The position numbers and the translations under genes are program-made. The notes beneath the pieces are model-generated. The model made no database searches, had not been told where the DNA came from, and saw only the letters and a program-made list of their open reading frames with translations. A stretch of DNA of 64,000 nucleotides. It comes from Sphingomonas mucosissima (GTDB taxonomy: Bacteria; Pseudomonadota; Alphaproteobacteria; Sphingomonadales; Sphingomonadaceae). How positions within the stretch are numbered: position 1 is the first letter of the stretch; each line of letters starts with the position of its first letter. Below, in pieces: positions 1 through 64,000 of the stretch. The stretch is from the NCBI RefSeq assembly GCF_002197665.1, contig NZ_NBBJ01000001.1:1178001-1242000 (forward strand), written 5' to 3'.

Positions 1-141
1 GCCGTCTTCCGCCTCGCCTCAATCAGCCAAGGCGTTTACGCCCGGGCGCTCGCCGGCACCACACCCAACGCGGGCGAAGCGATCAACGGCTGCCCGGCGC
101 TGGCCGAACAAGCCCTGGCGCTGCTGCGCCGCTACGGTTGA
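1..141 (+). CDS. C-terminal end of a phosphotransferase-family protein (partial)
   Basis: An open frame enters from the left edge and stops at TGA 139-141, giving about 46 C-terminal residues. The sequence FRLASISQGVYARALAG followed by an Ala/Leu-rich tail resembles the end of the aminoglycoside-phosphotransferase-like (APH/ChoK fold) proteins common in sphingomonads, often near acyl-CoA dehydrogenases. The catalytic part lies outside the window, so the call rests on the tail only. The next gene starts 9 bases later on the same strand and is probably co-transcribed. Confidence 0.5.
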   Translation, partial: AVFRLASISQGVYARALAGTTPNAGEAINGCPALAEQALALLRRYG

Positions 142-150
142 GGACCTGAT

Positions 151-1296
151 ATGTCGAACCACGCGGTCACGCCGTTTCACCTCCATGTGTCGGACAAGTC
201 GCTGGACGACCTCCGCGATCGCCTGTCGCGCACGCGTTGGCCGGAACGGGAGACAGTATCCGGATGGGAACAAGGCGTGCCACTGGACCGCGCGCAAGCG
301 CTCGTGGCTTACTGGCAGAACGGCTACGATTGGCGACGGTGCGAGACCGCGCTGAATGCCGTCGGTCAGTTCACGACTGAGATCGACGGGCTGAAGCTGC
401 ACTTCCTGCACCGCCGCTCGCCCCATCTCGATGCCCTCCCCATCGTCATCACACACGGCTGGCCTGGGTCCGTGGTGGAGTTCATGAAGGTCATCGGACC
501 GCTGACCGATCCAGTGGCGCATGGTGGCAAGGCGGAAGACGCTTTCCACGTCGTGTGCCCCTCGTTGCCAGGTTACGGCTTTTCCGCGCGTCCTGCACAA
601 GGCTGGCCGGTGCCGCGAATTGCGAAAGCGTGGATCACGCTGATGAAGCGGCTCGGCTACCACCGCTTCGTTGCGCAGGGCGGCGACTGGGGCTCAGCCG
701 TTACTACCGCCATCGGCGCCAGCGGCGATGCGTCAGTGGCCGGCATCCACCTCAACATGCTCGTGGTCCGTCCGACGCCAGAAGACCTGGCGAACGCTAC
801 CGAGCAGGAGAAAGCGTCGCTCGAAAGTCTGCAGCGCTACATGCAGGACGGGAACGGCTATTCGCAGCAGCAGGCCACCCGCCCACAGACGCTCGGCTAT
901 GGCCTCGTCGACTCTCCGGTCGGGCAAGCGATGTGGGTTTACGAGAAGTTTCGTGAATGGTCCGACTGCGACGGCGAACCGGAGAATGCCCTTAGTCGTG
1001 ATGACATGCTCGACGATATCATGCTCTACTGGCTCACCGGCACAGGCGCCTCCTCGGCCCGGCTCTACTGGGAGAGCTTCAAGAGCTTCGGCGCGGAGAA
1101 GGTACCGGTGCCCACCGGATACAGCATGTTCCCAAAGGAGATCTTCCGCGCGTCCCGCCGCTGGGCGGAGCGGCAATATCCCAACATCATCCACTGGAAC
1201 GAGCTGGACCGCGGCGGCCACTTCGCCGCGTTCGAGCAGCCGGAGCTGTTCGTGGAGGAGGTCCGCGCCGCGTTCCGTGCGCTACGGGGCTCCTGA
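151..1296 (+). CDS. Epoxide hydrolase (alpha/beta hydrolase with EH N-terminal domain)
   Basis: 381 residues. The N-terminal about 110 residues match the epoxide-hydrolase N-terminal domain (PFHLHVSDKSLDDLRDRL). The alpha/beta fold follows, with oxyanion-hole motif HGWPGS at about 102-107, nucleophile Asp179 in QGGDWG, and catalytic His357 in GGHFAAFE. Enzymes of this group open epoxides to diols in the cytosol through an Asp-ester intermediate. The ATG at 151 is preceded by TTGAGGA overlapping the upstream stop. The gene converges with ruvX: its stop (1294-1296) abuts the ruvX stop (1297-1299) with no spacer. The natural substrate cannot be told from sequence. Confidence 0.88.
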   Translation: MSNHAVTPFHLHVSDKSLDDLRDRLSRTRWPERETVSGWEQGVPLDRAQALVAYWQNGYDWRRCETALNAVGQFTTEIDGLKLHFLHRRSPHLDALPIVITHGWPGSVVEFMKVIGPLTDPVAHGGKAEDAFHVVCPSLPGYGFSARPAQGWPVPRIAKAWITLMKRLGYHRFVAQGGDWGSAVTTAIGASGDASVAGIHLNMLVVRPTPEDLANATEQEKASLESLQRYMQDGNGYSQQQATRPQTLGYGLVDSPVGQAMWVYEKFREWSDCDGEPENALSRDDMLDDIMLYWLTGTGASSARLYWESFKSFGAEKVPVPTGYSMFPKEIFRASRRWAERQYPNIIHWNELDRGGHFAAFEQPELFVEEVRAAFRALRGS

Positions 1297-1755
1297 TTAC
1301 TCCCGCACCAGCGCGTCAATCGCTGCCTGAAGGATATGCGCGGCGGCAAGGTTGTCGATCCGTTCGGCGCGTTTGGCCCTGCTCATATCCTGTTCGATCA
1401 TCACCCGCTCCACGGCGACCGTGGACCAACGCTCGTCCCACAGCAGAATGGGCGCGAGATCGGCGATGTTGCGGGCAAAGGCGCGGGTCGACTGGCTGCG
1501 CGGGCTTTCTGTGCCGTCGAGGTTCAATGGAAGTCCCAGCACGATCCCGGTAACCTGTTGCGCCACCATCAACTCGGACAGCGCCAGTTTGTCCTGCGTG
1601 AACTTGCGGCGCTTGATCAGTGTCGCTGGACTGGCAAAGCTCCAACCGGCGTCACACAGCGCCGTCCCGATCGTTTTGGTGCCAAGATCAAGGCCGATGA
1701 GCCGACCGCCGTTCGGCAGCCCACCACGAAACTCCTCCGCCGATAGCGTGATCAT
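1297..1755 (-). CDS. ruvX: Putative pre-16S rRNA nuclease / Holliday junction resolvase-like RuvX (YqgF)
   Basis: 152 residues, the usual YqgF length. The RNase H-like fold is visible: first acidic motif [15 protein letters not shown] at about residues 21-35, then [17 protein letters not shown], then LLWDERWST, then the C-terminal [14 protein letters not shown]-type segment. The family is essential in many bacteria and matures the 5' end of 16S rRNA. The start ATG (1753-1755) overlaps the stop of the upstream minus-strand gene in an ATGA, so translation of the two is probably coupled. Confidence 0.93.
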
Positions 1756-2852
1756 CGCGCAGCCAGCCTCCGCGCAACATCAGCGCGGACATTCGCCCAG
1801 AACAGGCTGTAATCATAAACATGGTAGTTGTTGCCCGGCAGTACATAGGGTCCGACATCCGGGCCCTCGCCGATCAGCAGCAGCCCTCGTTCCCCGCATC
1901 GCGCGGGCACCTGCCCAGCCTTGATCGCCGCGCTGCCCAGATCCGCCGCCGGGAACAACGTGCCCTTGTTGGCACTGGCCGGCGCCGTTGCGTCTGCGGT
2001 GCCGGTCAGCGGATTGGTGCATACCAAACGTGATCCACGCCGCGGCTTGCCGTCGAAGCCGATCGAGCGATCATAAGTGTCCAGCACCAGGGAAGGATCA
2101 GCCGGTTCGGCGAACGTTTCCCAAGAAAGCACGCATCCGCGCTGGTCAGGGCGGGCGCATTGCGGAAACCCCATCGCTCTAAGATCATGATCGCGGCTGA
2201 CGGGCCATCCGACGACATAAGCAGCAATCAAACGGCGGGCGATCGGCGTTCCCGCCACCTTGTCCTTCAGCAGGTGGGTGAGGTGAAGCGCTCCCTGGCT
2301 ATGCCCGGCCAAGATGATCGGCCGATCATCGCCGATCTGGCGCAGGAACGCGGCAAAAGCGACCTGGACATCGCCATAGGCCAAGTTCAGCGCGCGTTGC
2401 GCATCGGCCGCGTCGGTCAGGAACGATCCAAAGGTCGCTTGTCGATAGCGCGGCGCCCAGATCTCGCCGGCCTCGTTGAACACGCTGGCTTGACCGCGCA
2501 GGAACAAGGCCGCGCGGTCGTTGGCTTCCTTGTTGGTCAGCGGCGCATTCCAGCTGTCGCCGCTCAGGTAAGAGGTCGGATGGATAAAGAAGATCGCCGC
2601 CCCGCCGCTGGTCTTTCGCGGCTGATAGCCCGCTGGCGTCCACAAAGCCGGATTGCGACAAAGGTCGGGACGCGCCAACCACATGTCTGGGCGATCATAG
2701 GCGTCAGCGCGCGCTTTCCCCTGCTGCTCAAACGGGCGGCCCGGCACGAATGTCCAGCGGATCAGGTCATTGCCCCAGATCCGGTAAACAACCGCTCCGG
2801 CAATCACGAGCGCGATCAGGAAGGCGATGACGTAGAGGAACTTGCGTGCCAT
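1752..2852 (-). CDS. DUF3089 lipase-like alpha/beta hydrolase, membrane-anchored
   Basis: About 366 residues from the ATG at 2850-2852 ([16 protein letters not shown]), which begins directly with a hydrophobic anchor. An ATG at 2891 in the same frame would add 13 residues, so the start is not certain. The body carries FFIHPTSYL near the N-terminus, a nucleophile elbow [11 protein letters not shown] and a C-terminal VYDYSLFW stretch, all typical of DUF3089 proteins. They are probably serine hydrolases held at the inner membrane facing the periplasm; no substrate is known. The stop overlaps the ruvX start by 4 bases. Its promoter region is shared divergently with gatC. Confidence 0.85.
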
Positions 2853-2979
2853 GCCGTTCGCCTGCCCCAGCCGTCGGGCGCGCGCAACCATACTGCGCAA
2901 TCAGCCGGCTCCGCGCCCGCTGCGATTGGTCGCCAAGCGCTGTTGCCTTCGCACCTGCGGCAGTGATAGCGCGCAGCCC

Positions 2980-3282
2980 ATGTCCGTAGATATTGCCACC
3001 GTGAAGAAGGTCGCGAGCCTTGCTCGCATCGCGATCGACGATGCTCACGCCGAGCGCCTCGTGCCGGAGCTCAACAACATCCTCGGATGGGTCGAGCAAC
3101 TCGGCGAAGTGGACACCAGCGGCGTGGCGCCGATGACGGCCGTGATCCCCAACACGCTGCGCCTTCGCGACGACGTCGTGAACGCCGACCCGCTGACCGG
3201 CGGCGGCATGCGGGACGCCGTGCTGGCAAACGCGCCACAGGCGGAACACGGGTTCTTCACCGTGCCCAAGGTGATCGAGTGA
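2980..3282 (+). CDS. gatC: Asp-tRNA(Asn)/Glu-tRNA(Gln) amidotransferase subunit C
   Basis: 100 residues, normal for Gat[20 protein letters not shown] and the tail [20 protein letters not shown] are diagnostic. GatC stabilises the GatA-GatB amidotransferase, which makes Gln-tRNA(Gln) and/or Asn-tRNA(Asn) from the mischarged precursors. The frame stays open to 2842, but family length and the conserved N-terminus support the ATG at 2980. gatA follows after 94 bases and gatB after that, forming a gatCAB operon. Confidence 0.95.
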
Positions 3283-3376
3283 GCTGTCTCCGCTCCGCAA
3301 GGGCTGCCTCGACATACAACGGCCGCGCCCTTCCTTCTCTTGAGACTCCGGCGCTCGCCGGCGAGACGGTGTTCTG

Positions 3377-4861
3377 ATGACTGATCTTACCGACCTTGGC
3401 ATTCGCGAGATCCGCGATGGCGTACGCGAGGGCACTTTCTCCGCACGCGAAGTGGCCGAAGCGTTCAACGCAGCCGTCAGCAGCGCGCGGCAACTCAATG
3501 CCTTTCTGGTCGAAACACCGGACCATGCGCTCGCCGCTGCCGATGCCGCCGATACCGCGCGCGCGGCTGGTGAGACGCTGAAGCCACTCGCAGGCGTGCC
3601 GATCGGCATGAAGGATCTGTTCTGCACCAAGGGAGTGGCCTCCACCGCCGCCAGCCACATCCTGGAAGGCTTCACGCCGCAGTATGAATCCACCGTGTCG
3701 CAGCGCCTGTGGGATGCCGGCGCGGGCATGCTGGGCAAGCTGAACATGGACCAGTTCGCCATGGGCTCGTCCAACGAGACCAGCGCGTTCGGCAACGTTA
3801 TCTCGCCGTGGCGCCGCAATGACGGCGGCAACGCGCCGCTGGCGCCCGGCGGCTCCTCGGGGGGCTCGTCGGCGGCAGTGTCTGCGCGCCTCTGCCCGGC
3901 CGCAACCGGCACCGACACTGGCGGCTCGATCCGCCAGCCGGCGGCGTTCACGGGTATATCGGGAATCAAGCCGACCTACGGCCGTTGCTCGCGCTGGGGC
4001 GTGATCGCTTTTGCCTCGTCGCTCGATCAGGCCGGGCCGATGGCCCGCGACGTGCGAGATTGCGCCATCATGCTGGAGGCGATGAGCGGCTTCGACCCGA
4101 AGGACGCTACGTCGCTCGACGTTCCCGTTCCCCGGTGGGAGCAGGGCCTAAACGCCAGCCTCGCCGGCAAGCGCGTCGGCATCCCGCGCGAATACCGCGT
4201 GGACAACATGCCCGAAGAGATCGAAGCGCTTTGGCAGCGCGGCATCGAATGGGTGAAGGACGCCGGCGCAGAAGTGGTCGAGGTGTCACTGCCGCACACC
4301 AAATACGCCCTTCCCGCGTATTACATCATCGCGCCCGCCGAGGCGTCGTCCAACCTCGCCCGCTACGATGGCGTTCGCTACGGCAAGCGCGATCTGCCAG
4401 ACGGCGCCAATCTCCAGGCAATGTACGCCGCCACCCGCGCGGCCGGCTTCGGCGAAGAGGTGAAGCGCCGGATCCTGATCGGCACCTATGTGCTCTCGGC
4501 CGGCTTCTACGACGCGTATTTCACCCAGGCATCGAAGGTGCGCACGCTGATCGCGCAGGACTTCGACAAGGCCTGGGAGAGCTGCGAGATTCTGCTCACC
4601 CCGACCGCGCCGTCCGCGGCGTTCGGTCTGGGCGAGAAGAGCGATGATCCGCTCGCCATGTATTTGAACGACGTCTTCACCGTGCCCTCGTCGCTTGCCG
4701 GCCTGCCCGCGATGAGCGTGCCCGGTGGCCTCGACAAGCACGGCCTGCCGCTCGGCCTCCAAGTGATCGGCAAGGCGCTGGACGAGCAAGGCGTCCTCAA
4801 TGCCGCGCTGGCGCTCGAGGAGCGTGCCGGCTTCGTCGCGCGCCCACAGGCGTGGTGGTGA
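3377..4861 (+). CDS. gatA: Asp-tRNA(Asn)/Glu-tRNA(Gln) amidotransferase subunit A
   Basis: 494 residues. Amidase-signature enzyme with catalytic Lys in [14 protein letters not shown] (about 76-89) and the Ser-cisSer-Ser region [15 protein letters not shown] (about 155-169), followed by [16 protein letters not shown]. It hydrolyses glutamine and passes ammonia to GatB for amidation of mischarged tRNA. The ATG at 3377 follows the gatC stop by 94 bases; no other gene fits in that spacer. The N-terminus ([16 protein letters not shown]) and C-terminus agree with full-length GatA. Confidence 0.97.
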
Positions 4862-4940
4862 GCCGCGCGCGGCACTTCATTATTTCCCATGAGGATGGGC
4901 GGGGCCTTGGCTGCCCCGGCCCGAACGGGTGTTTAGAGCT

Positions 4941-6392
4941 ATGACTGACTATCGCATCAAGGGCGCCACGGGCGATTGGGAGGTCGTGATCGGCCTCGAG
5001 GTACACGCGCAGGTGACGTCGAACGCGAAGCTATTCTCCGGTGCGGCCACGGCGTTTGGTGCCGAGCCCAATTCGCAGGTCAGCCTGATCGATGCCGCGA
5101 TGCCGGGCATGCTGCCGGTGCCGAACCGTGAATGCATCCGCCAGGCGGTGCGCACCGGCATGGCGATCGATGCGCAGATCAACAAATGGTCGCGCTTCGA
5201 TCGCAAGAATTACTTCTACGCCGATCTCCCGCAGGGCTACCAGATTTCGCAGCTTTATCATCCGATTGTCGGCGAAGGCTCGGTCGAGATCGAGGATGGT
5301 GACATCGTCAAGACGATCGGTGTCGAGCGTATCCACGTTGAGCAGGATGCCGGCAAGCTGATGCACGATCAGCACCCCACCCGCTCCTATGTCGATCTCA
5401 ACCGGTGCGGCGTTGCGCTCATGGAGATCGTCAGCCGCCCGGACATGCGCTCGCCGTCCGAAGCTGGCGCGTATCTTCGCAAGCTGCGCGCGATCCTTCG
5501 TTATGTCGGCTCATGTGACGGCAACATGGAGGAAGGCTCCATGCGCGCTGACGTCAACGTCAGCGTGCGCAAGCCGGGCGAAGAATTCGGCACGCGGACC
5601 GAGACGAAGAACGTCAACTCGGTGCGCTTCGTCATGGCCGCGATCGAGCATGAAGCGCATCGCCAGGTCGACGTGCTCGAGTCCGGCGGCAAGATCGTCC
5701 AGGAAACAAGGCTGTTCAATCCGGACACCGGCACCACGCGTTCGATGCGGTCGAAGGAAGATGCGCACGATTACCGCTACTTCCCTGACCCCGATCTGCT
5801 GCCGCTCGAGCTCGACGACGCCTTCCTTGAGGAATGCCGCGCATCGCTGCCGGAGCTGCCTGACGCGAAGCGCAAGCGCTACGAGGCGCTTGGCATCACC
5901 GCCTACAACGCCGATGTGCTGACCGCAGAGGTCGAGACCGCCCGCTGGTTCGACACGTTGCTTGATGCCGGCGCAGCGCCGGTCGCAGCATCGAACTGGG
6001 TCACCGGCGAGTTGTTCGGTGCGCTCAACCGGATGGGCAAGGGCATCACCGATTCGCCGGTGACCCCCGGTCAGGCGGCAGAGCTTCTCTCGCTCGTCGC
6101 TGATGGCACGCTCTCCGGCAGCCTCGCCAAGCAAGTGTTCGAGGTCATGCTCGAGACCGGCGATGCGCCCGGCAAGATCGTCGAAGAGCGCGGGCTTAAG
6201 CAGACCAGCGACACCGGCGCCATCGAGGCCGTGATCGCCGAAGTGCTGGCGAAGAACCCCGGACAGCTCGAGCAATATCGCGGCGGCAAGGTGGCGCTGT
6301 TCGGCTTCTTCGTCGGTCAGACGATGAAGGCGATGGGCGGCAAGGCGAATCCGCAGGTCGTCAACGATCTACTGAAGAAGGCGCTCGGCTAA
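4941..6392 (+). CDS. gatB: Asp-tRNA(Asn)/Glu-tRNA(Gln) amidotransferase subunit B
   Basis: 483 residues. [20 protein letters not shown] near the N-terminus, [17 protein letters not shown] and the C-terminal YqeY-like tail ([10 protein letters not shown] end) identify GatB, the kinase/transamidation subunit that binds mischarged tRNA. An in-frame GTG lies 12 bases upstream at 4929, but the ATG at 4941 gives the usual MTDYRIKG start. It is separated from gatA by 79 bases and completes the gatCAB operon. Confidence 0.97.
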
Positions 6393-6514
6393 GCAGGCAC
6401 CGCCCTGCCCTCGGCGATCGCTCCGCCTCGTCGCTATCCGAGAAGTCGCGGATGATGACGGGAGCGCTGCGCCCGCTTGCCACCCTCGCTCGCGCCGATT
6501 AACTGCCCCTCCCG

Positions 6515-7504
6515 ATGCCTTCTTCGGACCACCGCCCCGCCTCCCTCATTCCCGGCGGTGCCGTTTTTCCGCACCGCCATCTCACCGGGATCGAAGGGCT
6601 CCAGCCACACGAGATCGCGTTCCTGCTGGACGAAGCGGAAGGCTGGATCGCCGCCAACCGCGAGCGCGGCACACCCGACAAGCGGCTTGCCGGTCTTACG
6701 CAAATCAACGCCTTTTTCGAGAACTCCACGCGCACGCTGCTGAGCTTCGAGATCGCCGGCAAGCGCCTGGGCGCCGATGTCGTCAACATGCACGCGGCGC
6801 AGTCCAGCGTGAAGAAGGGCGAAACGCTGATCGACACGGCCATGACGCTCAACGCCATGCGCGCCGACGTGATCGTCATCCGCCACATGTCCTCGGGCGC
6901 GGTTCGGCTCATCGCGGACAAGGTGGATTGCCCCGTCCTCAACGCGGGCGACGGCCGTCACGAACATCCAACCCAGGCACTGCTGGATGCCCTCACCATC
7001 CGCAGGCGCCGTGGCACCATTCATAATCAGCGCGTCGTGATCTGCGGCGATGTGCTGCACAGCCGAGTCGCCCGGTCGAACATTCTGGCGCTGACGGCGC
7101 TCGCGGCCGAGGTTCGGGTCTGCGCGCCGTCGACCCTCATGCCCCCCGCAATCGAGCGGATGGGCGTCACGCCCTTCATCGATTTCGATGCGGCGCTTGA
7201 GGGCGCCGACGTCGTGATGATGCTGCGGCTCCAGACAGAGCGGATGGCAGGCGGTTACGTGCCGTCCACGCGCGAATACCATCTACGCTACGGCCTCACG
7301 TTGAAACGGCTGGCACGTGCGAAAGCGGACGCCTTGGTGATGCATCCGGGACCAATGAACCGTGGGGTGGAGATCGACTCCAACGTCGCTGATCACGCGG
7401 AGCGCTCCGCGATCACGGAACAGGTGGAGATGGGTGTTGCCGTTCGTATGGCTTGCCTGGACGTGCTGACCCGCCGGTCGCGCGGCGTGGAGGGCTGGGC
7501 ATGA
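6515..7504 (+). CDS. pyrB: Aspartate carbamoyltransferase catalytic chain
   Basis: 329 residues. It makes N-carbamoyl-L-aspartate from carbamoyl phosphate and aspartate, the second step of pyrimidine synthesis. Visible motifs are the carbamoyl-phosphate site [13 protein letters not shown] (about 69-81), [16 protein letters not shown] (about 147-162) and [14 protein letters not shown] (about 275-288). The stop overlaps the next start by 4 bases (7501-7504, ATGA). No regulatory PyrI chain is visible; instead the partner is the inactive-looking dihydroorotase homologue, as in class A ATCases. Confidence 0.96.
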
Positions 7505-8712
7505 GCGGCGCGCTCCATTTCCGGAATGCCCGGATCATATGTGCCGAGGGTGGCGAGCGCCACGGCGACCTGTTCGTAGCCGATGGGCGGATCGTCGACT
7601 CTGCCCGAGGCGCAGAAACGATCGACTGCCGCGGCGCGCTTTTAATGCCTGCGATCGTCGACCTCGGCGTTGCCAGCATCGATCGCGCGGCGTTTCGCGC
7701 GGGTGGCATCGTGCGTGTCGGGCTAATGCCCGATCAAAGCCCCGTGCTCGATGAGCCAGGGATCGTGCAGCGCTCCGCGCTGATCGGCCGGCCGGACCTG
7801 TGGATTCATCCGATCGCCGCTGCCACGCGCGGGCTGGCGGGAACGGATCTTGCCGAAATGGCGATCTGTGCTTCGGCCGGGGCACGCGCGGTGGGCACCG
7901 GTCGCGGCTGGATCACCGATTCGGGTGTCATGGCGCGGGTGCTCGCTTATGCCCGTGATCTGGGCCTTACCGTTGTCGCTCATTCCGAAGACGCCGGGTT
8001 GGTTGGCGATGCCGTGGCGACAGAGGGCGAAACCGCCACCCGGCTCGGCCTTCCCGCCGCCCCCGCGCTCTCGGAGCCGCTGGCAATCGCCCGCGACCTC
8101 ATGCTCACGGAAGCGGCAGACGCGAGGCTTCACCTCCGGCAAGTCACAACGGCAGCGGGTTTCGAGCTCGTCCGGGCTGCCAAACGCCGCGGTGTCCGGG
8201 TGACCTGCGGGATCACGCCGGCGCACCTGCTGCTGTCGGACAATGCAATGAGCGATTTCCGCACCTTTACGCGGCTATCTCCCCCGCTCAGGTCGGAGGA
8301 GGATCGCAGGGCAGCACTCGCAGCGCTGGCTGACGGCACCATCGACGTACTGTGCTCCGGCCATGATCCGCGCGGCCCGGAAGAAAAGCGCCTCCCCTTC
8401 GCGGATGCCAGTGCCGGCGCCGCTGGTGCTGTCACTTTGCTTCCGCTGGCGCTCGGCCTCGCACGGGACGGGCACCTCAGCCTGGAACGACTCTCGGCGC
8501 TGTTATCGCGCAATCCCGCGGCCGTCCTGGGGATCGACGCTGGATCGCTTCAGCCAGGCGCTGAGGCAGACATCATGCTGGTGGATCAGAACGCGCCGTG
8601 GCAGATTTCCGCCGATACTCTCCCGGGCACCGCTGGAAATACACCGTTCGACGGTCTGCCGGTTCAGGGCCGCGTCCTTCGCCTCTTCAAAGGAGGCCGC
8701 GAACTCGGGTGA
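7501..8712 (+). CDS. Non-catalytic dihydroorotase homologue (PyrC'-like ATCase partner)
   Basis: 403 residues from the ATG overlapping pyrB. Overall fold and order match class I dihydroorotase, but the metal ligands are missing. The HxH strand motif (normally VDLHVHL) reads VDLGVASI at about 53-60. The TPHH motif reads [10 protein letters not shown]. The ATDHAPH motif reads [12 protein letters not shown], with Gly in place of the metal-binding Asp. Only [10 protein letters not shown] keeps its His. Pseudomonas has a comparable pyrBC' arrangement in which an inactive PyrC' is needed for ATCase assembly; the same structural role is inferred here. A true dihydroorotase must then be encoded elsewhere. 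Confidence 0.85.
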
Positions 8713-8759
8713 GTCCTGGCCCCAAGACCTGATCGAGTTCGGCCTCCGCCTCGCGTTGC

Positions 8760-10049
8760 TCAGCGTCCCGCGAGTTGCACCTTTGCCGCTTTTGCCCAGG
8801 CTGCCGTCTGATCGCCCGCGCTCGTCCGGACGAAGCATGCGCCGCCGTTGCTCCGATAGCCACGACACAGCTCATTGGCTTCCGCGCGCGAATACCCGCC
8901 GACCGAGAGGCGATAGAAGGACTTGAACGCCATGCCCGTGGGGGTTTCACCCGCGAACGCCGGATGGCGCCGCTGCGCCCGCTCCCACGCGTCCTTTGCG
9001 ACTGCCGCCGAATCATAGGCGCCGAGCTGGACGAACCAGCGGCCTCCGCCTTTCGACTTCCCTGTGCTCTCCCGGTCAAGTGCCGCGAAGCGCGTCTGCG
9101 GCGCCTCCACGGCAGCTTGCCGGATGGGAGCGCTACCGCGGGGCAGCTGCTGCACTACCTCGCGCCGCTCCGCGAAGACGATGCGGGTGCCCGGCGCCGA
9201 GGTCTCGCCCGCCGCCGTCATCGCGGCCGGCGACGCTTCCCCAGCCGCAGCCACCGATGCGTCGGCGAGAAGCGTCGCGGCCGGCATGGCGCTTGCCGGC
9301 GAAAGCGTGTTCAGCGCGAGGGCGACTGGCTGCCCCGGATCCTTGACCGGCCGCACGCCGAGCAGCGCCGAGACCTGGTCCGCCGCGCCAACGGGCTTGG
9401 CAAAGGACGCCCATTGCAAAACGCGCGCATCCGCTTCGGTCGGCCCCATGTCGATTCCTGCGATCTGGCGCGATTCGGTCCAGCGACCGGCAAGCGCCAG
9501 CACCAGGGCAAGGTTCTGCCGGGTCTTCGCATCCGCGTTGGGTGAGCGTGCCGCAGCGGTGAGCAGCTCGACGCCCGTGCCCGGATCACCCGCCAGCGCA
9601 ACCGCAAGGCCGCGATCACTGGCCGGCACGATGGCGGCATGCTCTTCCAGGCTGGCGCGCGCTTCATCCCATTGCCCTTCGGCGATCATGGCGAGCGCGA
9701 GATTAAGCGCCGCCTTGCCGTTCTCGGGCGACAGGCTCAGTACGTCGGCATAGGCAGCATGCGCAGACGTAAAGCGTCCGGCCTTCAGATAAGTCGATCC
9801 CAGCAGTGCGCGATAATTGGCGTTCCGCGGTTCGCCCTCCACCGCCGCTTCGGCAAAGCTGATCGCCTTCGTGAGATCGCCCTTGGCAAGCGCGTCTGTA
9901 GCCTGCTGAGCATTGCGCGCCGCCTGTTTCGCGAGCGCCGCTTCGCTGCGCGTGCTGACCGTGGAGATGCCGCCCTGTGCGCAGCCGACCATGGCGCCGC
10001 CCAGCATCAGGGCCGAAAGGCTGAAACCTGCAAGTGCACGCTTGTTCAT
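8760..10049 (-). CDS. TPR- and SPOR-domain lipoprotein
   Basis: 429 residues. It starts with a lipoprotein signal peptide (LSALMLGGAMVGCAQGG, lipobox Cys about residue 23). TPR-like helices follow at roughly 40-200 (KGDLTKAISFAEAAVEGEP, then TSAHAAYADVLSLSPENGKA), then an Ala/Pro-rich low-complexity linker at about 210-320, then a C-terminal SPOR domain (WFVQLGAYDSAAVAKDAW to NGGACFVRT). SPOR domains bind peptidoglycan stripped of stem peptides at division sites, so an envelope role around septation is inferred. It is transcribed divergently from another SPOR protein at 10291. Confidence 0.87.
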   Translation of the reverse strand: MNKRALAGFSLSALMLGGAMVGCAQGGISTVSTRSEAALAKQAARNAQQATDALAKGDLTKAISFAEAAVEGEPRNANYRALLGSTYLKAGRFTSAHAAYADVLSLSPENGKAALNLALAMIAEGQWDEARASLEEHAAIVPASDRGLAVALAGDPGTGVELLTAAARSPNADAKTRQNLALVLALAGRWTESRQIAGIDMGPTEADARVLQWASFAKPVGAADQVSALLGVRPVKDPGQPVALALNTLSPASAMPAATLLADASVAAAGEASPAAMTAAGETSAPGTRIVFAERREVVQQLPRGSAPIRQAAVEAPQTRFAALDRESTGKSKGGGRWFVQLGAYDSAAVAKDAWERAQRRHPAFAGETPTGMAFKSFYRLSVGGYSRAEANELCRGYRSNGGACFVRTSAGDQTAAWAKAAKVQLAGR

Positions 10050-10290
10050 CGTCGGATCCCCGAGCCATTTTCATGGGTGAAGCCGCGCCCACGTCCCAAT
10101 GCGGGAATCCGCTGGTGCCGTGGGGCTTCCCCCTGTCCCGCGTTTGATGCCAATTTCTTCATAAGGAATGGTAAACACGCGGCGGTGCGGGGTATCGAGC
10201 GGGTGATCGAAGGGTTAGCGATAGAGTAACCTCGCGCGTCCACATCGTGCGCCATCGGCAGAAAGCTCGCGGATAATTCGGGGAAGACGG
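10050..10290. promoter_or_regulatory. Divergent intergenic region between two SPOR-protein genes
   Basis: 241 bases between the starts of two divergently transcribed SPOR-domain genes. No credible reading frame was found in it, so it should contain both promoters. I could not place convincing -35/-10 elements by eye. Confidence 0.4.
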
Positions 10291-11298
10291 ATGAAGAATG
10301 CGTATCTTGCTGGGGCGGTCGCCGCGGTTCTTGTCGCGGGGGTTGCCGGCGCGGATGTGAAGCAGGGCGTGGATGCCTGGAGCCGGGGTGACTACAAGGC
10401 AGCCGTCGACATCTGGCGTCCGCTTGCCGCGGCGGGTGACGCGGACGCGCAGTTCAACCTCGGGCAGGCGTTCAAGCTCGGCCGCGGCGTACCCGCAAAT
10501 CTCCCGACCGCGACCGAATGGTTCCGCAAGGCGGCCGCTCAGGGCCATAGCCAAGCCATCGATAATTACGGGCTCGCGCTATTCCAAGACGGGAAGAAGA
10601 CGGAAGCACTGCCGTGGCTGGAAAAATCGGTCGCGCGCGGCGAGCGGCGGGCGCAACTCGTGCTCGGCACCATGTTGTTCAACGCGGATGGCGTACCGCG
10701 CGACTGGGTCCGCGCTTATGCGCTGGTGACCCGCTCGTCGCAGCAGGATCTGCCACAAGCATCGCAAACGCTGGCCCAGATGGATCAATTCATTCCCGAA
10801 GCGCAACGGCAGCAGGGGCTGACGCTTGCCCGCAAATATGAAGCGGACGCTCGCGCACTGGCGATGCGCCTTCCGCCCACGACGCCGGGTGGAACGGTCG
10901 CCAACGCGGCCCCGCCACGCATCACCGCGCCCAGCCCTGCCGCTTCCTCGCCGTATCCCGCGCCAAGCGCGAGAACGTCGCCAGCACCAGCGACGGCAGT
11001 GCGCACCTCCCCGGCGCCCGCCCGGCCCACCACGACGGTCGCGACGCCGCCAGCCACCTCCGCCCCCGAGCGCGCGGCAGCTGCAAGCGGGCCATGGCGG
11101 ATCCAGCTCGGCGCGTTCCGGGACGCAGGCAATGCCCGGACTCTGTGGGGGCAGGTCGGCAGCCGCACCGGCGGCAGCCCCGCTTACGTCCAAGGCGGCG
11201 GGGTCACACGCCTTCAGGCAACAGGGTTCGCATCACGTGCCGCCGCGCAGCAGGCATGCGCAAAGTCCAAGGTCAGCTGCGTCGTCGTTGCGCCCTGA
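10291..11298 (+). CDS. Sel1-repeat and SPOR-domain exported protein
   Basis: 335 residues. It begins with a short signal peptide (MKNAYLAGAVAAVLVAGVAGA). Sel1-like/TPR repeats follow (GDADAQFNLGQAFKLGRGVP, GHSQAIDNYGLALFQDGKKT, then a third) at about 30-165, then a Pro/Thr/Ala-rich linker, then a C-terminal SPOR domain beginning WRIQLGAFRDAGNARTLW and ending SKVSCVVVAP. The layout mirrors the divergent neighbour: repeat domain, disordered linker, SPOR. Septal peptidoglycan binding in the periplasm is inferred from the SPOR family. No catalytic domain is seen. Confidence 0.86.
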   Translation: MKNAYLAGAVAAVLVAGVAGADVKQGVDAWSRGDYKAAVDIWRPLAAAGDADAQFNLGQAFKLGRGVPANLPTATEWFRKAAAQGHSQAIDNYGLALFQDGKKTEALPWLEKSVARGERRAQLVLGTMLFNADGVPRDWVRAYALVTRSSQQDLPQASQTLAQMDQFIPEAQRQQGLTLARKYEADARALAMRLPPTTPGGTVANAAPPRITAPSPAASSPYPAPSARTSPAPATAVRTSPAPARPTTTVATPPATSAPERAAAASGPWRIQLGAFRDAGNARTLWGQVGSRTGGSPAYVQGGGVTRLQATGFASRAAAQQACAKSKVSCVVVAP

Positions 11299-11312
11299 CG
11301 GCGCAAGGCTGT

Positions 11313-11534
11313 TCAGACGATCCCGCCGCCGAGCATGAGCCGAAGGGCGAAGATGATGATCAGCACGATGTTGAGGTTACGGCCGGCGTTTCCGGAAGAA
11401 AGCGCGCCGACTGCCGCACCCACGATGCCGATCGGGATCACCAGCCAGTTCATCCAGCCTAGCAAGGGCATGAACGCGACAAGGCCCAGCACAAGGGTGA
11501 CGAGGCCAATCAGGATCGAAACGATGTTGAGCAT
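11313..11534 (-). CDS. Small integral membrane protein, function unknown
   Basis: 73 residues, mostly hydrophobic, with three likely membrane segments: about 3-22 (IVSILIGLVTLVLGLVAFM), 26-48, and 55-72 (LNIVLIIIFALRLMLGG). The short polar stretch SSGNAGRN separates the last two. I do not recognise the family. It ends 14 bases from the convergent SPOR gene and diverges from the lipoprotein gene to its right, with about 50-85 bases for promoters. Confidence 0.7.
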   Translation of the reverse strand: MLNIVSILIGLVTLVLGLVAFMPLLGWMNWLVIPIGIVGAAVGALSSGNAGRNLNIVLIIIFALRLMLGGGIV

Positions 11535-11618
11535 GGCCTCAACATGGAGGGACAGTCAGTGTGTTACAAGGGCGAGACACATAGGATGCCACTGTCGCGC
11601 GGCTCTCGTCATGGCGTG

Positions 11619-12389
11619 ATGCCGGCGGAAACCCGACTTCGCAACGGATTGCGTAGCACCGGTATCAGCACGTTAGCCGCGCTGGCCCTGCTCACCGCCT
11701 CGTGCGGCCAATCATCGGACGAGCAACCGGGCGACGCCACTGCAGCTGCAAACCGCACGCAAGGCGACGGGACGCTGGCGGAGAAGGACCCGGTGCTCGC
11801 CGGCGCGCTGCGGGATCAGATCATGGTTGATCCCAAGCTGGTGCAGCAGGCCAATGCGGATACGCTCCGTCCCCCCGCCCAACCCGAATCACTCGCGCTT
11901 CCGCCCGAGACGATCGCGGACGCCGCGTTCAAACCCGCCGCAGGCGCGCTGCGGTCAGCGCCCGCCCCCGGCGGCAGTTGCCCCCAATGCACGGCGGCTA
12001 AGCGGGCGCTCACCCTCGGCGCCCTTGCCGCTACCCAAGGCGCCTCGGCCAATTGCGTACGAAACGTCGCTTATTCCACCGATTGGGCCAATCGATTGCC
12101 GCAAGCGGTGCCGCTATACCCCGACGCGCGGGTGACCGAGGCGGCCGGCGCGGACCAGCAAGGGTGCGCGCTGCGTGTGGTAAGCTTCGTCAGCGCAGCG
12201 CCGATGCAGCGGCTGCTTGACTGGTATTACACCCGCACTGCCGAAGCCGGCTATCGCACCGGTCATGGTGTCGAGGGAGATGAGCACATCCTTGCCGGCA
12301 CTCGCCCATCGGCGGCCTTCATGCTCAGGTTGCGGCCACGCTCCGCAGGGGGCACGAATGTCGACCTGATGGTCGACGACGCACGCTGA
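11619..12389 (+). CDS. Putative lipoprotein, function unknown
   Basis: 256 residues from the ATG at 11619. That start places a signal peptide with lipobox ALLTASC (Cys about residue 29) close to the N-terminus. An in-frame ATG at 11586 has a somewhat better upstream purine run but would lengthen the n-region. After the lipobox comes a low-complexity segment. It is followed by a globular part with CPQCTAAKRAL (a CxxC pair), ANCVRNVAYSTDWANRLP and GCALRVVSFVSAAPMQRLLDWYYTRT. The family is not recognised. crcB follows on the same strand after 42 bases. Confidence 0.72.
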   Translation: MPAETRLRNGLRSTGISTLAALALLTASCGQSSDEQPGDATAAANRTQGDGTLAEKDPVLAGALRDQIMVDPKLVQQANADTLRPPAQPESLALPPETIADAAFKPAAGALRSAPAPGGSCPQCTAAKRALTLGALAATQGASANCVRNVAYSTDWANRLPQAVPLYPDARVTEAAGADQQGCALRVVSFVSAAPMQRLLDWYYTRTAEAGYRTGHGVEGDEHILAGTRPSAAFMLRLRPRSAGGTNVDLMVDDAR

Positions 12390-12431
12390 CCACCCCTTCC
12401 GCGTTGCTGTCCATGGGTCTAGGGCGGGAGA

Positions 12432-12806
12432 ATGAATGCATTGTTTCTGGTGATGGCGGGCGGCGCGATCGGCGCCGGGCTGCGCCATCTTGTTGGCCGC
12501 GCGACGCTGTCGGCGTTCGGCGCCGCCTGGCCGTGGGGTACGCTGTTCGTTAATATCGCGGGCGGGTTTGCCATGGGGCTGCTCGCCGCGTCGGTCGCGC
12601 GGGTCGCGAATGGGGAAACGTGGCGCCTGTTCTTGGCCGTGGGCGTGCTTGGCGGCTTTACGACGTTTTCGGCCTTCTCTTTTGATGCGGTGGTCATGAT
12701 GGAGCGTGGCGCCTGGGTGCAGATGCTCGCCTATGTGCTGATCTCCGTCATCGGGTCGATCGCGGCGCTGGCGGTGGGATTCGGTCTGGCGAGGTCGGCG
12801 GCATGA
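12432..12806 (+). CDS. crcB: Fluoride ion channel CrcB/Fluc
   Basis: 124 residues with four membrane segments. Family hallmarks are GGAIGAGLRHLVG at the N-terminus, WGTLFVNIAGGFAMG with the conserved Asn, and GVLGGFTTFSAFSFDAV with the pore Phe/Thr/Ser residues. Fluc proteins form dual-topology dimers that export fluoride from the cytosol. The 42-base upstream gap shows no fluoride riboswitch. Its last 4 bases overlap the start of the pseudouridine synthase (ATGA at 12803-12806), so the two are co-translated. Confidence 0.95.
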   Translation: MNALFLVMAGGAIGAGLRHLVGRATLSAFGAAWPWGTLFVNIAGGFAMGLLAASVARVANGETWRLFLAVGVLGGFTTFSAFSFDAVVMMERGAWVQMLAYVLISVIGSIAALAVGFGLARSAA

Positions 12807-13891
12807 GCGAGTCGGTTCGCCAGTTCACCGTCGGCACGGACGACGATGGCATTCGTGTCGATCGCTGGTGCAAGCGGCACCTTCCGGACACGAGCTTTAC
12901 CACCGTCGCGAAATGGGCGCGCACCGGTCAGCTTCGCCTCGACGGCGCCCGCGTCGGGCCCGGCGATCGGGTCGTATCGGGTCAGGTGCTTCGGGTTCCA
13001 CCGGCCGAACCGGTCCGCGTCGATGTTCGGCCCAAGCGTGAGCGTCCGCCGATCAGCGGGGATGAAGCCGCGTTCGCGCGCGACATGGTGGTCCACAAGG
13101 ATCAAGCCGCGCTGGTGCTGAACAAGCCGCCCGGCCTTGCGACTCAGGGCGGCACCAAGACGACGTCCCACGTCGATGGCCTGCTCGATGCGCTGCAGTT
13201 CGAATCGGAAGGGCGGCCCAAGCTCGTTCACCGGCTGGACAAGGACACCTCGGGTGCCCTGCTGGTCGCCAGATCGGCACGGGCGGCGGCTTTCTTCGCC
13301 AAGGCGTTCTCCAGCCGCTCGGCAAAGAAGGTTTATTGGGCGCTGGTCGTCGGTGTTCCCTCGATCGACGACGGTACCGTCGACCTCCCCATCGCGAAGC
13401 AGCCGGGCACCGGCGGCGAGAAGATGCACGTCGATGAGGAGAACGGTCAGCCCTCCCGCAGCCGCTATCGCGTGATCGAGCGTGCGGGCAATCGCGCGTG
13501 CTGGGTGGAATTGCAGCCGTTCACCGGCCGCACCCATCAGCTGCGCGTCCATATGGCGGCGATCGGCCATCCTATTGTGGGCGACGGCAAATATGGCGGG
13601 CCGGCGGCCTTCCTCACCGGTGGAATAAGCCGCAAGATGCATCTGCACGCACGGCGCATCCGTGTTGATCACCCGGACGGCGGCGTCATCGATGTCACCG
13701 CCGAACTGCCCACGCACTTCGCCGAAAGCCTCACCAACCTCGGCTTCGAGGAGGCGCAAGGTGACGCCATGCCGTCTGATACGCGCCCGCCGATCACGCG
13801 GGAGATCCGCAAGGCCCAGGCGCGTGCGCATGCCAAGCAAGTGCGCAAGGGTCGCCGCGGCGAGCGTCGCGGCCGTGGATCTTCGGAATAG
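12803..13891 (+). CDS. RluA-family 23S rRNA pseudouridine synthase (RluC/RluD type)
   Basis: 362 residues. An N-terminal S4 RNA-binding domain (about 10-90; VDRWCKRHLPDTSF) is followed by the RluA catalytic domain with LVHRLDKDTSGALLVARSA, whose Asp is the nucleophile, and FTGRTHQLRVHMAAIGHPI. It converts uridines in 23S rRNA to pseudouridine; RluC versus RluD specificity cannot be settled here. The tail after about 330 is Arg/Lys-rich (RKGRRGERRGRG), probably an RNA-binding extension. Translationally coupled to crcB. Confidence 0.92.
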   Translation: MSESVRQFTVGTDDDGIRVDRWCKRHLPDTSFTTVAKWARTGQLRLDGARVGPGDRVVSGQVLRVPPAEPVRVDVRPKRERPPISGDEAAFARDMVVHKDQAALVLNKPPGLATQGGTKTTSHVDGLLDALQFESEGRPKLVHRLDKDTSGALLVARSARAAAFFAKAFSSRSAKKVYWALVVGVPSIDDGTVDLPIAKQPGTGGEKMHVDEENGQPSRSRYRVIERAGNRACWVELQPFTGRTHQLRVHMAAIGHPIVGDGKYGGPAAFLTGGISRKMHLHARRIRVDHPDGGVIDVTAELPTHFAESLTNLGFEEAQGDAMPSDTRPPITREIRKAQARAHAKQVRKGRRGERRGRGSSE

Positions 13892-13934
13892 CGCGCTGCC
13901 ACTGACCGTGTCGTGTAAATCAAGGGGCTCCGCA

Positions 13935-13957
13935 GGCCTGTCTCTATCGGACAGGCC
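13935..13957. terminator. Hairpin downstream of the pseudouridine synthase gene
   Basis: GGCCTGTC and GACAGGCC form a perfect 8-bp stem around a 7-base loop, 44 bases after the stop at 13891. There is no T-run after it, so it may be a weak terminator or a 3' stabilising hairpin. Confidence 0.4.
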
Positions 13958-14103
13958 ACCTCTCCGGCGACGCGCACCGAATGCCGGCGGCAACGGGATC
14001 ATCGGGGCGCCCTAAAGCGACAGCCTGCGGGCGTGATCCCACCCGCCTCCTCCGGTCATGACGGTGCAACGCCTCGCTGGGGCGGGGAGCAGCCAACGCT
14101 CAC

Positions 14104-14131
14104 CGCGCTTCATCAATCCTGATGAAGCGCG
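14104..14131. terminator. Long perfect hairpin between convergent genes
   Basis: CGCGCTTCATCA, loop ATCC, TGATGAAGCGCG: a perfect 12-bp stem. It lies just past the end of the minus-strand membrane gene (stop at 14142) and downstream of the plus-strand pseudouridine synthase gene, where a bidirectional terminator would be expected. No T-run follows on either strand. Confidence 0.5.
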
Positions 14132-14141
14132 CGCCTCCTCG

Positions 14142-14354
14142 TCAGAGTGTCAGCGCAATCAGCGGCTGTCCGATCGACAGGCCGATGGCATGGGCAAACA
14201 ACAGCAACGATACACCAGCGGTCACACCTACCAGCACATAGCCAAGGTACGTCACCATTGGCGGGTTCGGGCGCTTCAGCTTCGCATTCTGCGACGCCCC
14301 CGAAAAAATGAAGCTCACCAACAAACCATATACGAATACTGCCGCGCCGACCAT
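14142..14354 (-). CDS. Small two-helix membrane protein, function unknown
   Basis: 70 residues from the ATG at 14352-14354. Two hydrophobic segments (MVGAAVFVYGLLVSFIFSGA and VTYLGYVLVGVTAGVSLLLF) flank a basic linker QNAKLKRPNPP. The stretch AGGAATGG about 10 bases upstream can serve as ribosome binding site. A longer reading from a TTG at 14414 adds a polar segment unlikely to belong. No family recognised; it resembles small conserved membrane proteins near housekeeping genes in sphingomonads. Confidence 0.62.
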   Translation of the reverse strand: MVGAAVFVYGLLVSFIFSGASQNAKLKRPNPPMVTYLGYVLVGVTAGVSLLLFAHAIGLSIGQPLIALTL

Positions 14355-14534
14355 CGCCGTACCATTCCTGATAGAGATATGTGAGGCTCGCCCCCCCGGG
14401 CCCGCGCTCGCCAATTTGCCTTGGTGGAACTATAAAGTCCATGTGTCACCAAAGAGTTGACGACTGTTTGATCGCATATCGCGACCGCCTTGTCGTGGCT
14501 GGCGCCGTTCGTCAGGCTAGGCCATAGGCGCCCT

Positions 14535-14744
14535 ATGGCAACTGATCTCGCCCGCTCGCGCTGGCTCATCCTGGTGCTCGTCCGCTTGGCTACCGCCGCC
14601 GCTGCCGTTCTCGGCATCATCCTGCTGGCGCGTTCGGAGGACGTGCCAGGCAGGATCCTTGGCGGCGCCGTCGTACTGAGCGCCCTGTGGAGCATGGCCG
14701 TGCTACCCAGAGCGTTGGCGCGCCGTTGGCGGAGTCCGTCGTAA
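14535..14744 (+). CDS. Small membrane protein coupled to the ATP12 chaperone gene
   Basis: 69 residues from the ATG at 14535. Two hydrophobic helices (WLILVLVRLATAAAAVLGII and LGGAVVLSALWSMAVLP) are flanked by Arg-rich ends, ending ALARRWRSPS. Its stop TAA shares one base with the ATG of the next gene (TAATG, 14742-14746), which implies coupled translation. The family is not recognised; the context next to an F1-ATPase assembly chaperone is suggestive only. Confidence 0.65.
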   Translation: MATDLARSRWLILVLVRLATAAAAVLGIILLARSEDVPGRILGGAVVLSALWSMAVLPRALARRWRSPS

Positions 14745-15427
14745 TGAAGCGCTTCTGGGCAGATGTCGCAATAGATACCGATGGCGTGATTCGCCTCGAT
14801 GGTCGCCCCGTGCGCACGCCGGGCCGTGCGCCGCTCGCCCTTCCTACCCCGGCCCTGGCCGATGCCATTGCTGACGAGTGGCGCGCCGTTGGGGACACCA
14901 TCGATCCTCGTGCGATGCCGCTCACCGGCCTCGCCAATGCTGCCATCGATCGCGTTGCTCCCGATCCGCAGGCATTTGCAGCGGGCCTTGCCGCTTATGC
15001 GGAAAGCGACTTGCTTTGTTATCGTGCGGAAGCGCCGGCAGAACTCGTCACTCGGGAAGAAGCGGCGTGGGATCCGCTGCTCGCCTGGGCGCGCAAGCGG
15101 TACGACATCCACTTCGAGACGATCAGCGGCGTGATGCACCAGCCACAGCCCGCGGCCACCATCGCCCGGCTTGCCGATGCGGTCGCGAGTCGCCCGCCGT
15201 TCGAGCTCGTCGCCCTTCAGCCGATCGTCACCATCGCCGGAACCCTCGTTGGCGCCCTCGCGCTAGCAGAAAAAGCGATTAGCGCGGACGATCTCTGGTC
15301 AGCCGCCATTGTTGACGAAACCTGGCAGGCCGAGTTGTGGGGCGAGGATCCGGAAGCTGCAAAGGCGCGCGCCGCACGCCGGCAGGACTTCGACTCGGCG
15401 GTGCGCTTCCTCTCGCTGCTCGAGTAG
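14744..15427 (+). CDS. ATP12-family F1-ATPase assembly chaperone
   Basis: 227 residues from the ATG at 14744 (MKRFWADVAIDTDGVIRLDG). The segments LDGRPVRTPGRAPLALPT, RAMPLTGLANAAIDRV, ESDLLCYRAEAP and PLLAWARKRYDIHFETISG are characteristic of the ATP12 family, which in mitochondria binds the F1 alpha subunit before assembly. Alphaproteobacteria keep a homologue; a similar cytosolic role in ATP synthase assembly is inferred. The gene converges with gmk (4 bases between stops). Confidence 0.93.
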   Translation: MKRFWADVAIDTDGVIRLDGRPVRTPGRAPLALPTPALADAIADEWRAVGDTIDPRAMPLTGLANAAIDRVAPDPQAFAAGLAAYAESDLLCYRAEAPAELVTREEAAWDPLLAWARKRYDIHFETISGVMHQPQPAATIARLADAVASRPPFELVALQPIVTIAGTLVGALALAEKAISADDLWSAAIVDETWQAELWGEDPEAAKARAARRQDFDSAVRFLSLLE

Positions 15428-15431
15428 CGCC

Positions 15432-16106
15432 TCAGGCGGGATCGTTGGCTGCACTATGCTTCAGAAGGCTGCGGATGAAGCCGATAATGCCGGTCTGCCG
15501 CGAACGCTTGAGCCGCTCCGCTGCCAGGATCATGCGCACGCACTGGAAGCAATGCTCAAGGTCGTCGTTGACCAGGACATAGTCATAACCGTCCCAGTGG
15601 CTCACTTCATTCGCGGCCCGCGCCATGCGCGCGTCGATCACTTCCTGGCTATCGGTGGCGCGCTTCTGCAATCGGTCGCGCAATGCCGCCATCGACGGCG
15701 GCAGGATGAACACTCGGACTACGTCACCGCCGGCCAGCTGGTGCAATTGCTGCGCACCCTGCCAATCGATGTCGAACAGGATGTCATGGCCTTCGCTGAG
15801 CGTGTGAAAAACGTCAGCCTTGGGCGTGCCATATCGATTGTCGAAGACGTGCGCCCATTCGAGGAATTCGTGGTTACCCACCATTTCGCGGAATTTCTCG
15901 AGCGAGACGAAGTTATAGTCCTTGCCATCCACCTCACCAGGGCGAATCGGCCGCGTCGTGTAGGAAACCGACATCGAAAGCTCGGGCTCGGCCGCGAGCA
16001 ACTTTTGCGCAATGGTGGATTTGCCGGCGCCCGATGGCGAAGAAAGAACGAACAGCACACCGCGCCGGCGCATGCCGTGCGGATCGGTGGGGGTGGAAGC
16101 GGCCAT
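15432..16106 (-). CDS. gmk: Guanylate kinase
   Basis: 224 residues. It phosphorylates GMP to GDP with ATP. The P-loop is LSSPSGAGKST (about 20-30), followed by VSYTTRPIRPGEVDGKDYNFV, the GMP-binding signature, and ILFDIDWQGAQQL further on. It has a short N-terminal extension (MAASTPTDPHG) relative to E. coli; an internal ATG at 16073 (MRRRGVLF) is an alternative start. Confidence 0.96.
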   Translation of the reverse strand: MAASTPTDPHGMRRRGVLFVLSSPSGAGKSTIAQKLLAAEPELSMSVSYTTRPIRPGEVDGKDYNFVSLEKFREMVGNHEFLEWAHVFDNRYGTPKADVFHTLSEGHDILFDIDWQGAQQLHQLAGGDVVRVFILPPSMAALRDRLQKRATDSQEVIDARMARAANEVSHWDGYDYVLVNDDLEHCFQCVRMILAAERLKRSRQTGIIGFIRSLLKHSAANDPA

Positions 16107-16249
16107 GCGCGCTACTGCCGCGCGAGAGGCGCCAGCGTCAAGGCCGAGTCAGCTACTGGCCGAAATCGGCCGTTTCGTGCCGGAGCACGCCTGTTCGGGT
16201 CAACGAGCAGGCCGGCGGCATCCGAGAGGATGCCGCGATCGGCCGCCGT

Positions 16250-16465
16250 TCAGCGCATTCCGCGCGCAGTGCCGCCCTTCCCGGTCTTGCGCCGGTCCAG
16301 CATCTTCTTGGCGACATAACCACCGCCCAGCAGCAGGCCCAACGGCCCCGTACGTGTTACCGCCCGGGCAGCGATCATGCCGATAGCCGCGCCCTTAAGC
16401 CCACCGCGGCCGTCGCGCCGATCCACTTCCTTGCCAACAAACGCGCCGATGAGGGTGCGAAGCAT
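16250..16465 (-). CDS. Small glycine-rich hypothetical protein
   Basis: 71 residues from the ATG at 16463-16465, with AAAGGGAATAAC just upstream as ribosome binding site. It starts MLRTLIGAFVGKEVDRRDG and has a weakly hydrophobic Gly/Ala/Leu centre (LGLLLGGGYVAKKML), then a basic tail (DRRKTGKGGTARGMR). It may associate with the membrane. No family recognised. It lies between gmk and fumC, all on the minus strand. Confidence 0.6.
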   Translation of the reverse strand: MLRTLIGAFVGKEVDRRDGRGGLKGAAIGMIAARAVTRTGPLGLLLGGGYVAKKMLDRRKTGKGGTARGMR

Positions 16466-16511
16466 GTTATTCCCTTTCCGATATGATCTTGTTGAACCCC
16501 ACGCCTGGCGA

Positions 16512-17900
16512 TCAGGTTCCCAGCATCGCTTCGGGCCGCACGACTCGATCGAACGTCGCCTCATCCACCAGCCCCAGCGCGACGCCTGCTTCCTTCAGGG
16601 TAAGTCCTTCTGAATGCGCATATTTCGCGATCTTGGCCGCATTGTCGTAGCCGATCTCGGGCGCGAGGGCGGTTACCAGCATCAGCGAACGGTCGAGCAA
16701 ATCGGCGATACGCCGCTCATCCGCCTCAAGATCGTCCACGCACCGTTCCGCAAAGCTTTCCATGCCAACCGCAAGCAAGTCCATCGATCGCAGCACAGCT
16801 GCGCCTATCAACGGCTTGAAAACATTCAGTTCCAAGTGGCCCTGCATGCCGCCCACCGTTATCGCCGTGTGGTTTCCGATCACTTGCGCCGCCACCATGG
16901 TCAGCATTTCTACCTGCGTCGGGTTTACCTTTCCCGGCATGATGGAGCTGCCCGGCTCATTCGCCGCAAGGATCAGCTCACCAATGCCGCAGCGTGGCCC
17001 AGACCCGAGTAACCTAATGTCATTGGCAATTTTCGTCAGCGCCACGGCAAGTGTATTCAGCCGCCCCGACAATTCTACCAAAGTGTCGTTGCTGGCGAGC
17101 GCCTCGAACTTGTTAGGTGCCGTTTCGAACGGCAAGCCAGTAAGATCTGAGAGCTCACCTGCAACGTCTTCCGCAAAGCCCTGAGGAGCATTGAGGCCTG
17201 TCCCGACAGCGGTACCACCTTGCGCAAGGCGTGAGACGCCGTGCGCGATCAGCGGCTCGATCCTTGTTCGCGCGAGCCGCACCTGCGTGTGATATCCCGA
17301 GAACTCATCGCCCAGCGTCAGCGGCGTAGCGTCCTGCATATGCGTGCGGCCGATCTTCACAATCCGTTGCCAAGCATCAGCCTTGGCGCCCAGCGCTTGC
17401 TCTAGACGCTCCAGCGCAGGCAGCAGCCGGCGGGTTGCTGCCAGGGCAGCCGCTACGTGCAGGGCGGTTGGGAACGAGTCGTTCGATGATTGCCCGCGGT
17501 TGACGTCATCATTCGGGTGAACGGGGGACTTTCCGCCGCGGCTGCCGGTCAAGGCTTCGTTGGCCCGCCCGGCGATCACTTCGTTGACGTTCATGTTGCT
17601 TTGCGTGCCGCTGCCGGTCTGCCAGATCACCAGCGGAAACTGATCATCCAGCTTGCCCGAAACTACTTCAGCCGCGGCAGCCTCAATCGCGTCCGCCTTC
17701 TTTGGCTCAAGCCCGTGTTTCCGATTAACTCGCGCGGCGGCCTGTTTCACGAACGCCAGTGCGTGAATGATCGCGATCGGCATCCGCTCGGTTGGCGGAA
17801 AAGGGAAATTCTCGATCGAGCGCTGGGTCTGCGCACCCCAATATGCATCCGACGGCACCTCGATGGCGCCGATCGAGTCAGTTTCTGTCCGCGTGGGCAT
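16512..17900 (-). CDS. fumC: Class II fumarate hydratase
   Basis: 462 residues from the ATG at 17898-17900 ([16 protein letters not shown]). It catalyses reversible fumarate/malate hydration in the TCA cycle. Visible are [14 protein letters not shown], the active-site region [13 protein letters not shown], and the fumarase/argininosuccinate-lyase signature [13 protein letters not shown], preceding [17 protein letters not shown]. Length and motifs fit the oxygen-stable iron-free fumarase C. It lies on the same strand as sspB but about 100 bases apart. Confidence 0.96.
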
Positions 17901-17998
17901 AACGTTACGTTCCCGCAAAAAGCAGGACGACAAGCATCAAGCGCGCACTTCGGTTGCATTCGGTCGCCGGCGCTATCCGCCGAACGACCGGCCGCCGC

Positions 17999-18484
17999 TC
18001 ATTTTTTACGCTTGAAATCCACGCTGACGACGTTCGACCCGTCCTCACTGGAGGGCGCTGGCGAGCCATCGTTCTCTGCCGGATCATGCGGCTCTGGGCC
18101 GTCGCCAGGACCTTCCTGCGCCTGGAAGCGCAGCTCGAAATTCACCGCGGGATCATGGAAGCCAGTGATGGCGGAATACGGGATCACCAGCTTGGAAGGC
18201 ACCTGATTGAAGCTGAGTCCCACGGAGAACCGCTCACCGTCGACCATCAGGTCCCAGAAACGGTTCTGGAGCACGATCGTCATCTCGTCAGGGAAGCGCT
18301 CGATCAGCCGTTTGGGGATATCTACGCCGGCCGCCTGGGTCTTGAAGGTGATGTAGAAATGGTGCTCGCCGGGCAAGCCGCCACCCGTCGCGACCGAGCC
18401 GAGCACGCGTGCAACAACGGCGCGCAGCGCCTCCTGTACGATTTCGTCGTACGGAATCAGGCTATCGGGTGCTTGGTCGTCCAT
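17999..18484 (-). CDS. sspB: SspB-family ClpXP adaptor
   Basis: 161 residues from the ATG at 18482-18484; an ATG three codons upstream (18493) is also possible. The core begins PDSLIPYDEIVQEALRAVV and contains FYITFKTQAAGVDIP, LQNRFWDLMVDGERFSVGL and VPSKLVIPYSAITGFHDP. These are typical of alpha-proteobacterial SspB, which delivers ssrA-tagged and other substrates to ClpXP. A flexible acidic linker follows, then a C-terminal ClpX-binding tail, NVVSVDFKRKK. It is divergent from hisB with 72 bases between starts. Confidence 0.93.
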   Translation of the reverse strand: MDDQAPDSLIPYDEIVQEALRAVVARVLGSVATGGGLPGEHHFYITFKTQAAGVDIPKRLIERFPDEMTIVLQNRFWDLMVDGERFSVGLSFNQVPSKLVIPYSAITGFHDPAVNFELRFQAQEGPGDGPEPHDPAENDGSPAPSSEDGSNVVSVDFKRKK

Positions 18485-18556
18485 CCGCGCCATGGGTAAC
18501 GGTCGCAAACGGCTGGTCAAGATTGCATGACGCACAGGCGTCGCTATGTGCGCGCA

Positions 18557-19144
18557 ATGCGCACCGCCACGATCCGTCGCGACACCAGCGAAACAAAGAT
18601 TGCAGTGACCGTCAATCTTGATGGCACCGGCAATTACCACATCTCCACTGGGGTGGGATTCTTCGACCATATGCTGGAGCAATTGTCGCGGCATTCGCTG
18701 ATCGACCTGGAGGTGGAGACCAAGGGCGATCTGCACATCGATCAGCATCATACCGTGGAGGACACCGGGATCGCGATCGGCGAGGCCATCGCACGGGCGC
18801 TCGGCGACAAGCGGGGCATCAGGCGGTACGGCGACGCCCTTTCGCCCATGGACGAGACGCTGACGCAGGTCGCGCTCGACATCTCCGGGCGGCCCTGGCT
18901 GGTGTGGAAGACGGATTTCACCCAGAAGAAGCTGGGCGAGATGGACACCGAATTGTTCAAGCACTGGTTCCACAGCTTCGCGCAAGCAGCCGGGATCACG
19001 CTTCACGTCGAGACGCTTCACGGCGAGAACAACCATCACATCGCCGAGAGCGCCTTCAAAGGCCTCGCGCGCGCACTTCGCCAGGCGATCGAGATCGATC
19101 CGCGGAAGGCAGACGCCATTCCCTCGACCAAGGGGGTGTTGTGA
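18557..19144 (+). CDS. hisB: Imidazoleglycerol-phosphate dehydratase
   Basis: 195 residues from the ATG at 18557 ([15 protein letters not shown]). It dehydrates IGP in histidine synthesis. Metal-binding motifs are [35 protein letters not shown] and a C-terminal [19 protein letters not shown]. It is monofunctional (no phosphatase domain). It is first in a cluster with hisH, hisA, hisF and hisE. Confidence 0.97.
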
Positions 19145-19190
19145 CACGGCGCCTCAATGATCCTTCGTTCGCTGTAGCGAGAGGCATCTG

Positions 19191-19793
19191 ATGCTCGCGC
19201 TGGTGGATATCCAATCCGGCAACCTCCACTCCGTTGAGAATGCACTGCGGGCAGCGGCAGGAACGGACATCGTGGTGACGGCGGATCCCGAACTGATCAG
19301 CCGCGCAGACAGGATCGTTCTTCCCGGCGTCGGTGCCTTTGGTGCCTGCGCGGCGAACTTGCGCGCGATCGATGGCCTGGAAGGGGCGTTGCGACAGCGG
19401 GTGCTGAGCGAAGGCGCGCCATTCCTCGGCATATGTGTCGGGATGCAGTTGCTGGCAGATCACGGGGACGAACTGGGATACCATCGCGGCCTGGGCTGGT
19501 TTGGGGGCAGCGTACGGCGGCTGGATCCTAGCGGAACCGATGCGAAGGTGCCTCACATGGGATGGAACGATGTGCGCCCTCATGGTGACCATCCGTTGAT
19601 CCCCGCGGGCGAAGCATATTTCCTGCACAGCTTTGCCTATGAGGGCGAGGCTGTCATTGCCGAGACCGAGCACGCCGGCCCCGTGACGGCCGCGATCGGC
19701 CGGGACAACATCGTCGGCGTGCAGTTCCACCCCGAGAAGAGCCAGCGCTATGGGCTGGATCTTCTCGCTCGATTTTTGAAGTGGCGCCCATGA
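19191..19793 (+). CDS. hisH: Imidazole glycerol phosphate synthase, glutaminase subunit
   Basis: 200 residues. Class I glutamine amidotransferase that feeds ammonia to HisF. The nucleophile Cys sits in FLGICVGMQLLAD (about 79-91), the oxyanion strand is LPGVGAFGACAAN, and the His/Glu pair is in VGVQFHPEKSQ. It lies 46 bases after hisB. Its stop overlaps the hisA ATG by 4 bases (19790-19793). Confidence 0.97.
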   Translation: MLALVDIQSGNLHSVENALRAAAGTDIVVTADPELISRADRIVLPGVGAFGACAANLRAIDGLEGALRQRVLSEGAPFLGICVGMQLLADHGDELGYHRGLGWFGGSVRRLDPSGTDAKVPHMGWNDVRPHGDHPLIPAGEAYFLHSFAYEGEAVIAETEHAGPVTAAIGRDNIVGVQFHPEKSQRYGLDLLARFLKWRP

Positions 19794-20524
19794 GCCTGAT
19801 CGTATTTCCCGCCATTGATCTGAAGGCCGGCCAGGTGGTTCGTCTCGCCGAGGGCGATATGGATCGCGCGACTATATATGGCGACGATCCCGCCGCGCAG
19901 GCGATGTTGTTCGCCGATGCTGGTGCCGGGCACCTTCATGTCGTGGATCTGGATGGGGCGTTCGCCGGTGAGAGCAGGAATGGCGAGGCCGTCCGCGCCA
20001 TCGTCGATCGCTTTCCCGGGCACGTGCAATTGGGCGGCGGCATTCGTACACCGCAAAGCGTCGAAGCTTGGTTCGACGCCGGCGTGGCCCGTGTGGTGAT
20101 TGGCACCGCCGCATTGGAGAACCCGCAGTTCGTGCGTGAGATGGCCGCTGCCTTCCCCGGCGGCATCGTGGTTGCCGTGGATGCCCGTGATGGGATGATC
20201 GCCACCAAGGGGTGGGCGGATGTTTCCACCACGCCGGTTGTCGATCTCGCGCGCCGCTTCGAGGATGCCGGCGTAGCGGCGCTTCTGTTCACCGACGTGG
20301 GCCGGGACGGCTTGCTCAAGGGCTGCAACGTCGAGGCCACCGTGGATCTCGCGCGCGCCGTTGCTATCCCGGTGATTGCCAGCGGCGGGGTAAAGGGGAT
20401 CGACGAAATTCACGTGCTGGCTCTTCACGCGCGCGACGGCGTGGAAGGCGTGATTACCGGACGCGCATTGTACGACGGCAGGCTTGATCTCGCCGCCGCT
20501 CTCAGTGTCGCGGCCGCGGCGTGA
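19790..20524 (+). CDS. hisA: ProFAR isomerase (HisA)
   Basis: 244 residues, a beta/alpha barrel that isomerises ProFAR to PRFAR. IVFPAIDLKAGQVVRLAEGD carries the first catalytic Asp, and the second half shows LFTDVGRDGLLKGCN with the second. Phosphate-binding loops QLGGGIRTPQSVE and IASGGVKGIDEIH are present. The ATG overlaps the hisH stop; a GTG at 19781 would add three residues but the ATG fits the family start. Confidence 0.97.
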   Translation: MSLIVFPAIDLKAGQVVRLAEGDMDRATIYGDDPAAQAMLFADAGAGHLHVVDLDGAFAGESRNGEAVRAIVDRFPGHVQLGGGIRTPQSVEAWFDAGVARVVIGTAALENPQFVREMAAAFPGGIVVAVDARDGMIATKGWADVSTTPVVDLARRFEDAGVAALLFTDVGRDGLLKGCNVEATVDLARAVAIPVIASGGVKGIDEIHVLALHARDGVEGVITGRALYDGRLDLAAALSVAAAA

Positions 20525-20603
20525 TGCAGTTGTTCCGCGCCAAGCAGGCGCGCCGTTGCAGTGATGCTCCAGTTTGTCAGCAAGCCGCTGTGGATGCGTT
20601 CCA

Positions 20604-21365
20604 ATGACCGTTCGCGCCCGAGTGATCCCCTGCCTCGACGTGGCCGAAGGCCGTGTCGTCAAGGGAGTGAACTTTGTTGACCTGATTGATGCCGGCGATC
20701 CGGTGGAGCAAGCGCGCGCCTATGACGCCGCTGGTGCGGACGAGTTATGCTTCCTCGACATTACGGCAAGCCACGAGGGACGCGAGACCATCCTGGATGT
20801 CGTGCGGCGCACCGCTGCCGTGTGCTTCATGCCGTTAACGGTCGGCGGCGGCGTCAGGACCGCCGATGATGCACGTGCGCTGCTTTTGGCCGGCGCTGAT
20901 AAGGTGGCGGTGAACTCCGCGGCGGTCTCGAGGCCGGAGGTGGTTGCGGACATTGCCGAGCGGTTCGGCAGCCAGTGCTGCGTCGCGAGCGTTGACGCCA
21001 GGCGGACGGAGAACGGGTGGGAAGTGTTCACGCACGGCGGCCGCCGCGCAACGGGCATTGATGCGGTTCAGCATGCCTTGCGCCTGGCGGACCTGGGCGC
21101 TGGCGAGATCTTGCTGACTTCCATGGACCGCGATGGCACGCGAAACGGCTATGATCTCGATCTCATAAGGGCCGTCGCTGACCGGACCACGGTGCCCGTC
21201 GTTGCTTCCGGAGGGGTCGGTAGACTCGACGATCTGGTTCGCGGCGTTACTGAAGGTCATGCGTCCGCGGTGCTAGCGGCCTCGATCTTCCATTTCGGGG
21301 AGGCGACGATTGCGGATGCGCACGCTGCGCTTGCGCACGCCGGAGTGCCAGTTCGATCCCATTGA
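20604..21365 (+). CDS. hisF: Imidazole glycerol phosphate synthase, cyclase subunit
   Basis: 253 residues from the ATG at 20604 ([20 protein letters not shown]). Catalytic Asp residues lie in IPCLDV and in [19 protein letters not shown]. The phosphate loops are [12 protein letters not shown] and [12 protein letters not shown]. It forms the HisHF synthase that produces IGP and AICAR. It is 79 bases after hisA. Confidence 0.97.
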
Positions 21366-21441
21366 AACGGCACGGCTGGAGCGAAGCTGATGCACTATGA
21401 GCGCCCGGTAACGCTTTGGTGAGAAACGGGAGTATGCAGCA

Positions 21442-21615
21442 TTGACGTTAATATACGCGCATCTGCTCCTCCCATCCGCCGAGGCAGCAACCGCCAGCGC
21501 CGTTTCGACTCCCCGTAAGGGTCCGGAGCTATCCGATATCGTTCTGTTCCTGGTAGCAGCCGTCGCCGTTTGGCTCGCGCGCCGTGCGTTGCGCAATCGT
21601 GGCCGTAGAGGTTGA
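21442..21615 (+). CDS. Small single-pass membrane peptide between hisF and hisE
   Basis: 57 residues read from a TTG at 21442 (MTLIYAHLLLPSAEA start) to TGA at 21613-21615. A polar middle (ASAVSTPRKGPELSD) is followed by a strong C-terminal helix, IVLFLVAAVAVWLARRAL, and a basic end RNRGRRG. AACGGGAGTATG upstream offers a weak ribosome binding site. The helix plus Arg-rich tail loosely recalls protein-sorting tails, but I cannot assign a family. It ends 31 bases before the hisE ATG, in the same transcription unit. Confidence 0.5.
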   Translation: MTLIYAHLLLPSAEAATASAVSTPRKGPELSDIVLFLVAAVAVWLARRALRNRGRRG

Positions 21616-21646
21616 CCTGAGCGAGCGTGCGCGGCACCTCGCCGCG

Positions 21647-21982
21647 ATGGCCGATGACATTCTCGAGCGTTTGGAAGCGACGATACGTGCCCGCAAGGAC
21701 AACCCAGCCGTGCGGTCCTACACTGCCAGCCTGTTCTTTCAGGGGCGACACAAGATCGCGCAGAAAGTCGGCGAGGAAGCTGTAGAAACTGTCATTGCCG
21801 CTTGCTCCGGCGAGGATCAGGACATCGTGCCTGAGGCCGCGGACCTTCTCTTCCACCTCCTGATCCTGCTCGCCGATGCTGGCCTTAGCCTGGACGATGT
21901 GCGCCGGGAGCTGGCGCGGCGGGAGGGCCAGTCCGGTCACGACGAAAAGGCCGGCCGACCCCTTTCATTCCGTCCGGAGTAA
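21647..21982 (+). CDS. hisE: Phosphoribosyl-ATP pyrophosphohydrolase
   Basis: 111 residues from the ATG at 21647 (MADDILERLEATIRARKDNP). Motifs of the MazG-like fold are visible: KIAQKVGEEAVETVIAA and EAADLLFHLLILLADAGL. It removes pyrophosphate from PR-ATP. The frame is open upstream to 21584, but family length supports 21647. Followed after 10 bases by a HIT-family gene, an arrangement frequent in alphaproteobacteria. Confidence 0.94.
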   Translation: MADDILERLEATIRARKDNPAVRSYTASLFFQGRHKIAQKVGEEAVETVIAACSGEDQDIVPEAADLLFHLLILLADAGLSLDDVRRELARREGQSGHDEKAGRPLSFRPE

Positions 21983-21992
21983 GGTCAAGCAC

Positions 21993-22385
21993 ATGCCCGT
22001 TGACGCCACCCTGCCCTATGACGACCAGAACATCTTCGCCCGGATCCTCCGCGGTGAGATACCGGCCCGTAAAGTGTATGAGGATGAGTTCGCGCTGGCG
22101 TTCCACGACATCGCACCGTGGTCACCGACCCACATTCTCGTCATCCCGAAGGGACCCTACGTCAGCTGGGACGATTTCTCCGCGCGCGCCAGCGATGCCG
22201 AGATAGCGGGCTTCGTTCGCGCGGTCGGGCATGTTGCTCGGGATGCTGGGCTCGTCGGACCCGGTTACAGGTTGCTCGCGAACGCCGGGCCGCACAGCCA
22301 TCAGGAAGTGCCGCACCTGCACGTTCACATACTTGCGGGACGGCCGCTGGGCCCGATGCTGATCGAGAACGACAGCCGAAAGTAA
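21993..22385 (+). CDS. HIT-family (HinT-like) purine nucleoside phosphoramidase
   Basis: 130 residues from the ATG at 21993. The start region NIFARILRGEIPARKVYEDE and the histidine triad in VPHLHVHILAGRPLGPM identify an HIT hydrolase, which typically cleaves AMP-N bonds such as AMP-lysine. It sits 10 bases after hisE and is probably the last gene of the his unit. Confidence 0.93.
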   Translation: MPVDATLPYDDQNIFARILRGEIPARKVYEDEFALAFHDIAPWSPTHILVIPKGPYVSWDDFSARASDAEIAGFVRAVGHVARDAGLVGPGYRLLANAGPHSHQEVPHLHVHILAGRPLGPMLIENDSRK

Positions 22386-22512
22386 CCGAGCAGCCGCAAT
22401 TACACGGGGGTAACGCTGTGAGGGATTGCGCGCCGCCGATCTCCCGCTAGTTTCGCCCGATTCAAGAAATTGGGCGGCCAGCAAGGCCGCACCTCCTGGG
22501 GGAAAGGGCCGC

Positions 22513-24090
22513 ATGATCTTTGGCCGGGTAAAACCGCTCGATGCCATCTTGGCGACTGCCGAGAAGAAATCGCTTCATCGTACCTTGGGCTGGTTCCAGC
22601 TCACACTTTTCGGCATCGGCTGCGTCATTGGCACGGGTATCTTCGTGTTGACCTCGGCGGGCGCGCAAAAGGCCGGTCCCGGTCTCATGCTCGCGTTCGC
22701 GATTGCTGGCGCGATCTGCATCGTCGCGGCTTTGTGTTATGCTGAGATCGCGGCGATGATCCCGGTCGCCGGATCGGCTTACACCTACAGTTACGCCACC
22801 ATGGGCGAACTGGTCGGGTGGACTGTCGGATGGGCGCTGATCCTGGAATATGCCGTGGCCGCAAGCGCGGTGTCGGTGGGATGGTCCGGCTACTTCACCG
22901 GTACGATCCTCAACGAGTTCCTTGGCATCAACCTACCGCCTTGGCTCTCCGGCGCGCCGCTTGCGCTCGGCGGCGTCGAGGGCGGGTTCATCAACTTGCC
23001 GGCGGTGGTGATATCCCTGCTCATCACCTGGCTGCTGATGGTTGGTACGACCGAGAGTGCGCGGGTGAATGCCGTTCTCGTCGCCATCAAGGTGACCGCC
23101 TTGACGGCCTTCGTCGCGCTGACGATCCCCTCAGAGGCTTTCAGCGCAGATCGCTTCAATCCCTTCCTGCCGGCCGGCGTCTTCGGCGGCTTCGGCACTG
23201 GCGTTGGCGCAGTGGGTGCTGCGGCGACCATTTTCTTCGCGTATGTGGGTTTTGACGCTGTGTCGACCGCGGCAGAAGAAACCAAGAACCCGCAGCGCAA
23301 CGTCCCGATCGGCCTGGTCGGCTCTCTACTCTTCTGCACCGTCTTCTACATTCTGGTGGCGGCGGGCGCGATCGGCACCGTGGGCGGTCAGCCGATCATG
23401 GGGCCGAATGGTGTGCCTTTCCCGGCCGGTTCGGAAGAACTGGCGCGCCAGTGCGCCACCTTCGCTACGACCGATCTGCCGCTCGTCTGCTCCAACGAGG
23501 CGCTTGCCCACGTCCTGCGTCAGATCGGTTGGTCGGGCGTCGGAAACATGCTCGGCATCGCCGCCTTTCTCGCGCTTCCGTCGGTGATCCTGATTCTCAT
23601 GTTCGGCCAAACGCGCATCTTCTTCGTGATGAGCCGCGACGGTCTCCTTCCGGAGCGGCTGTCGGCGGTTCATCCCAAGTGGAAGACGCCGTACATCGTC
23701 ACGGCGATCACCGGTGCCGCGGTCGCTTTCGCTGCCGCCTTCCTGCCCGTCGGCAAGCTGGCGGACATCGCGAATGCCGGAACGCTTTATGCCTTCATGA
23801 TGGTGGCCATCGCGGTGATGATCCTTCGTCGCACGGAGCCGAATCGCCCGCGTAGCTTCCGCACGCCCGCGCTTCTGATCGTGGGCCCCTTGACGATCGC
23901 CGGCTGCGTCTTCTTGTTCTTCAACCTGCCAGTGGACGCGATGCTGGTGCTCCCGATCTGGGGCATTGTCGGCCTCGTGATCTACTTCGCCTACGGTTAC
24001 CGCGCGTCGCACCTCGGCCGCGGATTGGTGGAGGTTCATGAAAGCGAAGCCGTGCACGACGTGAACCCGGAGATCCCGGGCACCCACTGA
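22513..24090 (+). CDS. APC-superfamily amino acid permease
   Basis: 525 residues from the ATG at 22513, preceded by GGGGGAAAG. About 12 membrane segments begin at LGWFQLTLFGIGCVIGTGIF, whose GxG motif lies in the first broken helix of APC transporters. VFFAY-type helix 6 is represented by AATIFFAYVGFDAVSTAAEE. A roughly 60-residue loop with several Cys lies at about 290-345. It most likely imports cationic or neutral amino acids by proton symport; substrate unknown. A strong terminator lies 23 bases after the stop. Confidence 0.9.
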   Translation: MIFGRVKPLDAILATAEKKSLHRTLGWFQLTLFGIGCVIGTGIFVLTSAGAQKAGPGLMLAFAIAGAICIVAALCYAEIAAMIPVAGSAYTYSYATMGELVGWTVGWALILEYAVAASAVSVGWSGYFTGTILNEFLGINLPPWLSGAPLALGGVEGGFINLPAVVISLLITWLLMVGTTESARVNAVLVAIKVTALTAFVALTIPSEAFSADRFNPFLPAGVFGGFGTGVGAVGAAATIFFAYVGFDAVSTAAEETKNPQRNVPIGLVGSLLFCTVFYILVAAGAIGTVGGQPIMGPNGVPFPAGSEELARQCATFATTDLPLVCSNEALAHVLRQIGWSGVGNMLGIAAFLALPSVILILMFGQTRIFFVMSRDGLLPERLSAVHPKWKTPYIVTAITGAAVAFAAAFLPVGKLADIANAGTLYAFMMVAIAVMILRRTEPNRPRSFRTPALLIVGPLTIAGCVFLFFNLPVDAMLVLPIWGIVGLVIYFAYGYRASHLGRGLVEVHESEAVHDVNPEIPGTH

Positions 24091-24112
24091 TCACGTGATT
24101 AGATGTGCGTTT

Positions 24113-24140
24113 AAAGGCCGGTGCATCGCTCCGGCCTTTT
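24113..24140 (+). terminator. Rho-independent terminator after the permease gene
   Basis: AAAGGCCGG and CCGGCCTTT form a 9-bp stem around a 9-base loop, ending in TTTT. It is 22 bases past the permease stop and separates it from ligA. Confidence 0.85.
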
Positions 24141-24175
24141 CGCATCGGCTTGGCGACGCACCCGGCGTCGCCTAA

Positions 24176-26311
<2,136 letters not shown>

Positions 26312-26476
26312 TCTCAATACACCTGTCGCCTTTTTGCAACGCAGCACATTCAAAATCGGTTCCCCCGGAATTCTGCTCGCCGCCGTAATCGAACAGAAAT
26401 ATTGCGAGCGCAGGGGCGCGGCAGGCGGTTCAGGCACCGCGTGCCAGAGCATGAGCTCCAAGGGGAATTTTGATCA

Positions 26477-29400
26477 ATGCGACATAACCTGTTTCTGGGT
26501 GCAGCAGCTGTTGCGCTCATCGCGCCGGCTGGGGCGATGGCTCAGGAAACCACGTCGGTTATCCGCGGCACGGTGACGGCTGCAGGTGCACCGGTTCCAG
26601 GTGCAACGGTGACCATCGTGAACGTTCCGTCGGGAACGACCAGCACGGTGACGACGGGCGCCAACGGCTCGTTCAACGCATCTGGTCTCCGCGTCGGCGG
26701 CCCGTTCTCCGTAACGGTCGCTGCCCCCGGCTACCCGCAGGTTACCGTCACCGACATCTTCACCGTCGTCGCACAAGCCTTTGATCTGCCAGTCGAATTG
26801 CAGGCAGAGAGCACCGACACTGCTGGCGGCGATATCGTCATCACCGCATCGCGTGTGGCCAACGCCCGCACAGTCAGCCAGGGTCCTGCGACGGTTCTAA
26901 CGGCCGCTGACATCGCCAGCGTAGCGTCGGTGAACCGCGACGTCCGCGACCTGATGCGCCGTGACCCGTTTGCACGCCTTGACGATACGCCCAACGGCCG
27001 CGCTGTCAGCTTCGCGGGCCAGAATGCGCGTTTCAACCGCTTCTCGGTTGACGGTGTCCCGGTCACCGATAATTTCGGCCTCAATCCGGACGGTCTTCCC
27101 ACCCGTCGTTCGCCCATCCCTTTCGACGCGATCGGCCAGTTCCAGACCAAGGTCGCGCCATATGACGTGCGCGAGGGCAACTTCCAGGGCGGCGCGATCA
27201 ACGCTATTCTGAAGTCGGGCACCAACAGCTTTCACGGCACCGGCTTTTACGCCTATTCCGAAGACGGGTTGACCGGCAAGGAAACCAAGGCAGGTCCGGG
27301 TGTACCGACCGGTCGGGTGACGCTCCCGAACTTCAAGGTCGAAAATTACGGCGCGCAGCTGTCCGGCCCGATCATCAAGGACAAGCTGTTCTTCATGATC
27401 GCCGGTGAGCGCATCCGCGACAACAGGCCGATTGCAGAAGGTACTGCCGGTACCAACGCCGGTGCCGTTGTCCCCAACATCACCGACGCGCAGGTCGCAG
27501 AGATCCAGCGGATCGCGCAGTCACGCTACGGCTATGACTCTGGCGGTATTCTCAGCGAGTCGAACGATCGCGACGATCGCCTCGTTGCCCGTATCGACGC
27601 CAACCTGTCGGATACGCAGCGTGCCTCGGTGACGTATCTGTACACCAAGGATTCGATTCAGATTGGCCAGAATACCTTCTTGACCGGTACGCCGGGCTTA
27701 GGCCTTGAGTCGAATGGCTACATTGGTTCGAACCGTCTTCACACCGGCGTTGCTCAGCTGAACAGTGACTGGACTGACGAATTTTCAACCGAAGTTCGCG
27801 GGTTCTACAAGGACTATAAGCGCGGACAGGATCCGATCCTCGGCCGGGGCTTTGCGCAAATGCAGGTCTGCACCGCACCGACCTCGGATCGCGGCACCAG
27901 CACGAATCTGACCAGTAACGATCTGGCTGGCACCTGTCAGTCTGGCTTCGGCAACGTCTCGTTCGGTCCGGACGTGTCGCGTCAGTCCAACGAGCTGACC
28001 AGCCGCACCTATGGCGGTCTCGTCCAGGCGCGCCTGACACGTAACAACCACGACCTGCGCATCTTCGCCGAATTCCAGGACACGAAGATCTTCAACCTCT
28101 TCGTGCAGCGCACCGCCGGCGACTACTATTTCGACTCGCTCGCCGACTTCGCTGCCGGCAACGCGCAGCGTTTCCGCTACGGCAACGCGGTGCCCAGCCT
28201 CGATCCCATCAACGGCGCGGCGCGCTTCCGTTATCAGTCCTACACCTTTGGCATTCAGGACACGTGGTCGATCAGCGACGTCCTGACGCTCTCCTATGGC
28301 GCGCGTTATGACCTGTTCGGCGGTGACAGCCGTCCGGAGCTGAACGCAAGCTTCCTTACCCGCTACGGCTACCCCAACACTTCGTACATCTCCGGTCGCG
28401 GCGTGTTCCAGCCGCGCGTCGGGTTTGACTTCAAGCCGGTCTCCGACGTGTCGCTCCGCGGTGGCATCGGCATTTTCTCGGGCGGCTCGCCGGACGTTTA
28501 CGTATCGAACAGCTTCTCGAACACCGGGTTCCTGACAAACGCGATCGACGTGCGTCAGCTGAACGGCGGCGGCTATACGGTCCCCGGTTTCACCGGTCCT
28601 GCCGCGGCCGCAGCGGGTGCGGCGATCCTCAGCAACGTCAACGGCACGACGATCCCGACGGCGGCGAATGGCGTTCTCACCAACGCCTCCGTCAATACGC
28701 TGTCACCGACCAACGCACTTGATCCCAACTTCAAGGTTCCTTCGCAGTGGCGCGGCACCTTGTCTGCCGATTGGGATCCGAACTTTGGCGGCACCTTCGG
28801 CGACGGCTGGCATCTCGGCGCAGACTTCCTGTGGTCGGAAGTACGCAACCAAGTGTTTTTCACCGATCTGCGCGTCGTCCCGACTGCACTGCGCACTCCG
28901 GACGGTCGCGTTCGCTACACCTCTGCCGCCGGCAATCTGGGTGACACCAACCAGGATCTGATCCTGACCAACACGCAGCGCGGTCGCAGCCTCATCGGCG
29001 TGGCTCGCATCGCAAAGGACTTCGACTTCGGTCTGCGGGCGTTCGTTAGCTACAGCTATCAGAGCGTGAAGGATCAGGCGCCGGCGACCTCGTCGACCGC
29101 GTCGTCCAACTACGGCAACGGCGCGTTCCTCGATGCCAATGGCGCTGCCTACGGCATCTCAAACGACGAAGTGCGTCACAACCTGAAGTACAACCTGAGC
29201 TTCAACCACGCGTTCTTCGGCGACTATAAGACCAACTTCACCTTGTTCGGTGAAACTCGCATCGGTCGCCCGTACAGCTTTACGATGCAGGACCAGGTCA
29301 ACAGCGGCCGCTCGCCGGTGTTCGGAACGAACGGCAGTGCCTCGCGCTACCTGCTCTACGTGCCGACTTCGACCACTGACGCACTGGTGTCGTATGACAG

Positions 29401-29845
29401 CACCGAGACGCGGGATTATATCGAGAACCTGATCAACACGACGAAGCTGAACAAGTATCGTGGTCAGATCGCGCCGCGTAATGCATTCAACTCGAAGTGG
29501 TTCACCCGGTTCGACCTTCACATCGGCCAGGAAATTCCGACATTTGTTGGCAACAGCCGTGTCGAATTATTCGCGGACATCGAGAACCTCACCAATCTGA
29601 TCAACAAGAACTGGGGCCAGGTTCGCGAGTATCAGTTCCCTTACACGATCCCGGCGGTGCGCGTTCAGTGCCTTCAGACACCGGTTACAACGGGAACGGC
29701 GCCCACTACGGCAACGTTGACCGCAAACCCGACCCAAGCTTGCGCGCAGTACCGGTACAACGCGCCCGCTGCGACCCCGACCGATCAGATCTACCCGCGT
29801 CAGTCGCTGTACTCGATCCGCGTGGGTGCGCGCTTCACCTTCTGA
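26477..29845 (+). CDS. Oar-like TonB-dependent receptor with N-terminal carboxypeptidase-regulatory-like domain
   Basis: 1122 residues. Signal peptide MRHNLFLGAAAVALIAPAGA with a cleavage site near AMAQ. A CarboxypepD_reg-like beta domain follows at about 28-105 (RGTVTAAGAPVPGATVTIVN), then a plug with FNRFSVDGVPVTDNFGLNPD and NFQGGAINAILKSGTNSFHG. The rest is a long outer-membrane barrel ending SLYSIRVGARFTF with terminal Phe. Oar-type receptors import large or unknown substrates. It is followed by a terminator-like hairpin and a LytS/LytTR pair. The upstream 165 bases hold no other gene. Confidence 0.93.
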   Translation: MRHNLFLGAAAVALIAPAGAMAQETTSVIRGTVTAAGAPVPGATVTIVNVPSGTTSTVTTGANGSFNASGLRVGGPFSVTVAAPGYPQVTVTDIFTVVAQAFDLPVELQAESTDTAGGDIVITASRVANARTVSQGPATVLTAADIASVASVNRDVRDLMRRDPFARLDDTPNGRAVSFAGQNARFNRFSVDGVPVTDNFGLNPDGLPTRRSPIPFDAIGQFQTKVAPYDVREGNFQGGAINAILKSGTNSFHGTGFYAYSEDGLTGKETKAGPGVPTGRVTLPNFKVENYGAQLSGPIIKDKLFFMIAGERIRDNRPIAEGTAGTNAGAVVPNITDAQVAEIQRIAQSRYGYDSGGILSESNDRDDRLVARIDANLSDTQRASVTYLYTKDSIQIGQNTFLTGTPGLGLESNGYIGSNRLHTGVAQLNSDWTDEFSTEVRGFYKDYKRGQDPILGRGFAQMQVCTAPTSDRGTSTNLTSNDLAGTCQSGFGNVSFGPDVSRQSNELTSRTYGGLVQARLTRNNHDLRIFAEFQDTKIFNLFVQRTAGDYYFDSLADFAAGNAQRFRYGNAVPSLDPINGAARFRYQSYTFGIQDTWSISDVLTLSYGARYDLFGGDSRPELNASFLTRYGYPNTSYISGRGVFQPRVGFDFKPVSDVSLRGGIGIFSGGSPDVYVSNSFSNTGFLTNAIDVRQLNGGGYTVPGFTGPAAAAAGAAILSNVNGTTIPTAANGVLTNASVNTLSPTNALDPNFKVPSQWRGTLSADWDPNFGGTFGDGWHLGADFLWSEVRNQVFFTDLRVVPTALRTPDGRVRYTSAAGNLGDTNQDLILTNTQRGRSLIGVARIAKDFDFGLRAFVSYSYQSVKDQAPATSSTASSNYGNGAFLDANGAAYGISNDEVRHNLKYNLSFNHAFFGDYKTNFTLFGETRIGRPYSFTMQDQVNSGRSPVFGTNGSASRYLLYVPTSTTDALVSYDSTETRDYIENLINTTKLNKYRGQIAPRNAFNSKWFTRFDLHIGQEIPTFVGNSRVELFADIENLTNLINKNWGQVREYQFPYTIPAVRVQCLQTPVTTGTAPTTATLTANPTQACAQYRYNAPAATPTDQIYPRQSLYSIRVGARFTF

Positions 29846-29873
29846 TCACGTTGAGCTGAACTGCAACGTCAGG

Positions 29874-29914
29874 GCCGTCGCTTTCCTCCGGGAGAGCGGC
29901 GGCTCTTCGTTTTT
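29874..29914 (+). terminator. Imperfect terminator or attenuator after the Oar-like receptor gene
   Basis: GCCGTCGCT pairs with AGCGGCGGC (one wobble) across a 12-base loop, followed by TCTTCGTTTTT. It sits 28 bases past the receptor stop and 35 bases before the kinase ATG, so it may reduce but not block readthrough. Confidence 0.6.
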
Positions 29915-29948
29915 GCGCCGCGGCGAGTGGACGTGTAGAGGAGCCGGG

Positions 29949-31067
29949 ATGGCGACTACCCTTCCCGCTCCCGCGTCCGGCTCATCGCCGATCCGGCCGA
30001 GCAACCTGGCTGTTCGGCCGTTCTTCGAGGACAAGGCGCGCGCGTTTTGGATTCTGCAAGCCGCCGGCTGGACGGGCTATCTCGTCCTCAGGACCGTGTC
30101 CTCGATCTCGAACGGTTTCACGCTGCAGGGCGTGATCAGCACCATTGTCGAAACTATCGTGGGCTATTGCATCACGTTGCTGTTGTCGGTGCTTTACGGC
30201 TTCTATCGCGGGTTGCCCCGGATCACGGCGATCATCCTCACCGTCTTCACCCTCGGCGCCGCGACCTTCATCTACGCGCTACTGGACACTTTCTCGTTCA
30301 GCTTCATCAAGCTGTCCGCGCCTGGCGTGGACGTGAAGCTCCTGATCGGTGCCTTGTTCCTCAATTTTACCGTGCTCGCCGGCTGGTCCGCGCTATACTT
30401 CGGGATCAACTTCTACCTGATCGTTGAAGAGCAGATCGACCAGCTTCAGCATTTGGAGACACAGGCGTCGTCGGCGCAGCTGGCGATGCTGCGCTACCAG
30501 CTGAACCCGCACTTCCTGTTCAACACGCTGAACTCCATCTCAACGCTGGTGCTGCTGAAGCAAACTGAGCGAGCGAATGCGATGCTCAGCCGCTTGTCGA
30601 GCTTCCTGCGCTACACGCTGGCTAACGAACCGACGGCGCACGTAACCCTGGCGCAGGAGGTCGAGACGCTGAAGCTGTATCTCGAGATCGAGAAGATGCG
30701 CTTCGAGGATCGGCTGCGGCCCAAGTTCGAGATCGATCCGGCGGCGGAGCGTGCCCGCTTGCCCTCGCTGCTGCTTCAGCCGCTTGTCGAAAACGCCATC
30801 AAATATGCCGTCACGCCGAAGGAAGAAGGCGCCGAAATCTGCGTCACCGCGCGGCTCAACGGTGATCGAGTGCGGATCGGCGTATCGGACACTGGCCCGG
30901 GCTTGCAGCCGACAAAGAACAGGCCAAGCCTTTCAACCGGCGTTGGGATCGCCAATATCAGGGAGCGACTGCAGCAATCTTTTGGGACGGATCACCGCTT
31001 CGAGCTTCGCGCCATGCCGACAGGGGGCTTCGGTGTGGAAATCGAGATACCGTTCCAGGTGGAGTGA
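29949..31067 (+). CDS. LytS/AlgZ-type sensor histidine kinase
   Basis: 372 residues from the ATG at 29949. After a polar N-terminus there are about four membrane helices (about 35-160). A short coiled region follows (EEQIDQLQHLETQASSAQLA), then the His_kinase domain with YQLNPHFLFNTLNSI (His188) and an ATPase domain with LLQPLVENAIKYAV, GVSDTGPGL and GVGIANIRERL. Kinases of this type pair with LytTR regulators. Such a regulator starts 85 bases downstream. The signal is unknown; the upstream TonB receptor suggests an envelope or nutrient cue. Confidence 0.92.
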   Translation: MATTLPAPASGSSPIRPSNLAVRPFFEDKARAFWILQAAGWTGYLVLRTVSSISNGFTLQGVISTIVETIVGYCITLLLSVLYGFYRGLPRITAIILTVFTLGAATFIYALLDTFSFSFIKLSAPGVDVKLLIGALFLNFTVLAGWSALYFGINFYLIVEEQIDQLQHLETQASSAQLAMLRYQLNPHFLFNTLNSISTLVLLKQTERANAMLSRLSSFLRYTLANEPTAHVTLAQEVETLKLYLEIEKMRFEDRLRPKFEIDPAAERARLPSLLLQPLVENAIKYAVTPKEEGAEICVTARLNGDRVRIGVSDTGPGLQPTKNRPSLSTGVGIANIRERLQQSFGTDHRFELRAMPTGGFGVEIEIPFQVE

Positions 31068-31152
31068 GGGGGTACTAACGGGGGGAGTTGATTAAGACGG
31101 CCGCCAGTCTCGTCGGGACGAGGCGGCATACGTATCGGAGATCGAGCAGACC

Positions 31153-31953
31153 ATGACCATCCGCACCATTCTCGTCGACGACGAGCCACTCGCGATCCAG
31201 GGCCTTGAGCTCCGGTTGCAGGTGCACGACGACGTCGAGATCATCGCCAAGTGCCAGAACGGGCGCGAGGCGATCAGCGCGATCAAGACTCACAAGCCCG
31301 ACTTGGTTTTTCTCGACATCCAGATGCCCGGATTTGACGGCTTCTCGGTGGTCCAGGGTCTGATGGAGGTTGAGCCGCCGCTTTTCGTCTTCGTCACCGC
31401 CTATTCCGATCACGCTTTGCGCGCTTTCGAGGCACAGGCGGTCGACTATCTGATGAAGCCGGTTGAAGAGGCGCGGCTCGCCGACACGCTGGATCGCGTG
31501 CGGCAGCGTTTATCCGAGAAGTCGAGCGTCAACGAGGCGGAAAAGCTAAAGGAGGCGCTGGCGGAGCATGCGCCCGAAGCCGCTGCCGAGATCGTCGATG
31601 GCGGCGAAGGCCCCACGGCCAACCGGTTTGAAAAACTGATCAACGTAAAGGATCGTGGCCAGATCTTCCGGGTCGACGTCGATACGATCGAGATCGTGGA
31701 GGCGGCCGGCGATTATATGTGCATCAAGACGGCGGACAACACGCTGATCCTTCGGGAAACGATGAAGGATCTTGAAAAGCGGCTCGATCCACGCCGCTTT
31801 CAGCGCGTCCATCGCTCCACCATCGTCAATCTGGATCAGGTGCGACAGGTGAAGCCGCATACGAACGGTGAGTGCTTCCTCGTCCTGGACTCTGGGGCGC
31901 AGGTAAAGGTCAGCCGCAGCTATCGCGACGTGGTCGCGCGGTTCGTTCACTAG
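31153..31953 (+). CDS. LytTR-family response regulator
   Basis: 266 residues. The receiver domain starts TIRTILVDDEPLAIQGLEL, with phospho-acceptor Asp55 in LVFLDIQMPGFDG and Lys in VDYLMKPVEEA. A linker (about 120-160) leads to the LytTR DNA-binding domain with VEAAGDYMCIKTADNTLIL and FQRVHRSTIVNLDQVRQV. It is the cognate partner of the kinase at 29949 and a transcription factor; targets are unknown, with the flanking receptors obvious candidates. Confidence 0.94.
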   Translation: MTIRTILVDDEPLAIQGLELRLQVHDDVEIIAKCQNGREAISAIKTHKPDLVFLDIQMPGFDGFSVVQGLMEVEPPLFVFVTAYSDHALRAFEAQAVDYLMKPVEEARLADTLDRVRQRLSEKSSVNEAEKLKEALAEHAPEAAAEIVDGGEGPTANRFEKLINVKDRGQIFRVDVDTIEIVEAAGDYMCIKTADNTLILRETMKDLEKRLDPRRFQRVHRSTIVNLDQVRQVKPHTNGECFLVLDSGAQVKVSRSYRDVVARFVH

Positions 31954-31961
31954 GCATGAAA

Positions 31962-31989
31962 AAGGGCCGGGAGATCGCTCCCGGCCCTT
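31962..31989. terminator. Bidirectional terminator between the LytTR regulator and a TonB receptor
   Basis: AAGGGCCGGGAG and CTCCCGGCCCTT form a perfect 12-bp stem with loop ATCG, lying between two convergent stops (31953 and 31996). On the minus strand it runs into TTTTT; on the plus strand the tail is CTTCTC. Confidence 0.88.
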
Positions 31990-31995
31990 CTCGTG

Positions 31996-34353
31996 TTAGC
32001 GCGTTTTCAGTGCGAAGGACACGCCGATGATCCGCGGCTCATTGTACACCGCGGCATTGTAGTTCTCGATCACGCCCTTGAGGTTCTTCTCACCCGACAG
32101 GTTGCGGCCGAATGCGGCAATTTCGTAGCGATCATCAGGATCGGTATAGCCAATCTTCAGCCCAGTTTCGAAGTTGCCGTTCGAGTAGAACTCGCGCGTG
32201 CGGTAGAGGACGAAGTTCGTATAGCCTTGGACGTTGAAGTCGCCGGCCACGAACAAATTGCCCTCGTTCCACAGCGGAATGTCGTAGCGTACCGCCGCGT
32301 TGAGCTGCCACTTCGGGGCGTTCGGCAGCGGATTGCCGTCGATTTGCGCAAGCACCGCAGGCGCACCGAAGATCGAGCGCGTGACCGTCGGATCCTGCAC
32401 CGTGCAGGTGACGCGTCCGTTCAGCGCGCAAACCTGCGCATAAACGCGATCGTCCTTGATCTCGGTCTTCAGCACGTTGCCACCCAGCGAGAAGCTGATG
32501 TTGCGGATCGGCCGCCACTCCAGCTCTGCCTCTACGCCCCATGCATCTGCTTTGTCGGCGTTGAAGAGCACGCCGTTGCCGTCAGCGTCGTTGCCGTTCA
32601 GCTGGATGTCGTCGACGCGCCAGTGGAATGCAGTCGCGTTCAAACGCAGGTTGGAGAAGGGTTCGCTCTTGAAGCCGAGCTCGTACGACATGATCGTCTC
32701 GGAATCGGCTGTCGTGAACGCCGAACCGAACACCGCCGAGCGGCCCTGAATGGTGGGTCCGCGGAAGCCGCGCGCAACGCGCGCGAACACGTTTACCTCC
32801 GGCGCAAGCTCATACAGTGCCGACAGGTCCCAGCTGGGCTCCTTGCCAACTAGCCGCACATTTCGCGGCGCGGTGGCCGGGAAGTTGACCGTGGCGCCCG
32901 TCATTGCCGCCTTGACCAGATCGGTGCGCTTGCGATCCTCCGTATAGCGTGCACCGCCGGTCAGCGTCAGCCGATCGCCGATCGTGTAGCTCGCCTGGCC
33001 AAACACGGCCCATGAGGTGTTGACGTTGCGCAGCCGCACCCAATTGCCCGGGTTGTTGGTGTTTGAGTTGGAGGCGACGAACGGCGCGGTCAAGAAGAAG
33101 CGGCGCTGATAAAAGTCCGTCGTGTCTCGGCTGTCGAAGTAGAATCCGCCGACCTGCCACTTGAGCGCCGTGTTCCCGCTGCTGGCGAGGCGCACTTCCT
33201 GGGTCCATTGGTCAAGGTCGCGAACGTTGCCCTGGCTTTGCCCATAGCCATTGGGCGCGCCGTTCACCGGGAAGTCGGCAGCCGCACCACCATCGGTGTC
33301 ACCACGGCTGAAGCCGGAGGTCGTCTCGTAGCCTGTGATCGACGTCAGCGTGATCCCGCCGAAGTCCCACGCGATGTTGGCCGAACCGCCGTATGTCTCA
33401 TAGGCCTGCGGATTGTTCGCCGCCTCGTCCTGGCGGATCACGTCCCGGCGGCGGGTCGGCTTGTTCGAGCCGCGCGGCAGCGCGCTGCGGTAGAAGACCG
33501 TCGAAGTGCCGTCATAATCGCGATAATGGCCGGACAGATTGATCGATAGGTCTTCGGTCGGCGTAAACAGCAGCTGGAGACGGGCGTCCTTCTCCTCAAA
33601 TCCGCCCAGCACGTTCTTGCCGCCGCGCGTTCCATCGAAGCTCGGGCCGGTATAGGCGTTGTCGATCCAATCGTCCCGGCGCTGGTACAGGCCGGAGACG
33701 CGGAATGCGAGCTTGTCCTGCACGATCGGGCCGCCGACGCCCACATCCGCCGTCAAGGTGTTGTAGGTGCCGTAGGAGAAATTCCCACGCGCCCTGAAGT
33801 CCATCGAGGGACGGATCGTGTCAAACTTGATGATGCCCGCCGTGGTATTGCGGCCGAATAGTGAGCCCTGCGGGCCACGCAGAACCTCAACCTGTGCCAC
33901 GTCAAACACCGGGTTTGATTTCAGGACCACATGCTCCAGCACGACGTCGTCCTGGATGATCGACACCGGCTGCGATGCACCGAGATAGAAGTCGATGTTG
34001 CCCAGGCCGCGGATGTAGAAGCGCGGAAAGATACGACCGGTGGTCGTTTCGGCATACAGGCCCGGCACGCGGCCAGCGAGGGCGATGATGTCCTCGCCGC
34101 CACTCTGGAATTGGCGCAGCGCGTCGCCGCGAACGGCAGTGAGCGAGACAGGTACGCGCTGCTGGTTCTCTTCGCGGCGCTCTGCAGTGACCACGATCTC
34201 GTCAAGGCCGCTGTCTGTAGCGGTGGCGACGCTCGCCCCCTGGTTCGTCTGTGACGGATCTGTTGCTTGCGCCGCGGCAAGGCCGGGCAGCGCCAGCATG
34301 GCGGTCGCAGACAGAAGAAGCGCGCGGCGCGCGGTAACGGAAGACACTCTCAT
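31996..34353 (-). CDS. TonB-dependent outer-membrane receptor
   Basis: 785 residues. Signal peptide RALLLSATAMLALPGLAAAQ. A TonB box-like stretch follows at about 49-57 (GLDEIVVTAE), then the plug with DIIALAGRVPGLYAETTTGR, FPRFYIRGLGNIDFYLGAS and VEVLRGPQGSLFGRNTTAG. The long barrel ends RIIGVSFALKTR. It resembles the iron-complex/unknown-substrate receptors that sphingomonads carry in large numbers. GAAAGGGGA stands directly before the ATG, a close spacing; a GTG at codon 3 may be used instead. It shares the terminator at 31962 with the convergent regulator. Confidence 0.9.
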   Translation of the reverse strand: MRVSSVTARRALLLSATAMLALPGLAAAQATDPSQTNQGASVATATDSGLDEIVVTAERREENQQRVPVSLTAVRGDALRQFQSGGEDIIALAGRVPGLYAETTTGRIFPRFYIRGLGNIDFYLGASQPVSIIQDDVVLEHVVLKSNPVFDVAQVEVLRGPQGSLFGRNTTAGIIKFDTIRPSMDFRARGNFSYGTYNTLTADVGVGGPIVQDKLAFRVSGLYQRRDDWIDNAYTGPSFDGTRGGKNVLGGFEEKDARLQLLFTPTEDLSINLSGHYRDYDGTSTVFYRSALPRGSNKPTRRRDVIRQDEAANNPQAYETYGGSANIAWDFGGITLTSITGYETTSGFSRGDTDGGAAADFPVNGAPNGYGQSQGNVRDLDQWTQEVRLASSGNTALKWQVGGFYFDSRDTTDFYQRRFFLTAPFVASNSNTNNPGNWVRLRNVNTSWAVFGQASYTIGDRLTLTGGARYTEDRKRTDLVKAAMTGATVNFPATAPRNVRLVGKEPSWDLSALYELAPEVNVFARVARGFRGPTIQGRSAVFGSAFTTADSETIMSYELGFKSEPFSNLRLNATAFHWRVDDIQLNGNDADGNGVLFNADKADAWGVEAELEWRPIRNISFSLGGNVLKTEIKDDRVYAQVCALNGRVTCTVQDPTVTRSIFGAPAVLAQIDGNPLPNAPKWQLNAAVRYDIPLWNEGNLFVAGDFNVQGYTNFVLYRTREFYSNGNFETGLKIGYTDPDDRYEIAAFGRNLSGEKNLKGVIENYNAAVYNEPRIIGVSFALKTR

Positions 34354-34474
34354 TCCCCTTTCAAATGATCATGGGGGCGCATGCCGTCATGTGCCTGTGA
34401 TCAGGCCTGACGGATCGTCTATGCGGCCGTGGCTCGGCTTTCCCCAACTCCGCCGTTACGCGGCGACTGCGACC

Positions 34475-34488
34475 GCTTTGTGACAAAG
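34475..34488. promoter_or_regulatory. Short palindrome upstream of the ABC-F gene
   Basis: CTTTGT-G-ACAAAG is a perfect 6+1+6 dyad at about 34476-34488, in the roughly 200-base gap between the divergent receptor and ABC-F genes. It could be an operator or part of a promoter; this is only a symmetry observation. Confidence 0.3.
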
Positions 34489-34554
34489 TATGTCCTAAAC
34501 CGCCGCGCATCAGAACTGTACGTTCTGCGCCCAAGTCTGCTAAGAGCTCGCGCC

Positions 34555-36405
34555 ATGCTTACGATCAATGGTATCACCGTGCGCCTGGGCGGGCGCGCGA
34601 TCCTCGACGGCGCGTCGGCCTCGCTGCCGCCAGGGAGCCGGGTCGGCCTGATCGGGCGCAATGGTGCCGGCAAATCGACCATGGTGAAGGTGATCGCCGG
34701 TCAGCTAGAGCCGGATGGCGGATCGATCGACATGCCGCGCGGCGCGCGGATCGGCTATATCGCGCAGGAAGCGCCGGCCGGCGATGCAACGCCGTTCGAA
34801 ACGGTGCTCGCCGCCGACCTCGAACGTGCGCGGCTGATGGAGCAGAGCGAGACCGAAGCCGATCCGGAGAAGCTCGGCGACATTTACGAGCGGCTGATCG
34901 CCATCGACGCATATACCGCGCCGGCGCGCGCGTCGCAGATCCTGCTGGGTCTTGGCTTTGACGAAGACGCACAGAACCAGCCGCTCGACAGCTTCTCCGG
35001 CGGCTGGAAGATGCGTGTGGCGCTGGCTGCCCTGCTCTTCTCCCAGCCCGATCTGCTCCTGCTCGACGAGCCCTCCAACCACCTCGATCTCGAAGCAGTG
35101 ATGTGGCTGGAGGACTTCCTACGCTCCTACCGCGCAACGATCGTGGTCGTGAGCCACGAGCGAGACTTCCTGAACAACGTGGTCGATCACATCCTGCACC
35201 TCCAGGGCGGCAAGACGACGCTCTACGTCGGCGGCTATGACGCGTTCGAACGGCAACGCGCAGAACGCATGGCGCAGATCGCTGCGGCCAAGGCCAACCA
35301 GGACGCGCAGCGGGCGAAGCTCCAGGACTATATCGCGCGCAACTCCGCACGCGCTTCCACGGCGAAACAGGCTCAAAGCCGGGCAAAGATGCTGGCAAGG
35401 ATGCAGCCCATCGCCGAGTTGGCCAACGATCCTACTCTGTCCTTTGGCTTCCCGGATCCGGAACCACTTCGCCCTCCGCTGATCACGCTGGATCATGCGA
35501 GCGTCGGCTATGGCGAGACACCGATCCTGAAGCGGCTTAACCTGCGGATGGATCCGGACGATCGCATCGCGCTGCTCGGGCGCAACGGTAACGGCAAGAC
35601 AACTCTGGCGCGGCTGGTGGCGGCACAATTGGCGCCGATGGACGGCGGCATGTCGGTCAGCAATCGAATGCGGGTCGGCTATTTCACGCAATATCAGGTC
35701 GAGGAGCTGGACTCGGACGATACGCCGCTGGCGCACATGACGCGCGTCATGCCCAGCGCAAGTCCGGCGGCCGTTCGCGCGCAGCTCGGCCGGTTCGGCT
35801 TCTCGGGCGATCGTGCGACGGCAAAGGTCGGCAAGATGTCGGGCGGTGAGCGCGCGCGCCTGGCGCTTGCGCTGATCACCCGCGAGGCCCCGCACCTCCT
35901 GATCCTCGACGAGCCTACGAACCACTTGGACGTCGATGCCCGCGAGGCGCTCGTGCAGGCGCTGAACGACTATAAAGGCGCCGTGCTGATCGTCAGCCAC
36001 GATCGTCACATGGTGGAGCTGACGGCCGATCGGCTGGTGCTGGTCGACGGCGGAACGGCACGCGAGTTCGACGGCAGTCTTGATGACTATGTCGCATTCG
36101 TGCTCGCCAAGGAGTCCAAAAGCGAGGCGAAGGCGCGCAAGGGCGATCGAAAGGCAGCGGCAGAAAAGCGGGAAAGCGACAAAGCACGGCAAAAGGACGC
36201 GAAAGAGGCCGAGGCGGAGATCGCGCGCCTTCAGGGGGAGCAGTCAGCCGTCGATCATGCGATGTTCGATCCGTCTCGTGCCGACAAGTCGCTTGCCGGC
36301 CTGACCATGACCGAGCTCATGAAGAAGCGCGCGGACTTGGTTGAACGGATCGAGGCGGCGGAGGCGCGCTGGCTGGCGGCCACGGAAGCGCTCGAAGCCG
36401 CTTAA
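34555..36405 (+). CDS. ABC-F family ATPase
   Basis: 616 residues from the ATG at 34555 (MLTINGITVRLGGRAILDG). Two ABC modules lie in one chain without membrane domains. Module one has Walker A GLIGRNGAGKST (about 33-44), signature LDSFSGGWKMR and LLLLDEPSNHLDLE. Module two has LLGRNGNGKTT, signature KMSGGERARLAL and LLILDEPTNHLDVD. The linker and a Lys/Glu-rich C-terminal coiled coil (about 520-616) match the YheS/Uup branch. ABC-F proteins act on ribosomes; the exact role (translation factor or antibiotic protection) cannot be told here. Confidence 0.94.
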   Translation: MLTINGITVRLGGRAILDGASASLPPGSRVGLIGRNGAGKSTMVKVIAGQLEPDGGSIDMPRGARIGYIAQEAPAGDATPFETVLAADLERARLMEQSETEADPEKLGDIYERLIAIDAYTAPARASQILLGLGFDEDAQNQPLDSFSGGWKMRVALAALLFSQPDLLLLDEPSNHLDLEAVMWLEDFLRSYRATIVVVSHERDFLNNVVDHILHLQGGKTTLYVGGYDAFERQRAERMAQIAAAKANQDAQRAKLQDYIARNSARASTAKQAQSRAKMLARMQPIAELANDPTLSFGFPDPEPLRPPLITLDHASVGYGETPILKRLNLRMDPDDRIALLGRNGNGKTTLARLVAAQLAPMDGGMSVSNRMRVGYFTQYQVEELDSDDTPLAHMTRVMPSASPAAVRAQLGRFGFSGDRATAKVGKMSGGERARLALALITREAPHLLILDEPTNHLDVDAREALVQALNDYKGAVLIVSHDRHMVELTADRLVLVDGGTAREFDGSLDDYVAFVLAKESKSEAKARKGDRKAAAEKRESDKARQKDAKEAEAEIARLQGEQSAVDHAMFDPSRADKSLAGLTMTELMKKRADLVERIEAAEARWLAATEALEAA

Positions 36406-36477
36406 AAAGGGTCGCCCGCTGCTGCGCAGCGCCGTAAAGGCCATTGCGTCAGCGCAACGGGTGTTCCCGTCCCTGCC

Positions 36478-36939
36478 TCAGAACGAAAGGGCGAGCCGTT
36501 CGAACATTTGTCGGGCCGGGCTTTGCTCGGGAGCACCCGCGACCTGCGCTGCATCGAGCCGCGCTACGCGCCGGTGAAGCTCGGCGCTCGCCGCAACCAG
36601 GCGTTGCGCGCGAAGCGGCAGTTCAGCGGTAATTGCCGGCACGGTGACCGGCGCTTCACCCAAACGGCGCGAGGGATGCAGCGCATCTCCTGCGCCCAGC
36701 TCTCCCGCGAAAACAGCACGCTGCGTAAGCAGCCAGGCGATCACATGCATCAGGCGGGTCGTGACCTTCAGCGATTCACAGCTGAATGTCACACGCGCCA
36801 TCGGTGTCAGGCCCTCGCGCTCTTCTCGGCCGCCTTCGTCGAAATAGCTGCGGGCGTCGTCCGCTAGCACCATCGCCTCGACATAAAGCGAATCGATCAA
36901 CCGTCGCTGAACCGACGAATCCTGCGCACCTTCATTCAT
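36478..36939 (-). CDS. rcdA: DUF1465 protein, RcdA-like CtrA-degradation adaptor
   Basis: 153 residues. RLIDSLYVEAMVLADDARSY, RVTFSCESLKVTTRLMHVIA and WLLTQRAVFAGEL match the DUF1465 family, whose studied member is Caulobacter RcdA. RcdA helps ClpXP with CpdR and PopA to degrade the cell-cycle regulator CtrA. The same function in this organism is inferred from the family, not shown. Mostly helical. The gene converges with the ABC-F gene and lies near two DUF465 genes. Confidence 0.82.
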   Translation of the reverse strand: MNEGAQDSSVQRRLIDSLYVEAMVLADDARSYFDEGGREEREGLTPMARVTFSCESLKVTTRLMHVIAWLLTQRAVFAGELGAGDALHPSRRLGEAPVTVPAITAELPLRAQRLVAASAELHRRVARLDAAQVAGAPEQSPARQMFERLALSF

Positions 36940-37019
36940 GGGCCCCAGTATCCCTCCTCGCCGCCGGGATCACAGGATCTTGTCAGCGGTGCGTCGCTCC
37001 TGGCGTCCCAAAGCGATAC

Positions 37020-37220
37020 TCAGGCGATGATGTCCGGGATGAGTTGATCCTCGATGGCCGCAATTTCGTCGCGCAGAAGCAGCTTGCGCTTCTTCAATCG
37101 GGCAAGCTGCAGCTGGTCCAGCGGCCCTTCCCTGGAAAGCGCCGCGATAGCGGAATCGAGATCGCGATGCTCGATCCGAAGCACGCCAAGCCGCGCAATT
37201 AACTGGCTGTCGTCCAACAC
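37020..37220 (-). CDS. DUF465/YdcH-family small protein
   Basis: 66 residues. The start is GTG (37218-37220) or the adjacent TTG, both after a good GAGGGAGG ribosome binding site. Helical and charged: DDSQLIARLGVLRIEHRDLD then LQLARLKKRKLLLRDEIAAI, the typical YdcH pattern of a short helical hairpin ending in a KKxKLxLKDEI helix. Function unknown. A second DUF465 gene lies 182 bases away on the other strand. Confidence 0.85.
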   Translation of the reverse strand: MLDDSQLIARLGVLRIEHRDLDSAIAALSREGPLDQLQLARLKKRKLLLRDEIAAIEDQLIPDIIA

Positions 37221-37401
37221 CCTGCCTCCCTCGTCCGGCTTCGTAGCAGAGAGTTCCGCCCCGTCGCAGTTTGTCGTTACACGCGCGAGACGTCTTGTGC
37301 GAAGCCCAGCCGGTCGATCGTTAACCCTTTTTGCCGGGGACTTTCAGCGCAATCGATGATTTACTCCTGAGTCCCGTCAAGCAAGCAAGGAGGTTCCTGA
37401 T

Positions 37402-37557
37402 ATGGAGACTGCGCATCGTTCGGCTTTGGAAGCCAAGCATGCCCTACTCGATCAGCGCATCGACGACGAACGGCACCGGCCCAAGCCCGATAGCATGTTG
37501 ATTGCAGACCTCAAGAAGCAGAAGCTGCGTCTCAAGGAAGAGATCACAGCTCACTGA
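37402..37557 (+). CDS. DUF465/YdcH-family small protein
   Basis: 51 residues, ATG at 37402 with AAGGAGG 8 bases upstream. METAHRSALEAKHALLDQRI is followed by DLKKQKLRLKEEITAH. The KKxKLRLKEEI helix is the family hallmark. Slightly shorter than the divergent paralogue at 37020 and clearly related to it. Function unknown. Confidence 0.85.
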   Translation: METAHRSALEAKHALLDQRIDDERHRPKPDSMLIADLKKQKLRLKEEITAH

Positions 37558-37572
37558 CGATATCCGCGGGTT

Positions 37573-37594
37573 CGGCGCGGAAGATCCCGCGCCG
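37573..37594. terminator. Hairpin between DUF465 gene and aldehyde dehydrogenase gene
   Basis: CGGCGCGG and CCGCGCCG form an 8-bp stem around AAGATC, between two convergent stops (37557 and 37604). No T-run, so its strength as a terminator is doubtful. Confidence 0.5.
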
Positions 37595-37603
37595 AGTTCC
37601 CGG

Positions 37604-39013
37604 TCAGCCGCCAATCTGCCGTGCCACTGCCTTTCGCGTCGCGGCGCCATAAGGCGGCTTCAGCCCGGCCAGCTTCGCCACATCCAGCTTCGATTGTTGG
37701 AAGACAGCCTTGGCGTGGCTGAAGGTCCGGAAGCCGTCGAGACCGTGATAGGATCCCATGCCCGACGGCCCGACGCCCCCGAACGGCAGATCCTCCATGG
37801 AAACGTGGAAAATTACATCGTCCAACGTTACGCCGCCAGAAATGGTGCGATCCAGCACCCGCCGCCGTTCGTCGCCATCCTTGCCGAAATAATACAATCC
37901 CAGCGGACGATCGCGCCGGTTCACTTCCGCGATTGCGCCGTCGATCCCGTCATAGCGACGCACCGGCAGTACCGGGCCAAAGATCTCCTCCTGCATCAGC
38001 GTCATGTCGTCGGTGACGTTGCGCACGATATGGAGGGGCATCTTGCGGCTGTTGGTGCTCCCGAAATCCTCGTTCGCGGGGTTCACCACGTCGATCTGCG
38101 CACCCTTGGACCGGGCGTCCTCGATCCAGTCGTTCAGTCGCTGATAATGGCGATCATTCACGATGCTGGTATAATCGGGATTGGCGAGCAACGTCGGGTA
38201 CATGGCACTGGCCGCGGACTTTAGTTCATCCACGACCGCACTCTCCTGCTCGGAAGGAACAAGCACGTAATCGGGTGCCAGGCAGATCTGGCCCGCGTTG
38301 AGCATCTTGCCCACCGCGACCCGCTCGCCGACCTGCGTCACGTCTGCGCCCTTGCCGACGATCACCGGCGATTTGCCACCAAGCTCCAGAGTTACGGGCG
38401 TCAGATTATCGGCAGCGGCATGCAGGATATGGCGGCCGATGCCGGTGGCGCCAGTGAACAGCAGGTGATCGAACGGCAGCTCTGCAAAGGCCTTGCCGAC
38501 CTCCGGCCCGCCTGAGACGAAGGCAAGCTCCGTCGGATCGAAATAGCGCGCGGCGATCTCCTCGAACAACGCGGCCGTTACGGGCGTATACTCGCTGGTC
38601 TTCACCATGGCTCGGTTACCCGCGGCAAATACGCCGGCGAGCGGCGACATGACGAGGTTCACCGGGAAGTTCCACGGCGCGATCACGCCAATGACGCCCT
38701 TCGGCTGATATTCGACCCAGGCCTTTGCACCGAGCAATCCTAGCGGAAACTGCACGCCGCGCTTCTCCGGCTTGGCCCATTTATCCAGCATCTCCAGTGC
38801 ATGGTTGATCGGCGCGATGGAGCCGCCGATGTCGGTAATCATCGACTGTTCGCGGCTGCGGTGGCCGAAATCCTCGCTTAGTGCGTCACAAAAGCGCTCC
38901 GCATGGTCCCGGATCATTGCCGAGGCGCGTTTCAGCCGGTCCTTGCGGATGGAGAGCGGCTCGGGCAGCGCGGCCATGAAGCTCTCGCGCTGGGCATCCA
39001 ATATCTCTCTCAT
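37604..39013 (-). CDS. Coniferyl-aldehyde-dehydrogenase-like NAD(P) aldehyde dehydrogenase
   Basis: 469 residues. ALDH superfamily: GVIGVIAPWNFPVNLVMSPL, FTGATGIGRHILHAAADN for the cofactor, glutamate site VTLELGGKSPVIVG and catalytic Cys in NAGQICLAPDYVL. The short chain, the CLAPDY context and the C-terminal SGMGSYHGLDGFRTFSHAKAV fit the coniferyl/long-chain aldehyde dehydrogenases. It oxidises aldehydes to acids in the cytosol; substrate not determined. It follows the minus-strand genes 39047-40480 by 33 bases and may be in their operon. Confidence 0.9.
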   Translation of the reverse strand: MREILDAQRESFMAALPEPLSIRKDRLKRASAMIRDHAERFCDALSEDFGHRSREQSMITDIGGSIAPINHALEMLDKWAKPEKRGVQFPLGLLGAKAWVEYQPKGVIGVIAPWNFPVNLVMSPLAGVFAAGNRAMVKTSEYTPVTAALFEEIAARYFDPTELAFVSGGPEVGKAFAELPFDHLLFTGATGIGRHILHAAADNLTPVTLELGGKSPVIVGKGADVTQVGERVAVGKMLNAGQICLAPDYVLVPSEQESAVVDELKSAASAMYPTLLANPDYTSIVNDRHYQRLNDWIEDARSKGAQIDVVNPANEDFGSTNSRKMPLHIVRNVTDDMTLMQEEIFGPVLPVRRYDGIDGAIAEVNRRDRPLGLYYFGKDGDERRRVLDRTISGGVTLDDVIFHVSMEDLPFGGVGPSGMGSYHGLDGFRTFSHAKAVFQQSKLDVAKLAGLKPPYGAATRKAVARQIGG

Positions 39014-39046
39014 GACGTCTCTCCCCTTTTTTATGATGTCTGATGT

Positions 39047-39490
39047 TCAAGGTGTCTGGGCAGCGCAGCCGATCAATCCGGCCACCGGCAGGATGATGGT
39101 GTCTTCGCCCGGTCGGTCCAGACGCAAGGTCCCTTGGTCGATCATCGCGCCCTGGGTCAGATCGCGCCGCGTTTGTAGCGACAGGTCGAGCGTGGCCGAG
39201 AAGCCGGCGCCCGCATATTCGGTGGTCGCGGCAAAGCCATAACCGGCGCTGCCGTTCTGCCCGGTTCGGACAAGATCGGTTGGCGTGCCATTGATCGACA
39301 CTCGCAGCGTGCCCGCCTCGGCGCCGGCCATTGCGGCAAGCACGCGCGTCTTCCCCGCGCTGAATAGATAGGCCGCGCATCCCTGTGCCGGCAGCGACTG
39401 CGGCGGCAATCCGCCGATCGGCAGGCCATCGATCGACGCAGGCGTCTTGGGCGGTTCGGCAGCCGCAAGTGCGAGCAGCAACGTAATCAT
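39047..39490 (-). CDS. Exported hypothetical protein coupled to the prepilin peptidase
   Basis: 147 residues. Starts with a short hydrophobic MITLLLALAAAEPP, possibly a signal sequence, and continues as a beta-rich domain (GCAAYLFSAGKTRVLAAMA, GTLRVSINGTPTDLVRTG). Two Cys near the ends could pair in the periplasm. No family recognised. Its ATG overlaps the prepilin peptidase stop (ATGA at 39487-39490), so the two are co-translated, which suggests but does not prove a functional link. Confidence 0.68.
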   Translation of the reverse strand: MITLLLALAAAEPPKTPASIDGLPIGGLPPQSLPAQGCAAYLFSAGKTRVLAAMAGAEAGTLRVSINGTPTDLVRTGQNGSAGYGFAATTEYAGAGFSATLDLSLQTRRDLTQGAMIDQGTLRLDRPGEDTIILPVAGLIGCAAQTP

Positions 39491-40236
39491 GGCGCGAGAT
39501 GTACCATGAGGAGCAACGCCGGGTAAGCCGCCACCGCCAGATACGTGCCAAACGGAAGCGCATCGTCACCGGCCACCGTGCGACCAGTAGCCAGCTGCCA
39601 AGCTACCAGGCCCAGTCCGACAAGCGCGGCGGTCAGCAACACGGCGGGCAGCAACTGCCATCCCAGCCAAAGCCCGATCGCACCGAACAGCTTCGGATCC
39701 GCGCCGCCCAATCCTTCGCGACCACGCAGCCGAAGATACCCGAAGCCGATCAGCCAAAGGGCACCAAAACCCACCGCCCCGCCGATCAGCCGGTCTATCA
39801 ACGGCGGTTGTAGCACGAGGCCGGCCATCACACCCGCGATCGCCAGCGCGGCGACAAGAGGGTCGGGTATCCACATCTCGGTCGCATCAAGTGCCGCGAC
39901 GAGAACCAGCATCCACCCGAACGATGCGATCAAAACCCCCGCGATGCCGCTCGCCACGATGCCAGCCAGCAATCCGACCAGAGCACAGGCGATCTCGACG
40001 CGGCCGTGGAGCGGGTCGATCCGCGCGCCGCAGCAACGCGCCGTTCCTCTCAGCCACAGAGCGCTGACGACCGGCACCAGGTCTTGGGCGCTTACAGGCT
40101 CACCGCACCCGTCGCAAAGCGAGCGACCCGCCAGCGACGAGCGGCCGGCCGGCCAGCGGATTGCTACCGTCGCAAGGAAGCTGCCGATGATGGCGCCCAG
40201 GCCGGCAAGCGCCATAGGCCAAAGAAGGTCAGACAC
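39487..40236 (-). CDS. Prepilin peptidase (A24 family)
   Basis: 249 residues. Integral membrane aspartyl protease with an N-terminal methyltransferase-type region: GSFLATVAIRWPAGRSSLAG, CDGCGEP and a later CC pair that would bind zinc. The two catalytic Asp motifs are ALDATEMWIPDPL and GLGGADPKLFGAIGLWLGW. It cleaves and methylates type IV pilin-like precursors at the inner membrane. The GTG start at 40234-40236 overlaps the upstream gene; an ATG at 40215 is possible but has no ribosome binding site. No pilin genes are nearby. Confidence 0.88.
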   Translation of the reverse strand: MSDLLWPMALAGLGAIIGSFLATVAIRWPAGRSSLAGRSLCDGCGEPVSAQDLVPVVSALWLRGTARCCGARIDPLHGRVEIACALVGLLAGIVASGIAGVLIASFGWMLVLVAALDATEMWIPDPLVAALAIAGVMAGLVLQPPLIDRLIGGAVGFGALWLIGFGYLRLRGREGLGGADPKLFGAIGLWLGWQLLPAVLLTAALVGLGLVAWQLATGRTVAGDDALPFGTYLAVAAYPALLLMVHLAP

Positions 40237-40480
40237 CCTTCTTTCGTATCAGATACCGGTAGACGCCCAACAGGTTGATCCCGAACAAGACCACATTTTG
40301 CGTGCCCAGCGCCCAATCGTCCGTCATGGCCGCGCCGCTGATCCAGCAGATCGACGATCCGACGAAGAGGACGAAGCCCCACCCCGTCACACGGCGACCG
40401 AGATCGAGCGAGACCATGAAGGCTGCAATCATGCCGCTGATCGAGGCCGACCATTTGAGCACGTCGATGAGTGTATCCAT
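40229..40480 (-). CDS. Small three-helix membrane protein, function unknown
   Basis: 83 residues, with hydrophobic segments at about 8-26, 35-53 and 60-78 (NVVLFGINLLGVYRYLI). WALGTQNVVLFGINLLGVYRY vaguely resembles PQ-loop/PnuC-like helices but is too short to call. The 3' end overlaps the prepilin peptidase start by 8 bases. Head of a three-gene operon with 39487 and 39047. Confidence 0.68.
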   Translation of the reverse strand: MDTLIDVLKWSASISGMIAAFMVSLDLGRRVTGWGFVLFVGSSICWISGAAMTDDWALGTQNVVLFGINLLGVYRYLIRKKGV

Positions 40481-40570
40481 CGCTGCCCAACGCTGGCGAC
40501 GCCCCTTTGTATTCCCGTTTGTTCGTGACTAGATCGGCATCAACGAGATTTTCCGCGGAGCAGCATTCAC

Positions 40571-41755
40571 ATGGCCACCGACCCCGTCGTGATTCTTTCC
40601 TACGCCCGCACGCCGATGGGCGGCATGCAGGGTGCGCTTGCCGACGTTTCCGCCACCGATCTCGGCGCAACAGCAGTGAAGGCGGCGGTCGAGCGCGCGG
40701 GCATTGATGGCGGCGACGTGGAGCGCATCTACATGGGCTGCGTGCTACCGGCCGGGCTCGGTCAGGCCCCGGCGCGTCAGGCAGCCATCAAGGCCGGCCT
40801 GCCCAAGTCTGTTGAGGCCACCACCGTCAACAAGGTCTGCGGCTCGGGCATGCAGACGGTGATCATGGGTGCCGAGGCAATTGCCGCCGGCTCCGCCGAC
40901 CTCATCGTGGCTGGCGGTATGGAGAGCATGACCAACGCGCCATACATCCTCAAGAAGCATCGCTCGGGCGCCCGCATCGGCCACGACACAGCATATGATC
41001 ACATGTTCCTCGATGGCCTGGAGGACGCCTACGAGCAGGGCCGCGCCATGGGCACCTTCGCGCAGGATACGGCCAACGAGTATCAGCTGACGCGGCAGGC
41101 GCAGGATGATTACTCGATCGAGTCTCTTCGCCGTGCACAGAAGGCGATCACGTCAGGCGCATTCGCCGAAGAGATCGTTCCGGTCACCGTCCCAACGCGC
41201 AAGGGCGACGTGGTGGTCGACACGGACGAACAGCCCGGCCGCGGCATGCCGGACAAGATCCTGTCGCTGAAGCCGGCCTTTGCCAAGGATGGCACGATCA
41301 CGGCCGCTACCAGCTCGTCCATCTCCGACGGTGCGGCCGCTTTGGTGTTGACCAAGGCCAGCGTCGCGGAGGCAAAGGGGCAAAAGCCGGTGGCACGGAT
41401 CGTCGCGCATTCGGCGCATGCGCAGGAACCCGCCGCTTTCACCACGGCTCCCGTCGGCGCCATCCAAAAGCTGCTGGCAAAAGCTGGCTGGTCGATTGAT
41501 GACGTTGATCTGTTCGAGATCAACGAAGCTTTCGCTTGCGTCGCGATGTTCGCGATGCGCGACCTCGGCATTCCGCACGACAAGATCAACGTCCATGGCG
41601 GCGCGACCGCGCTCGGCCATCCGATTGGTGCGTCCGGCGCCCGGATTATCACCACGCTGATCGCCGCGCTCAAGCATCACGGCAAGAAGCGCGGCATCGC
41701 GAGCCTGTGCATCGGCGGCGGGGAAGCCACCGCCATCGCTGTCGAGCTGGTATAA
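40571..41755 (+). CDS. Acetyl-CoA acetyltransferase (thiolase)
   Basis: 394 residues. The acyl-enzyme Cys is in VNKVCGSGMQTVIMG (about 84-98), the His in GGATALGHPIGASGARI and the second Cys in LCIGGGEATAIAVEL near the C-terminus. FEINEAFA precedes. It condenses two acetyl-CoA or thiolyses acetoacetyl-CoA; biosynthetic (PhaA/AtoB) type by length. The PPK2 gene begins 4 bases after the stop. Confidence 0.94.
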   Translation: MATDPVVILSYARTPMGGMQGALADVSATDLGATAVKAAVERAGIDGGDVERIYMGCVLPAGLGQAPARQAAIKAGLPKSVEATTVNKVCGSGMQTVIMGAEAIAAGSADLIVAGGMESMTNAPYILKKHRSGARIGHDTAYDHMFLDGLEDAYEQGRAMGTFAQDTANEYQLTRQAQDDYSIESLRRAQKAITSGAFAEEIVPVTVPTRKGDVVVDTDEQPGRGMPDKILSLKPAFAKDGTITAATSSSISDGAAALVLTKASVAEAKGQKPVARIVAHSAHAQEPAAFTTAPVGAIQKLLAKAGWSIDDVDLFEINEAFACVAMFAMRDLGIPHDKINVHGGATALGHPIGASGARIITTLIAALKHHGKKRGIASLCIGGGEATAIAVELV

Positions 41756-41759
41756 GAGC

Positions 41760-42515
41760 GTGGGAGCGGATCACGCGGCCGAGGATCACGACCTTCAGGT
41801 CGCGCTGGTCCGCTACCAGAGCTGGGCTGCCACGACGGGTGCGCGGGCGGTCGTCGTGCTGGAAGGGCGCGACACCGCCGGGAAGGACGGCGCGATCCGC
41901 ACGCTCACACGGCACCTCGCCGTCCGACAGACCCGCGTGGTCGCGCTCCCTAAGCCCAATCCGCATGAGCGCTCGCAATGGTTTTTCCAGCGCTATGTCG
42001 CGCACCTGCCCGCCGCGGGTGAGCTCGTGATCTTCAATCGCAGCTGGTACAATCGCGCTGGGGTCGAGGTCGTGAACGGGTTCTCCTCGCCGGAGGAACA
42101 GGCACGTTTCCTCAATGACGTTCCCGGCTTCGAGGCGATGCTGGTCGATGACGGCATCAAGTTCGTGAAGCTTTGGCTCGACATCTCGCGCGACGAACAG
42201 GCCGCCAGGCTCGAGTCGCGGCGCAGTGATCCGCTGAAAGCGCTGAAGGTTTCTCCGCTTGATCTGGTCGCGCAGGAGAATTGGGACGCTTACAGCACTG
42301 CGCGTGACACGATGCTCAGCCGCACCAGCACGCCCGTGGCGCCCTGGACATGCGTGCGCGCCGATCACAAGAAGCGCGCCCGCCGCGCCATTATCCAGCA
42401 TCTGCTGCATGAGCTTGCGCCGGCGGAAATAAGCGGCGACATCAGTGTGCCCGATCCCGACACGCTCTTTCGGTTTGAGGCGTCGGCGATCGGCGACGGA
42501 CGGCTGGAGCGCTAA
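41760..42515 (+). CDS. Polyphosphate kinase 2
   Basis: 251 residues from a GTG at 41760, 4 bases after the thiolase stop. Walker A VVVLEGRDTAGKDGAIRTL (about 30-48), lid FFQRYVAHLP and Walker B-like ELVIFNRSWYNRAGVE with WLDISRDEQAARLESR define the PPK2 domain. These enzymes transfer phosphate between polyphosphate and nucleoside mono- or diphosphates. Length is that of a single-domain PPK2; class (I-III) not assigned. The chain lacks the usual N-terminal extension, and no ATG is nearby. Confidence 0.92.
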   Translation: MGADHAAEDHDLQVALVRYQSWAATTGARAVVVLEGRDTAGKDGAIRTLTRHLAVRQTRVVALPKPNPHERSQWFFQRYVAHLPAAGELVIFNRSWYNRAGVEVVNGFSSPEEQARFLNDVPGFEAMLVDDGIKFVKLWLDISRDEQAARLESRRSDPLKALKVSPLDLVAQENWDAYSTARDTMLSRTSTPVAPWTCVRADHKKRARRAIIQHLLHELAPAEISGDISVPDPDTLFRFEASAIGDGRLER

Positions 42516-42632
42516 CACCGGGGCGCCACTCGGCTGGTGCTTCCCCCGCGGCTGACTCAAGCAAAAACAGACTACCTCTCCGCGGAACGCTAAGTCATAA
42601 TGCGTTCCAAGAAAGAAAAAACGGAGAGGCAA

Positions 42633-44453
42633 ATGACACTCGAATCGCAGGCCGTGCACAGCGCGCCGGATGAGCAATTCGGCTTCGATCCAGCGGCGCT
42701 GAAGGCGAAGTACCTTGCGGAGCGGGACAAGCGAGTCCGGGCGGACGCTAACGATCAATATGTCGAGATGACCGGCAAGTTCGCCCATTATCTCGAAGAT
42801 CCTTACGTCGAACAGCCGATCGAGCGAGCGCCGCTCGCGGACGAAAAGGACGTCGTGGTCATCGGCGGCGGCTTCGGCGGGCTGCTGGCCGGTGCCAAGC
42901 TGCGCGAAGCCGGCATCGCTGACGTCCGCCTCATTGAGAAGGGCGGCGAGTTCGGCGGGACCTGGTATTGGAACCGCTACCCCGGCGCCGCCTGTGACAT
43001 CGAAAGCTACGTCTATCTTCCCCTTCTGGAAGAGACCGGTTTCATGCCCGAGCGCAAGTACAGCCAGGGCCCAGAGATCCGCGCCTACTCTCGCCGTATC
43101 GCCGAGCACTTCGATCTATACCGCGACGTCCTGTTTCAGTCCGAGGTCACCGACATGGCCTGGGACGAGGACGAACGACGCTGGACGGTATTCACCAATC
43201 GCGGTGACGCCATCCGCGCTCGCTTTGTAGTCATGGCGAACGGCCCGCTGCACCGTCCCAAGCTGCCGGGCATCCCGGGTATCGAGCAGTTTCAAGGCAA
43301 CACGTTCCACACCAGCCGGTGGGACTATGCCTATACCGGCGGCGATCAGAACGGCGGTCTCAACAAGCTCGGCGACAAGGTCGTGGGGATCATCGGCACC
43401 GGCGCGACCGCGGTTCAGTGCGTTCCCCATCTCGGCGCCAGCGCCAAGCAGCTTTACGTCTTTCAGCGCACACCGTCATCGATCGACGTGCGTGGCGATC
43501 GGCCAACCGATCGCGAATGGGCTGAAGCGCTCACCCCCGGCTGGCACCGTCACCGAATGGAGAACTTCAACACGCTCGTGTCCGGTGGATGGGCCGAGGA
43601 AGATCTGGTCAACGACGGCTGGACTGACATCATCCGCAACTTGGGCATGATCGCCCGCATGAAGGCAGTAAAATCGGGCGCGGAAAACCCCGACGAGCTG
43701 GTGCAGCTTGCCGACTTCCAGAAAATGGAATCGATCCGTGCGCGCGTCGATCAAGTCGTTCAGGACAAGGTGACGGCGGACGCGCTCAAGCCCTGGTACA
43801 ACCAATTCTGCAAACGACCCTGCTTCCATGACGATTACCTCGCCACCTTCAATCGCCCCAACGTCACGCTCGTGGACACGCAGGGTCAGGGCGTCGAGCG
43901 GATCACCCGCGGCGGCGTGGTGGTCGCCGGCAAGGAGTACAAACTCGATTGCCTGATCTTCGGCACCGGCTTTGAAGTCGGCACCAGCTACGCGCGTCGC
44001 GCCGGATACGACGTGCGCGGCGTCGGCGGGCGCACGCTGGAGGAGAAATGGGCCGATGGCGGCAAGACGCTGCACGGCATGACCGTGAACGGCTTTCCGA
44101 ACATGTTCATCTTCTCGGTCATTCAATCCGGTTTCACCGCCAATTATCCGCACGCGCTGCTGGAGCAGGCCGGCCACGCGGCGCACATCATCGCCGAAAC
44201 CATGCGGTCGCAGAAATCCCGCGTCGAACCGACCGAGGAAGCGGAAGAGGCGTGGACGCAGCAGATCCTCTCCGCGGTGCTCGATCGTCGCAAGTTCCTG
44301 GAGGAATGCACCCCGGGCTATTACAACGGCGAGGGACAACTCAGCCCCAAGGCGGCCAGCTTCTCCAGCTATGGCAAGGGCCCCAACGCCTTCTTCGACA
44401 TCATCAAGAGCTGGCGCGAGGACGGCCGCACGGAAGGAATGACGCTCGCGTGA
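42633..44453 (+). CDS. Baeyer-Villiger-type flavin monooxygenase
   Basis: 606 residues from the ATG at 42633, chosen over the ATG at 42600 because GGAGAGG precedes it. FAD Rossmann motif VVVIGGGFGGLLAGAKL (about 74-90), then GGTWYWNRYPGAACDIES. The BVMO fingerprint FQGNTFHTSRWDY starts at Phe220, with Asp in place of the usual final Pro. NADPH motif VGIIGTGATAVQCVPHLG. It inserts oxygen into ketones to give esters or lactones; steroid- or cycloketone-type substrates are plausible. No close regulator; the MDR-type oxidoreductase follows after 97 bases. Confidence 0.9.
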   Translation: MTLESQAVHSAPDEQFGFDPAALKAKYLAERDKRVRADANDQYVEMTGKFAHYLEDPYVEQPIERAPLADEKDVVVIGGGFGGLLAGAKLREAGIADVRLIEKGGEFGGTWYWNRYPGAACDIESYVYLPLLEETGFMPERKYSQGPEIRAYSRRIAEHFDLYRDVLFQSEVTDMAWDEDERRWTVFTNRGDAIRARFVVMANGPLHRPKLPGIPGIEQFQGNTFHTSRWDYAYTGGDQNGGLNKLGDKVVGIIGTGATAVQCVPHLGASAKQLYVFQRTPSSIDVRGDRPTDREWAEALTPGWHRHRMENFNTLVSGGWAEEDLVNDGWTDIIRNLGMIARMKAVKSGAENPDELVQLADFQKMESIRARVDQVVQDKVTADALKPWYNQFCKRPCFHDDYLATFNRPNVTLVDTQGQGVERITRGGVVVAGKEYKLDCLIFGTGFEVGTSYARRAGYDVRGVGGRTLEEKWADGGKTLHGMTVNGFPNMFIFSVIQSGFTANYPHALLEQAGHAAHIIAETMRSQKSRVEPTEEAEEAWTQQILSAVLDRRKFLEECTPGYYNGEGQLSPKAASFSSYGKGPNAFFDIIKSWREDGRTEGMTLA

Positions 44454-44550
44454 GCGCGGGCCCGGCGCGCCGGACCTCTTTTTGTCTCGACATCGCGGGG
44501 CACGGGCGAGAAGGACAGCGGCATAAGCATAGCCTGCAAGAGGAGCCTGC

Positions 44551-45675
44551 ATGACTGACTTGCCCGAAACCTTTCGTCGCCTCGTGTCGACCGTGACACG
44601 CGAGGGAGAGGTGAAGCTGTCGCTGAAGGACACGCCCATGCCTTCCGTGAACGACGAAGAAGTGCTCGTTCGCGTGGAGGCGACCCCGATCAACCCATCG
44701 GATCTCGCCGTGCTCCTGGCGCTGGTTGATGGCACCCAGTTCACCCGAGACGGCGATAGCGCCACAGCACCGCTCAATCCTGCGGTTCAGCGCGCGCTCG
44801 CTGCCCGCGCTGGGGTCGATGTTCCGGTGGGCAACGAAGGCGCCGGCGTGGTGGTGGCGGCGGGCACGTCCCCGGCGGCGCAGGCGCTGATCGGCAAGAC
44901 GGTCGCGCTGGCGGGCGGCGGCTTCTATGCGCAATATCGCAAGGTGCGCGCGGCTGATTGCATGATCGTGCCGGAAGGAACCAGCGCAGAGGAAGGCGCC
45001 TCGTCCTACGTCAATCCGCTCACCGCGCTGGGCATGGTCGGCACGCTGAAGCGTGAGGGCTACAAGGGCCTCGTCCACACTGCCGCCGCCTCGAACCTCG
45101 GCCAGATGCTGGTCAAGCTGTGCGCAGCCGACGGCATCCCGCTCGTCAACATTGTCCGCAGCGAGGCGCAGGCCGATCTGCTGCGCGGCCTTGGCGCCGA
45201 GCATGTCGTCGACATGACCGCTGAGGATTTCCTGCCCAAGCTGATCAACGCGATCGCGGCCACCGATGCCTATCTCGCCTTTGACGCAGTGGGCGGCGGC
45301 AAGCTCGCCGGACAGATCCTCACCGCCATGGAGCAGGCGGCGCTCCGCACCCAGCGCGCCGACGGCCCGTACGGATCGCGCCAGATGAAGCAGGTCTATG
45401 TGTACGGCGGCCTCTCCCCCGCCCCGACGGAGTTCAACCGCGGATTCGGCATGCGGTGGCGCATGGGCGGCTGGCTGCTCACTTACTTCCTAGAAGATAT
45501 CGGCGCGGACGCCGCCAAGGAGCTGCGCGATCGTGTCGCCCGCGAGCTGAAGACCACCTTCGCCAGCAACTACACCAAGCGGATCAGCCTCAGCGACATG
45601 CTCGATCCCGCCACCATCGCGGCCTACGGCAAGCGCGCGACGGGCGAGAAGTACCTGGTCGTGCCTCAGGCCTGA
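44551..45675 (+). CDS. MDR-superfamily zinc-type alcohol dehydrogenase/quinone reductase-like oxidoreductase
   Basis: 374 residues. GroES-like N-terminus with EEVLVRVEATPINPSDLAVL and GNEGAGVVVAAG; nucleotide-binding half with VHTAAASNLGQMLVKLCAADG. Catalytic and structural zinc Cys motifs are not visible, so it is more like the quinone-oxidoreductase branch using NAD(P)H. A 50-residue insertion (about 60-95) sits in the catalytic domain. Same strand as the monooxygenase, possibly acting in the same oxidation route; substrate unknown. It converges with the glgX-like gene 20 bases away. Confidence 0.85.
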   Translation: MTDLPETFRRLVSTVTREGEVKLSLKDTPMPSVNDEEVLVRVEATPINPSDLAVLLALVDGTQFTRDGDSATAPLNPAVQRALAARAGVDVPVGNEGAGVVVAAGTSPAAQALIGKTVALAGGGFYAQYRKVRAADCMIVPEGTSAEEGASSYVNPLTALGMVGTLKREGYKGLVHTAAASNLGQMLVKLCAADGIPLVNIVRSEAQADLLRGLGAEHVVDMTAEDFLPKLINAIAATDAYLAFDAVGGGKLAGQILTAMEQAALRTQRADGPYGSRQMKQVYVYGGLSPAPTEFNRGFGMRWRMGGWLLTYFLEDIGADAAKELRDRVARELKTTFASNYTKRISLSDMLDPATIAAYGKRATGEKYLVVPQA

Positions 45676-45695
45676 GCGCGTCCGCCGCGCCGGGC

Positions 45696-47445
45696 TCACG
45701 CCTGGTGCGGCGGCAGCACCTCGACGCAGCGCCGGCCCCGGTCGACCCGGACGCCGGCGCCGTCCCCCACCCGCATCACGAAGCCGTCCGCCCCGTCCCA
45801 AGCCGCCGGCGTCATCGCGTCGCCCCGAACGTCGGACCACGACAGGTCATGGCGAACCTCAGGCGCGCCGATCGCCGGATGCGCGCGCCGCCAGGCCGCA
45901 AGCTCCGCCACAAAGGCCTCCAGCTCGCGATCCCGAGCCTCCCAATTCAGCCAGGAGGTGGCGTTGTCCTGTGCATAGGCGTTGTTGTTGCCGCCCTGCG
46001 TCCGGCCGAACTCGTCCCCGGCCGCCAACATGATGGTGCCACGTGACGCAAACAGCGTGGCAAGCAGCGCCCGAACGTCCTCCGCTCGGCCCTGCCCCTC
46101 TTCCCCGGCGCTCCAACTCACCTCGTCAGCATGGCCGTCGCGGTTGTCTTCGCCGTTGGCATGATTGTGCCGTCGCGCGTAAGCGACCGCGTCCGCAAGC
46201 GTGAAGCCGTCATGCGCCGCCACGAAGTTCACCGTCCGCGTCACCGTCGGCCCGAATATATCCGTCGACCCCGCCATCCGCGTCGCGAGCGCCCCTGCGC
46301 TGCCGTCGCCCCGCCAGAAGCGGCGCACGTCGTCCCGGAACCGGTCATTCCATTCCAGCCACGTCGCCGGAAAAGCGCCTAGCTGATAGCCACCCGGCCC
46401 GATATCCCAAGGCTCGGCAATCATCACGCGATCGGCGAGCACGGGATCGGCGGCGATGTCGGCAAAGATCGCCGCCCGTGGATCAAAGCCAGGCGAGCGC
46501 CCCATGATCGGCGCCAGATCGAAGCGGAAACCATCAACCCCGGCCTGCGTGACGAAGTGGCGCAAGGCAACAAGCGTCATCTGCCGCACCGGCGCATAAC
46601 CGAAATCCAGCGTGTTCCCTGTGCCAGCATCATTGATCAGCGAGCCATCCTGCCCTCGGGCGTACACGGCATCGTCCAGCCCCCGGAAGGACAACGTCGG
46701 CCCCTGGAGGTCACTCTCGCCCGTGTGGTTGAACACAAGGTCGAGAATCGTGCCAATCCCCGCCTGCCGCAACGTCTCCACCGTGGCGCGCAGTTCCGCC
46801 ATGCCCCCCGGGGCATAGCCGAGGATCCAGCGCCATCGGCACAACCGGGTTATAACCCCACGCGTTGCGCAGGCCGAGCGGCGGCAGATGCCGCTCGTCG
46901 ATCCACGCTACGATCGGCATCAGTTCCACGGCATCGACCCCGATGCAAAGGAGGTGATCCAGCACCGCAGGATGCGCGAGCGCCGCAATCGTGCCGCGCA
47001 GCCGCTCCGGCACGTCGGGATGCCGCATCGTAAACCCGCGCACGTTGAGCTCGTAGATCAGCCCCCTCGCCTTGAAGACCGGCGCGCGTGGCGGCAGCGG
47101 CGGCAATGGCGAGGTCAGCACGGCTTTCGGGACCAACGCTGCCGTATCGACCCCCGCCATCCCGAGTTGCGGATCATAAGCAAACGGCCGATCAAGATGC
47201 GTCGCATAAGGATCGACCAGCAGCTTCGACGGGTCGAACGGATGATCCCCCTCCGCCCGAAATCCGTAACACACGCCGGATGAGACGAGCGCCTCGCACC
47301 ACCAGTCATCGCCATCGCGCGTCATCATCTGTCGGCGCTCACGCGCCCCCTCAAAGAGGCACAGCCACACCTGACGCGCTCGCGGCGATCGCACGTGGAA
47401 ACGGTGGCTTACCGGCGAACCTCGGCAGTCATACTCGTCAAGCAT
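45696..47445 (-). pseudogene. glgX: Glycogen debranching enzyme (GlgX-like), frameshifted
   Basis: Two overlapping frames encode one GH13 isoamylase-type protein. The 5' frame (47445 to about 46810) has the CBM48-like N-terminus (VWLCLFEGARERRQMMTRDG) and YELNVRGFTMRHPDVPE. It ends with LGLRNAWGYNPVVPMALD. The 3' frame resumes APGGMAELRATVETLRQAG and contains ILDLVFNHTGES, nucleophile Asp in VDGFRFDLAPIMGR, acid Glu in MIAEPWDIGPGGYQLG and VAAHDGFTLADAVAY. A run of six C (46804-46809, plus strand) sits at the break; losing one base restores DPRLCPGGMAEL. Intact it would debranch glycogen or maltodextrin, about 583 residues. It may be a real mutation or an assembly error. Confidence 0.85.
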
Positions 47446-47693
47446 GACATCGACCTGAGACGATGTCGGGTTCGGCCGCAATCGGGCGTAGACACATGAG
47501 CAAACGTCCGGGTAAGAGTCGTGAGCAGTCCGTCAGCTTTGGCGAAAAAGGTAGATCAGTGGACATTGCATCGCGCAACCGTCCGGCTACGCTAGATACA
47601 TGGGGCAGGAACGCTCTCAGCGTGATCCTGACGATTGATTTCGCGACGTTGACCGTGCGCAGAGGAAATTGCGAGCCTGCGCGGAACCTGCCG

Positions 47694-49724
47694 TCACTGA
47701 CGCTGGCGAATGGCAACCACGTTGGTCTTATTTCCAACTAGACGCTCAAGCGCAATCGCGAGATCTGAACGACGGAATGGCTTCGCCAACTGTGGCAAGC
47801 TAATCTCCAAGTCGCCACCAGCGTACCCGGTGACCACTAACACAGGCAGGCCAATATCAAGGCGACTGAGCTCGGCAGCGAACTGCGCTCCATTCATGCT
47901 CGGCATCATGTAATCAGTGAGGATCGCATCGAAGTGACCGCCCTCTTCCAACGTAGCAAGGGCGTTCTTAGCTCCGTCTACGGCAACTACCTCATGCCCC
48001 ATGTCACGAAGCATCTCCGCCGTGCCATCACGAACGAGCTGCTCGTCATCCACGAGCAGGATCTTGAGGAACCTGCTTACGCTTACGTCCTCCATGTAGC
48101 GGGCGGCCATGGGTGCGTTTTCCGCCGAAGCTGGAAGATAGAGGTCGGCGCGCGTGCCCTTCCCAACGGTGCTGCTCAGGATAAACGCTCCACCGAGCTG
48201 CGCGGCTAGTCCGTGCACCATCGACAGCCCTAGTCCAGTGCCCTTGCCGAGTTCCTTGGTGGAGTAGAAAGGCTCGATCGCACGAGCGAGCGTTGCCTTG
48301 TCCATACCGGTGCCAGTGTCGACTACCGAGAGCCGGACATAAGCGCCGGCTGAAAGACCTATATGTTCGTCAGAGCCGACGATTACCTCGTGGGCTGAGA
48401 TTCTGATCTCGCCGCCGCCCGGCATGGCATCGCGCGCGTTCACGCAGAGATTGAGCAACGCGAGCTCAAGCTGGTTCGGATCTGCGACCGCTGATTTGAG
48501 CTTGGCCGCAGACAATATCTTCAGTTCAATCCCGGACCCGATCGAGCTGGCAATTAGATCGCGCATGCCGTCGAGCAGCCCGGCGACATCGACGGGCCTG
48601 GTTTCCAAAGCCTGCCGCCGCGCAAAACCGAGAAGTCGGCTGACCAAGAGCCGTGCACGCTCGGCAGACTGCAAAGCACCGTCGATCCATCGTGCCGCGC
48701 GCGGGTCTTCGCGTGCATACTTGCGATGCAGAAGGTCCAGCGCGCCAGTTATGGGGGTCAGCAGGTTGTTCACGTCGTGAGCCACACCGCCCGTCAGCTG
48801 CCCGAGCGTCTCGAGCTTTTGCGCTTCTACCAACTGCGCAGCGGCGGCTTCGCGCTCGGCCACGGCTTCGCTGACGCGCCGCTCCAGTGTTTCGTTCAGT
48901 TCTCGAAGTTCCAGCTCTGCTCGCTTACGTGCAGTGGTATCCTGGAAGATGACCGCAACTTCCGGCTGGTCCGATCCTTCAACGCGAAAGGCCGACAATT
49001 CAAGAAAACGGCCGGTAGCAATCAGCTTGCGTTCAAATCGGATCGCCTCGCCGGTCAGCAGAACCTCGCGGTAGAGCGCCACCCAGCCGTCCGCCTCATC
49101 GGGCACCATGTCACGGACACGCTGCCCCACGGCGTTGGCGATGCCAGCATGCCGCTCATAGGCGGCGTTCACCTGGACATGCACATAGTCACTCAACGGA
49201 CCGTGCTCGCCATCCAGAAAGCGGATGACGCAAAAGCCCTCATCCATGGTGTCAAAGAGCGTGCGGAATCGGTGCTCGCTGCTGCGCAATGCGAGCAGGC
49301 GCGCGCGCGCGTCATACTGCCGACGGCGACCGCGCAACGCCGAGTGAGCAAGGCTGATCAGCGTCGTCGGGTGAAACGGCCGCTCCAGAAACGTGACGTT
49401 GCCGAGAAGACCGAGGTGCCGCGCAGCCGCTGGATTACGTTCCAACCCACCGCCACGGGTCGTCAGGAGCACGAAGGGCAGATCGGACCATTCTTCCTGA
49501 TCAGCCAGCCAGGAAGAAAGTGGCGCAAGATTCGATGTCGTGATCGCCTCTTCAGTCACAACGACGAACGCCGCGCCTTCATTGAGCCGCTGGATCAGTT
49601 CAGGCAGCGATGCACAGGCGTCCGCTTCGATCCCGGCCTCCGCCAGCATCGCCGTCGCGACCGCCGCGTCGCGGCCGCGCGGTGCCAGGACAAGCGCGCG
49701 TTCGGAAACGGTGGACCGCTTCAC
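47694..49724 (-). CDS. Hybrid sensor histidine kinase/response regulator coupled to a KaiC-like ATPase
   Basis: 676 residues from a GTG at 49722-49724. Order: an N-terminal receiver-like domain lacking a clear phospho-Asp (about 8-130), PAS (about 150-270; YVHVQVNAAYERHAGI), coiled coil, then HisKA with TGGVAHDVNNLLTPI (His about 316). HATPase_c follows with LLNLCVNARDAMP and KGTGLGLSMVHGLA, then a C-terminal receiver with ILTDYMMPSMNG (Asp about 604). No membrane segment, so cytosolic. The GTG overlaps the kaiC-like stop (GTGA, 49721-49724), tying its synthesis to the ATPase. The output partner for a phosphorelay is not in the window. Confidence 0.92.
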   Translation of the reverse strand: MKRSTVSERALVLAPRGRDAAVATAMLAEAGIEADACASLPELIQRLNEGAAFVVVTEEAITTSNLAPLSSWLADQEEWSDLPFVLLTTRGGGLERNPAAARHLGLLGNVTFLERPFHPTTLISLAHSALRGRRRQYDARARLLALRSSEHRFRTLFDTMDEGFCVIRFLDGEHGPLSDYVHVQVNAAYERHAGIANAVGQRVRDMVPDEADGWVALYREVLLTGEAIRFERKLIATGRFLELSAFRVEGSDQPEVAVIFQDTTARKRAELELRELNETLERRVSEAVAEREAAAAQLVEAQKLETLGQLTGGVAHDVNNLLTPITGALDLLHRKYAREDPRAARWIDGALQSAERARLLVSRLLGFARRQALETRPVDVAGLLDGMRDLIASSIGSGIELKILSAAKLKSAVADPNQLELALLNLCVNARDAMPGGGEIRISAHEVIVGSDEHIGLSAGAYVRLSVVDTGTGMDKATLARAIEPFYSTKELGKGTGLGLSMVHGLAAQLGGAFILSSTVGKGTRADLYLPASAENAPMAARYMEDVSVSRFLKILLVDDEQLVRDGTAEMLRDMGHEVVAVDGAKNALATLEEGGHFDAILTDYMMPSMNGAQFAAELSRLDIGLPVLVVTGYAGGDLEISLPQLAKPFRRSDLAIALERLVGNKTNVVAIRQRQ

Positions 49725-51202
49725 GCGTCCTCGCGCTTGAGGAGAGCGACGTCGCCGACCAGCACCGGTATACCACGGAGAATACCCTGAAAGTCGGTCA
49801 GTGGAGCGCCCAACGTCAAGCCGCGACTTCCGATCTGGTATTCGCGGATCGTGTCTTCGTGATGGCCCATCCGCTTCTTGACCACCGCTATCGCACGGCG
49901 GACCCGACCGAAGGCTTCGAAATACCGGAGCAGAATGACGGTGTCCGCAAGATAGGTAACGTCGACCGGCGTCTTCATATCGCCGACCAGCCCGTGCTGC
50001 GCGACCGTCAGGATCGTGGTCGCGCCCTGACGGTTCAGATACTGCAACAACTCATGCATGTGCAGGATAAGAGCATGCTCGCCCGGCATCGACGCCTGAT
50101 AACCATTAAGGCTATCGACGATAACGGTTCGCGCGCCTGCCACTTCCACGCAGTGACGCACGCGGGCGGAAAACTCGCCGGGGGTCAGTTCGGCGGCGTC
50201 CACCTGCTCAAGCACGAGCTTACGTTCGTCGATCATCTGCTGGAGATCGATCCCGAGGCTCTTGGCGCGTTGGATCAGAAGGCCGACTTCTTCGTCGAAA
50301 ACGAACATGGCGGCCGTTTCGCCCCGCTCAACTGCCGTTTTCACGAATGTGAGCGCCAACGTCGACTTGCCCGTGCCGGCGGGCCCAAGCACGAGCAGGC
50401 TGGAGCCGCGCTCCAGACCGCCACCGAGAAGCCCGTTCAATTCCGCGGAGTCCGTTGTCAGCATGGTGCGATCGTAGTCGGTACGGTGCTCCGCGGATAC
50501 GAGCCGGGGGAACACGCGAACACCGCCCGTCTCGATGGCGAAGTCGTGATAGCCGCCACGAAAGCGACGGCCACGGTACTTGACCACCCGTAGCCGCCGG
50601 CGCTCAGCGCCGTATTCAGGTGCCAATTCTTCGAGCCTCACCACGCCGTGGGCAACGGAGTGCACCGTTTTGTCGTTCGCGTCCGACGTCAGATCGTCCA
50701 GCATCAGGACGGTGACGCCGCTTCGCGAGAAATAGTGCTTAAGCGCCAGGATTTGACGTCGGTAACGGAGTGAACTCTGCGCGAGCAGCCGGATTTCCGA
50801 CAGGCTGTCCAGCACGACCCGGCTCGGTTTCACCCGTTCAAACGCCTCGAATATCCGCCGCGTCGTTTCACCAAGCTCAAGATCGGACGAGTAGAGGAGG
50901 CTTTGCTGCTCATCATCGAGAAGGTTTTCGGGCGGAACAAGCTCGAAGATCTCGATGCCGCTAACATCCCAGCCGTGGGACCGGGCGGTAGCGAGCAGTT
51001 CCTCCTGCGTTTCGGAGAGGCTGACGTACAGGCACGTCTCACTCGCAGCGGCACCCTGCATCAAAAACTGCAGCGCGATAGTGGTCTTGCCCGCACCTGG
51101 CGATCCCTCGAGTAGGTAGGTGCGGCTCCGCTCCAAGCCGCCACCGAGGACGTCGTCCAGCCCGTCTATACCCATTTGGGCCTGACCCGTGTTGCCAGTC
51201 AT
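49721..51202 (-). CDS. KaiC-like RecA-fold ATPase (two KaiC domains)
   Basis: About 493 residues from the ATG at 51200-51202 (MTGNTGQAQMGIDGLD); in-frame ATGs at 51217 and 51229 add 5-9 residues. Two KaiC domains: P-loop 1 YLLEGSPGAGKTTIAL and P-loop 2 LVLGPAGTGKSTLALTF, each opening with the GIDGLDDVLGGGLERS/NGLLGGGLERGS pattern. GETAAMFVFDEEVG and VIVDSLNGYQASMPGE belong to domain 2. KaiC-like proteins without KaiA/KaiB often pair with histidine kinases in proteobacteria; timekeeping is not implied. No kaiB is in the window. Confidence 0.9.
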   Translation of the reverse strand: MTGNTGQAQMGIDGLDDVLGGGLERSRTYLLEGSPGAGKTTIALQFLMQGAAASETCLYVSLSETQEELLATARSHGWDVSGIEIFELVPPENLLDDEQQSLLYSSDLELGETTRRIFEAFERVKPSRVVLDSLSEIRLLAQSSLRYRRQILALKHYFSRSGVTVLMLDDLTSDANDKTVHSVAHGVVRLEELAPEYGAERRRLRVVKYRGRRFRGGYHDFAIETGGVRVFPRLVSAEHRTDYDRTMLTTDSAELNGLLGGGLERGSSLLVLGPAGTGKSTLALTFVKTAVERGETAAMFVFDEEVGLLIQRAKSLGIDLQQMIDERKLVLEQVDAAELTPGEFSARVRHCVEVAGARTVIVDSLNGYQASMPGEHALILHMHELLQYLNRQGATTILTVAQHGLVGDMKTPVDVTYLADTVILLRYFEAFGRVRRAIAVVKKRMGHHEDTIREYQIGSRGLTLGAPLTDFQGILRGIPVLVGDVALLKREDA

Positions 51203-51599
51203 CGTCGTGCATCCCATCCGAGCGAACATCGTCTGCCCGACACGGTAACACACTCTGATCGTTAGCGAGAGCGCGGTAAGCGAGAACAATCAGCTTGACC
51301 CACGCTGACGAGCGAAAGCTTGCTTGCAAGGTGCATAGTCGCCGCAGAACCGAGCAGCGCAGTCTGACCCATAACCGACCGTTCAGCTGCCGTTTTCAGC
51401 TTTCCTAAACTGCCATTTGTTCAGGTATCTGAACACTTCATTCGCGCATGGCGATGCACGAGGATGGCTCACGCACGGCTCGATCGGGGATCGGCCGTTC
51501 TGCAAGCTCGATGAGATCTTCAAGCCTCACGTCGCAGTTGGTGTGCTTTAGGATGTCGCCTCAACAACACGTTGCAAAGCCAACTGGCAAAAAAGCCAT
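51203..51599. other. Intergenic stretch between kaiC-like gene and transposase remnant
   Basis: About 400 bases with no credible gene. It should contain the minus-strand promoter for the kaiC-kinase pair. Short frames here have no recognisable protein pattern. One minus-strand frame at about 51448-51560 reads DVRLEDLIELAERPIPD, but it has no start and no match I can name. Confidence 0.4.
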
Positions 51600-51896
51600 C
51601 ACTGCAGCCCTGAGCATGTCAGGTGCGAAATCGCCAGTTGTGACGCGTAAAGGCAGCAGTGTGTGGCGCCAGGAGACGACAAGTATCACCTCCTCGCTTA
51701 GGTCAGCGTTGGTGAATGCGGGGTCTTGTTGGGTCTTGAGATCCTCGACTACCACCCTCTCGCGCCACTTCTCCACCGTTTTCAGGCTGGTTCCCAGCTG
51801 ATAGCTCGGTTTCTCGAGCGAAGCTTGCGGTCACTGTACTGCTGCTCGGACGGCGTTCGTGGTCGTGCCGCTTCCATGACGTACCTGTCCCTGTAC
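51600..51896 (-). pseudogene. Decayed IS481-type transposase fragment
   Basis: The minus strand reads GQVRHGSGTTTNAVRAAVQ, then TGA (51831-51833), then PQASLEKPSYQLGTSLKTVEKWRER with VVVEDLKT and SWRHTLLPL in the same frame. After a small deletion the next frame gives YASQLAISHLTCSGLQ and a stop. This matches the N-terminal helix-turn-helix and the HTLLPLDDCLYALQPTIPHLTR block of IS481-family transposases, as remembered from the family. The DDE domain is gone, so it cannot move. No terminal repeats were found. It lies downstream of the trehalase gene. Confidence 0.78.
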
Positions 51897-51963
51897 CGTC
51901 TTCTTGCTGTCAGCCTCCACATTTGCCGGGCGGAAGCCAGAACAAGCTCGGTATGACGAACAG

Positions 51964-53517
51964 TCACGGCAGCGGATACCGCTCGAGGATCGCGCTGGTC
52001 ACGCCGTTGGTCCAGCCGAAGCCGTCCTGCGTCGGATACTCCCCGCCGCCGCCAGGCTTGCGCTCCTCCACGTCATATTTCTCCAGCATCTTGCCGGTGT
52101 CCGCATAAGCCGCCTCCACCGTGCCGAGCCAGCGCTTGGCGATCTCCCGCGCCAGTGCCGGCTGGCCGCTCCGCTCCAGCGCGGCGATTGCCACCCATTG
52201 CAGCGGCGCCCAGCCGTTGGGCGAGTCCCATTGCTGCCCGGTGCGGATCGGCGTGGTGCGCAGCCCCCCGGTCGCCAGAAGATCGCGGCGCACGGTAGTC
52301 GCCACCGCCGCCGCCTGCTGCGGCGAGGCTGCGCCCGCGAACAGGGGGTAGAGCATGGCAGCCGAGACGCGCGGCGTCGGCTTGCGCGCCACGCGGTCCC
52401 AATCGGCGTAACGGCCTTGGCGCGCCACCCAGAAGTAGCGGTTCAACGCAGCTCGGCGCTTATCTGCCATCGCCGTGAACGACTGGGCGCCCGCCTGATC
52501 GCCCGCAGCGGCGCTGCGCCTGGCGATCGCTTCCTCCATCATCAGCATCAAGCTGTTGAGATCGACCGGCACGATGTCGGTAGTCCGGATGGAGGCAAGA
52601 CGCTGCGGATCGGACAGCCAGCGGCTGCTGTAATCCCAGCCGCTTTCCGCCCCGGCGCGCAAGTGACGGTACATCTCCTCGGCCGGGCGGCTCGGGTCTT
52701 CCCCAGCGGTGATCACATCCTCGGCGTAGGATTCATCGCGCGGGAGCGGGCGATCGTCCCAATAGCGGTTGAGCAAGGTGCCGTCCGGCATCCGCACCAC
52801 CCGCGCGCACGCGCCGCTGGTATCGAGGCACTCGGCGCCCTTCATCCAATAGGCATGTTCCGTCTTCAGCGCCGCCAGCCGCTTTGCCGCCGTCGCGGGG
52901 TCGGCGTCCTTGGACAGGTCCAGCATCAGCGCAAAGAACGGCGGCTGCGCGCGGCCGAGATAATAGGTCCGCATGCCGTTGGGGATGTGGCCGTAGCGCT
53001 CGATCGTGTCTGTGAAGTTCGCCAGCATCGATTCGACGAGCGGCTGCTGCCCGTCGACGGCGAGCCCCAGCATGGTGAAATAGCTGTCCCAATAATACAT
53101 CTCGCGGAACCGGCCGCCGGGCACTACATAAGGCTGCGGCATCGGCAGCAGGGACGAGCCCGCGACCGGCGTATCGGCCTGGCGCACCAGCATCGGCCAC
53201 AGGTTGCGGATGTGGCGGCGCAGATCGGTTGCGCCGCGATCGTTGACGCCTGGAACCGTGAAGTTGGCGAGGACGAACGCGCGCAGCGCCTCGGGCGTCG
53301 TTGGCCGCTGCCGCTGGTAATCGGCCATGATCGCCTGCGGATCACGCTTGGGCACCGCATCGACGAAGGTCTTGCCGTCAGGGAACAGCCGACCCGTCTG
53401 CACGGCGCTGAACAGCTCCCCGTAAAGCGCGGCAGGCGATTGCTGCGCGCGGATCGGCTCGGCGACCAGCGTACACACCGCCAGAGATGTCCCGATCAGC
53501 GATTGCCAAAACTTCAT
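51964..53517 (-). CDS. treA: Periplasmic trehalase
   Basis: 517 residues. Signal peptide MKFWQSLIGTSLAVCTLVAE with cleavage near RAQQ. Trehalase signature 1 is PGGRFREMYYWDSYF (about 133-147); signature 2 is QWDSPNGWAPLQWVA. The GH37 acid Asp is in AESGWDYSSRWL and the base Glu lies in GGGEYPTQDGFGWTNG. It hydrolyses trehalose to two glucoses in the periplasm. Its ATG overlaps the upstream esterase stop (ATGA, 53514-53517), so the two are co-translated. Divergent from a TonB receptor. Confidence 0.95.
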   Translation of the reverse strand: MKFWQSLIGTSLAVCTLVAEPIRAQQSPAALYGELFSAVQTGRLFPDGKTFVDAVPKRDPQAIMADYQRQRPTTPEALRAFVLANFTVPGVNDRGATDLRRHIRNLWPMLVRQADTPVAGSSLLPMPQPYVVPGGRFREMYYWDSYFTMLGLAVDGQQPLVESMLANFTDTIERYGHIPNGMRTYYLGRAQPPFFALMLDLSKDADPATAAKRLAALKTEHAYWMKGAECLDTSGACARVVRMPDGTLLNRYWDDRPLPRDESYAEDVITAGEDPSRPAEEMYRHLRAGAESGWDYSSRWLSDPQRLASIRTTDIVPVDLNSLMLMMEEAIARRSAAAGDQAGAQSFTAMADKRRAALNRYFWVARQGRYADWDRVARKPTPRVSAAMLYPLFAGAASPQQAAAVATTVRRDLLATGGLRTTPIRTGQQWDSPNGWAPLQWVAIAALERSGQPALAREIAKRWLGTVEAAYADTGKMLEKYDVEERKPGGGGEYPTQDGFGWTNGVTSAILERYPLP

Positions 53518-54572
53518 CGTTCGTCACCCTTTTTGACTGGATCTGCCGGTGCCGCACCCAGATGCCGATCGAAAAACGCGGAAACAAGCCGGAATGCCTC
53601 TATCGATTCCGGCATATTGGGCCAGACAAAGAACGCGTGGCCAAGCCCGTCGAAGATCTGAAGCTCACTCTTCACCCCCAATGCCGACAGCCGACGATGC
53701 TGCCAGGTCAGCACACTGGAGGCGAAATCACGGCTGCCGGCGAGGTGAAGCGTGGGCGGAAACTGCCGCATCACTGCGTCTGAGCCAAGCGGGTAGGCGA
53801 GCGGATCGTCGGCCGGAATACCTTTCATGTACGCAGCTTGCAGCTCAGTTGGCAGCGCTCCTGCACGCATCGGCTTGCCGGTGGTCAGCGGGTCGGAGAG
53901 ATAGGCGCTGTCCCCGGCATACGCGCCGCCTGTGCCGCAAAACGTGCCGACGGCCCCCGGGCGCGGTAGGTGGTGGCGCTGGAACCAGGCGACCGATTGC
54001 GCGGTAATGACGCCGCCCGCCGAACATCCGTAGATGCCGATGTTCTCCGGGCGATAGCGTTTCAGAAGTTCGCGATACACCGCCGCGATGTCCTGCGAGG
54101 CGGCGGGGTAGCGATGCTCAGGGGCCAAACGATAGTCGACGGTTACCACCGTGATTCCCATGGTCGCTGCGATCGGGATTGCCTCCACCAGCGCGCCGCT
54201 GCCGCTGCCCCACATGAAGGCGCCGCCATGCACGTTGATCAGCACGCGTTCCGCGTTGCGCATGGACGGGCCATTGGCCGGGGTGACCACGTCCACCACA
54301 ACGCCGCCTAGACGTTCACGACGCTCGGCCGTGCGGAAGTGGCGCCGCATCTCCGCCAGACGATCGTCATTGTAGCGCCCCCAGAAAGCACGTGCTGCGG
54401 CAATGTCGTCACCGAAGTCAGGCGGGCGGATCGCCTGCTGTTGGACAATCACGCGCTTTGCCTCATTACTCAGCAACGTGGACGGCGGCAGCGTCATCGC
54501 CGGAACCTTCACCGTCTGCGCCGCCACCGGCGCGGCCAGCATCAGGAGCGCCATCACCAAGCCTGACTTCAC
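53514..54572 (-). CDS. Exported alpha/beta hydrolase (HSL-type esterase)
   Basis: 352 residues from the GTG at 54570-54572, preceded by GGAGG 6 bases away; an ATG six codons in (54554) would still leave a signal peptide (MALLMLAAPVAAQT). HSL family: oxyanion motif VLINVHGGAFMWG, nucleophile in GIYGCSAGGVIT, Asp in HLAGSRDFAS and His in FDGLGHAFFVWP. Likely a periplasmic carboxyl esterase, perhaps deacetylating sugars given its partner trehalase and the divergent glycan genes; that role is inferred. Confidence 0.88.
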   Translation of the reverse strand: MKSGLVMALLMLAAPVAAQTVKVPAMTLPPSTLLSNEAKRVIVQQQAIRPPDFGDDIAAARAFWGRYNDDRLAEMRRHFRTAERRERLGGVVVDVVTPANGPSMRNAERVLINVHGGAFMWGSGSGALVEAIPIAATMGITVVTVDYRLAPEHRYPAASQDIAAVYRELLKRYRPENIGIYGCSAGGVITAQSVAWFQRHHLPRPGAVGTFCGTGGAYAGDSAYLSDPLTTGKPMRAGALPTELQAAYMKGIPADDPLAYPLGSDAVMRQFPPTLHLAGSRDFASSVLTWQHRRLSALGVKSELQIFDGLGHAFFVWPNMPESIEAFRLVSAFFDRHLGAAPADPVKKGDER

Positions 54573-54726
54573 CCTCGCCTCCTCATCAACTGTTGCAGAA
54601 AGGCTGCACCATATGCAGGATTGCGCAACACCCTTTTGCGCTCCTCGACGGGAACAAACCTCGTTCCTATCTCGCGCATATCAGGCCGCTACCGGGAGGA
54701 GCGGCTCAAGCAAAAGGGTAAAGATC
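54573..54726. promoter_or_regulatory. Divergent regulatory region of the trehalase and TonB-sulfatase operons
   Basis: 154 bases between the esterase start (minus) and the TonB receptor start (plus). No gene fits. Both promoters should lie here, so a shared regulator is possible, but I cannot identify an operator by eye and none of the neighbouring genes is a transcription factor. Confidence 0.4.
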
Positions 54727-57225
54727 ATGCTTTCCACATTGATGGGCCGTCTCATGATCGGCACTGCCGCCGGCGCCATGCTCGCTGCCGGGTCAGTTGC
54801 TGCGCAGACCGACACGTCTGCCGCTCAGTCCGCGGATAGCGCGCAACGCGCGCAACCGGACACGGGTCTGATCGATACGTCCGCTCAGAACGGGGATGAT
54901 ATCGTTGTTGTCGGTACCGCTGGCGGCGGCACGCGCCGTCAGGACGCGTCCTTCGCCGTCACGACCCTCGGCAACGACGCAATCGAGCGCGCCGCCCCGA
55001 ACAGCACCGCCGATCTGCTGCGCACGGTTCCGGGCGTGATGGCGGAAAGCTCGGGCGGCCAGAACGGCGCCAACATCTTCGTGCGCGGCTATCCGTCGGG
55101 CGGCGACGCGCAGTTCGTCACCTTCCAGTACGCCGGCACGCCGATCTTCGCGCCGCCGACGCTCTCGTTCCTGGAGAATTCGCAGCTCATCCGCCTCGAC
55201 GAGACGGTACAGCGCGTCGAGGCCGTCCGCGGCGGCACTGGCTCGCTGTTCTCCAACGGCCAGCCGGGCCTCACCGTCAACGTCGTGCCGCGCATCGGCG
55301 GCAGCGAGCTCCACGGCCTGGCCAAGGTTTCGTACACCGACTTCGACGAGATCCGCGGAGACGCCTGGATCTCTGGTCCGCTCGGCGAGAACACCGGCTT
55401 CATGGTCGGCGGTTATTACGCGCAGAGCAACGGCATCCGCGATCCGCGCTACCGTGCCGAGCAGGGCGGCCAGATCACGGCGAACATTCACCATGATTTC
55501 GGTGACAAGGGCTCCGTGGAAATCTACGCCCGCTACTTGAACGACCGCGGCCAGTGGCTCCTGCCGATTCCGGTGGTCGTGGATGGCAATAACACCAGCC
55601 AGTACCCCGGCTTCGATCATGGCACCGGAACGCTGAACGGCCCGGATACGCGCGCCGTGCAGAACGTCGTTGGCCGCACCGTGGATCTGCAGGACGGTCG
55701 CGGCGCCAAGGTCATCAACACCGGCTTCAACTTCGATTACGAGGTGGTCGATGGCCTGCGCGTGCGTGAGCGCATGAGCTACATGGGGGGCAACGCCGAC
55801 ACGCGTGGCTTGGTGCCGGCCGAGGCGCCAGTTGCCGCTTCAGTGATGGCGACACGGCTCGCGGGTGCGGGCGCCACGGTATCGTCGCTCGTTTATGCCG
55901 ACGGCAGCGGCGCGCTGGCTACCGGTGCGGGCACGCCTGTTCTGCGCGCCGGCATCTGGGAAGTGCGCAAGAAGATTTCGTCCTTTGTCGCCGACACGGC
56001 GCTGGAGTGGACGGCCGGCAACAACAAGCTGACCGGCGGGTTCTATTACACCAACTTTACCTCACGCGATCAGTGGGCGCTGGGCAACCAGGTGCTGCTC
56101 ACGGCAGAGCCTAACGCCCGGCGGCTCGACATGGGCGTGACCAGTGCAGCGGGCACGGCGCAGCAGGCGACGCTGCGCGGCTTCACCAGCGGCCCGGCCT
56201 TCCAAGTGCGCGGCTGGTATGAAGGCCAGGATCTGGCTTTCTATGCGGTGGACGAGTTCCAGATCACGCCGGAACTGCGCATCGATGGCGGCATTCGCTG
56301 GCAGCGCCACATCGTGGACGGTACGCTCAGCACGCCGCGCACCGCAGCGCAGGGCGGCAACGTCAACCTGGATGGCAATCCCAACACGCTGTACGACAAC
56401 AGCGTCACCGTGCTCGGGCCGCTGCGCAATATCCGCTATCGTGACGACGCATGGTCGTGGACCGCAGGCGTCAATTACGACTTCAGCCGCAGCGTGGGCG
56501 TGTTCGCCCGCTACAGCCGCGGCAACAGCTTCCCGCAGTTCGACAATCTGCGCGAAGCCAGCGCGGCCGACATCGCCAACAACACCGGCTTGGCGGTGGT
56601 TGCCGAAGTCGACACCTACGAAGGCGGCCTGAAGGTTTCGACCGACATCGCCAATCTCTACGCCACCGTCTTCCACAACCGCTTCGACGGTTTGGCGACC
56701 ACGACGATCATCAACGACGTGCCGACCAGCTCCAACGGCGGCGCGAAGGCGACCGGCGTCGAGCTGGAAGGCGTGGTGCGTCCGTTCCGCGGCTTCAGCC
56801 TGGCGGCGGCCGGCACGTTCCTCGACGGTACCTACCGTGATTTCTTCACGGGCAACGGGCTGATCGATAATACCGGCAATCGCGTGCAGCGCCAGCCGAA
56901 GTGGATGTGGCGCGTGACCCCGGCCTATGAACTGCCGGTCGGCAGCATTCGGCCGTCGCTGTTCGCCACGCTGCAATACACCGGTGATCGCTTCTCCGAT
57001 CCGGAGAACAATCAGCTGCTGCCGAACTTCTATCAGCTCGACGCTGGTGTCTCGGTAACGGTGGCGGATCGCATCCGCTTGCAGGTGACCGGCAACAACC
57101 TGACCGACGAGCTGGGCCTGACGGAGCAGAACCCGCGCATCATCGGTGGCCAGGGCCAGGGCGTGATCCTCGCTCGTCCGATCCTGGGTCGTTCGTTCCG
57201 CTTCAGCGCGGCGTTTGAATTCTGA
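54727..57225 (+). CDS. TonB-dependent receptor of the sulfatase/GH92 operon
   Basis: 832 residues from the ATG at 54727. Signal peptide (MLSTLMGRLMIGTAAGAMLA), then a TonB-box-like DDIVVVGTAGGGTRR. Plug motifs are STADLLRTVPGVMAESSGG, NIFVRGYPSGGDAQFVTFQY and RVEAVRGGTGSLFSNGQPG. The barrel ends GRSFRFSAAFEF with terminal Phe. By position it should bring a substrate for the two sulfatases and GH92 enzyme into the periplasm. A strong terminator follows at 57246, so the downstream enzyme genes need readthrough or their own promoter. Confidence 0.92.
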   Translation: MLSTLMGRLMIGTAAGAMLAAGSVAAQTDTSAAQSADSAQRAQPDTGLIDTSAQNGDDIVVVGTAGGGTRRQDASFAVTTLGNDAIERAAPNSTADLLRTVPGVMAESSGGQNGANIFVRGYPSGGDAQFVTFQYAGTPIFAPPTLSFLENSQLIRLDETVQRVEAVRGGTGSLFSNGQPGLTVNVVPRIGGSELHGLAKVSYTDFDEIRGDAWISGPLGENTGFMVGGYYAQSNGIRDPRYRAEQGGQITANIHHDFGDKGSVEIYARYLNDRGQWLLPIPVVVDGNNTSQYPGFDHGTGTLNGPDTRAVQNVVGRTVDLQDGRGAKVINTGFNFDYEVVDGLRVRERMSYMGGNADTRGLVPAEAPVAASVMATRLAGAGATVSSLVYADGSGALATGAGTPVLRAGIWEVRKKISSFVADTALEWTAGNNKLTGGFYYTNFTSRDQWALGNQVLLTAEPNARRLDMGVTSAAGTAQQATLRGFTSGPAFQVRGWYEGQDLAFYAVDEFQITPELRIDGGIRWQRHIVDGTLSTPRTAAQGGNVNLDGNPNTLYDNSVTVLGPLRNIRYRDDAWSWTAGVNYDFSRSVGVFARYSRGNSFPQFDNLREASAADIANNTGLAVVAEVDTYEGGLKVSTDIANLYATVFHNRFDGLATTTIINDVPTSSNGGAKATGVELEGVVRPFRGFSLAAAGTFLDGTYRDFFTGNGLIDNTGNRVQRQPKWMWRVTPAYELPVGSIRPSLFATLQYTGDRFSDPENNQLLPNFYQLDAGVSVTVADRIRLQVTGNNLTDELGLTEQNPRIIGGQGQGVILARPILGRSFRFSAAFEF

Positions 57226-57245
57226 TCTGACCACTGCCAATATCT

Positions 57246-57279
57246 GGGCGGCGCTTTACACGAAGCGCCGCCCTTTTTT
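57246..57279 (+). terminator. Strong rho-independent terminator after the TonB receptor
   Basis: GGGCGGCGCTT and AAGCGCCGCCC form an 11-bp stem with a 6-base loop, followed by TTTTTT. It begins 20 bases past the receptor stop and 73 bases before the first sulfatase ATG. Confidence 0.92.
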
Positions 57280-57351
57280 CTTTCCGCGGCACTTCCCCGA
57301 CGGCTGTTTCCCGCCTTCGCGTAGATGATGGATGACGCTATCGTCTGTGCC

Positions 57352-58776
57352 ATGGATAGACGTAACGTATTGAAGGGCATGGCCGGAATCGCCGCCGCCA
57401 GCGCCGCCCCCGGCTTCGCCCAGACCACCACCCCGCCGGGCAAGAAGCCGCGCAACGTCCTCTTGCTGATCTCCGACGATCAGGGCCTCGATCTTGGCTG
57501 CTATGGCGTTGCGGTGAAGACGCCGCGGCTCGATCGCCTCGCGCGCGGCGGCACGCTCTTCCGCCACGGCTATGCCGCCGTTTCCTCGTGCAGCCCCAGC
57601 CGCGCGGTGATCAACACCGGGCTCTACACGCATCAGAACGGCATGTACGGCCTGCAGCACGACGTGCATCACCAGTCGCTGCTGCCGGGGATCGAAACGC
57701 TGCCTGCGATGCTGCGCCGTGCCGGCTATGCCACCGCGCTCGTCGGCAAGAAGCATGTCGGGCCGGACAGCGCCTTTCCCTATCAGGCGGAACTCGTTCC
57801 CGAACGCGGCGGCATCCGCGACGTGCGCGAACTCGTCATCGCCGCGGCGAGCTTCATCCGCTCGACTGATGAGCGGCCGTTCTTCGTCACCGTCGCGTAC
57901 AGCGATCCGCATCGCGCCGCGGTGGATTACGGCAACGATCGCGCCTGGCCGGGCGTGAAGCCGGAAAGCTACGATCCGCGCCGCGTGCAGATCCCGTCGC
58001 ATCTGCCCGATCTTGCTGCCGTGCGGCAGGACATCGCCGAATATTATGAATCGCTCAGCCGCCTCGACGCCGGCGTCGGCATGATCCTCGACGATCTCGC
58101 CGCCACCGGCCGCGCCGACGATACGTTGGTCATCTTCCTCAGCGACAACGGCCGGCCCTTCCCCGGCGCGAAGACGAACCTCTACGATGCCGGCCTCCAC
58201 CTCCCGCTCATCGTCCACGCGCCGGGCAGCGCCCCGGCCGTGAACGACGCGATGGTCAGCTGGACCGACATCGCCCCCACCGTCCTCGATTGGGCCGGCG
58301 TCGCCCCTCCTGCCGCCTATAAGCTGTCCGGCACGTCATTGCTGCCGATCCTCGGCAAGGCCGGCGATCCCGCGCGCGACGCGATCGTCGCCAGCCACGA
58401 TTTCCACGAGATCAATCAATATTATCCGATGCGCAGCATCCGCACGCGCACCCACAATTACATCCTCAACCTCGCCTGGCAGCTGCCGTACCCGATCGCC
58501 GGGGACGTGGCGGGCTCGCCATCGTGGAAGGCGATCAGCGCCGATCCCGCGATCCCGCTCGGCAAGCGCAGTCAGGCGGCGTACCTTCAGCGTCCGCCGG
58601 AAGAATTGTACGATCTAACCCGCGATCCGGACGAGCTGGTGAACGTCGCCGCCGATCCTGCCTATGCCGCGATCAAGGCCCGGCTTGCCGAACGGCTGCG
58701 CACGATCCGCGCCGAGACCCGCGACCCCTGGCTCGCCGGGCAGACCGATCCTTACTCCCACGTGGGCCAGCATTGA
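57352..58776 (+). CDS. Secreted type I sulfatase
   Basis: 474 residues from the ATG at 57352. Tat-type signal MDRRNVLKGMAGIAAASAAP with a cleavage site near GFA. Type I sulfatase: metal Asp pair NVLLLISDDQGLD, formylglycine motif CSPSR with Cys80, histidine pattern VGKKHVGPDSAFPYQ, later FLSDNGRPFPGAKTNLYDAG. It hydrolyses a sulfate ester after its Cys is converted to formylglycine by FGE or a maturase encoded elsewhere. The stop overlaps the next ATG (TGATG). Confidence 0.93.
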   Translation: MDRRNVLKGMAGIAAASAAPGFAQTTTPPGKKPRNVLLLISDDQGLDLGCYGVAVKTPRLDRLARGGTLFRHGYAAVSSCSPSRAVINTGLYTHQNGMYGLQHDVHHQSLLPGIETLPAMLRRAGYATALVGKKHVGPDSAFPYQAELVPERGGIRDVRELVIAAASFIRSTDERPFFVTVAYSDPHRAAVDYGNDRAWPGVKPESYDPRRVQIPSHLPDLAAVRQDIAEYYESLSRLDAGVGMILDDLAATGRADDTLVIFLSDNGRPFPGAKTNLYDAGLHLPLIVHAPGSAPAVNDAMVSWTDIAPTVLDWAGVAPPAAYKLSGTSLLPILGKAGDPARDAIVASHDFHEINQYYPMRSIRTRTHNYILNLAWQLPYPIAGDVAGSPSWKAISADPAIPLGKRSQAAYLQRPPEELYDLTRDPDELVNVAADPAYAAIKARLAERLRTIRAETRDPWLAGQTDPYSHVGQH

Positions 58777-60335
58777 TGACTAAGGGTATCGACCGCCGCG
58801 GCGTGCTTCTCGCCGGCACCGGGGGCGCGTTCGGCCTCTACAGCTTCGCCGCCGGCGCCGCGCCCGCGACGAAGCAATTGAAGCTGCGGCGCAAGCCGGG
58901 CGTGAAGCCCAAGAACATCCTCGTCATCCTCACCGACGATCATCGCTACGACGCGATGGGCTTCATGAAGGCGCAGGATTTCGGCGAGACGCCGACGCTC
59001 GATCGCCTGGCGCGCGGGGGCGTGCATTTCCGCAACGCCTTCGTCACCACCGCGCTCTGCTCGCCCAGCCGCGCCTCGATCTTCACCGGCCTCTACGCGC
59101 ACCAGCATCGCGTGGTGGACAACAATCACCCGATCCCGCCCGGCCTCACTTACTATCCCGAATATCTCCAGGCCGCCGGCTATGAGACCGCGTTCATCGG
59201 CAAATGGCACATGGGCATCGAGACGGATTCGCCGCAGCCCGGCTTCGATCACTGGGTCAGCTTCAAGGGCCAGGGCAATTATCTGCCGCACCCCGACGGG
59301 CTCAACGTCAACGGCCGGCATGTTCCTCAGAAAGGCTATATCACTGACGAGCTGACCGATTACGCGCTCGACTGGATCGGCCAGCGCGACGCCAAGAAGC
59401 CGTGGATGATGCACCTCGCGCACAAGGCGGTGCATTCCGAATTCATCCCGGCGGAACGCCACAAGGGGCGCTACGACAAGGAAACCTTTCGCTATCCGGC
59501 CAACATGAAGCCGGGCGTTCCCGGCCGCCCGATGTGGGTCGAGAACCAGCGCAACAGCTGGCACGGCGTCGACTATCCGTACCACGGCACGCTCGACATC
59601 GCGGATTATTACAAGCGCTACATGGAAACGCTGCTGGCGGTGGACGAAGGCATCGCGCGGATCATGGATCTCCTCGACCAGCGCGGCGAGCTCGATGACA
59701 CCCTTATCCTCTACATGGGCGACAATGGCTTCATGTTCGGCGAACACGGCCTGATCGACAAGCGCGCCGCTTATGAGGAATCGATGCGCGTGCCGATTCT
59801 GATGCGCTGCCCGTCGCTGTTCGGTGCCGGCACCGTCGAGCACGTCGTCGCCAACATCGATGTCGCCCCCACCATGCTCGCCGCCGCCGGGCTGGAGGCG
59901 CCGGACGGCCTCGCCGGATCGAACATGCTCCCGTTGGTCACCGTCTCGCCGGCAAGCGGCGGCGCGGCCGAGGTGCCGTGGCGCAAGGAACTGATGTACG
60001 AATATTATTGGGAACGGAATTTCCCGCAGACGCCCACCGTCCACGCGCTGCGCGAGGATCGCTACAAGTACATCCACTTCCATGGCATCTGGGATCTCGA
60101 CGAGCTCTACGACCTCGCCGCCGATCCGCACGAGAACGACAATCTCCTCGCCCGCCCCGGCCATGAGGATCTCGCCGAACGGATGAGCGCCAAGCTCTTC
60201 CGCCTGCTGGAAGAGACCAACGGCATGCAAATCCCGCTCAGCGCCGACGCTGGCGAGCGCAACAAACTGCGCGATCCAAACGGCCCCGCCATGGCGCCAT
60301 TCCCGCCCAGTTTCTTCCGTCCGCCGCACAAGTGA
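58776..60335 (+). CDS. Second secreted type I sulfatase
   Basis: 519 residues, starting at the ATG that shares a base with the upstream stop (TGATG at 58774-58778). Tat-type signal KGIDRRGVLLAGTGGAFGLY. Sulfatase features: NILVILTDDHRYDAMGF, formylglycine Cys95 in ALCSPSRASIFTGLY, IGKWHMGIETDSPQPGFDHW and MGDNGFMFGEHGLIDK. It differs from the first sulfatase, so the two probably remove different sulfates from one glycan. It overlaps the GH92 start by 4 bases (GTGA, 60332-60335). Confidence 0.93.
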   Translation: MTKGIDRRGVLLAGTGGAFGLYSFAAGAAPATKQLKLRRKPGVKPKNILVILTDDHRYDAMGFMKAQDFGETPTLDRLARGGVHFRNAFVTTALCSPSRASIFTGLYAHQHRVVDNNHPIPPGLTYYPEYLQAAGYETAFIGKWHMGIETDSPQPGFDHWVSFKGQGNYLPHPDGLNVNGRHVPQKGYITDELTDYALDWIGQRDAKKPWMMHLAHKAVHSEFIPAERHKGRYDKETFRYPANMKPGVPGRPMWVENQRNSWHGVDYPYHGTLDIADYYKRYMETLLAVDEGIARIMDLLDQRGELDDTLILYMGDNGFMFGEHGLIDKRAAYEESMRVPILMRCPSLFGAGTVEHVVANIDVAPTMLAAAGLEAPDGLAGSNMLPLVTVSPASGGAAEVPWRKELMYEYYWERNFPQTPTVHALREDRYKYIHFHGIWDLDELYDLAADPHENDNLLARPGHEDLAERMSAKLFRLLEETNGMQIPLSADAGERNKLRDPNGPAMAPFPPSFFRPPHK

Positions 60336-62338
60336 TACCGCTAGTGACCGATTATCGCGCGCGATGGCGCCGCGTCTGCACGGCTGTCGCGGCCGCCACC
60401 GCCCTCCTCGCCGCCGCGCCCGCTGCTGCGCGGGAGAAGGCCGTCGACCTCGTCGATCCGTTTGTCGGCACGCTCGGCGATTTCGGCCAGCTCACCCCCG
60501 CCGCCGTCGCGCCTTACGGCATGGTGCAGCTGGGCCCGGACACTGACCCCAGGAATCACGCAGGCTACGACTTCGCCGCCCGCCAGCTTCGCGGCTTCTC
60601 GCACACCCGCGCGGTCGGGGTCGGCTGCGGCGGCGGGGGCGGCGACTTGCTCATCTCGCTGCTCCCCGAAGGCGCCGCGCCGCTCGCGCCGCTCGACAAG
60701 GCGAGCGAGCGCGCCTCCGCCGGCCGCTACCGCGTCAGCTACGCCAACGGCATCACGGCGGAAATGACGGCAACGCGCGGCGCGGGGCTGCTGCGCTTCA
60801 CCGTCACGAAGCCGGGCCGCTACGTCCTTCGCCTCGACGCGGCGAACGCCTATACCCGCCGCCACGCCGCCACCGTCACCGCGGATCTTCGCGCCAGCAT
60901 GACGGCGGGCACCGTGTGCGACGAAGGCGCCTACACCATCCACACCGCCAGCCGCGTCACGATCGACGGCAAGCCCGCGCCCGCCGCCACCGTCTTCGGC
61001 GCTGCCGCCACCCTGCCGCTCACCCTCAGGCGCGGCGCGATGGTGGAGGTGCGCACCGGCCTATCCACCGTCGATCCCGCCGCCGCCGCGGTGGTGCGCG
61101 ATACCGAGCTCGGCGCCCGCCCCTTCGCCGCCATCCTCGCCGCCACCCGCGCGCGCTGGCAGCACGAGCTCTCCCGCCTCGACGTCACGGCCCCGCGCGA
61201 TCGCCGCGCGCTCTTCTACACCTCGCTCTACCGCGTCATGCAGACGCCGGTCGCGATCCAGGATCCGGACGGCCGCCACCGCGGCAGTGACGGCCGCATC
61301 CACCGCTCCCTTCCGGGCGAGACGCGCTACGCCAGCTGGGCGCTGTGGGACAATTACCGCACCCAGCTCCCGCTCATCGCGCTCATCGATCCCGCCCGCG
61401 CCGCGGACATCGCCCGTTCGCTCGTCGCGCTCTACGGCGAGGGCAAGCAGCGCTGGGCGACGCGGACCGAGCCCTTCCTCACCGTCCGTACCGAGCATGC
61501 CGGCGTCGCGCTGCTCGATTTCCGCCGTCGCGGCATCACCGGCTTCGACGCCCACGCCGCGCTCGCCGGCATGGTGCGCGAGTCCGACACGCTCCAGCGC
61601 GACACGCCCGATCAGCAGATCGAGGCCGCCTATGACGACTGGGCCATCGCCGAGCTCGCCGCCGATCTGGGCGACACCGCCACCGCCGCCCGCTTCCGCG
61701 CGAAGGCGCTCGCATACCGCCCGATGTGGCGCGCCACCTGCGAGACGCTCGGCGCCGACGCGGACGTGGTGAAGGCGCGGGGCCTCTACCAAGGCACGCT
61801 GTGGCAATATCGCTGGGCGCCGGTCTTCGATCTCGACTGGATGGTGGAGACGCTCGGCCGCGACCGCTTCGTGCACGAACTCGACACCTTCTTCGCCAGC
61901 GGCCTCTACAACATGACCAACCAGCCGGACATCCACGTCCCCTGGCTCTACGCCGCGCTCGGCCGGCCGGCGGCGACCAGCGCGATCGTCCACCGCTACC
62001 TCACCCAGCCGGTCGATCACCCTTATGCCAACGAGGGTAAGCGCCCGCTGCCGTGGCACGGCCGCAGCTTCGCCCTCGCGCCGCAGGGCTTCGCGGACGG
62101 CATGGATGATGACGCCGGCGCGATGACGGCATGGTACGTCTGGGGCAGCCTCGGCCTCTACCCGATCGTTCCCGGCAGACCGGAGTGGTCGGTCAGCGCG
62201 CCGTTGGTAAAGCGAGCGGCGCTGCGCCTAAAGAACGGGCGAAATCTGATAATTACGCAAACCCCAGATAACCCGATCGGTACGCCCCTAATCACAGTGG
62301 ACAGCGTCAATCAGAATAAACAATCGCTTACATTCTGA
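60332..62338 (+). CDS. GH92-family alpha-mannosidase homologue with altered acid residue
   Basis: 668 residues from a GTG at 60332 coupled to the sulfatase. A signal sequence (VCTAVAAATALLAAAPAAA) is followed by the GH92 start VDLVDPFVGTLGDFGQLTP and GVGCGGGGGDLLISLL. The base region is kept as FADGMDDDAGAMTAWYVWG (Asp592-594). Where the family reads YEG..WQY with the general-acid Glu, this protein reads YQGTLWQY (Gln487), and the NEP motif reads NQP (Gln531). Typical GH92 enzymes are Ca-dependent inverting alpha-mannosidases. A member with Gln in the acid position was reported to act on mannose-1-phospho linkages, as I recall. Periplasmic; substrate uncertain. Confidence 0.87.
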   Translation: MIPLVTDYRARWRRVCTAVAAATALLAAAPAAAREKAVDLVDPFVGTLGDFGQLTPAAVAPYGMVQLGPDTDPRNHAGYDFAARQLRGFSHTRAVGVGCGGGGGDLLISLLPEGAAPLAPLDKASERASAGRYRVSYANGITAEMTATRGAGLLRFTVTKPGRYVLRLDAANAYTRRHAATVTADLRASMTAGTVCDEGAYTIHTASRVTIDGKPAPAATVFGAAATLPLTLRRGAMVEVRTGLSTVDPAAAAVVRDTELGARPFAAILAATRARWQHELSRLDVTAPRDRRALFYTSLYRVMQTPVAIQDPDGRHRGSDGRIHRSLPGETRYASWALWDNYRTQLPLIALIDPARAADIARSLVALYGEGKQRWATRTEPFLTVRTEHAGVALLDFRRRGITGFDAHAALAGMVRESDTLQRDTPDQQIEAAYDDWAIAELAADLGDTATAARFRAKALAYRPMWRATCETLGADADVVKARGLYQGTLWQYRWAPVFDLDWMVETLGRDRFVHELDTFFASGLYNMTNQPDIHVPWLYAALGRPAATSAIVHRYLTQPVDHPYANEGKRPLPWHGRSFALAPQGFADGMDDDAGAMTAWYVWGSLGLYPIVPGRPEWSVSAPLVKRAALRLKNGRNLIITQTPDNPIGTPLITVDSVNQNKQSLTF

Positions 62339-62383
62339 CCCGCCGGCGACAAGCTTGGAGTCTGGCTGGTCGCTTACCGACCT

Positions 62384-62570
62384 GTGGCGGCAGGCGCAGC
62401 TCTGGCGAGTACCCGCATCGAGCTATGGACAAACCTTGGTCTCGCCGACGCGCACAGCACCTACGAGCGTGCCAGCTTCAAGCCGATGGAGAATCACGAA
62501 GCAATTCTATGGAGCCGAGCTCATAAGCCAATATGGTCATTGGTCCTGGAGCCAGACTGGCGACAGACAC
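62384..62570 (+). pseudogene. Decayed GNAT-acetyltransferase C-terminal fragment
   Basis: One frame reads RIELWTNLGLADAHSTYERASFK, written here as RIELWTNLGLADAH plus STYERASFK. That is the LWTN...A..IYE.AGF pattern of the GNAT domain common in MarR/GNAT fusion proteins. The following bases continue better in another frame (KQFYGAELISQYG), as in the family C-terminus. No start or acetyl-CoA loop is found. It appears to be a degraded remnant, not a gene. Confidence 0.45.
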
Positions 62571-62870
62571 GGCTGATCAAATTCACGTGCTGGCGGCTTA
62601 TCAGCTCAAATCCTCAGCAAGGTGCCTTAGCATAGCATCGCCTACCTGTTCAGGAGCCTCGCACTCCCGAGAATGAATGACGTTATCGGCGCGCACGTCC
62701 TTATCAGCGGCGAGCTAGCGCTCCTGTCCATCGGACCTGACGGGCGGATGGCAGCGGTCATCGCCACCCTGGATCTGCGCTCAGTTCGGAGAAGTGGACA
62801 CGTGATCTGCTTGCTACCTCCCTACGAATGCTCACGCGCCAGACGCTGCCAAGGAGCAGCTGTTGCACGT
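62571..62870. other. Stretch without a supportable gene
   Basis: About 300 bases after the acetyltransferase remnant. A plus-strand frame from 62673 runs into the antisense of the methyltransferase gene and has no protein pattern. On the minus strand, broken frames include DNVIHSRECEAPEQVGDAML, which could be another gene remnant, but I cannot identify it. Confidence 0.35.
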
Positions 62871-62987
62871 CTACACGCGTCTGTCTTCGAGGGGCATAAG
62901 GATCAGCGTGATCCGGTCATGACCAACCGCGACATCGAGCGTCTCACCCGCGACGACGTCGATCGGTTCTGGAAAGCTGTGCAGCAC
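62871..62987 (-). pseudogene. Severed C-terminus of the PRMT-like methyltransferase
   Basis: Directly downstream and in frame with the methyltransferase amber codon (62988-62990) the minus strand reads VLHSFPEPIDVVAGETLDVA and then VGHDRITLILMPLEDRRV, ending at TAG 62871-62873. This is what the end of a PRMT-type beta-barrel looks like (strand, FPEP turn, strand). The 38 codons appear to be the original C-terminus cut off by a nonsense change. Confidence 0.65.
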
Positions 62988-64000
62988 CTAAAGCCACCCG
63001 CCGTCAGTGTAGCGATCGGGGTGATTGTCGAACGTCACGCCTTGCCACAGATCGATGTGCATCCATTGAACGATACCGAGCGCGCGCCCGCTCGCCGTGA
63101 CGGGAATGCGCAGCCGGGCGAGCGTCGCGTCGTGCTTGTTCTGCCTTAGGTCGAGGCGTACCAGTTCCAGATCATCGGACAGGCGCTCCCATGCCGTCAT
63201 CGTACCATGGATCGGCAGGCGTTGTGGCGCGAAGGCAGTGAAGGCGGAAAGATCAAAACCCGACACTTCGCCGACGAAAGCGTAGGCGCCGAGGTTCTCG
63301 CTAGCTACAAGGCAGCCCATGGCGCTTGCCATGCGAGGTATCACGATCGCGTTGTGGGCGAGTAGGCGACGATGAGCATCCTCGAACGTGTCGAGAACTT
63401 TCTCCGTCAGCAGGTCGCTCGAGAGGATTTCCGAGACCAAAACATCGGCCGGTGCGTCGAGCTCCGCGCCAATCACAAGCTCGGTTGAAGGCTTCGCGTA
63501 GACGGTGATGCGATCCGCATAGCCGTTTTGAGAGACGATCTGCTGTGCCATATCGGCAATCATCGGCTCCATCTCGCACGCTACAACTTTCTGTGCGCCT
63601 GCGCGTGCCGCCATCAGCGACAATAGGCCGCTGCCTGCGCCGATATCGATCACGCGCGCCTCCGGGCCTACGACGCCGATCGCGGCCTTGATCGCGGCTT
63701 CGAACGCATCATTGCGTCGCACATCGTTCATCATCGGGATGTGCCAGAAAGGCACCGATCCAGAGCCGAGCCGGCGAACCTGGTGCCGTAAATGAAGATT
63801 GTCGGGCTGCAGCGTAAGCGCGAGGCGGAAATGCCGAATGGCTTCAAGGTTTCGCCCTGCATCTGCTAGAACCACGGCCAGATTACCAATCGTGATCGGA
63901 TTGTCAGGGTCCGCCGCGCAGGCGCGCTCAAGCATTGTGATCGCCTCGACGGTACGGCCGAGCCAGTGCAGCGTGAGCCCCGTTTCATGTAGCGCAACGG
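62988..64000 (-). CDS. TPR-containing PRMT-like SAM methyltransferase (5' end outside window, early stop)
   Basis: The frame is open to the right edge; about 337 residues are visible. TPR repeats (LHWLGRTVEAITMLERA and NPITIGNLAVVLADAGR) are followed by a class I methyltransferase with motif I VIDIGAGSGLLSLMAARAGA and motif II VVACEMEP. The double-E-loop-like PADVLVSEILSSDLLTE and a beta-barrel with RLPIHGTMTAWE and LGIVQWMHIDLWQGV follow. Protein-arginine or related methyltransferase is the likely activity. It ends at amber 62988-62990, about 38 codons before the apparent natural end, so function may be lost unless the stop is suppressed. Confidence 0.82.
   Translation of the reverse strand, partial: VALHETGLTLHWLGRTVEAITMLERACAADPDNPITIGNLAVVLADAGRNLEAIRHFRLALTLQPDNLHLRHQVRRLGSGSVPFWHIPMMNDVRRNDAFEAAIKAAIGVVGPEARVIDIGAGSGLLSLMAARAGAQKVVACEMEPMIADMAQQIVSQNGYADRITVYAKPSTELVIGAELDAPADVLVSEILSSDLLTEKVLDTFEDAHRRLLAHNAIVIPRMASAMGCLVASENLGAYAFVGEVSGFDLSAFTAFAPQRLPIHGTMTAWERLSDDLELVRLDLRQNKHDATLARLRIPVTASGRALGIVQWMHIDLWQGVTFDNHPDRYTDGGWL

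Follow-up and report, generated by a model that had tools for sequence, protein, structure and literature searches.

How could a family 92 glycoside hydrolase (GH92) work without its general acid, and what would it cleave? The question is raised by a gene in a 64,000-nucleotide stretch of the Sphingomonas mucosissima genome (contig NZ_NBBJ01000001.1; the whole stretch is referred to here as the window), whose product carries Gln487 in place of the general-acid Glu that is usual, though not universal, in GH92 enzymes; this Glu is also missing from CcMan5 of Cellulosimicrobium cellulans (PDB 2xsg, 4aq0). The reading frame is intact, and its GTG start overlaps the stop codon of the preceding sulfatase gene, SULF2, by 4 bases (Table 1). 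Both GH92 domains scored far above their curated Pfam cut-offs (PF07971, 259.2 bits against 24.6; PF17678, 107.1 bits against 34.5), and the N terminus, judged by eye, is putatively of the secreted type. An AlphaFold model of the protein had a mean pLDDT of 90.7, and CcMan5 was both its best fold match in the PDB (2xsg_B, TMq 0.84) and the closest solved sequence (4aq0, E value of 9.1e-55). Compared with the nearest orthologue (L045, approximately 89% identical), the gene gave a dN/dS of 0.26 (NG86) or 0.10 (YN00), well below 1, and is thus under purifying selection; together with the intact frame, this rules out that it is a pseudogene. It is the sole GH92 gene of its genome by Pfam search, to which a protein search added a short GH92 fragment (G000:C2:31418-31555, minus strand; L042, 5364-5547) that is 61% identical, contains one stop and is broken in frame. 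The fragment appears to be the remnant of a second GH92 gene resembling the Gln-bearing branch.

Table 1. Positions in the window of the GH92 gene, its catalytic and motif residues and the genes upstream
Feature	Position	Strand	Basis or remark
Trehalase	51964..53517	-	Pfam PF01204, 484.1 bits
GCSAG-subfamily hormone-sensitive-lipase-type esterase	53514..54572	-	NCBIfam NF058650, 499.6 bits (cut-off 410)
TonB-dependent receptor	54403..57225	+	Pfam barrel 3e-27, plug 6.7e-12
Terminator-like hairpin, 12 pairs, T-rich tail	57246..57273	+	Between receptor gene and SULF1
SULF1, S1-type sulfatase, CSPSR motif	57325..58776	+	Pfam Sulfatase 4.4e-47
SULF2, S1-type sulfatase, CSPSR motif	58776..60335	+	Pfam Sulfatase 2.5e-57
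GH92 enzyme, 668 aa	60332..62338	+	Pfam PF07971 and PF17678
R386-T-E388 of the VRxE motif	61487..61495	+	Columns that track the clade; proposed contact with the leaving group
Gln487 codon (YQGTLWQY), general-acid position	61790..61792	+	Aligns with BT3990 Glu533
Gln531 codon (NQP), not the acid	61922..61924	+	Aligns with BT3990 Gln602
D592-D593-D594, with D594 the catalytic base	62105..62113	+	D594 aligns with BT3990 Asp644

To place these residues, we aligned the protein with characterized GH92 enzymes, using the acid and base roles given in the excerpted text of PMC5930347 and PMC12858847. The published residue numbers of BT3990 equal those of the solved chain plus 19, and 16 was added for BT3130. 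Gln487 fell on the acid of BT3990 and on that of BT3130 (Glu535), which confirms the position assigned to it by a first-pass annotation made from the DNA letters. The claim that the Asp base region is kept held equally well: D592-D593-D594 pairs with Asp642-Glu643-Asp644 of BT3990, and D594 also pairs with the base Asp637 of BT3130. The same annotation had also drawn on Gln531, as standing where Glu is usual, and this part of the argument has to be withdrawn: residue 531 is no second lost acid. BT3990, an ordinary alpha-1,2-mannosidase, has Gln in that column, which is therefore naturally either Glu or Gln, and among the open reading frames (ORFs) surveyed below, Gln stood there in 14 of the 116 that carry the acid Glu, and 3 of the 19 without it had Glu at this column; by these alignments, residue 531 does not vary in step with the acid. 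The fold, the base Asp and Gln at column 531 are thus shared with BT3990 and the Bacteroides alpha-1,2-mannosidases, but BT3990 has the acid Glu, the His584-Glu585 loop and no VRxE motif, whereas the window protein has Gln, a gap and VRxE. That loop, described in the excerpts of PMC5930347 as holding the +1 sugar, and with it the His-Glu pair expected of a BT3990-type alpha-1,2-mannosidase, is gapped in the orthologues examined too. T384 pairs with Cys393 of BT3990, which marks the −1/+1 boundary according to the same excerpts, and R386 and E388 stand two and four residues beyond it.

We followed these residues through an alignment of 135 GH92 ORFs, which came from 106 loci and had been gathered with the window protein as bait; the collection is hence enriched in its relatives. 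The base D594 was Asp in all 135. At the acid column, 116 ORFs had Glu and the other 19 had Gln, namely the window protein itself, a further 16 copies from sphingomonads, a copy with an internal deletion that leaves a 279-residue in-frame gap (L041) and one copy from a Persicobacter plasmid. All 18 aligned sphingomonad copies had Gln. Both R386 and E388 were present in every Gln-acid ORF (19/19) and in a single Glu-acid ORF, that of Catenovulum, which carries VRTEH; the remaining 115 combined the acid Glu with absence of VRxE. CcMan5 and seven actinobacterial copies (L169 and L191-L196) likewise have Gln and VRxE. In a survey by exact pattern, a measure that overlooks variants such as L048 with GTI, YQG(T/N/K)Lx(Q/H)YxW was found in 0 of 395 Bacteroidota, 1 of 396 Actinomycetota and 2 of 398 Pseudomonadota genomes (the last set overlaps with the genomes of the GH92 protein search). 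A narrower pattern matched six of the 147 genomes from the order to which G787 belongs.

In a 40-row tree, computed with columns 487 and 531 removed and the VRxE columns retained, the VRxE proteins formed a clade of 21 rows with support of 100/100. It consisted of CcMan5, L169, the Persicobacter and Catenovulum proteins and 17 sphingomonad proteins, 20 of them with Gln and one with Glu, so that the window protein groups with CcMan5 and away from the Glu-acid enzymes except for one Glu member inside the clade. The acid column requires two changes on this tree. An exclusive Gln clade was rejected (AU test, p of 0.00027), which leaves either a single loss of Gln or repeated gains. In the simplest story, the ancestor of the clade would have carried Gln and the Catenovulum lineage would have returned to Glu; separate gains of Gln within the clade would also be compatible with the tree. 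The exact places of L127 and L126 are unsure because both sit on long branches.

The likeness to CcMan5 extends from the Gln at the acid position and the VRxE motif to membership of one fully supported clade, and further to the shared stretches GDFG and GVGxxGGGG and the base segment MD(D/N)DA, at 32% identity over 595 aligned residues; CcMan5 differs in having Glu at column 531, where the window protein has Gln. The Gln-bearing relative cited in the first-pass annotation is clearly CcMan5: in the solved sequence, Gln occupies this place (GLYQGTLWQYHW). A single sentence of PMC5930347, a later paper, gives the Man-PO4-Man phosphodiester as the target of CcMan5, the one enzyme named there for cleavage of mannose from phosphate by GH92. 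Changing the acid Glu to Gln in a fungal GH92 left no activity on 4NP-mannoside or alpha-manno-oligosaccharides (PMC12858847, excerpts), so that ordinary hydrolysis is not to be expected of an enzyme with Gln; an Enterococcus GH92 carrying E494Q has been crystallized in a complex, going by the shortened title of 7fe2. From these residues and relationships, we consider that the window protein is probably, at roughly 60%, a hydrolase resembling CcMan5 that cleaves linkages of alpha-mannosyl phosphate or others activated to a similar degree. As a member of the CcMan5-like branch, it is predicted to be active and exported, to require Ca and to act as an inverting exo-alpha-mannosidase, in which the conserved −1 pocket would bind a terminal alpha-mannose and D594 would activate the water. 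The natural leaving group would be a phosphate ester, such as Man-alpha-1-O-PO2-O-R, held through its charge by R386 just beyond the −1/+1 boundary. An inverting mannosidase without an acid could still work if the leaving group departs as a stable anion, and on this proposal the general acid is absent because a phosphate leaving group needs no proton. The primary paper on CcMan5 is reportedly that of Tiels et al. 2012. Our literature searches found no paper joining GH92 with mannose-1-phospho-6-mannose or any mannose-1-phosph* term, and none that combined three of the four subjects GH92, Cellulosimicrobium, uncapping and mannose-6-phosphate; of three papers that mention CcMan5, one concerned this enzyme, and among the papers listed for GH92 with mannosyl phosphate or phosphomannan, none dealt with the Gln-acid type.

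The genes that accompany the Gln-bearing enzymes suggest the same chemistry. In six of the seven actinobacterial copies (L169, L191-L194 and L196), a PAP2 phosphatase region is part of the same polypeptide, a call made by Pfam for L169 only (E value of 1.3e-10) and for the others by 79-84% identity to the L169 region; L169 and L191-L194 belong to one order, L196 lies on a Streptomyces plasmid, and L195 is without PAP2. For the counts by locus, neighbors were sought in flanks of about 8-10 kb where the contig permitted and, for the window locus, in the entire window. A DUF218 gene was found near GH92 at 15 of 20 Gln loci, with partial genes at L038 and L050 included, against 0 of 72 Glu loci, where diverged members could be missed because the queries were drawn from the Gln loci and from a paralogue in the window's own genome. 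Fisher's p of 2e-13 for this difference overstates independence because the Gln loci are related, though that of Persicobacter comes from a different phylum. A PI-PLC-C1 gene (phosphoinositide phospholipase C) was present at 4 of 20 Gln loci (L034, L047, L048 and L127) and absent from the flanks of the other 16, and 2 of 72 Glu loci gave weak matches. Both genes occur on the plasmid of Persicobacter (Bacteroidota), in the row FecR, SusC, SusD, DUF218, GH92 with Gln and PI-PLC-C1. Counted by genome in a nonrandom sample of 40 (20 with a GH92 match and the first 20 unmatched in the list), DUF218 homologues were found in 9 of 9 genomes with a Gln GH92 and in 2 of 31 others, and PI-PLC-C1 in 6 of 9 and 3 of 31, respectively. 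The eight genomes behind L045-L052 gave a full-length PI-PLC-C1 match in four and a short match in one, and the window's genome gave none. This company of PAP2, DUF218 and PI-PLC-C1 suggests a fit with cleavage of mannose phosphate. Against it count the actinobacterial copy without PAP2, the 16 Gln loci without PI-PLC and the Glu of Catenovulum, whose locus holds PI-PLC, metallophosphoesterase, receptor and inositol oxygenase genes with no DUF218 neighbor found; since the Catenovulum enzyme has Glu there, such a context does not force Gln. On a plasmid of Asticcacaulis excentricus, a Glu-acid GH92 gene (L197, 5896-8193) lies among iolG, iolC, iolD and iolE and a sugar ABC transporter, and its product is a candidate mannosyl-inositol hydrolase.

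Also against the phosphate reading, the operon in the window has sulfatases where its relatives have DUF218 or PI-PLC. It contains two sulfatase genes and no phosphatase gene, and, unlike the mostly PAP2-fused actinobacterial relatives of CcMan5, its GH92 is without PAP2. The internal ATG from which SULF2 is read shares its first base with the end of the SULF1 stop codon. The hairpin ahead of SULF1 is by far the longest of six terminator-like sites in the region (3.9 expected from shuffled sequences). The true start of the receptor gene probably lies further in than the annotated one; the esterase gene is divergent from it and is overlapped by the trehalase gene over 4 bases. The nearest solved chains were N-sulphoglucosamine sulphohydrolase for SULF1 (4mhx, 1.5e-95) and N-acetylglucosamine-6-sulfatase for SULF2 (5g2v, 1.6e-83). 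By this best PDB match, SULF2 may be S1_11-like, which would recall the pairing of PbGH92_1 with an S1_11 sulfatase in a diatom sulfated-mannan locus (PMC13063451, excerpts). Among the loci examined, SULF1-SULF2 directly preceded GH92 only in the window, at L045 and at the second locus of G171, a genome of another genus in which the receptor-SULF1-SULF2 row is followed by a GH92 remnant with two TGA and two TAG stops (L043, G171:C13, approximately 4735-5150); an intact Gln GH92 lies elsewhere in that genome (L038). A SULF1 homologue (E value of 1e-60 or better) was present in 6 of 199 genomes of the family. In four of these six (G057, G182, G094 and G046), the receptor-SULF1 pair had no GH92 gene within the surrounding 18 kb, with G046 and G057 carrying GH92 elsewhere; esterase and trehalase homologues accompany the pair in G057 and a GH65 gene in G094. 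By these counts, the idea that the sulfatases are ancestral partners of GH92 is unsupported. From the lone pairs and the G171 remnant, it seems that a few related sphingomonads acquired GH92 as an addition to a sulfatase module. As a guess, this module may feed on a sulfated acyl-trehalose or a mannose-bearing glycolipid. Other sphingomonad copies of the receptor-SULF1 pair are accompanied by homologues of the esterase and trehalase (L181) or by GH65 and an MFS transporter (L183), and a cluster of this kind (51964-58776 in the window) could possibly serve the utilization of sulfated trehalose lipids.

The sulfatases bring up the first of three other explanations, namely that the leaving group is not a C1-phosphate and that R386 binds a charged partner, such as a phosphoinositide or a sulfated glycolipid or mannan, while a substrate group or an ordered water gives the proton. 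We regard this as rather unlikely. Sulfate esters and phosphodiesters, being ionized at neutral pH, have none to donate, and G171 retained its receptor-SULF1-SULF2 row beside a stop-ridden GH92, though with an intact copy elsewhere. The two sulfatases of the operon speak for a charged partner, as do the PI-PLC-C1 genes at 4 of 20 Gln loci and the inositol oxygenase of Catenovulum, which point to phosphoinositides, and the single cascade in which GH92 and an S1_11 sulfatase act on 6-sulfated mannan (excerpts of PMC13063451); CcMan5, of the same clade, is nevertheless reported to act on a C1-phosphodiester in the excerpts of PMC5930347. The second explanation, an ordinary alpha-mannosidase whose acid has moved, most likely to E388 of VRxE, appears improbable. 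E388 does accompany Gln in all 19 Gln-acid ORFs and is found in only one of the 116 others, but that one, from Catenovulum, has E388 in addition to a normal Glu, so that E388 does not simply replace the acid, and CcMan5, which shares this Glu, is described as a phosphodiester hydrolase (PMC5930347, in part). That the protein is a non-catalytic mannose-binding or scaffold protein, as might be argued from the abolished ordinary activity of the fungal GH92 on loss of its acid (PMC12858847, excerpts) and from the decayed copies in the clade (the remnants in its own genome and in G171 and the gapped L041), is very unlikely given the base Asp in 135 of 135 ORFs, the low dN/dS and the uniform Gln, with no mixture of residues, in 18 of 18 sphingomonad copies. 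Loss of activity, the other outcome that the first-pass annotation had allowed for, is likewise less likely in view of conservation across the clade and purifying selection.

If the enzyme is indeed a mannosyl phosphate hydrolase, Gln together with VRxE would identify phosphate-cleaving GH92 enzymes from sequence alone. Plant myrosinases carry a Glu-to-Gln change, to which the GH92 case would be a glycoside-hydrolase parallel. CcMan5 is used to remove the mannose cap from mannose-6-phosphate glycans, and Gram-negative alternatives for this step would become available. The gene neighborhood would moreover place DUF218 proteins in a catabolic context that is open to experiment. We tentatively propose that the Gln GH92 and DUF218 genes, with or without PI-PLC-C1 and a receptor of the outer membrane, may constitute a phosphoglycolipid-scavenging cassette shared by Alphaproteobacteria and Bacteroidota that would remove mannose from envelope lipids that are phosphoinositide- or phospho-linked, with DUF218 as a catalytic partner. 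Among the matches listed in a search of the literature on GH92 and polysaccharide utilization, none involved phosphoinositide phospholipase C. A fold search with DUF218 returned no PDB match within an E value of 0.001. Above that limit, E. coli YdcF (3ca8; E value of 0.019, probability of 0.99) was the match from the DUF218 family, and it indicates no mechanism. E. coli ElyC, another DUF218 protein, affects phosphoglyceride-linked ECA according to the abstract of PMC8609368, a clue to the role of DUF218 that is suggestive only. If the cassette is real, DUF218 proteins, a family known for its part in controlling envelope phosphoglycolipids, would acquire a role in catabolism.

DUF218 genes also adjoin TonB-dependent receptor genes away from any Gln GH92, at L150 (9134-10408), L151 (9176-10354) and L152 (8416-9588). 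The first of these, in the window's genome, lies beside a ROK regulator and an MFS_2 transporter and the last beside an alpha-L-rhamnosidase. Such settings suggest that DUF218 proteins are a general catabolic partner, and as these three loci are without a Gln GH92, the link between the two families may be one use among several. The C-terminal DPLDP of the DUF218 proteins was invariant in 12 aligned rows. Elsewhere in the window, positions 42600-44453 encode a flavin monooxygenase-like protein. Its score against the model for neopentalenolactone/pentalenolactone D synthase was 786.9 bits, short of the 1100 that the model requires.
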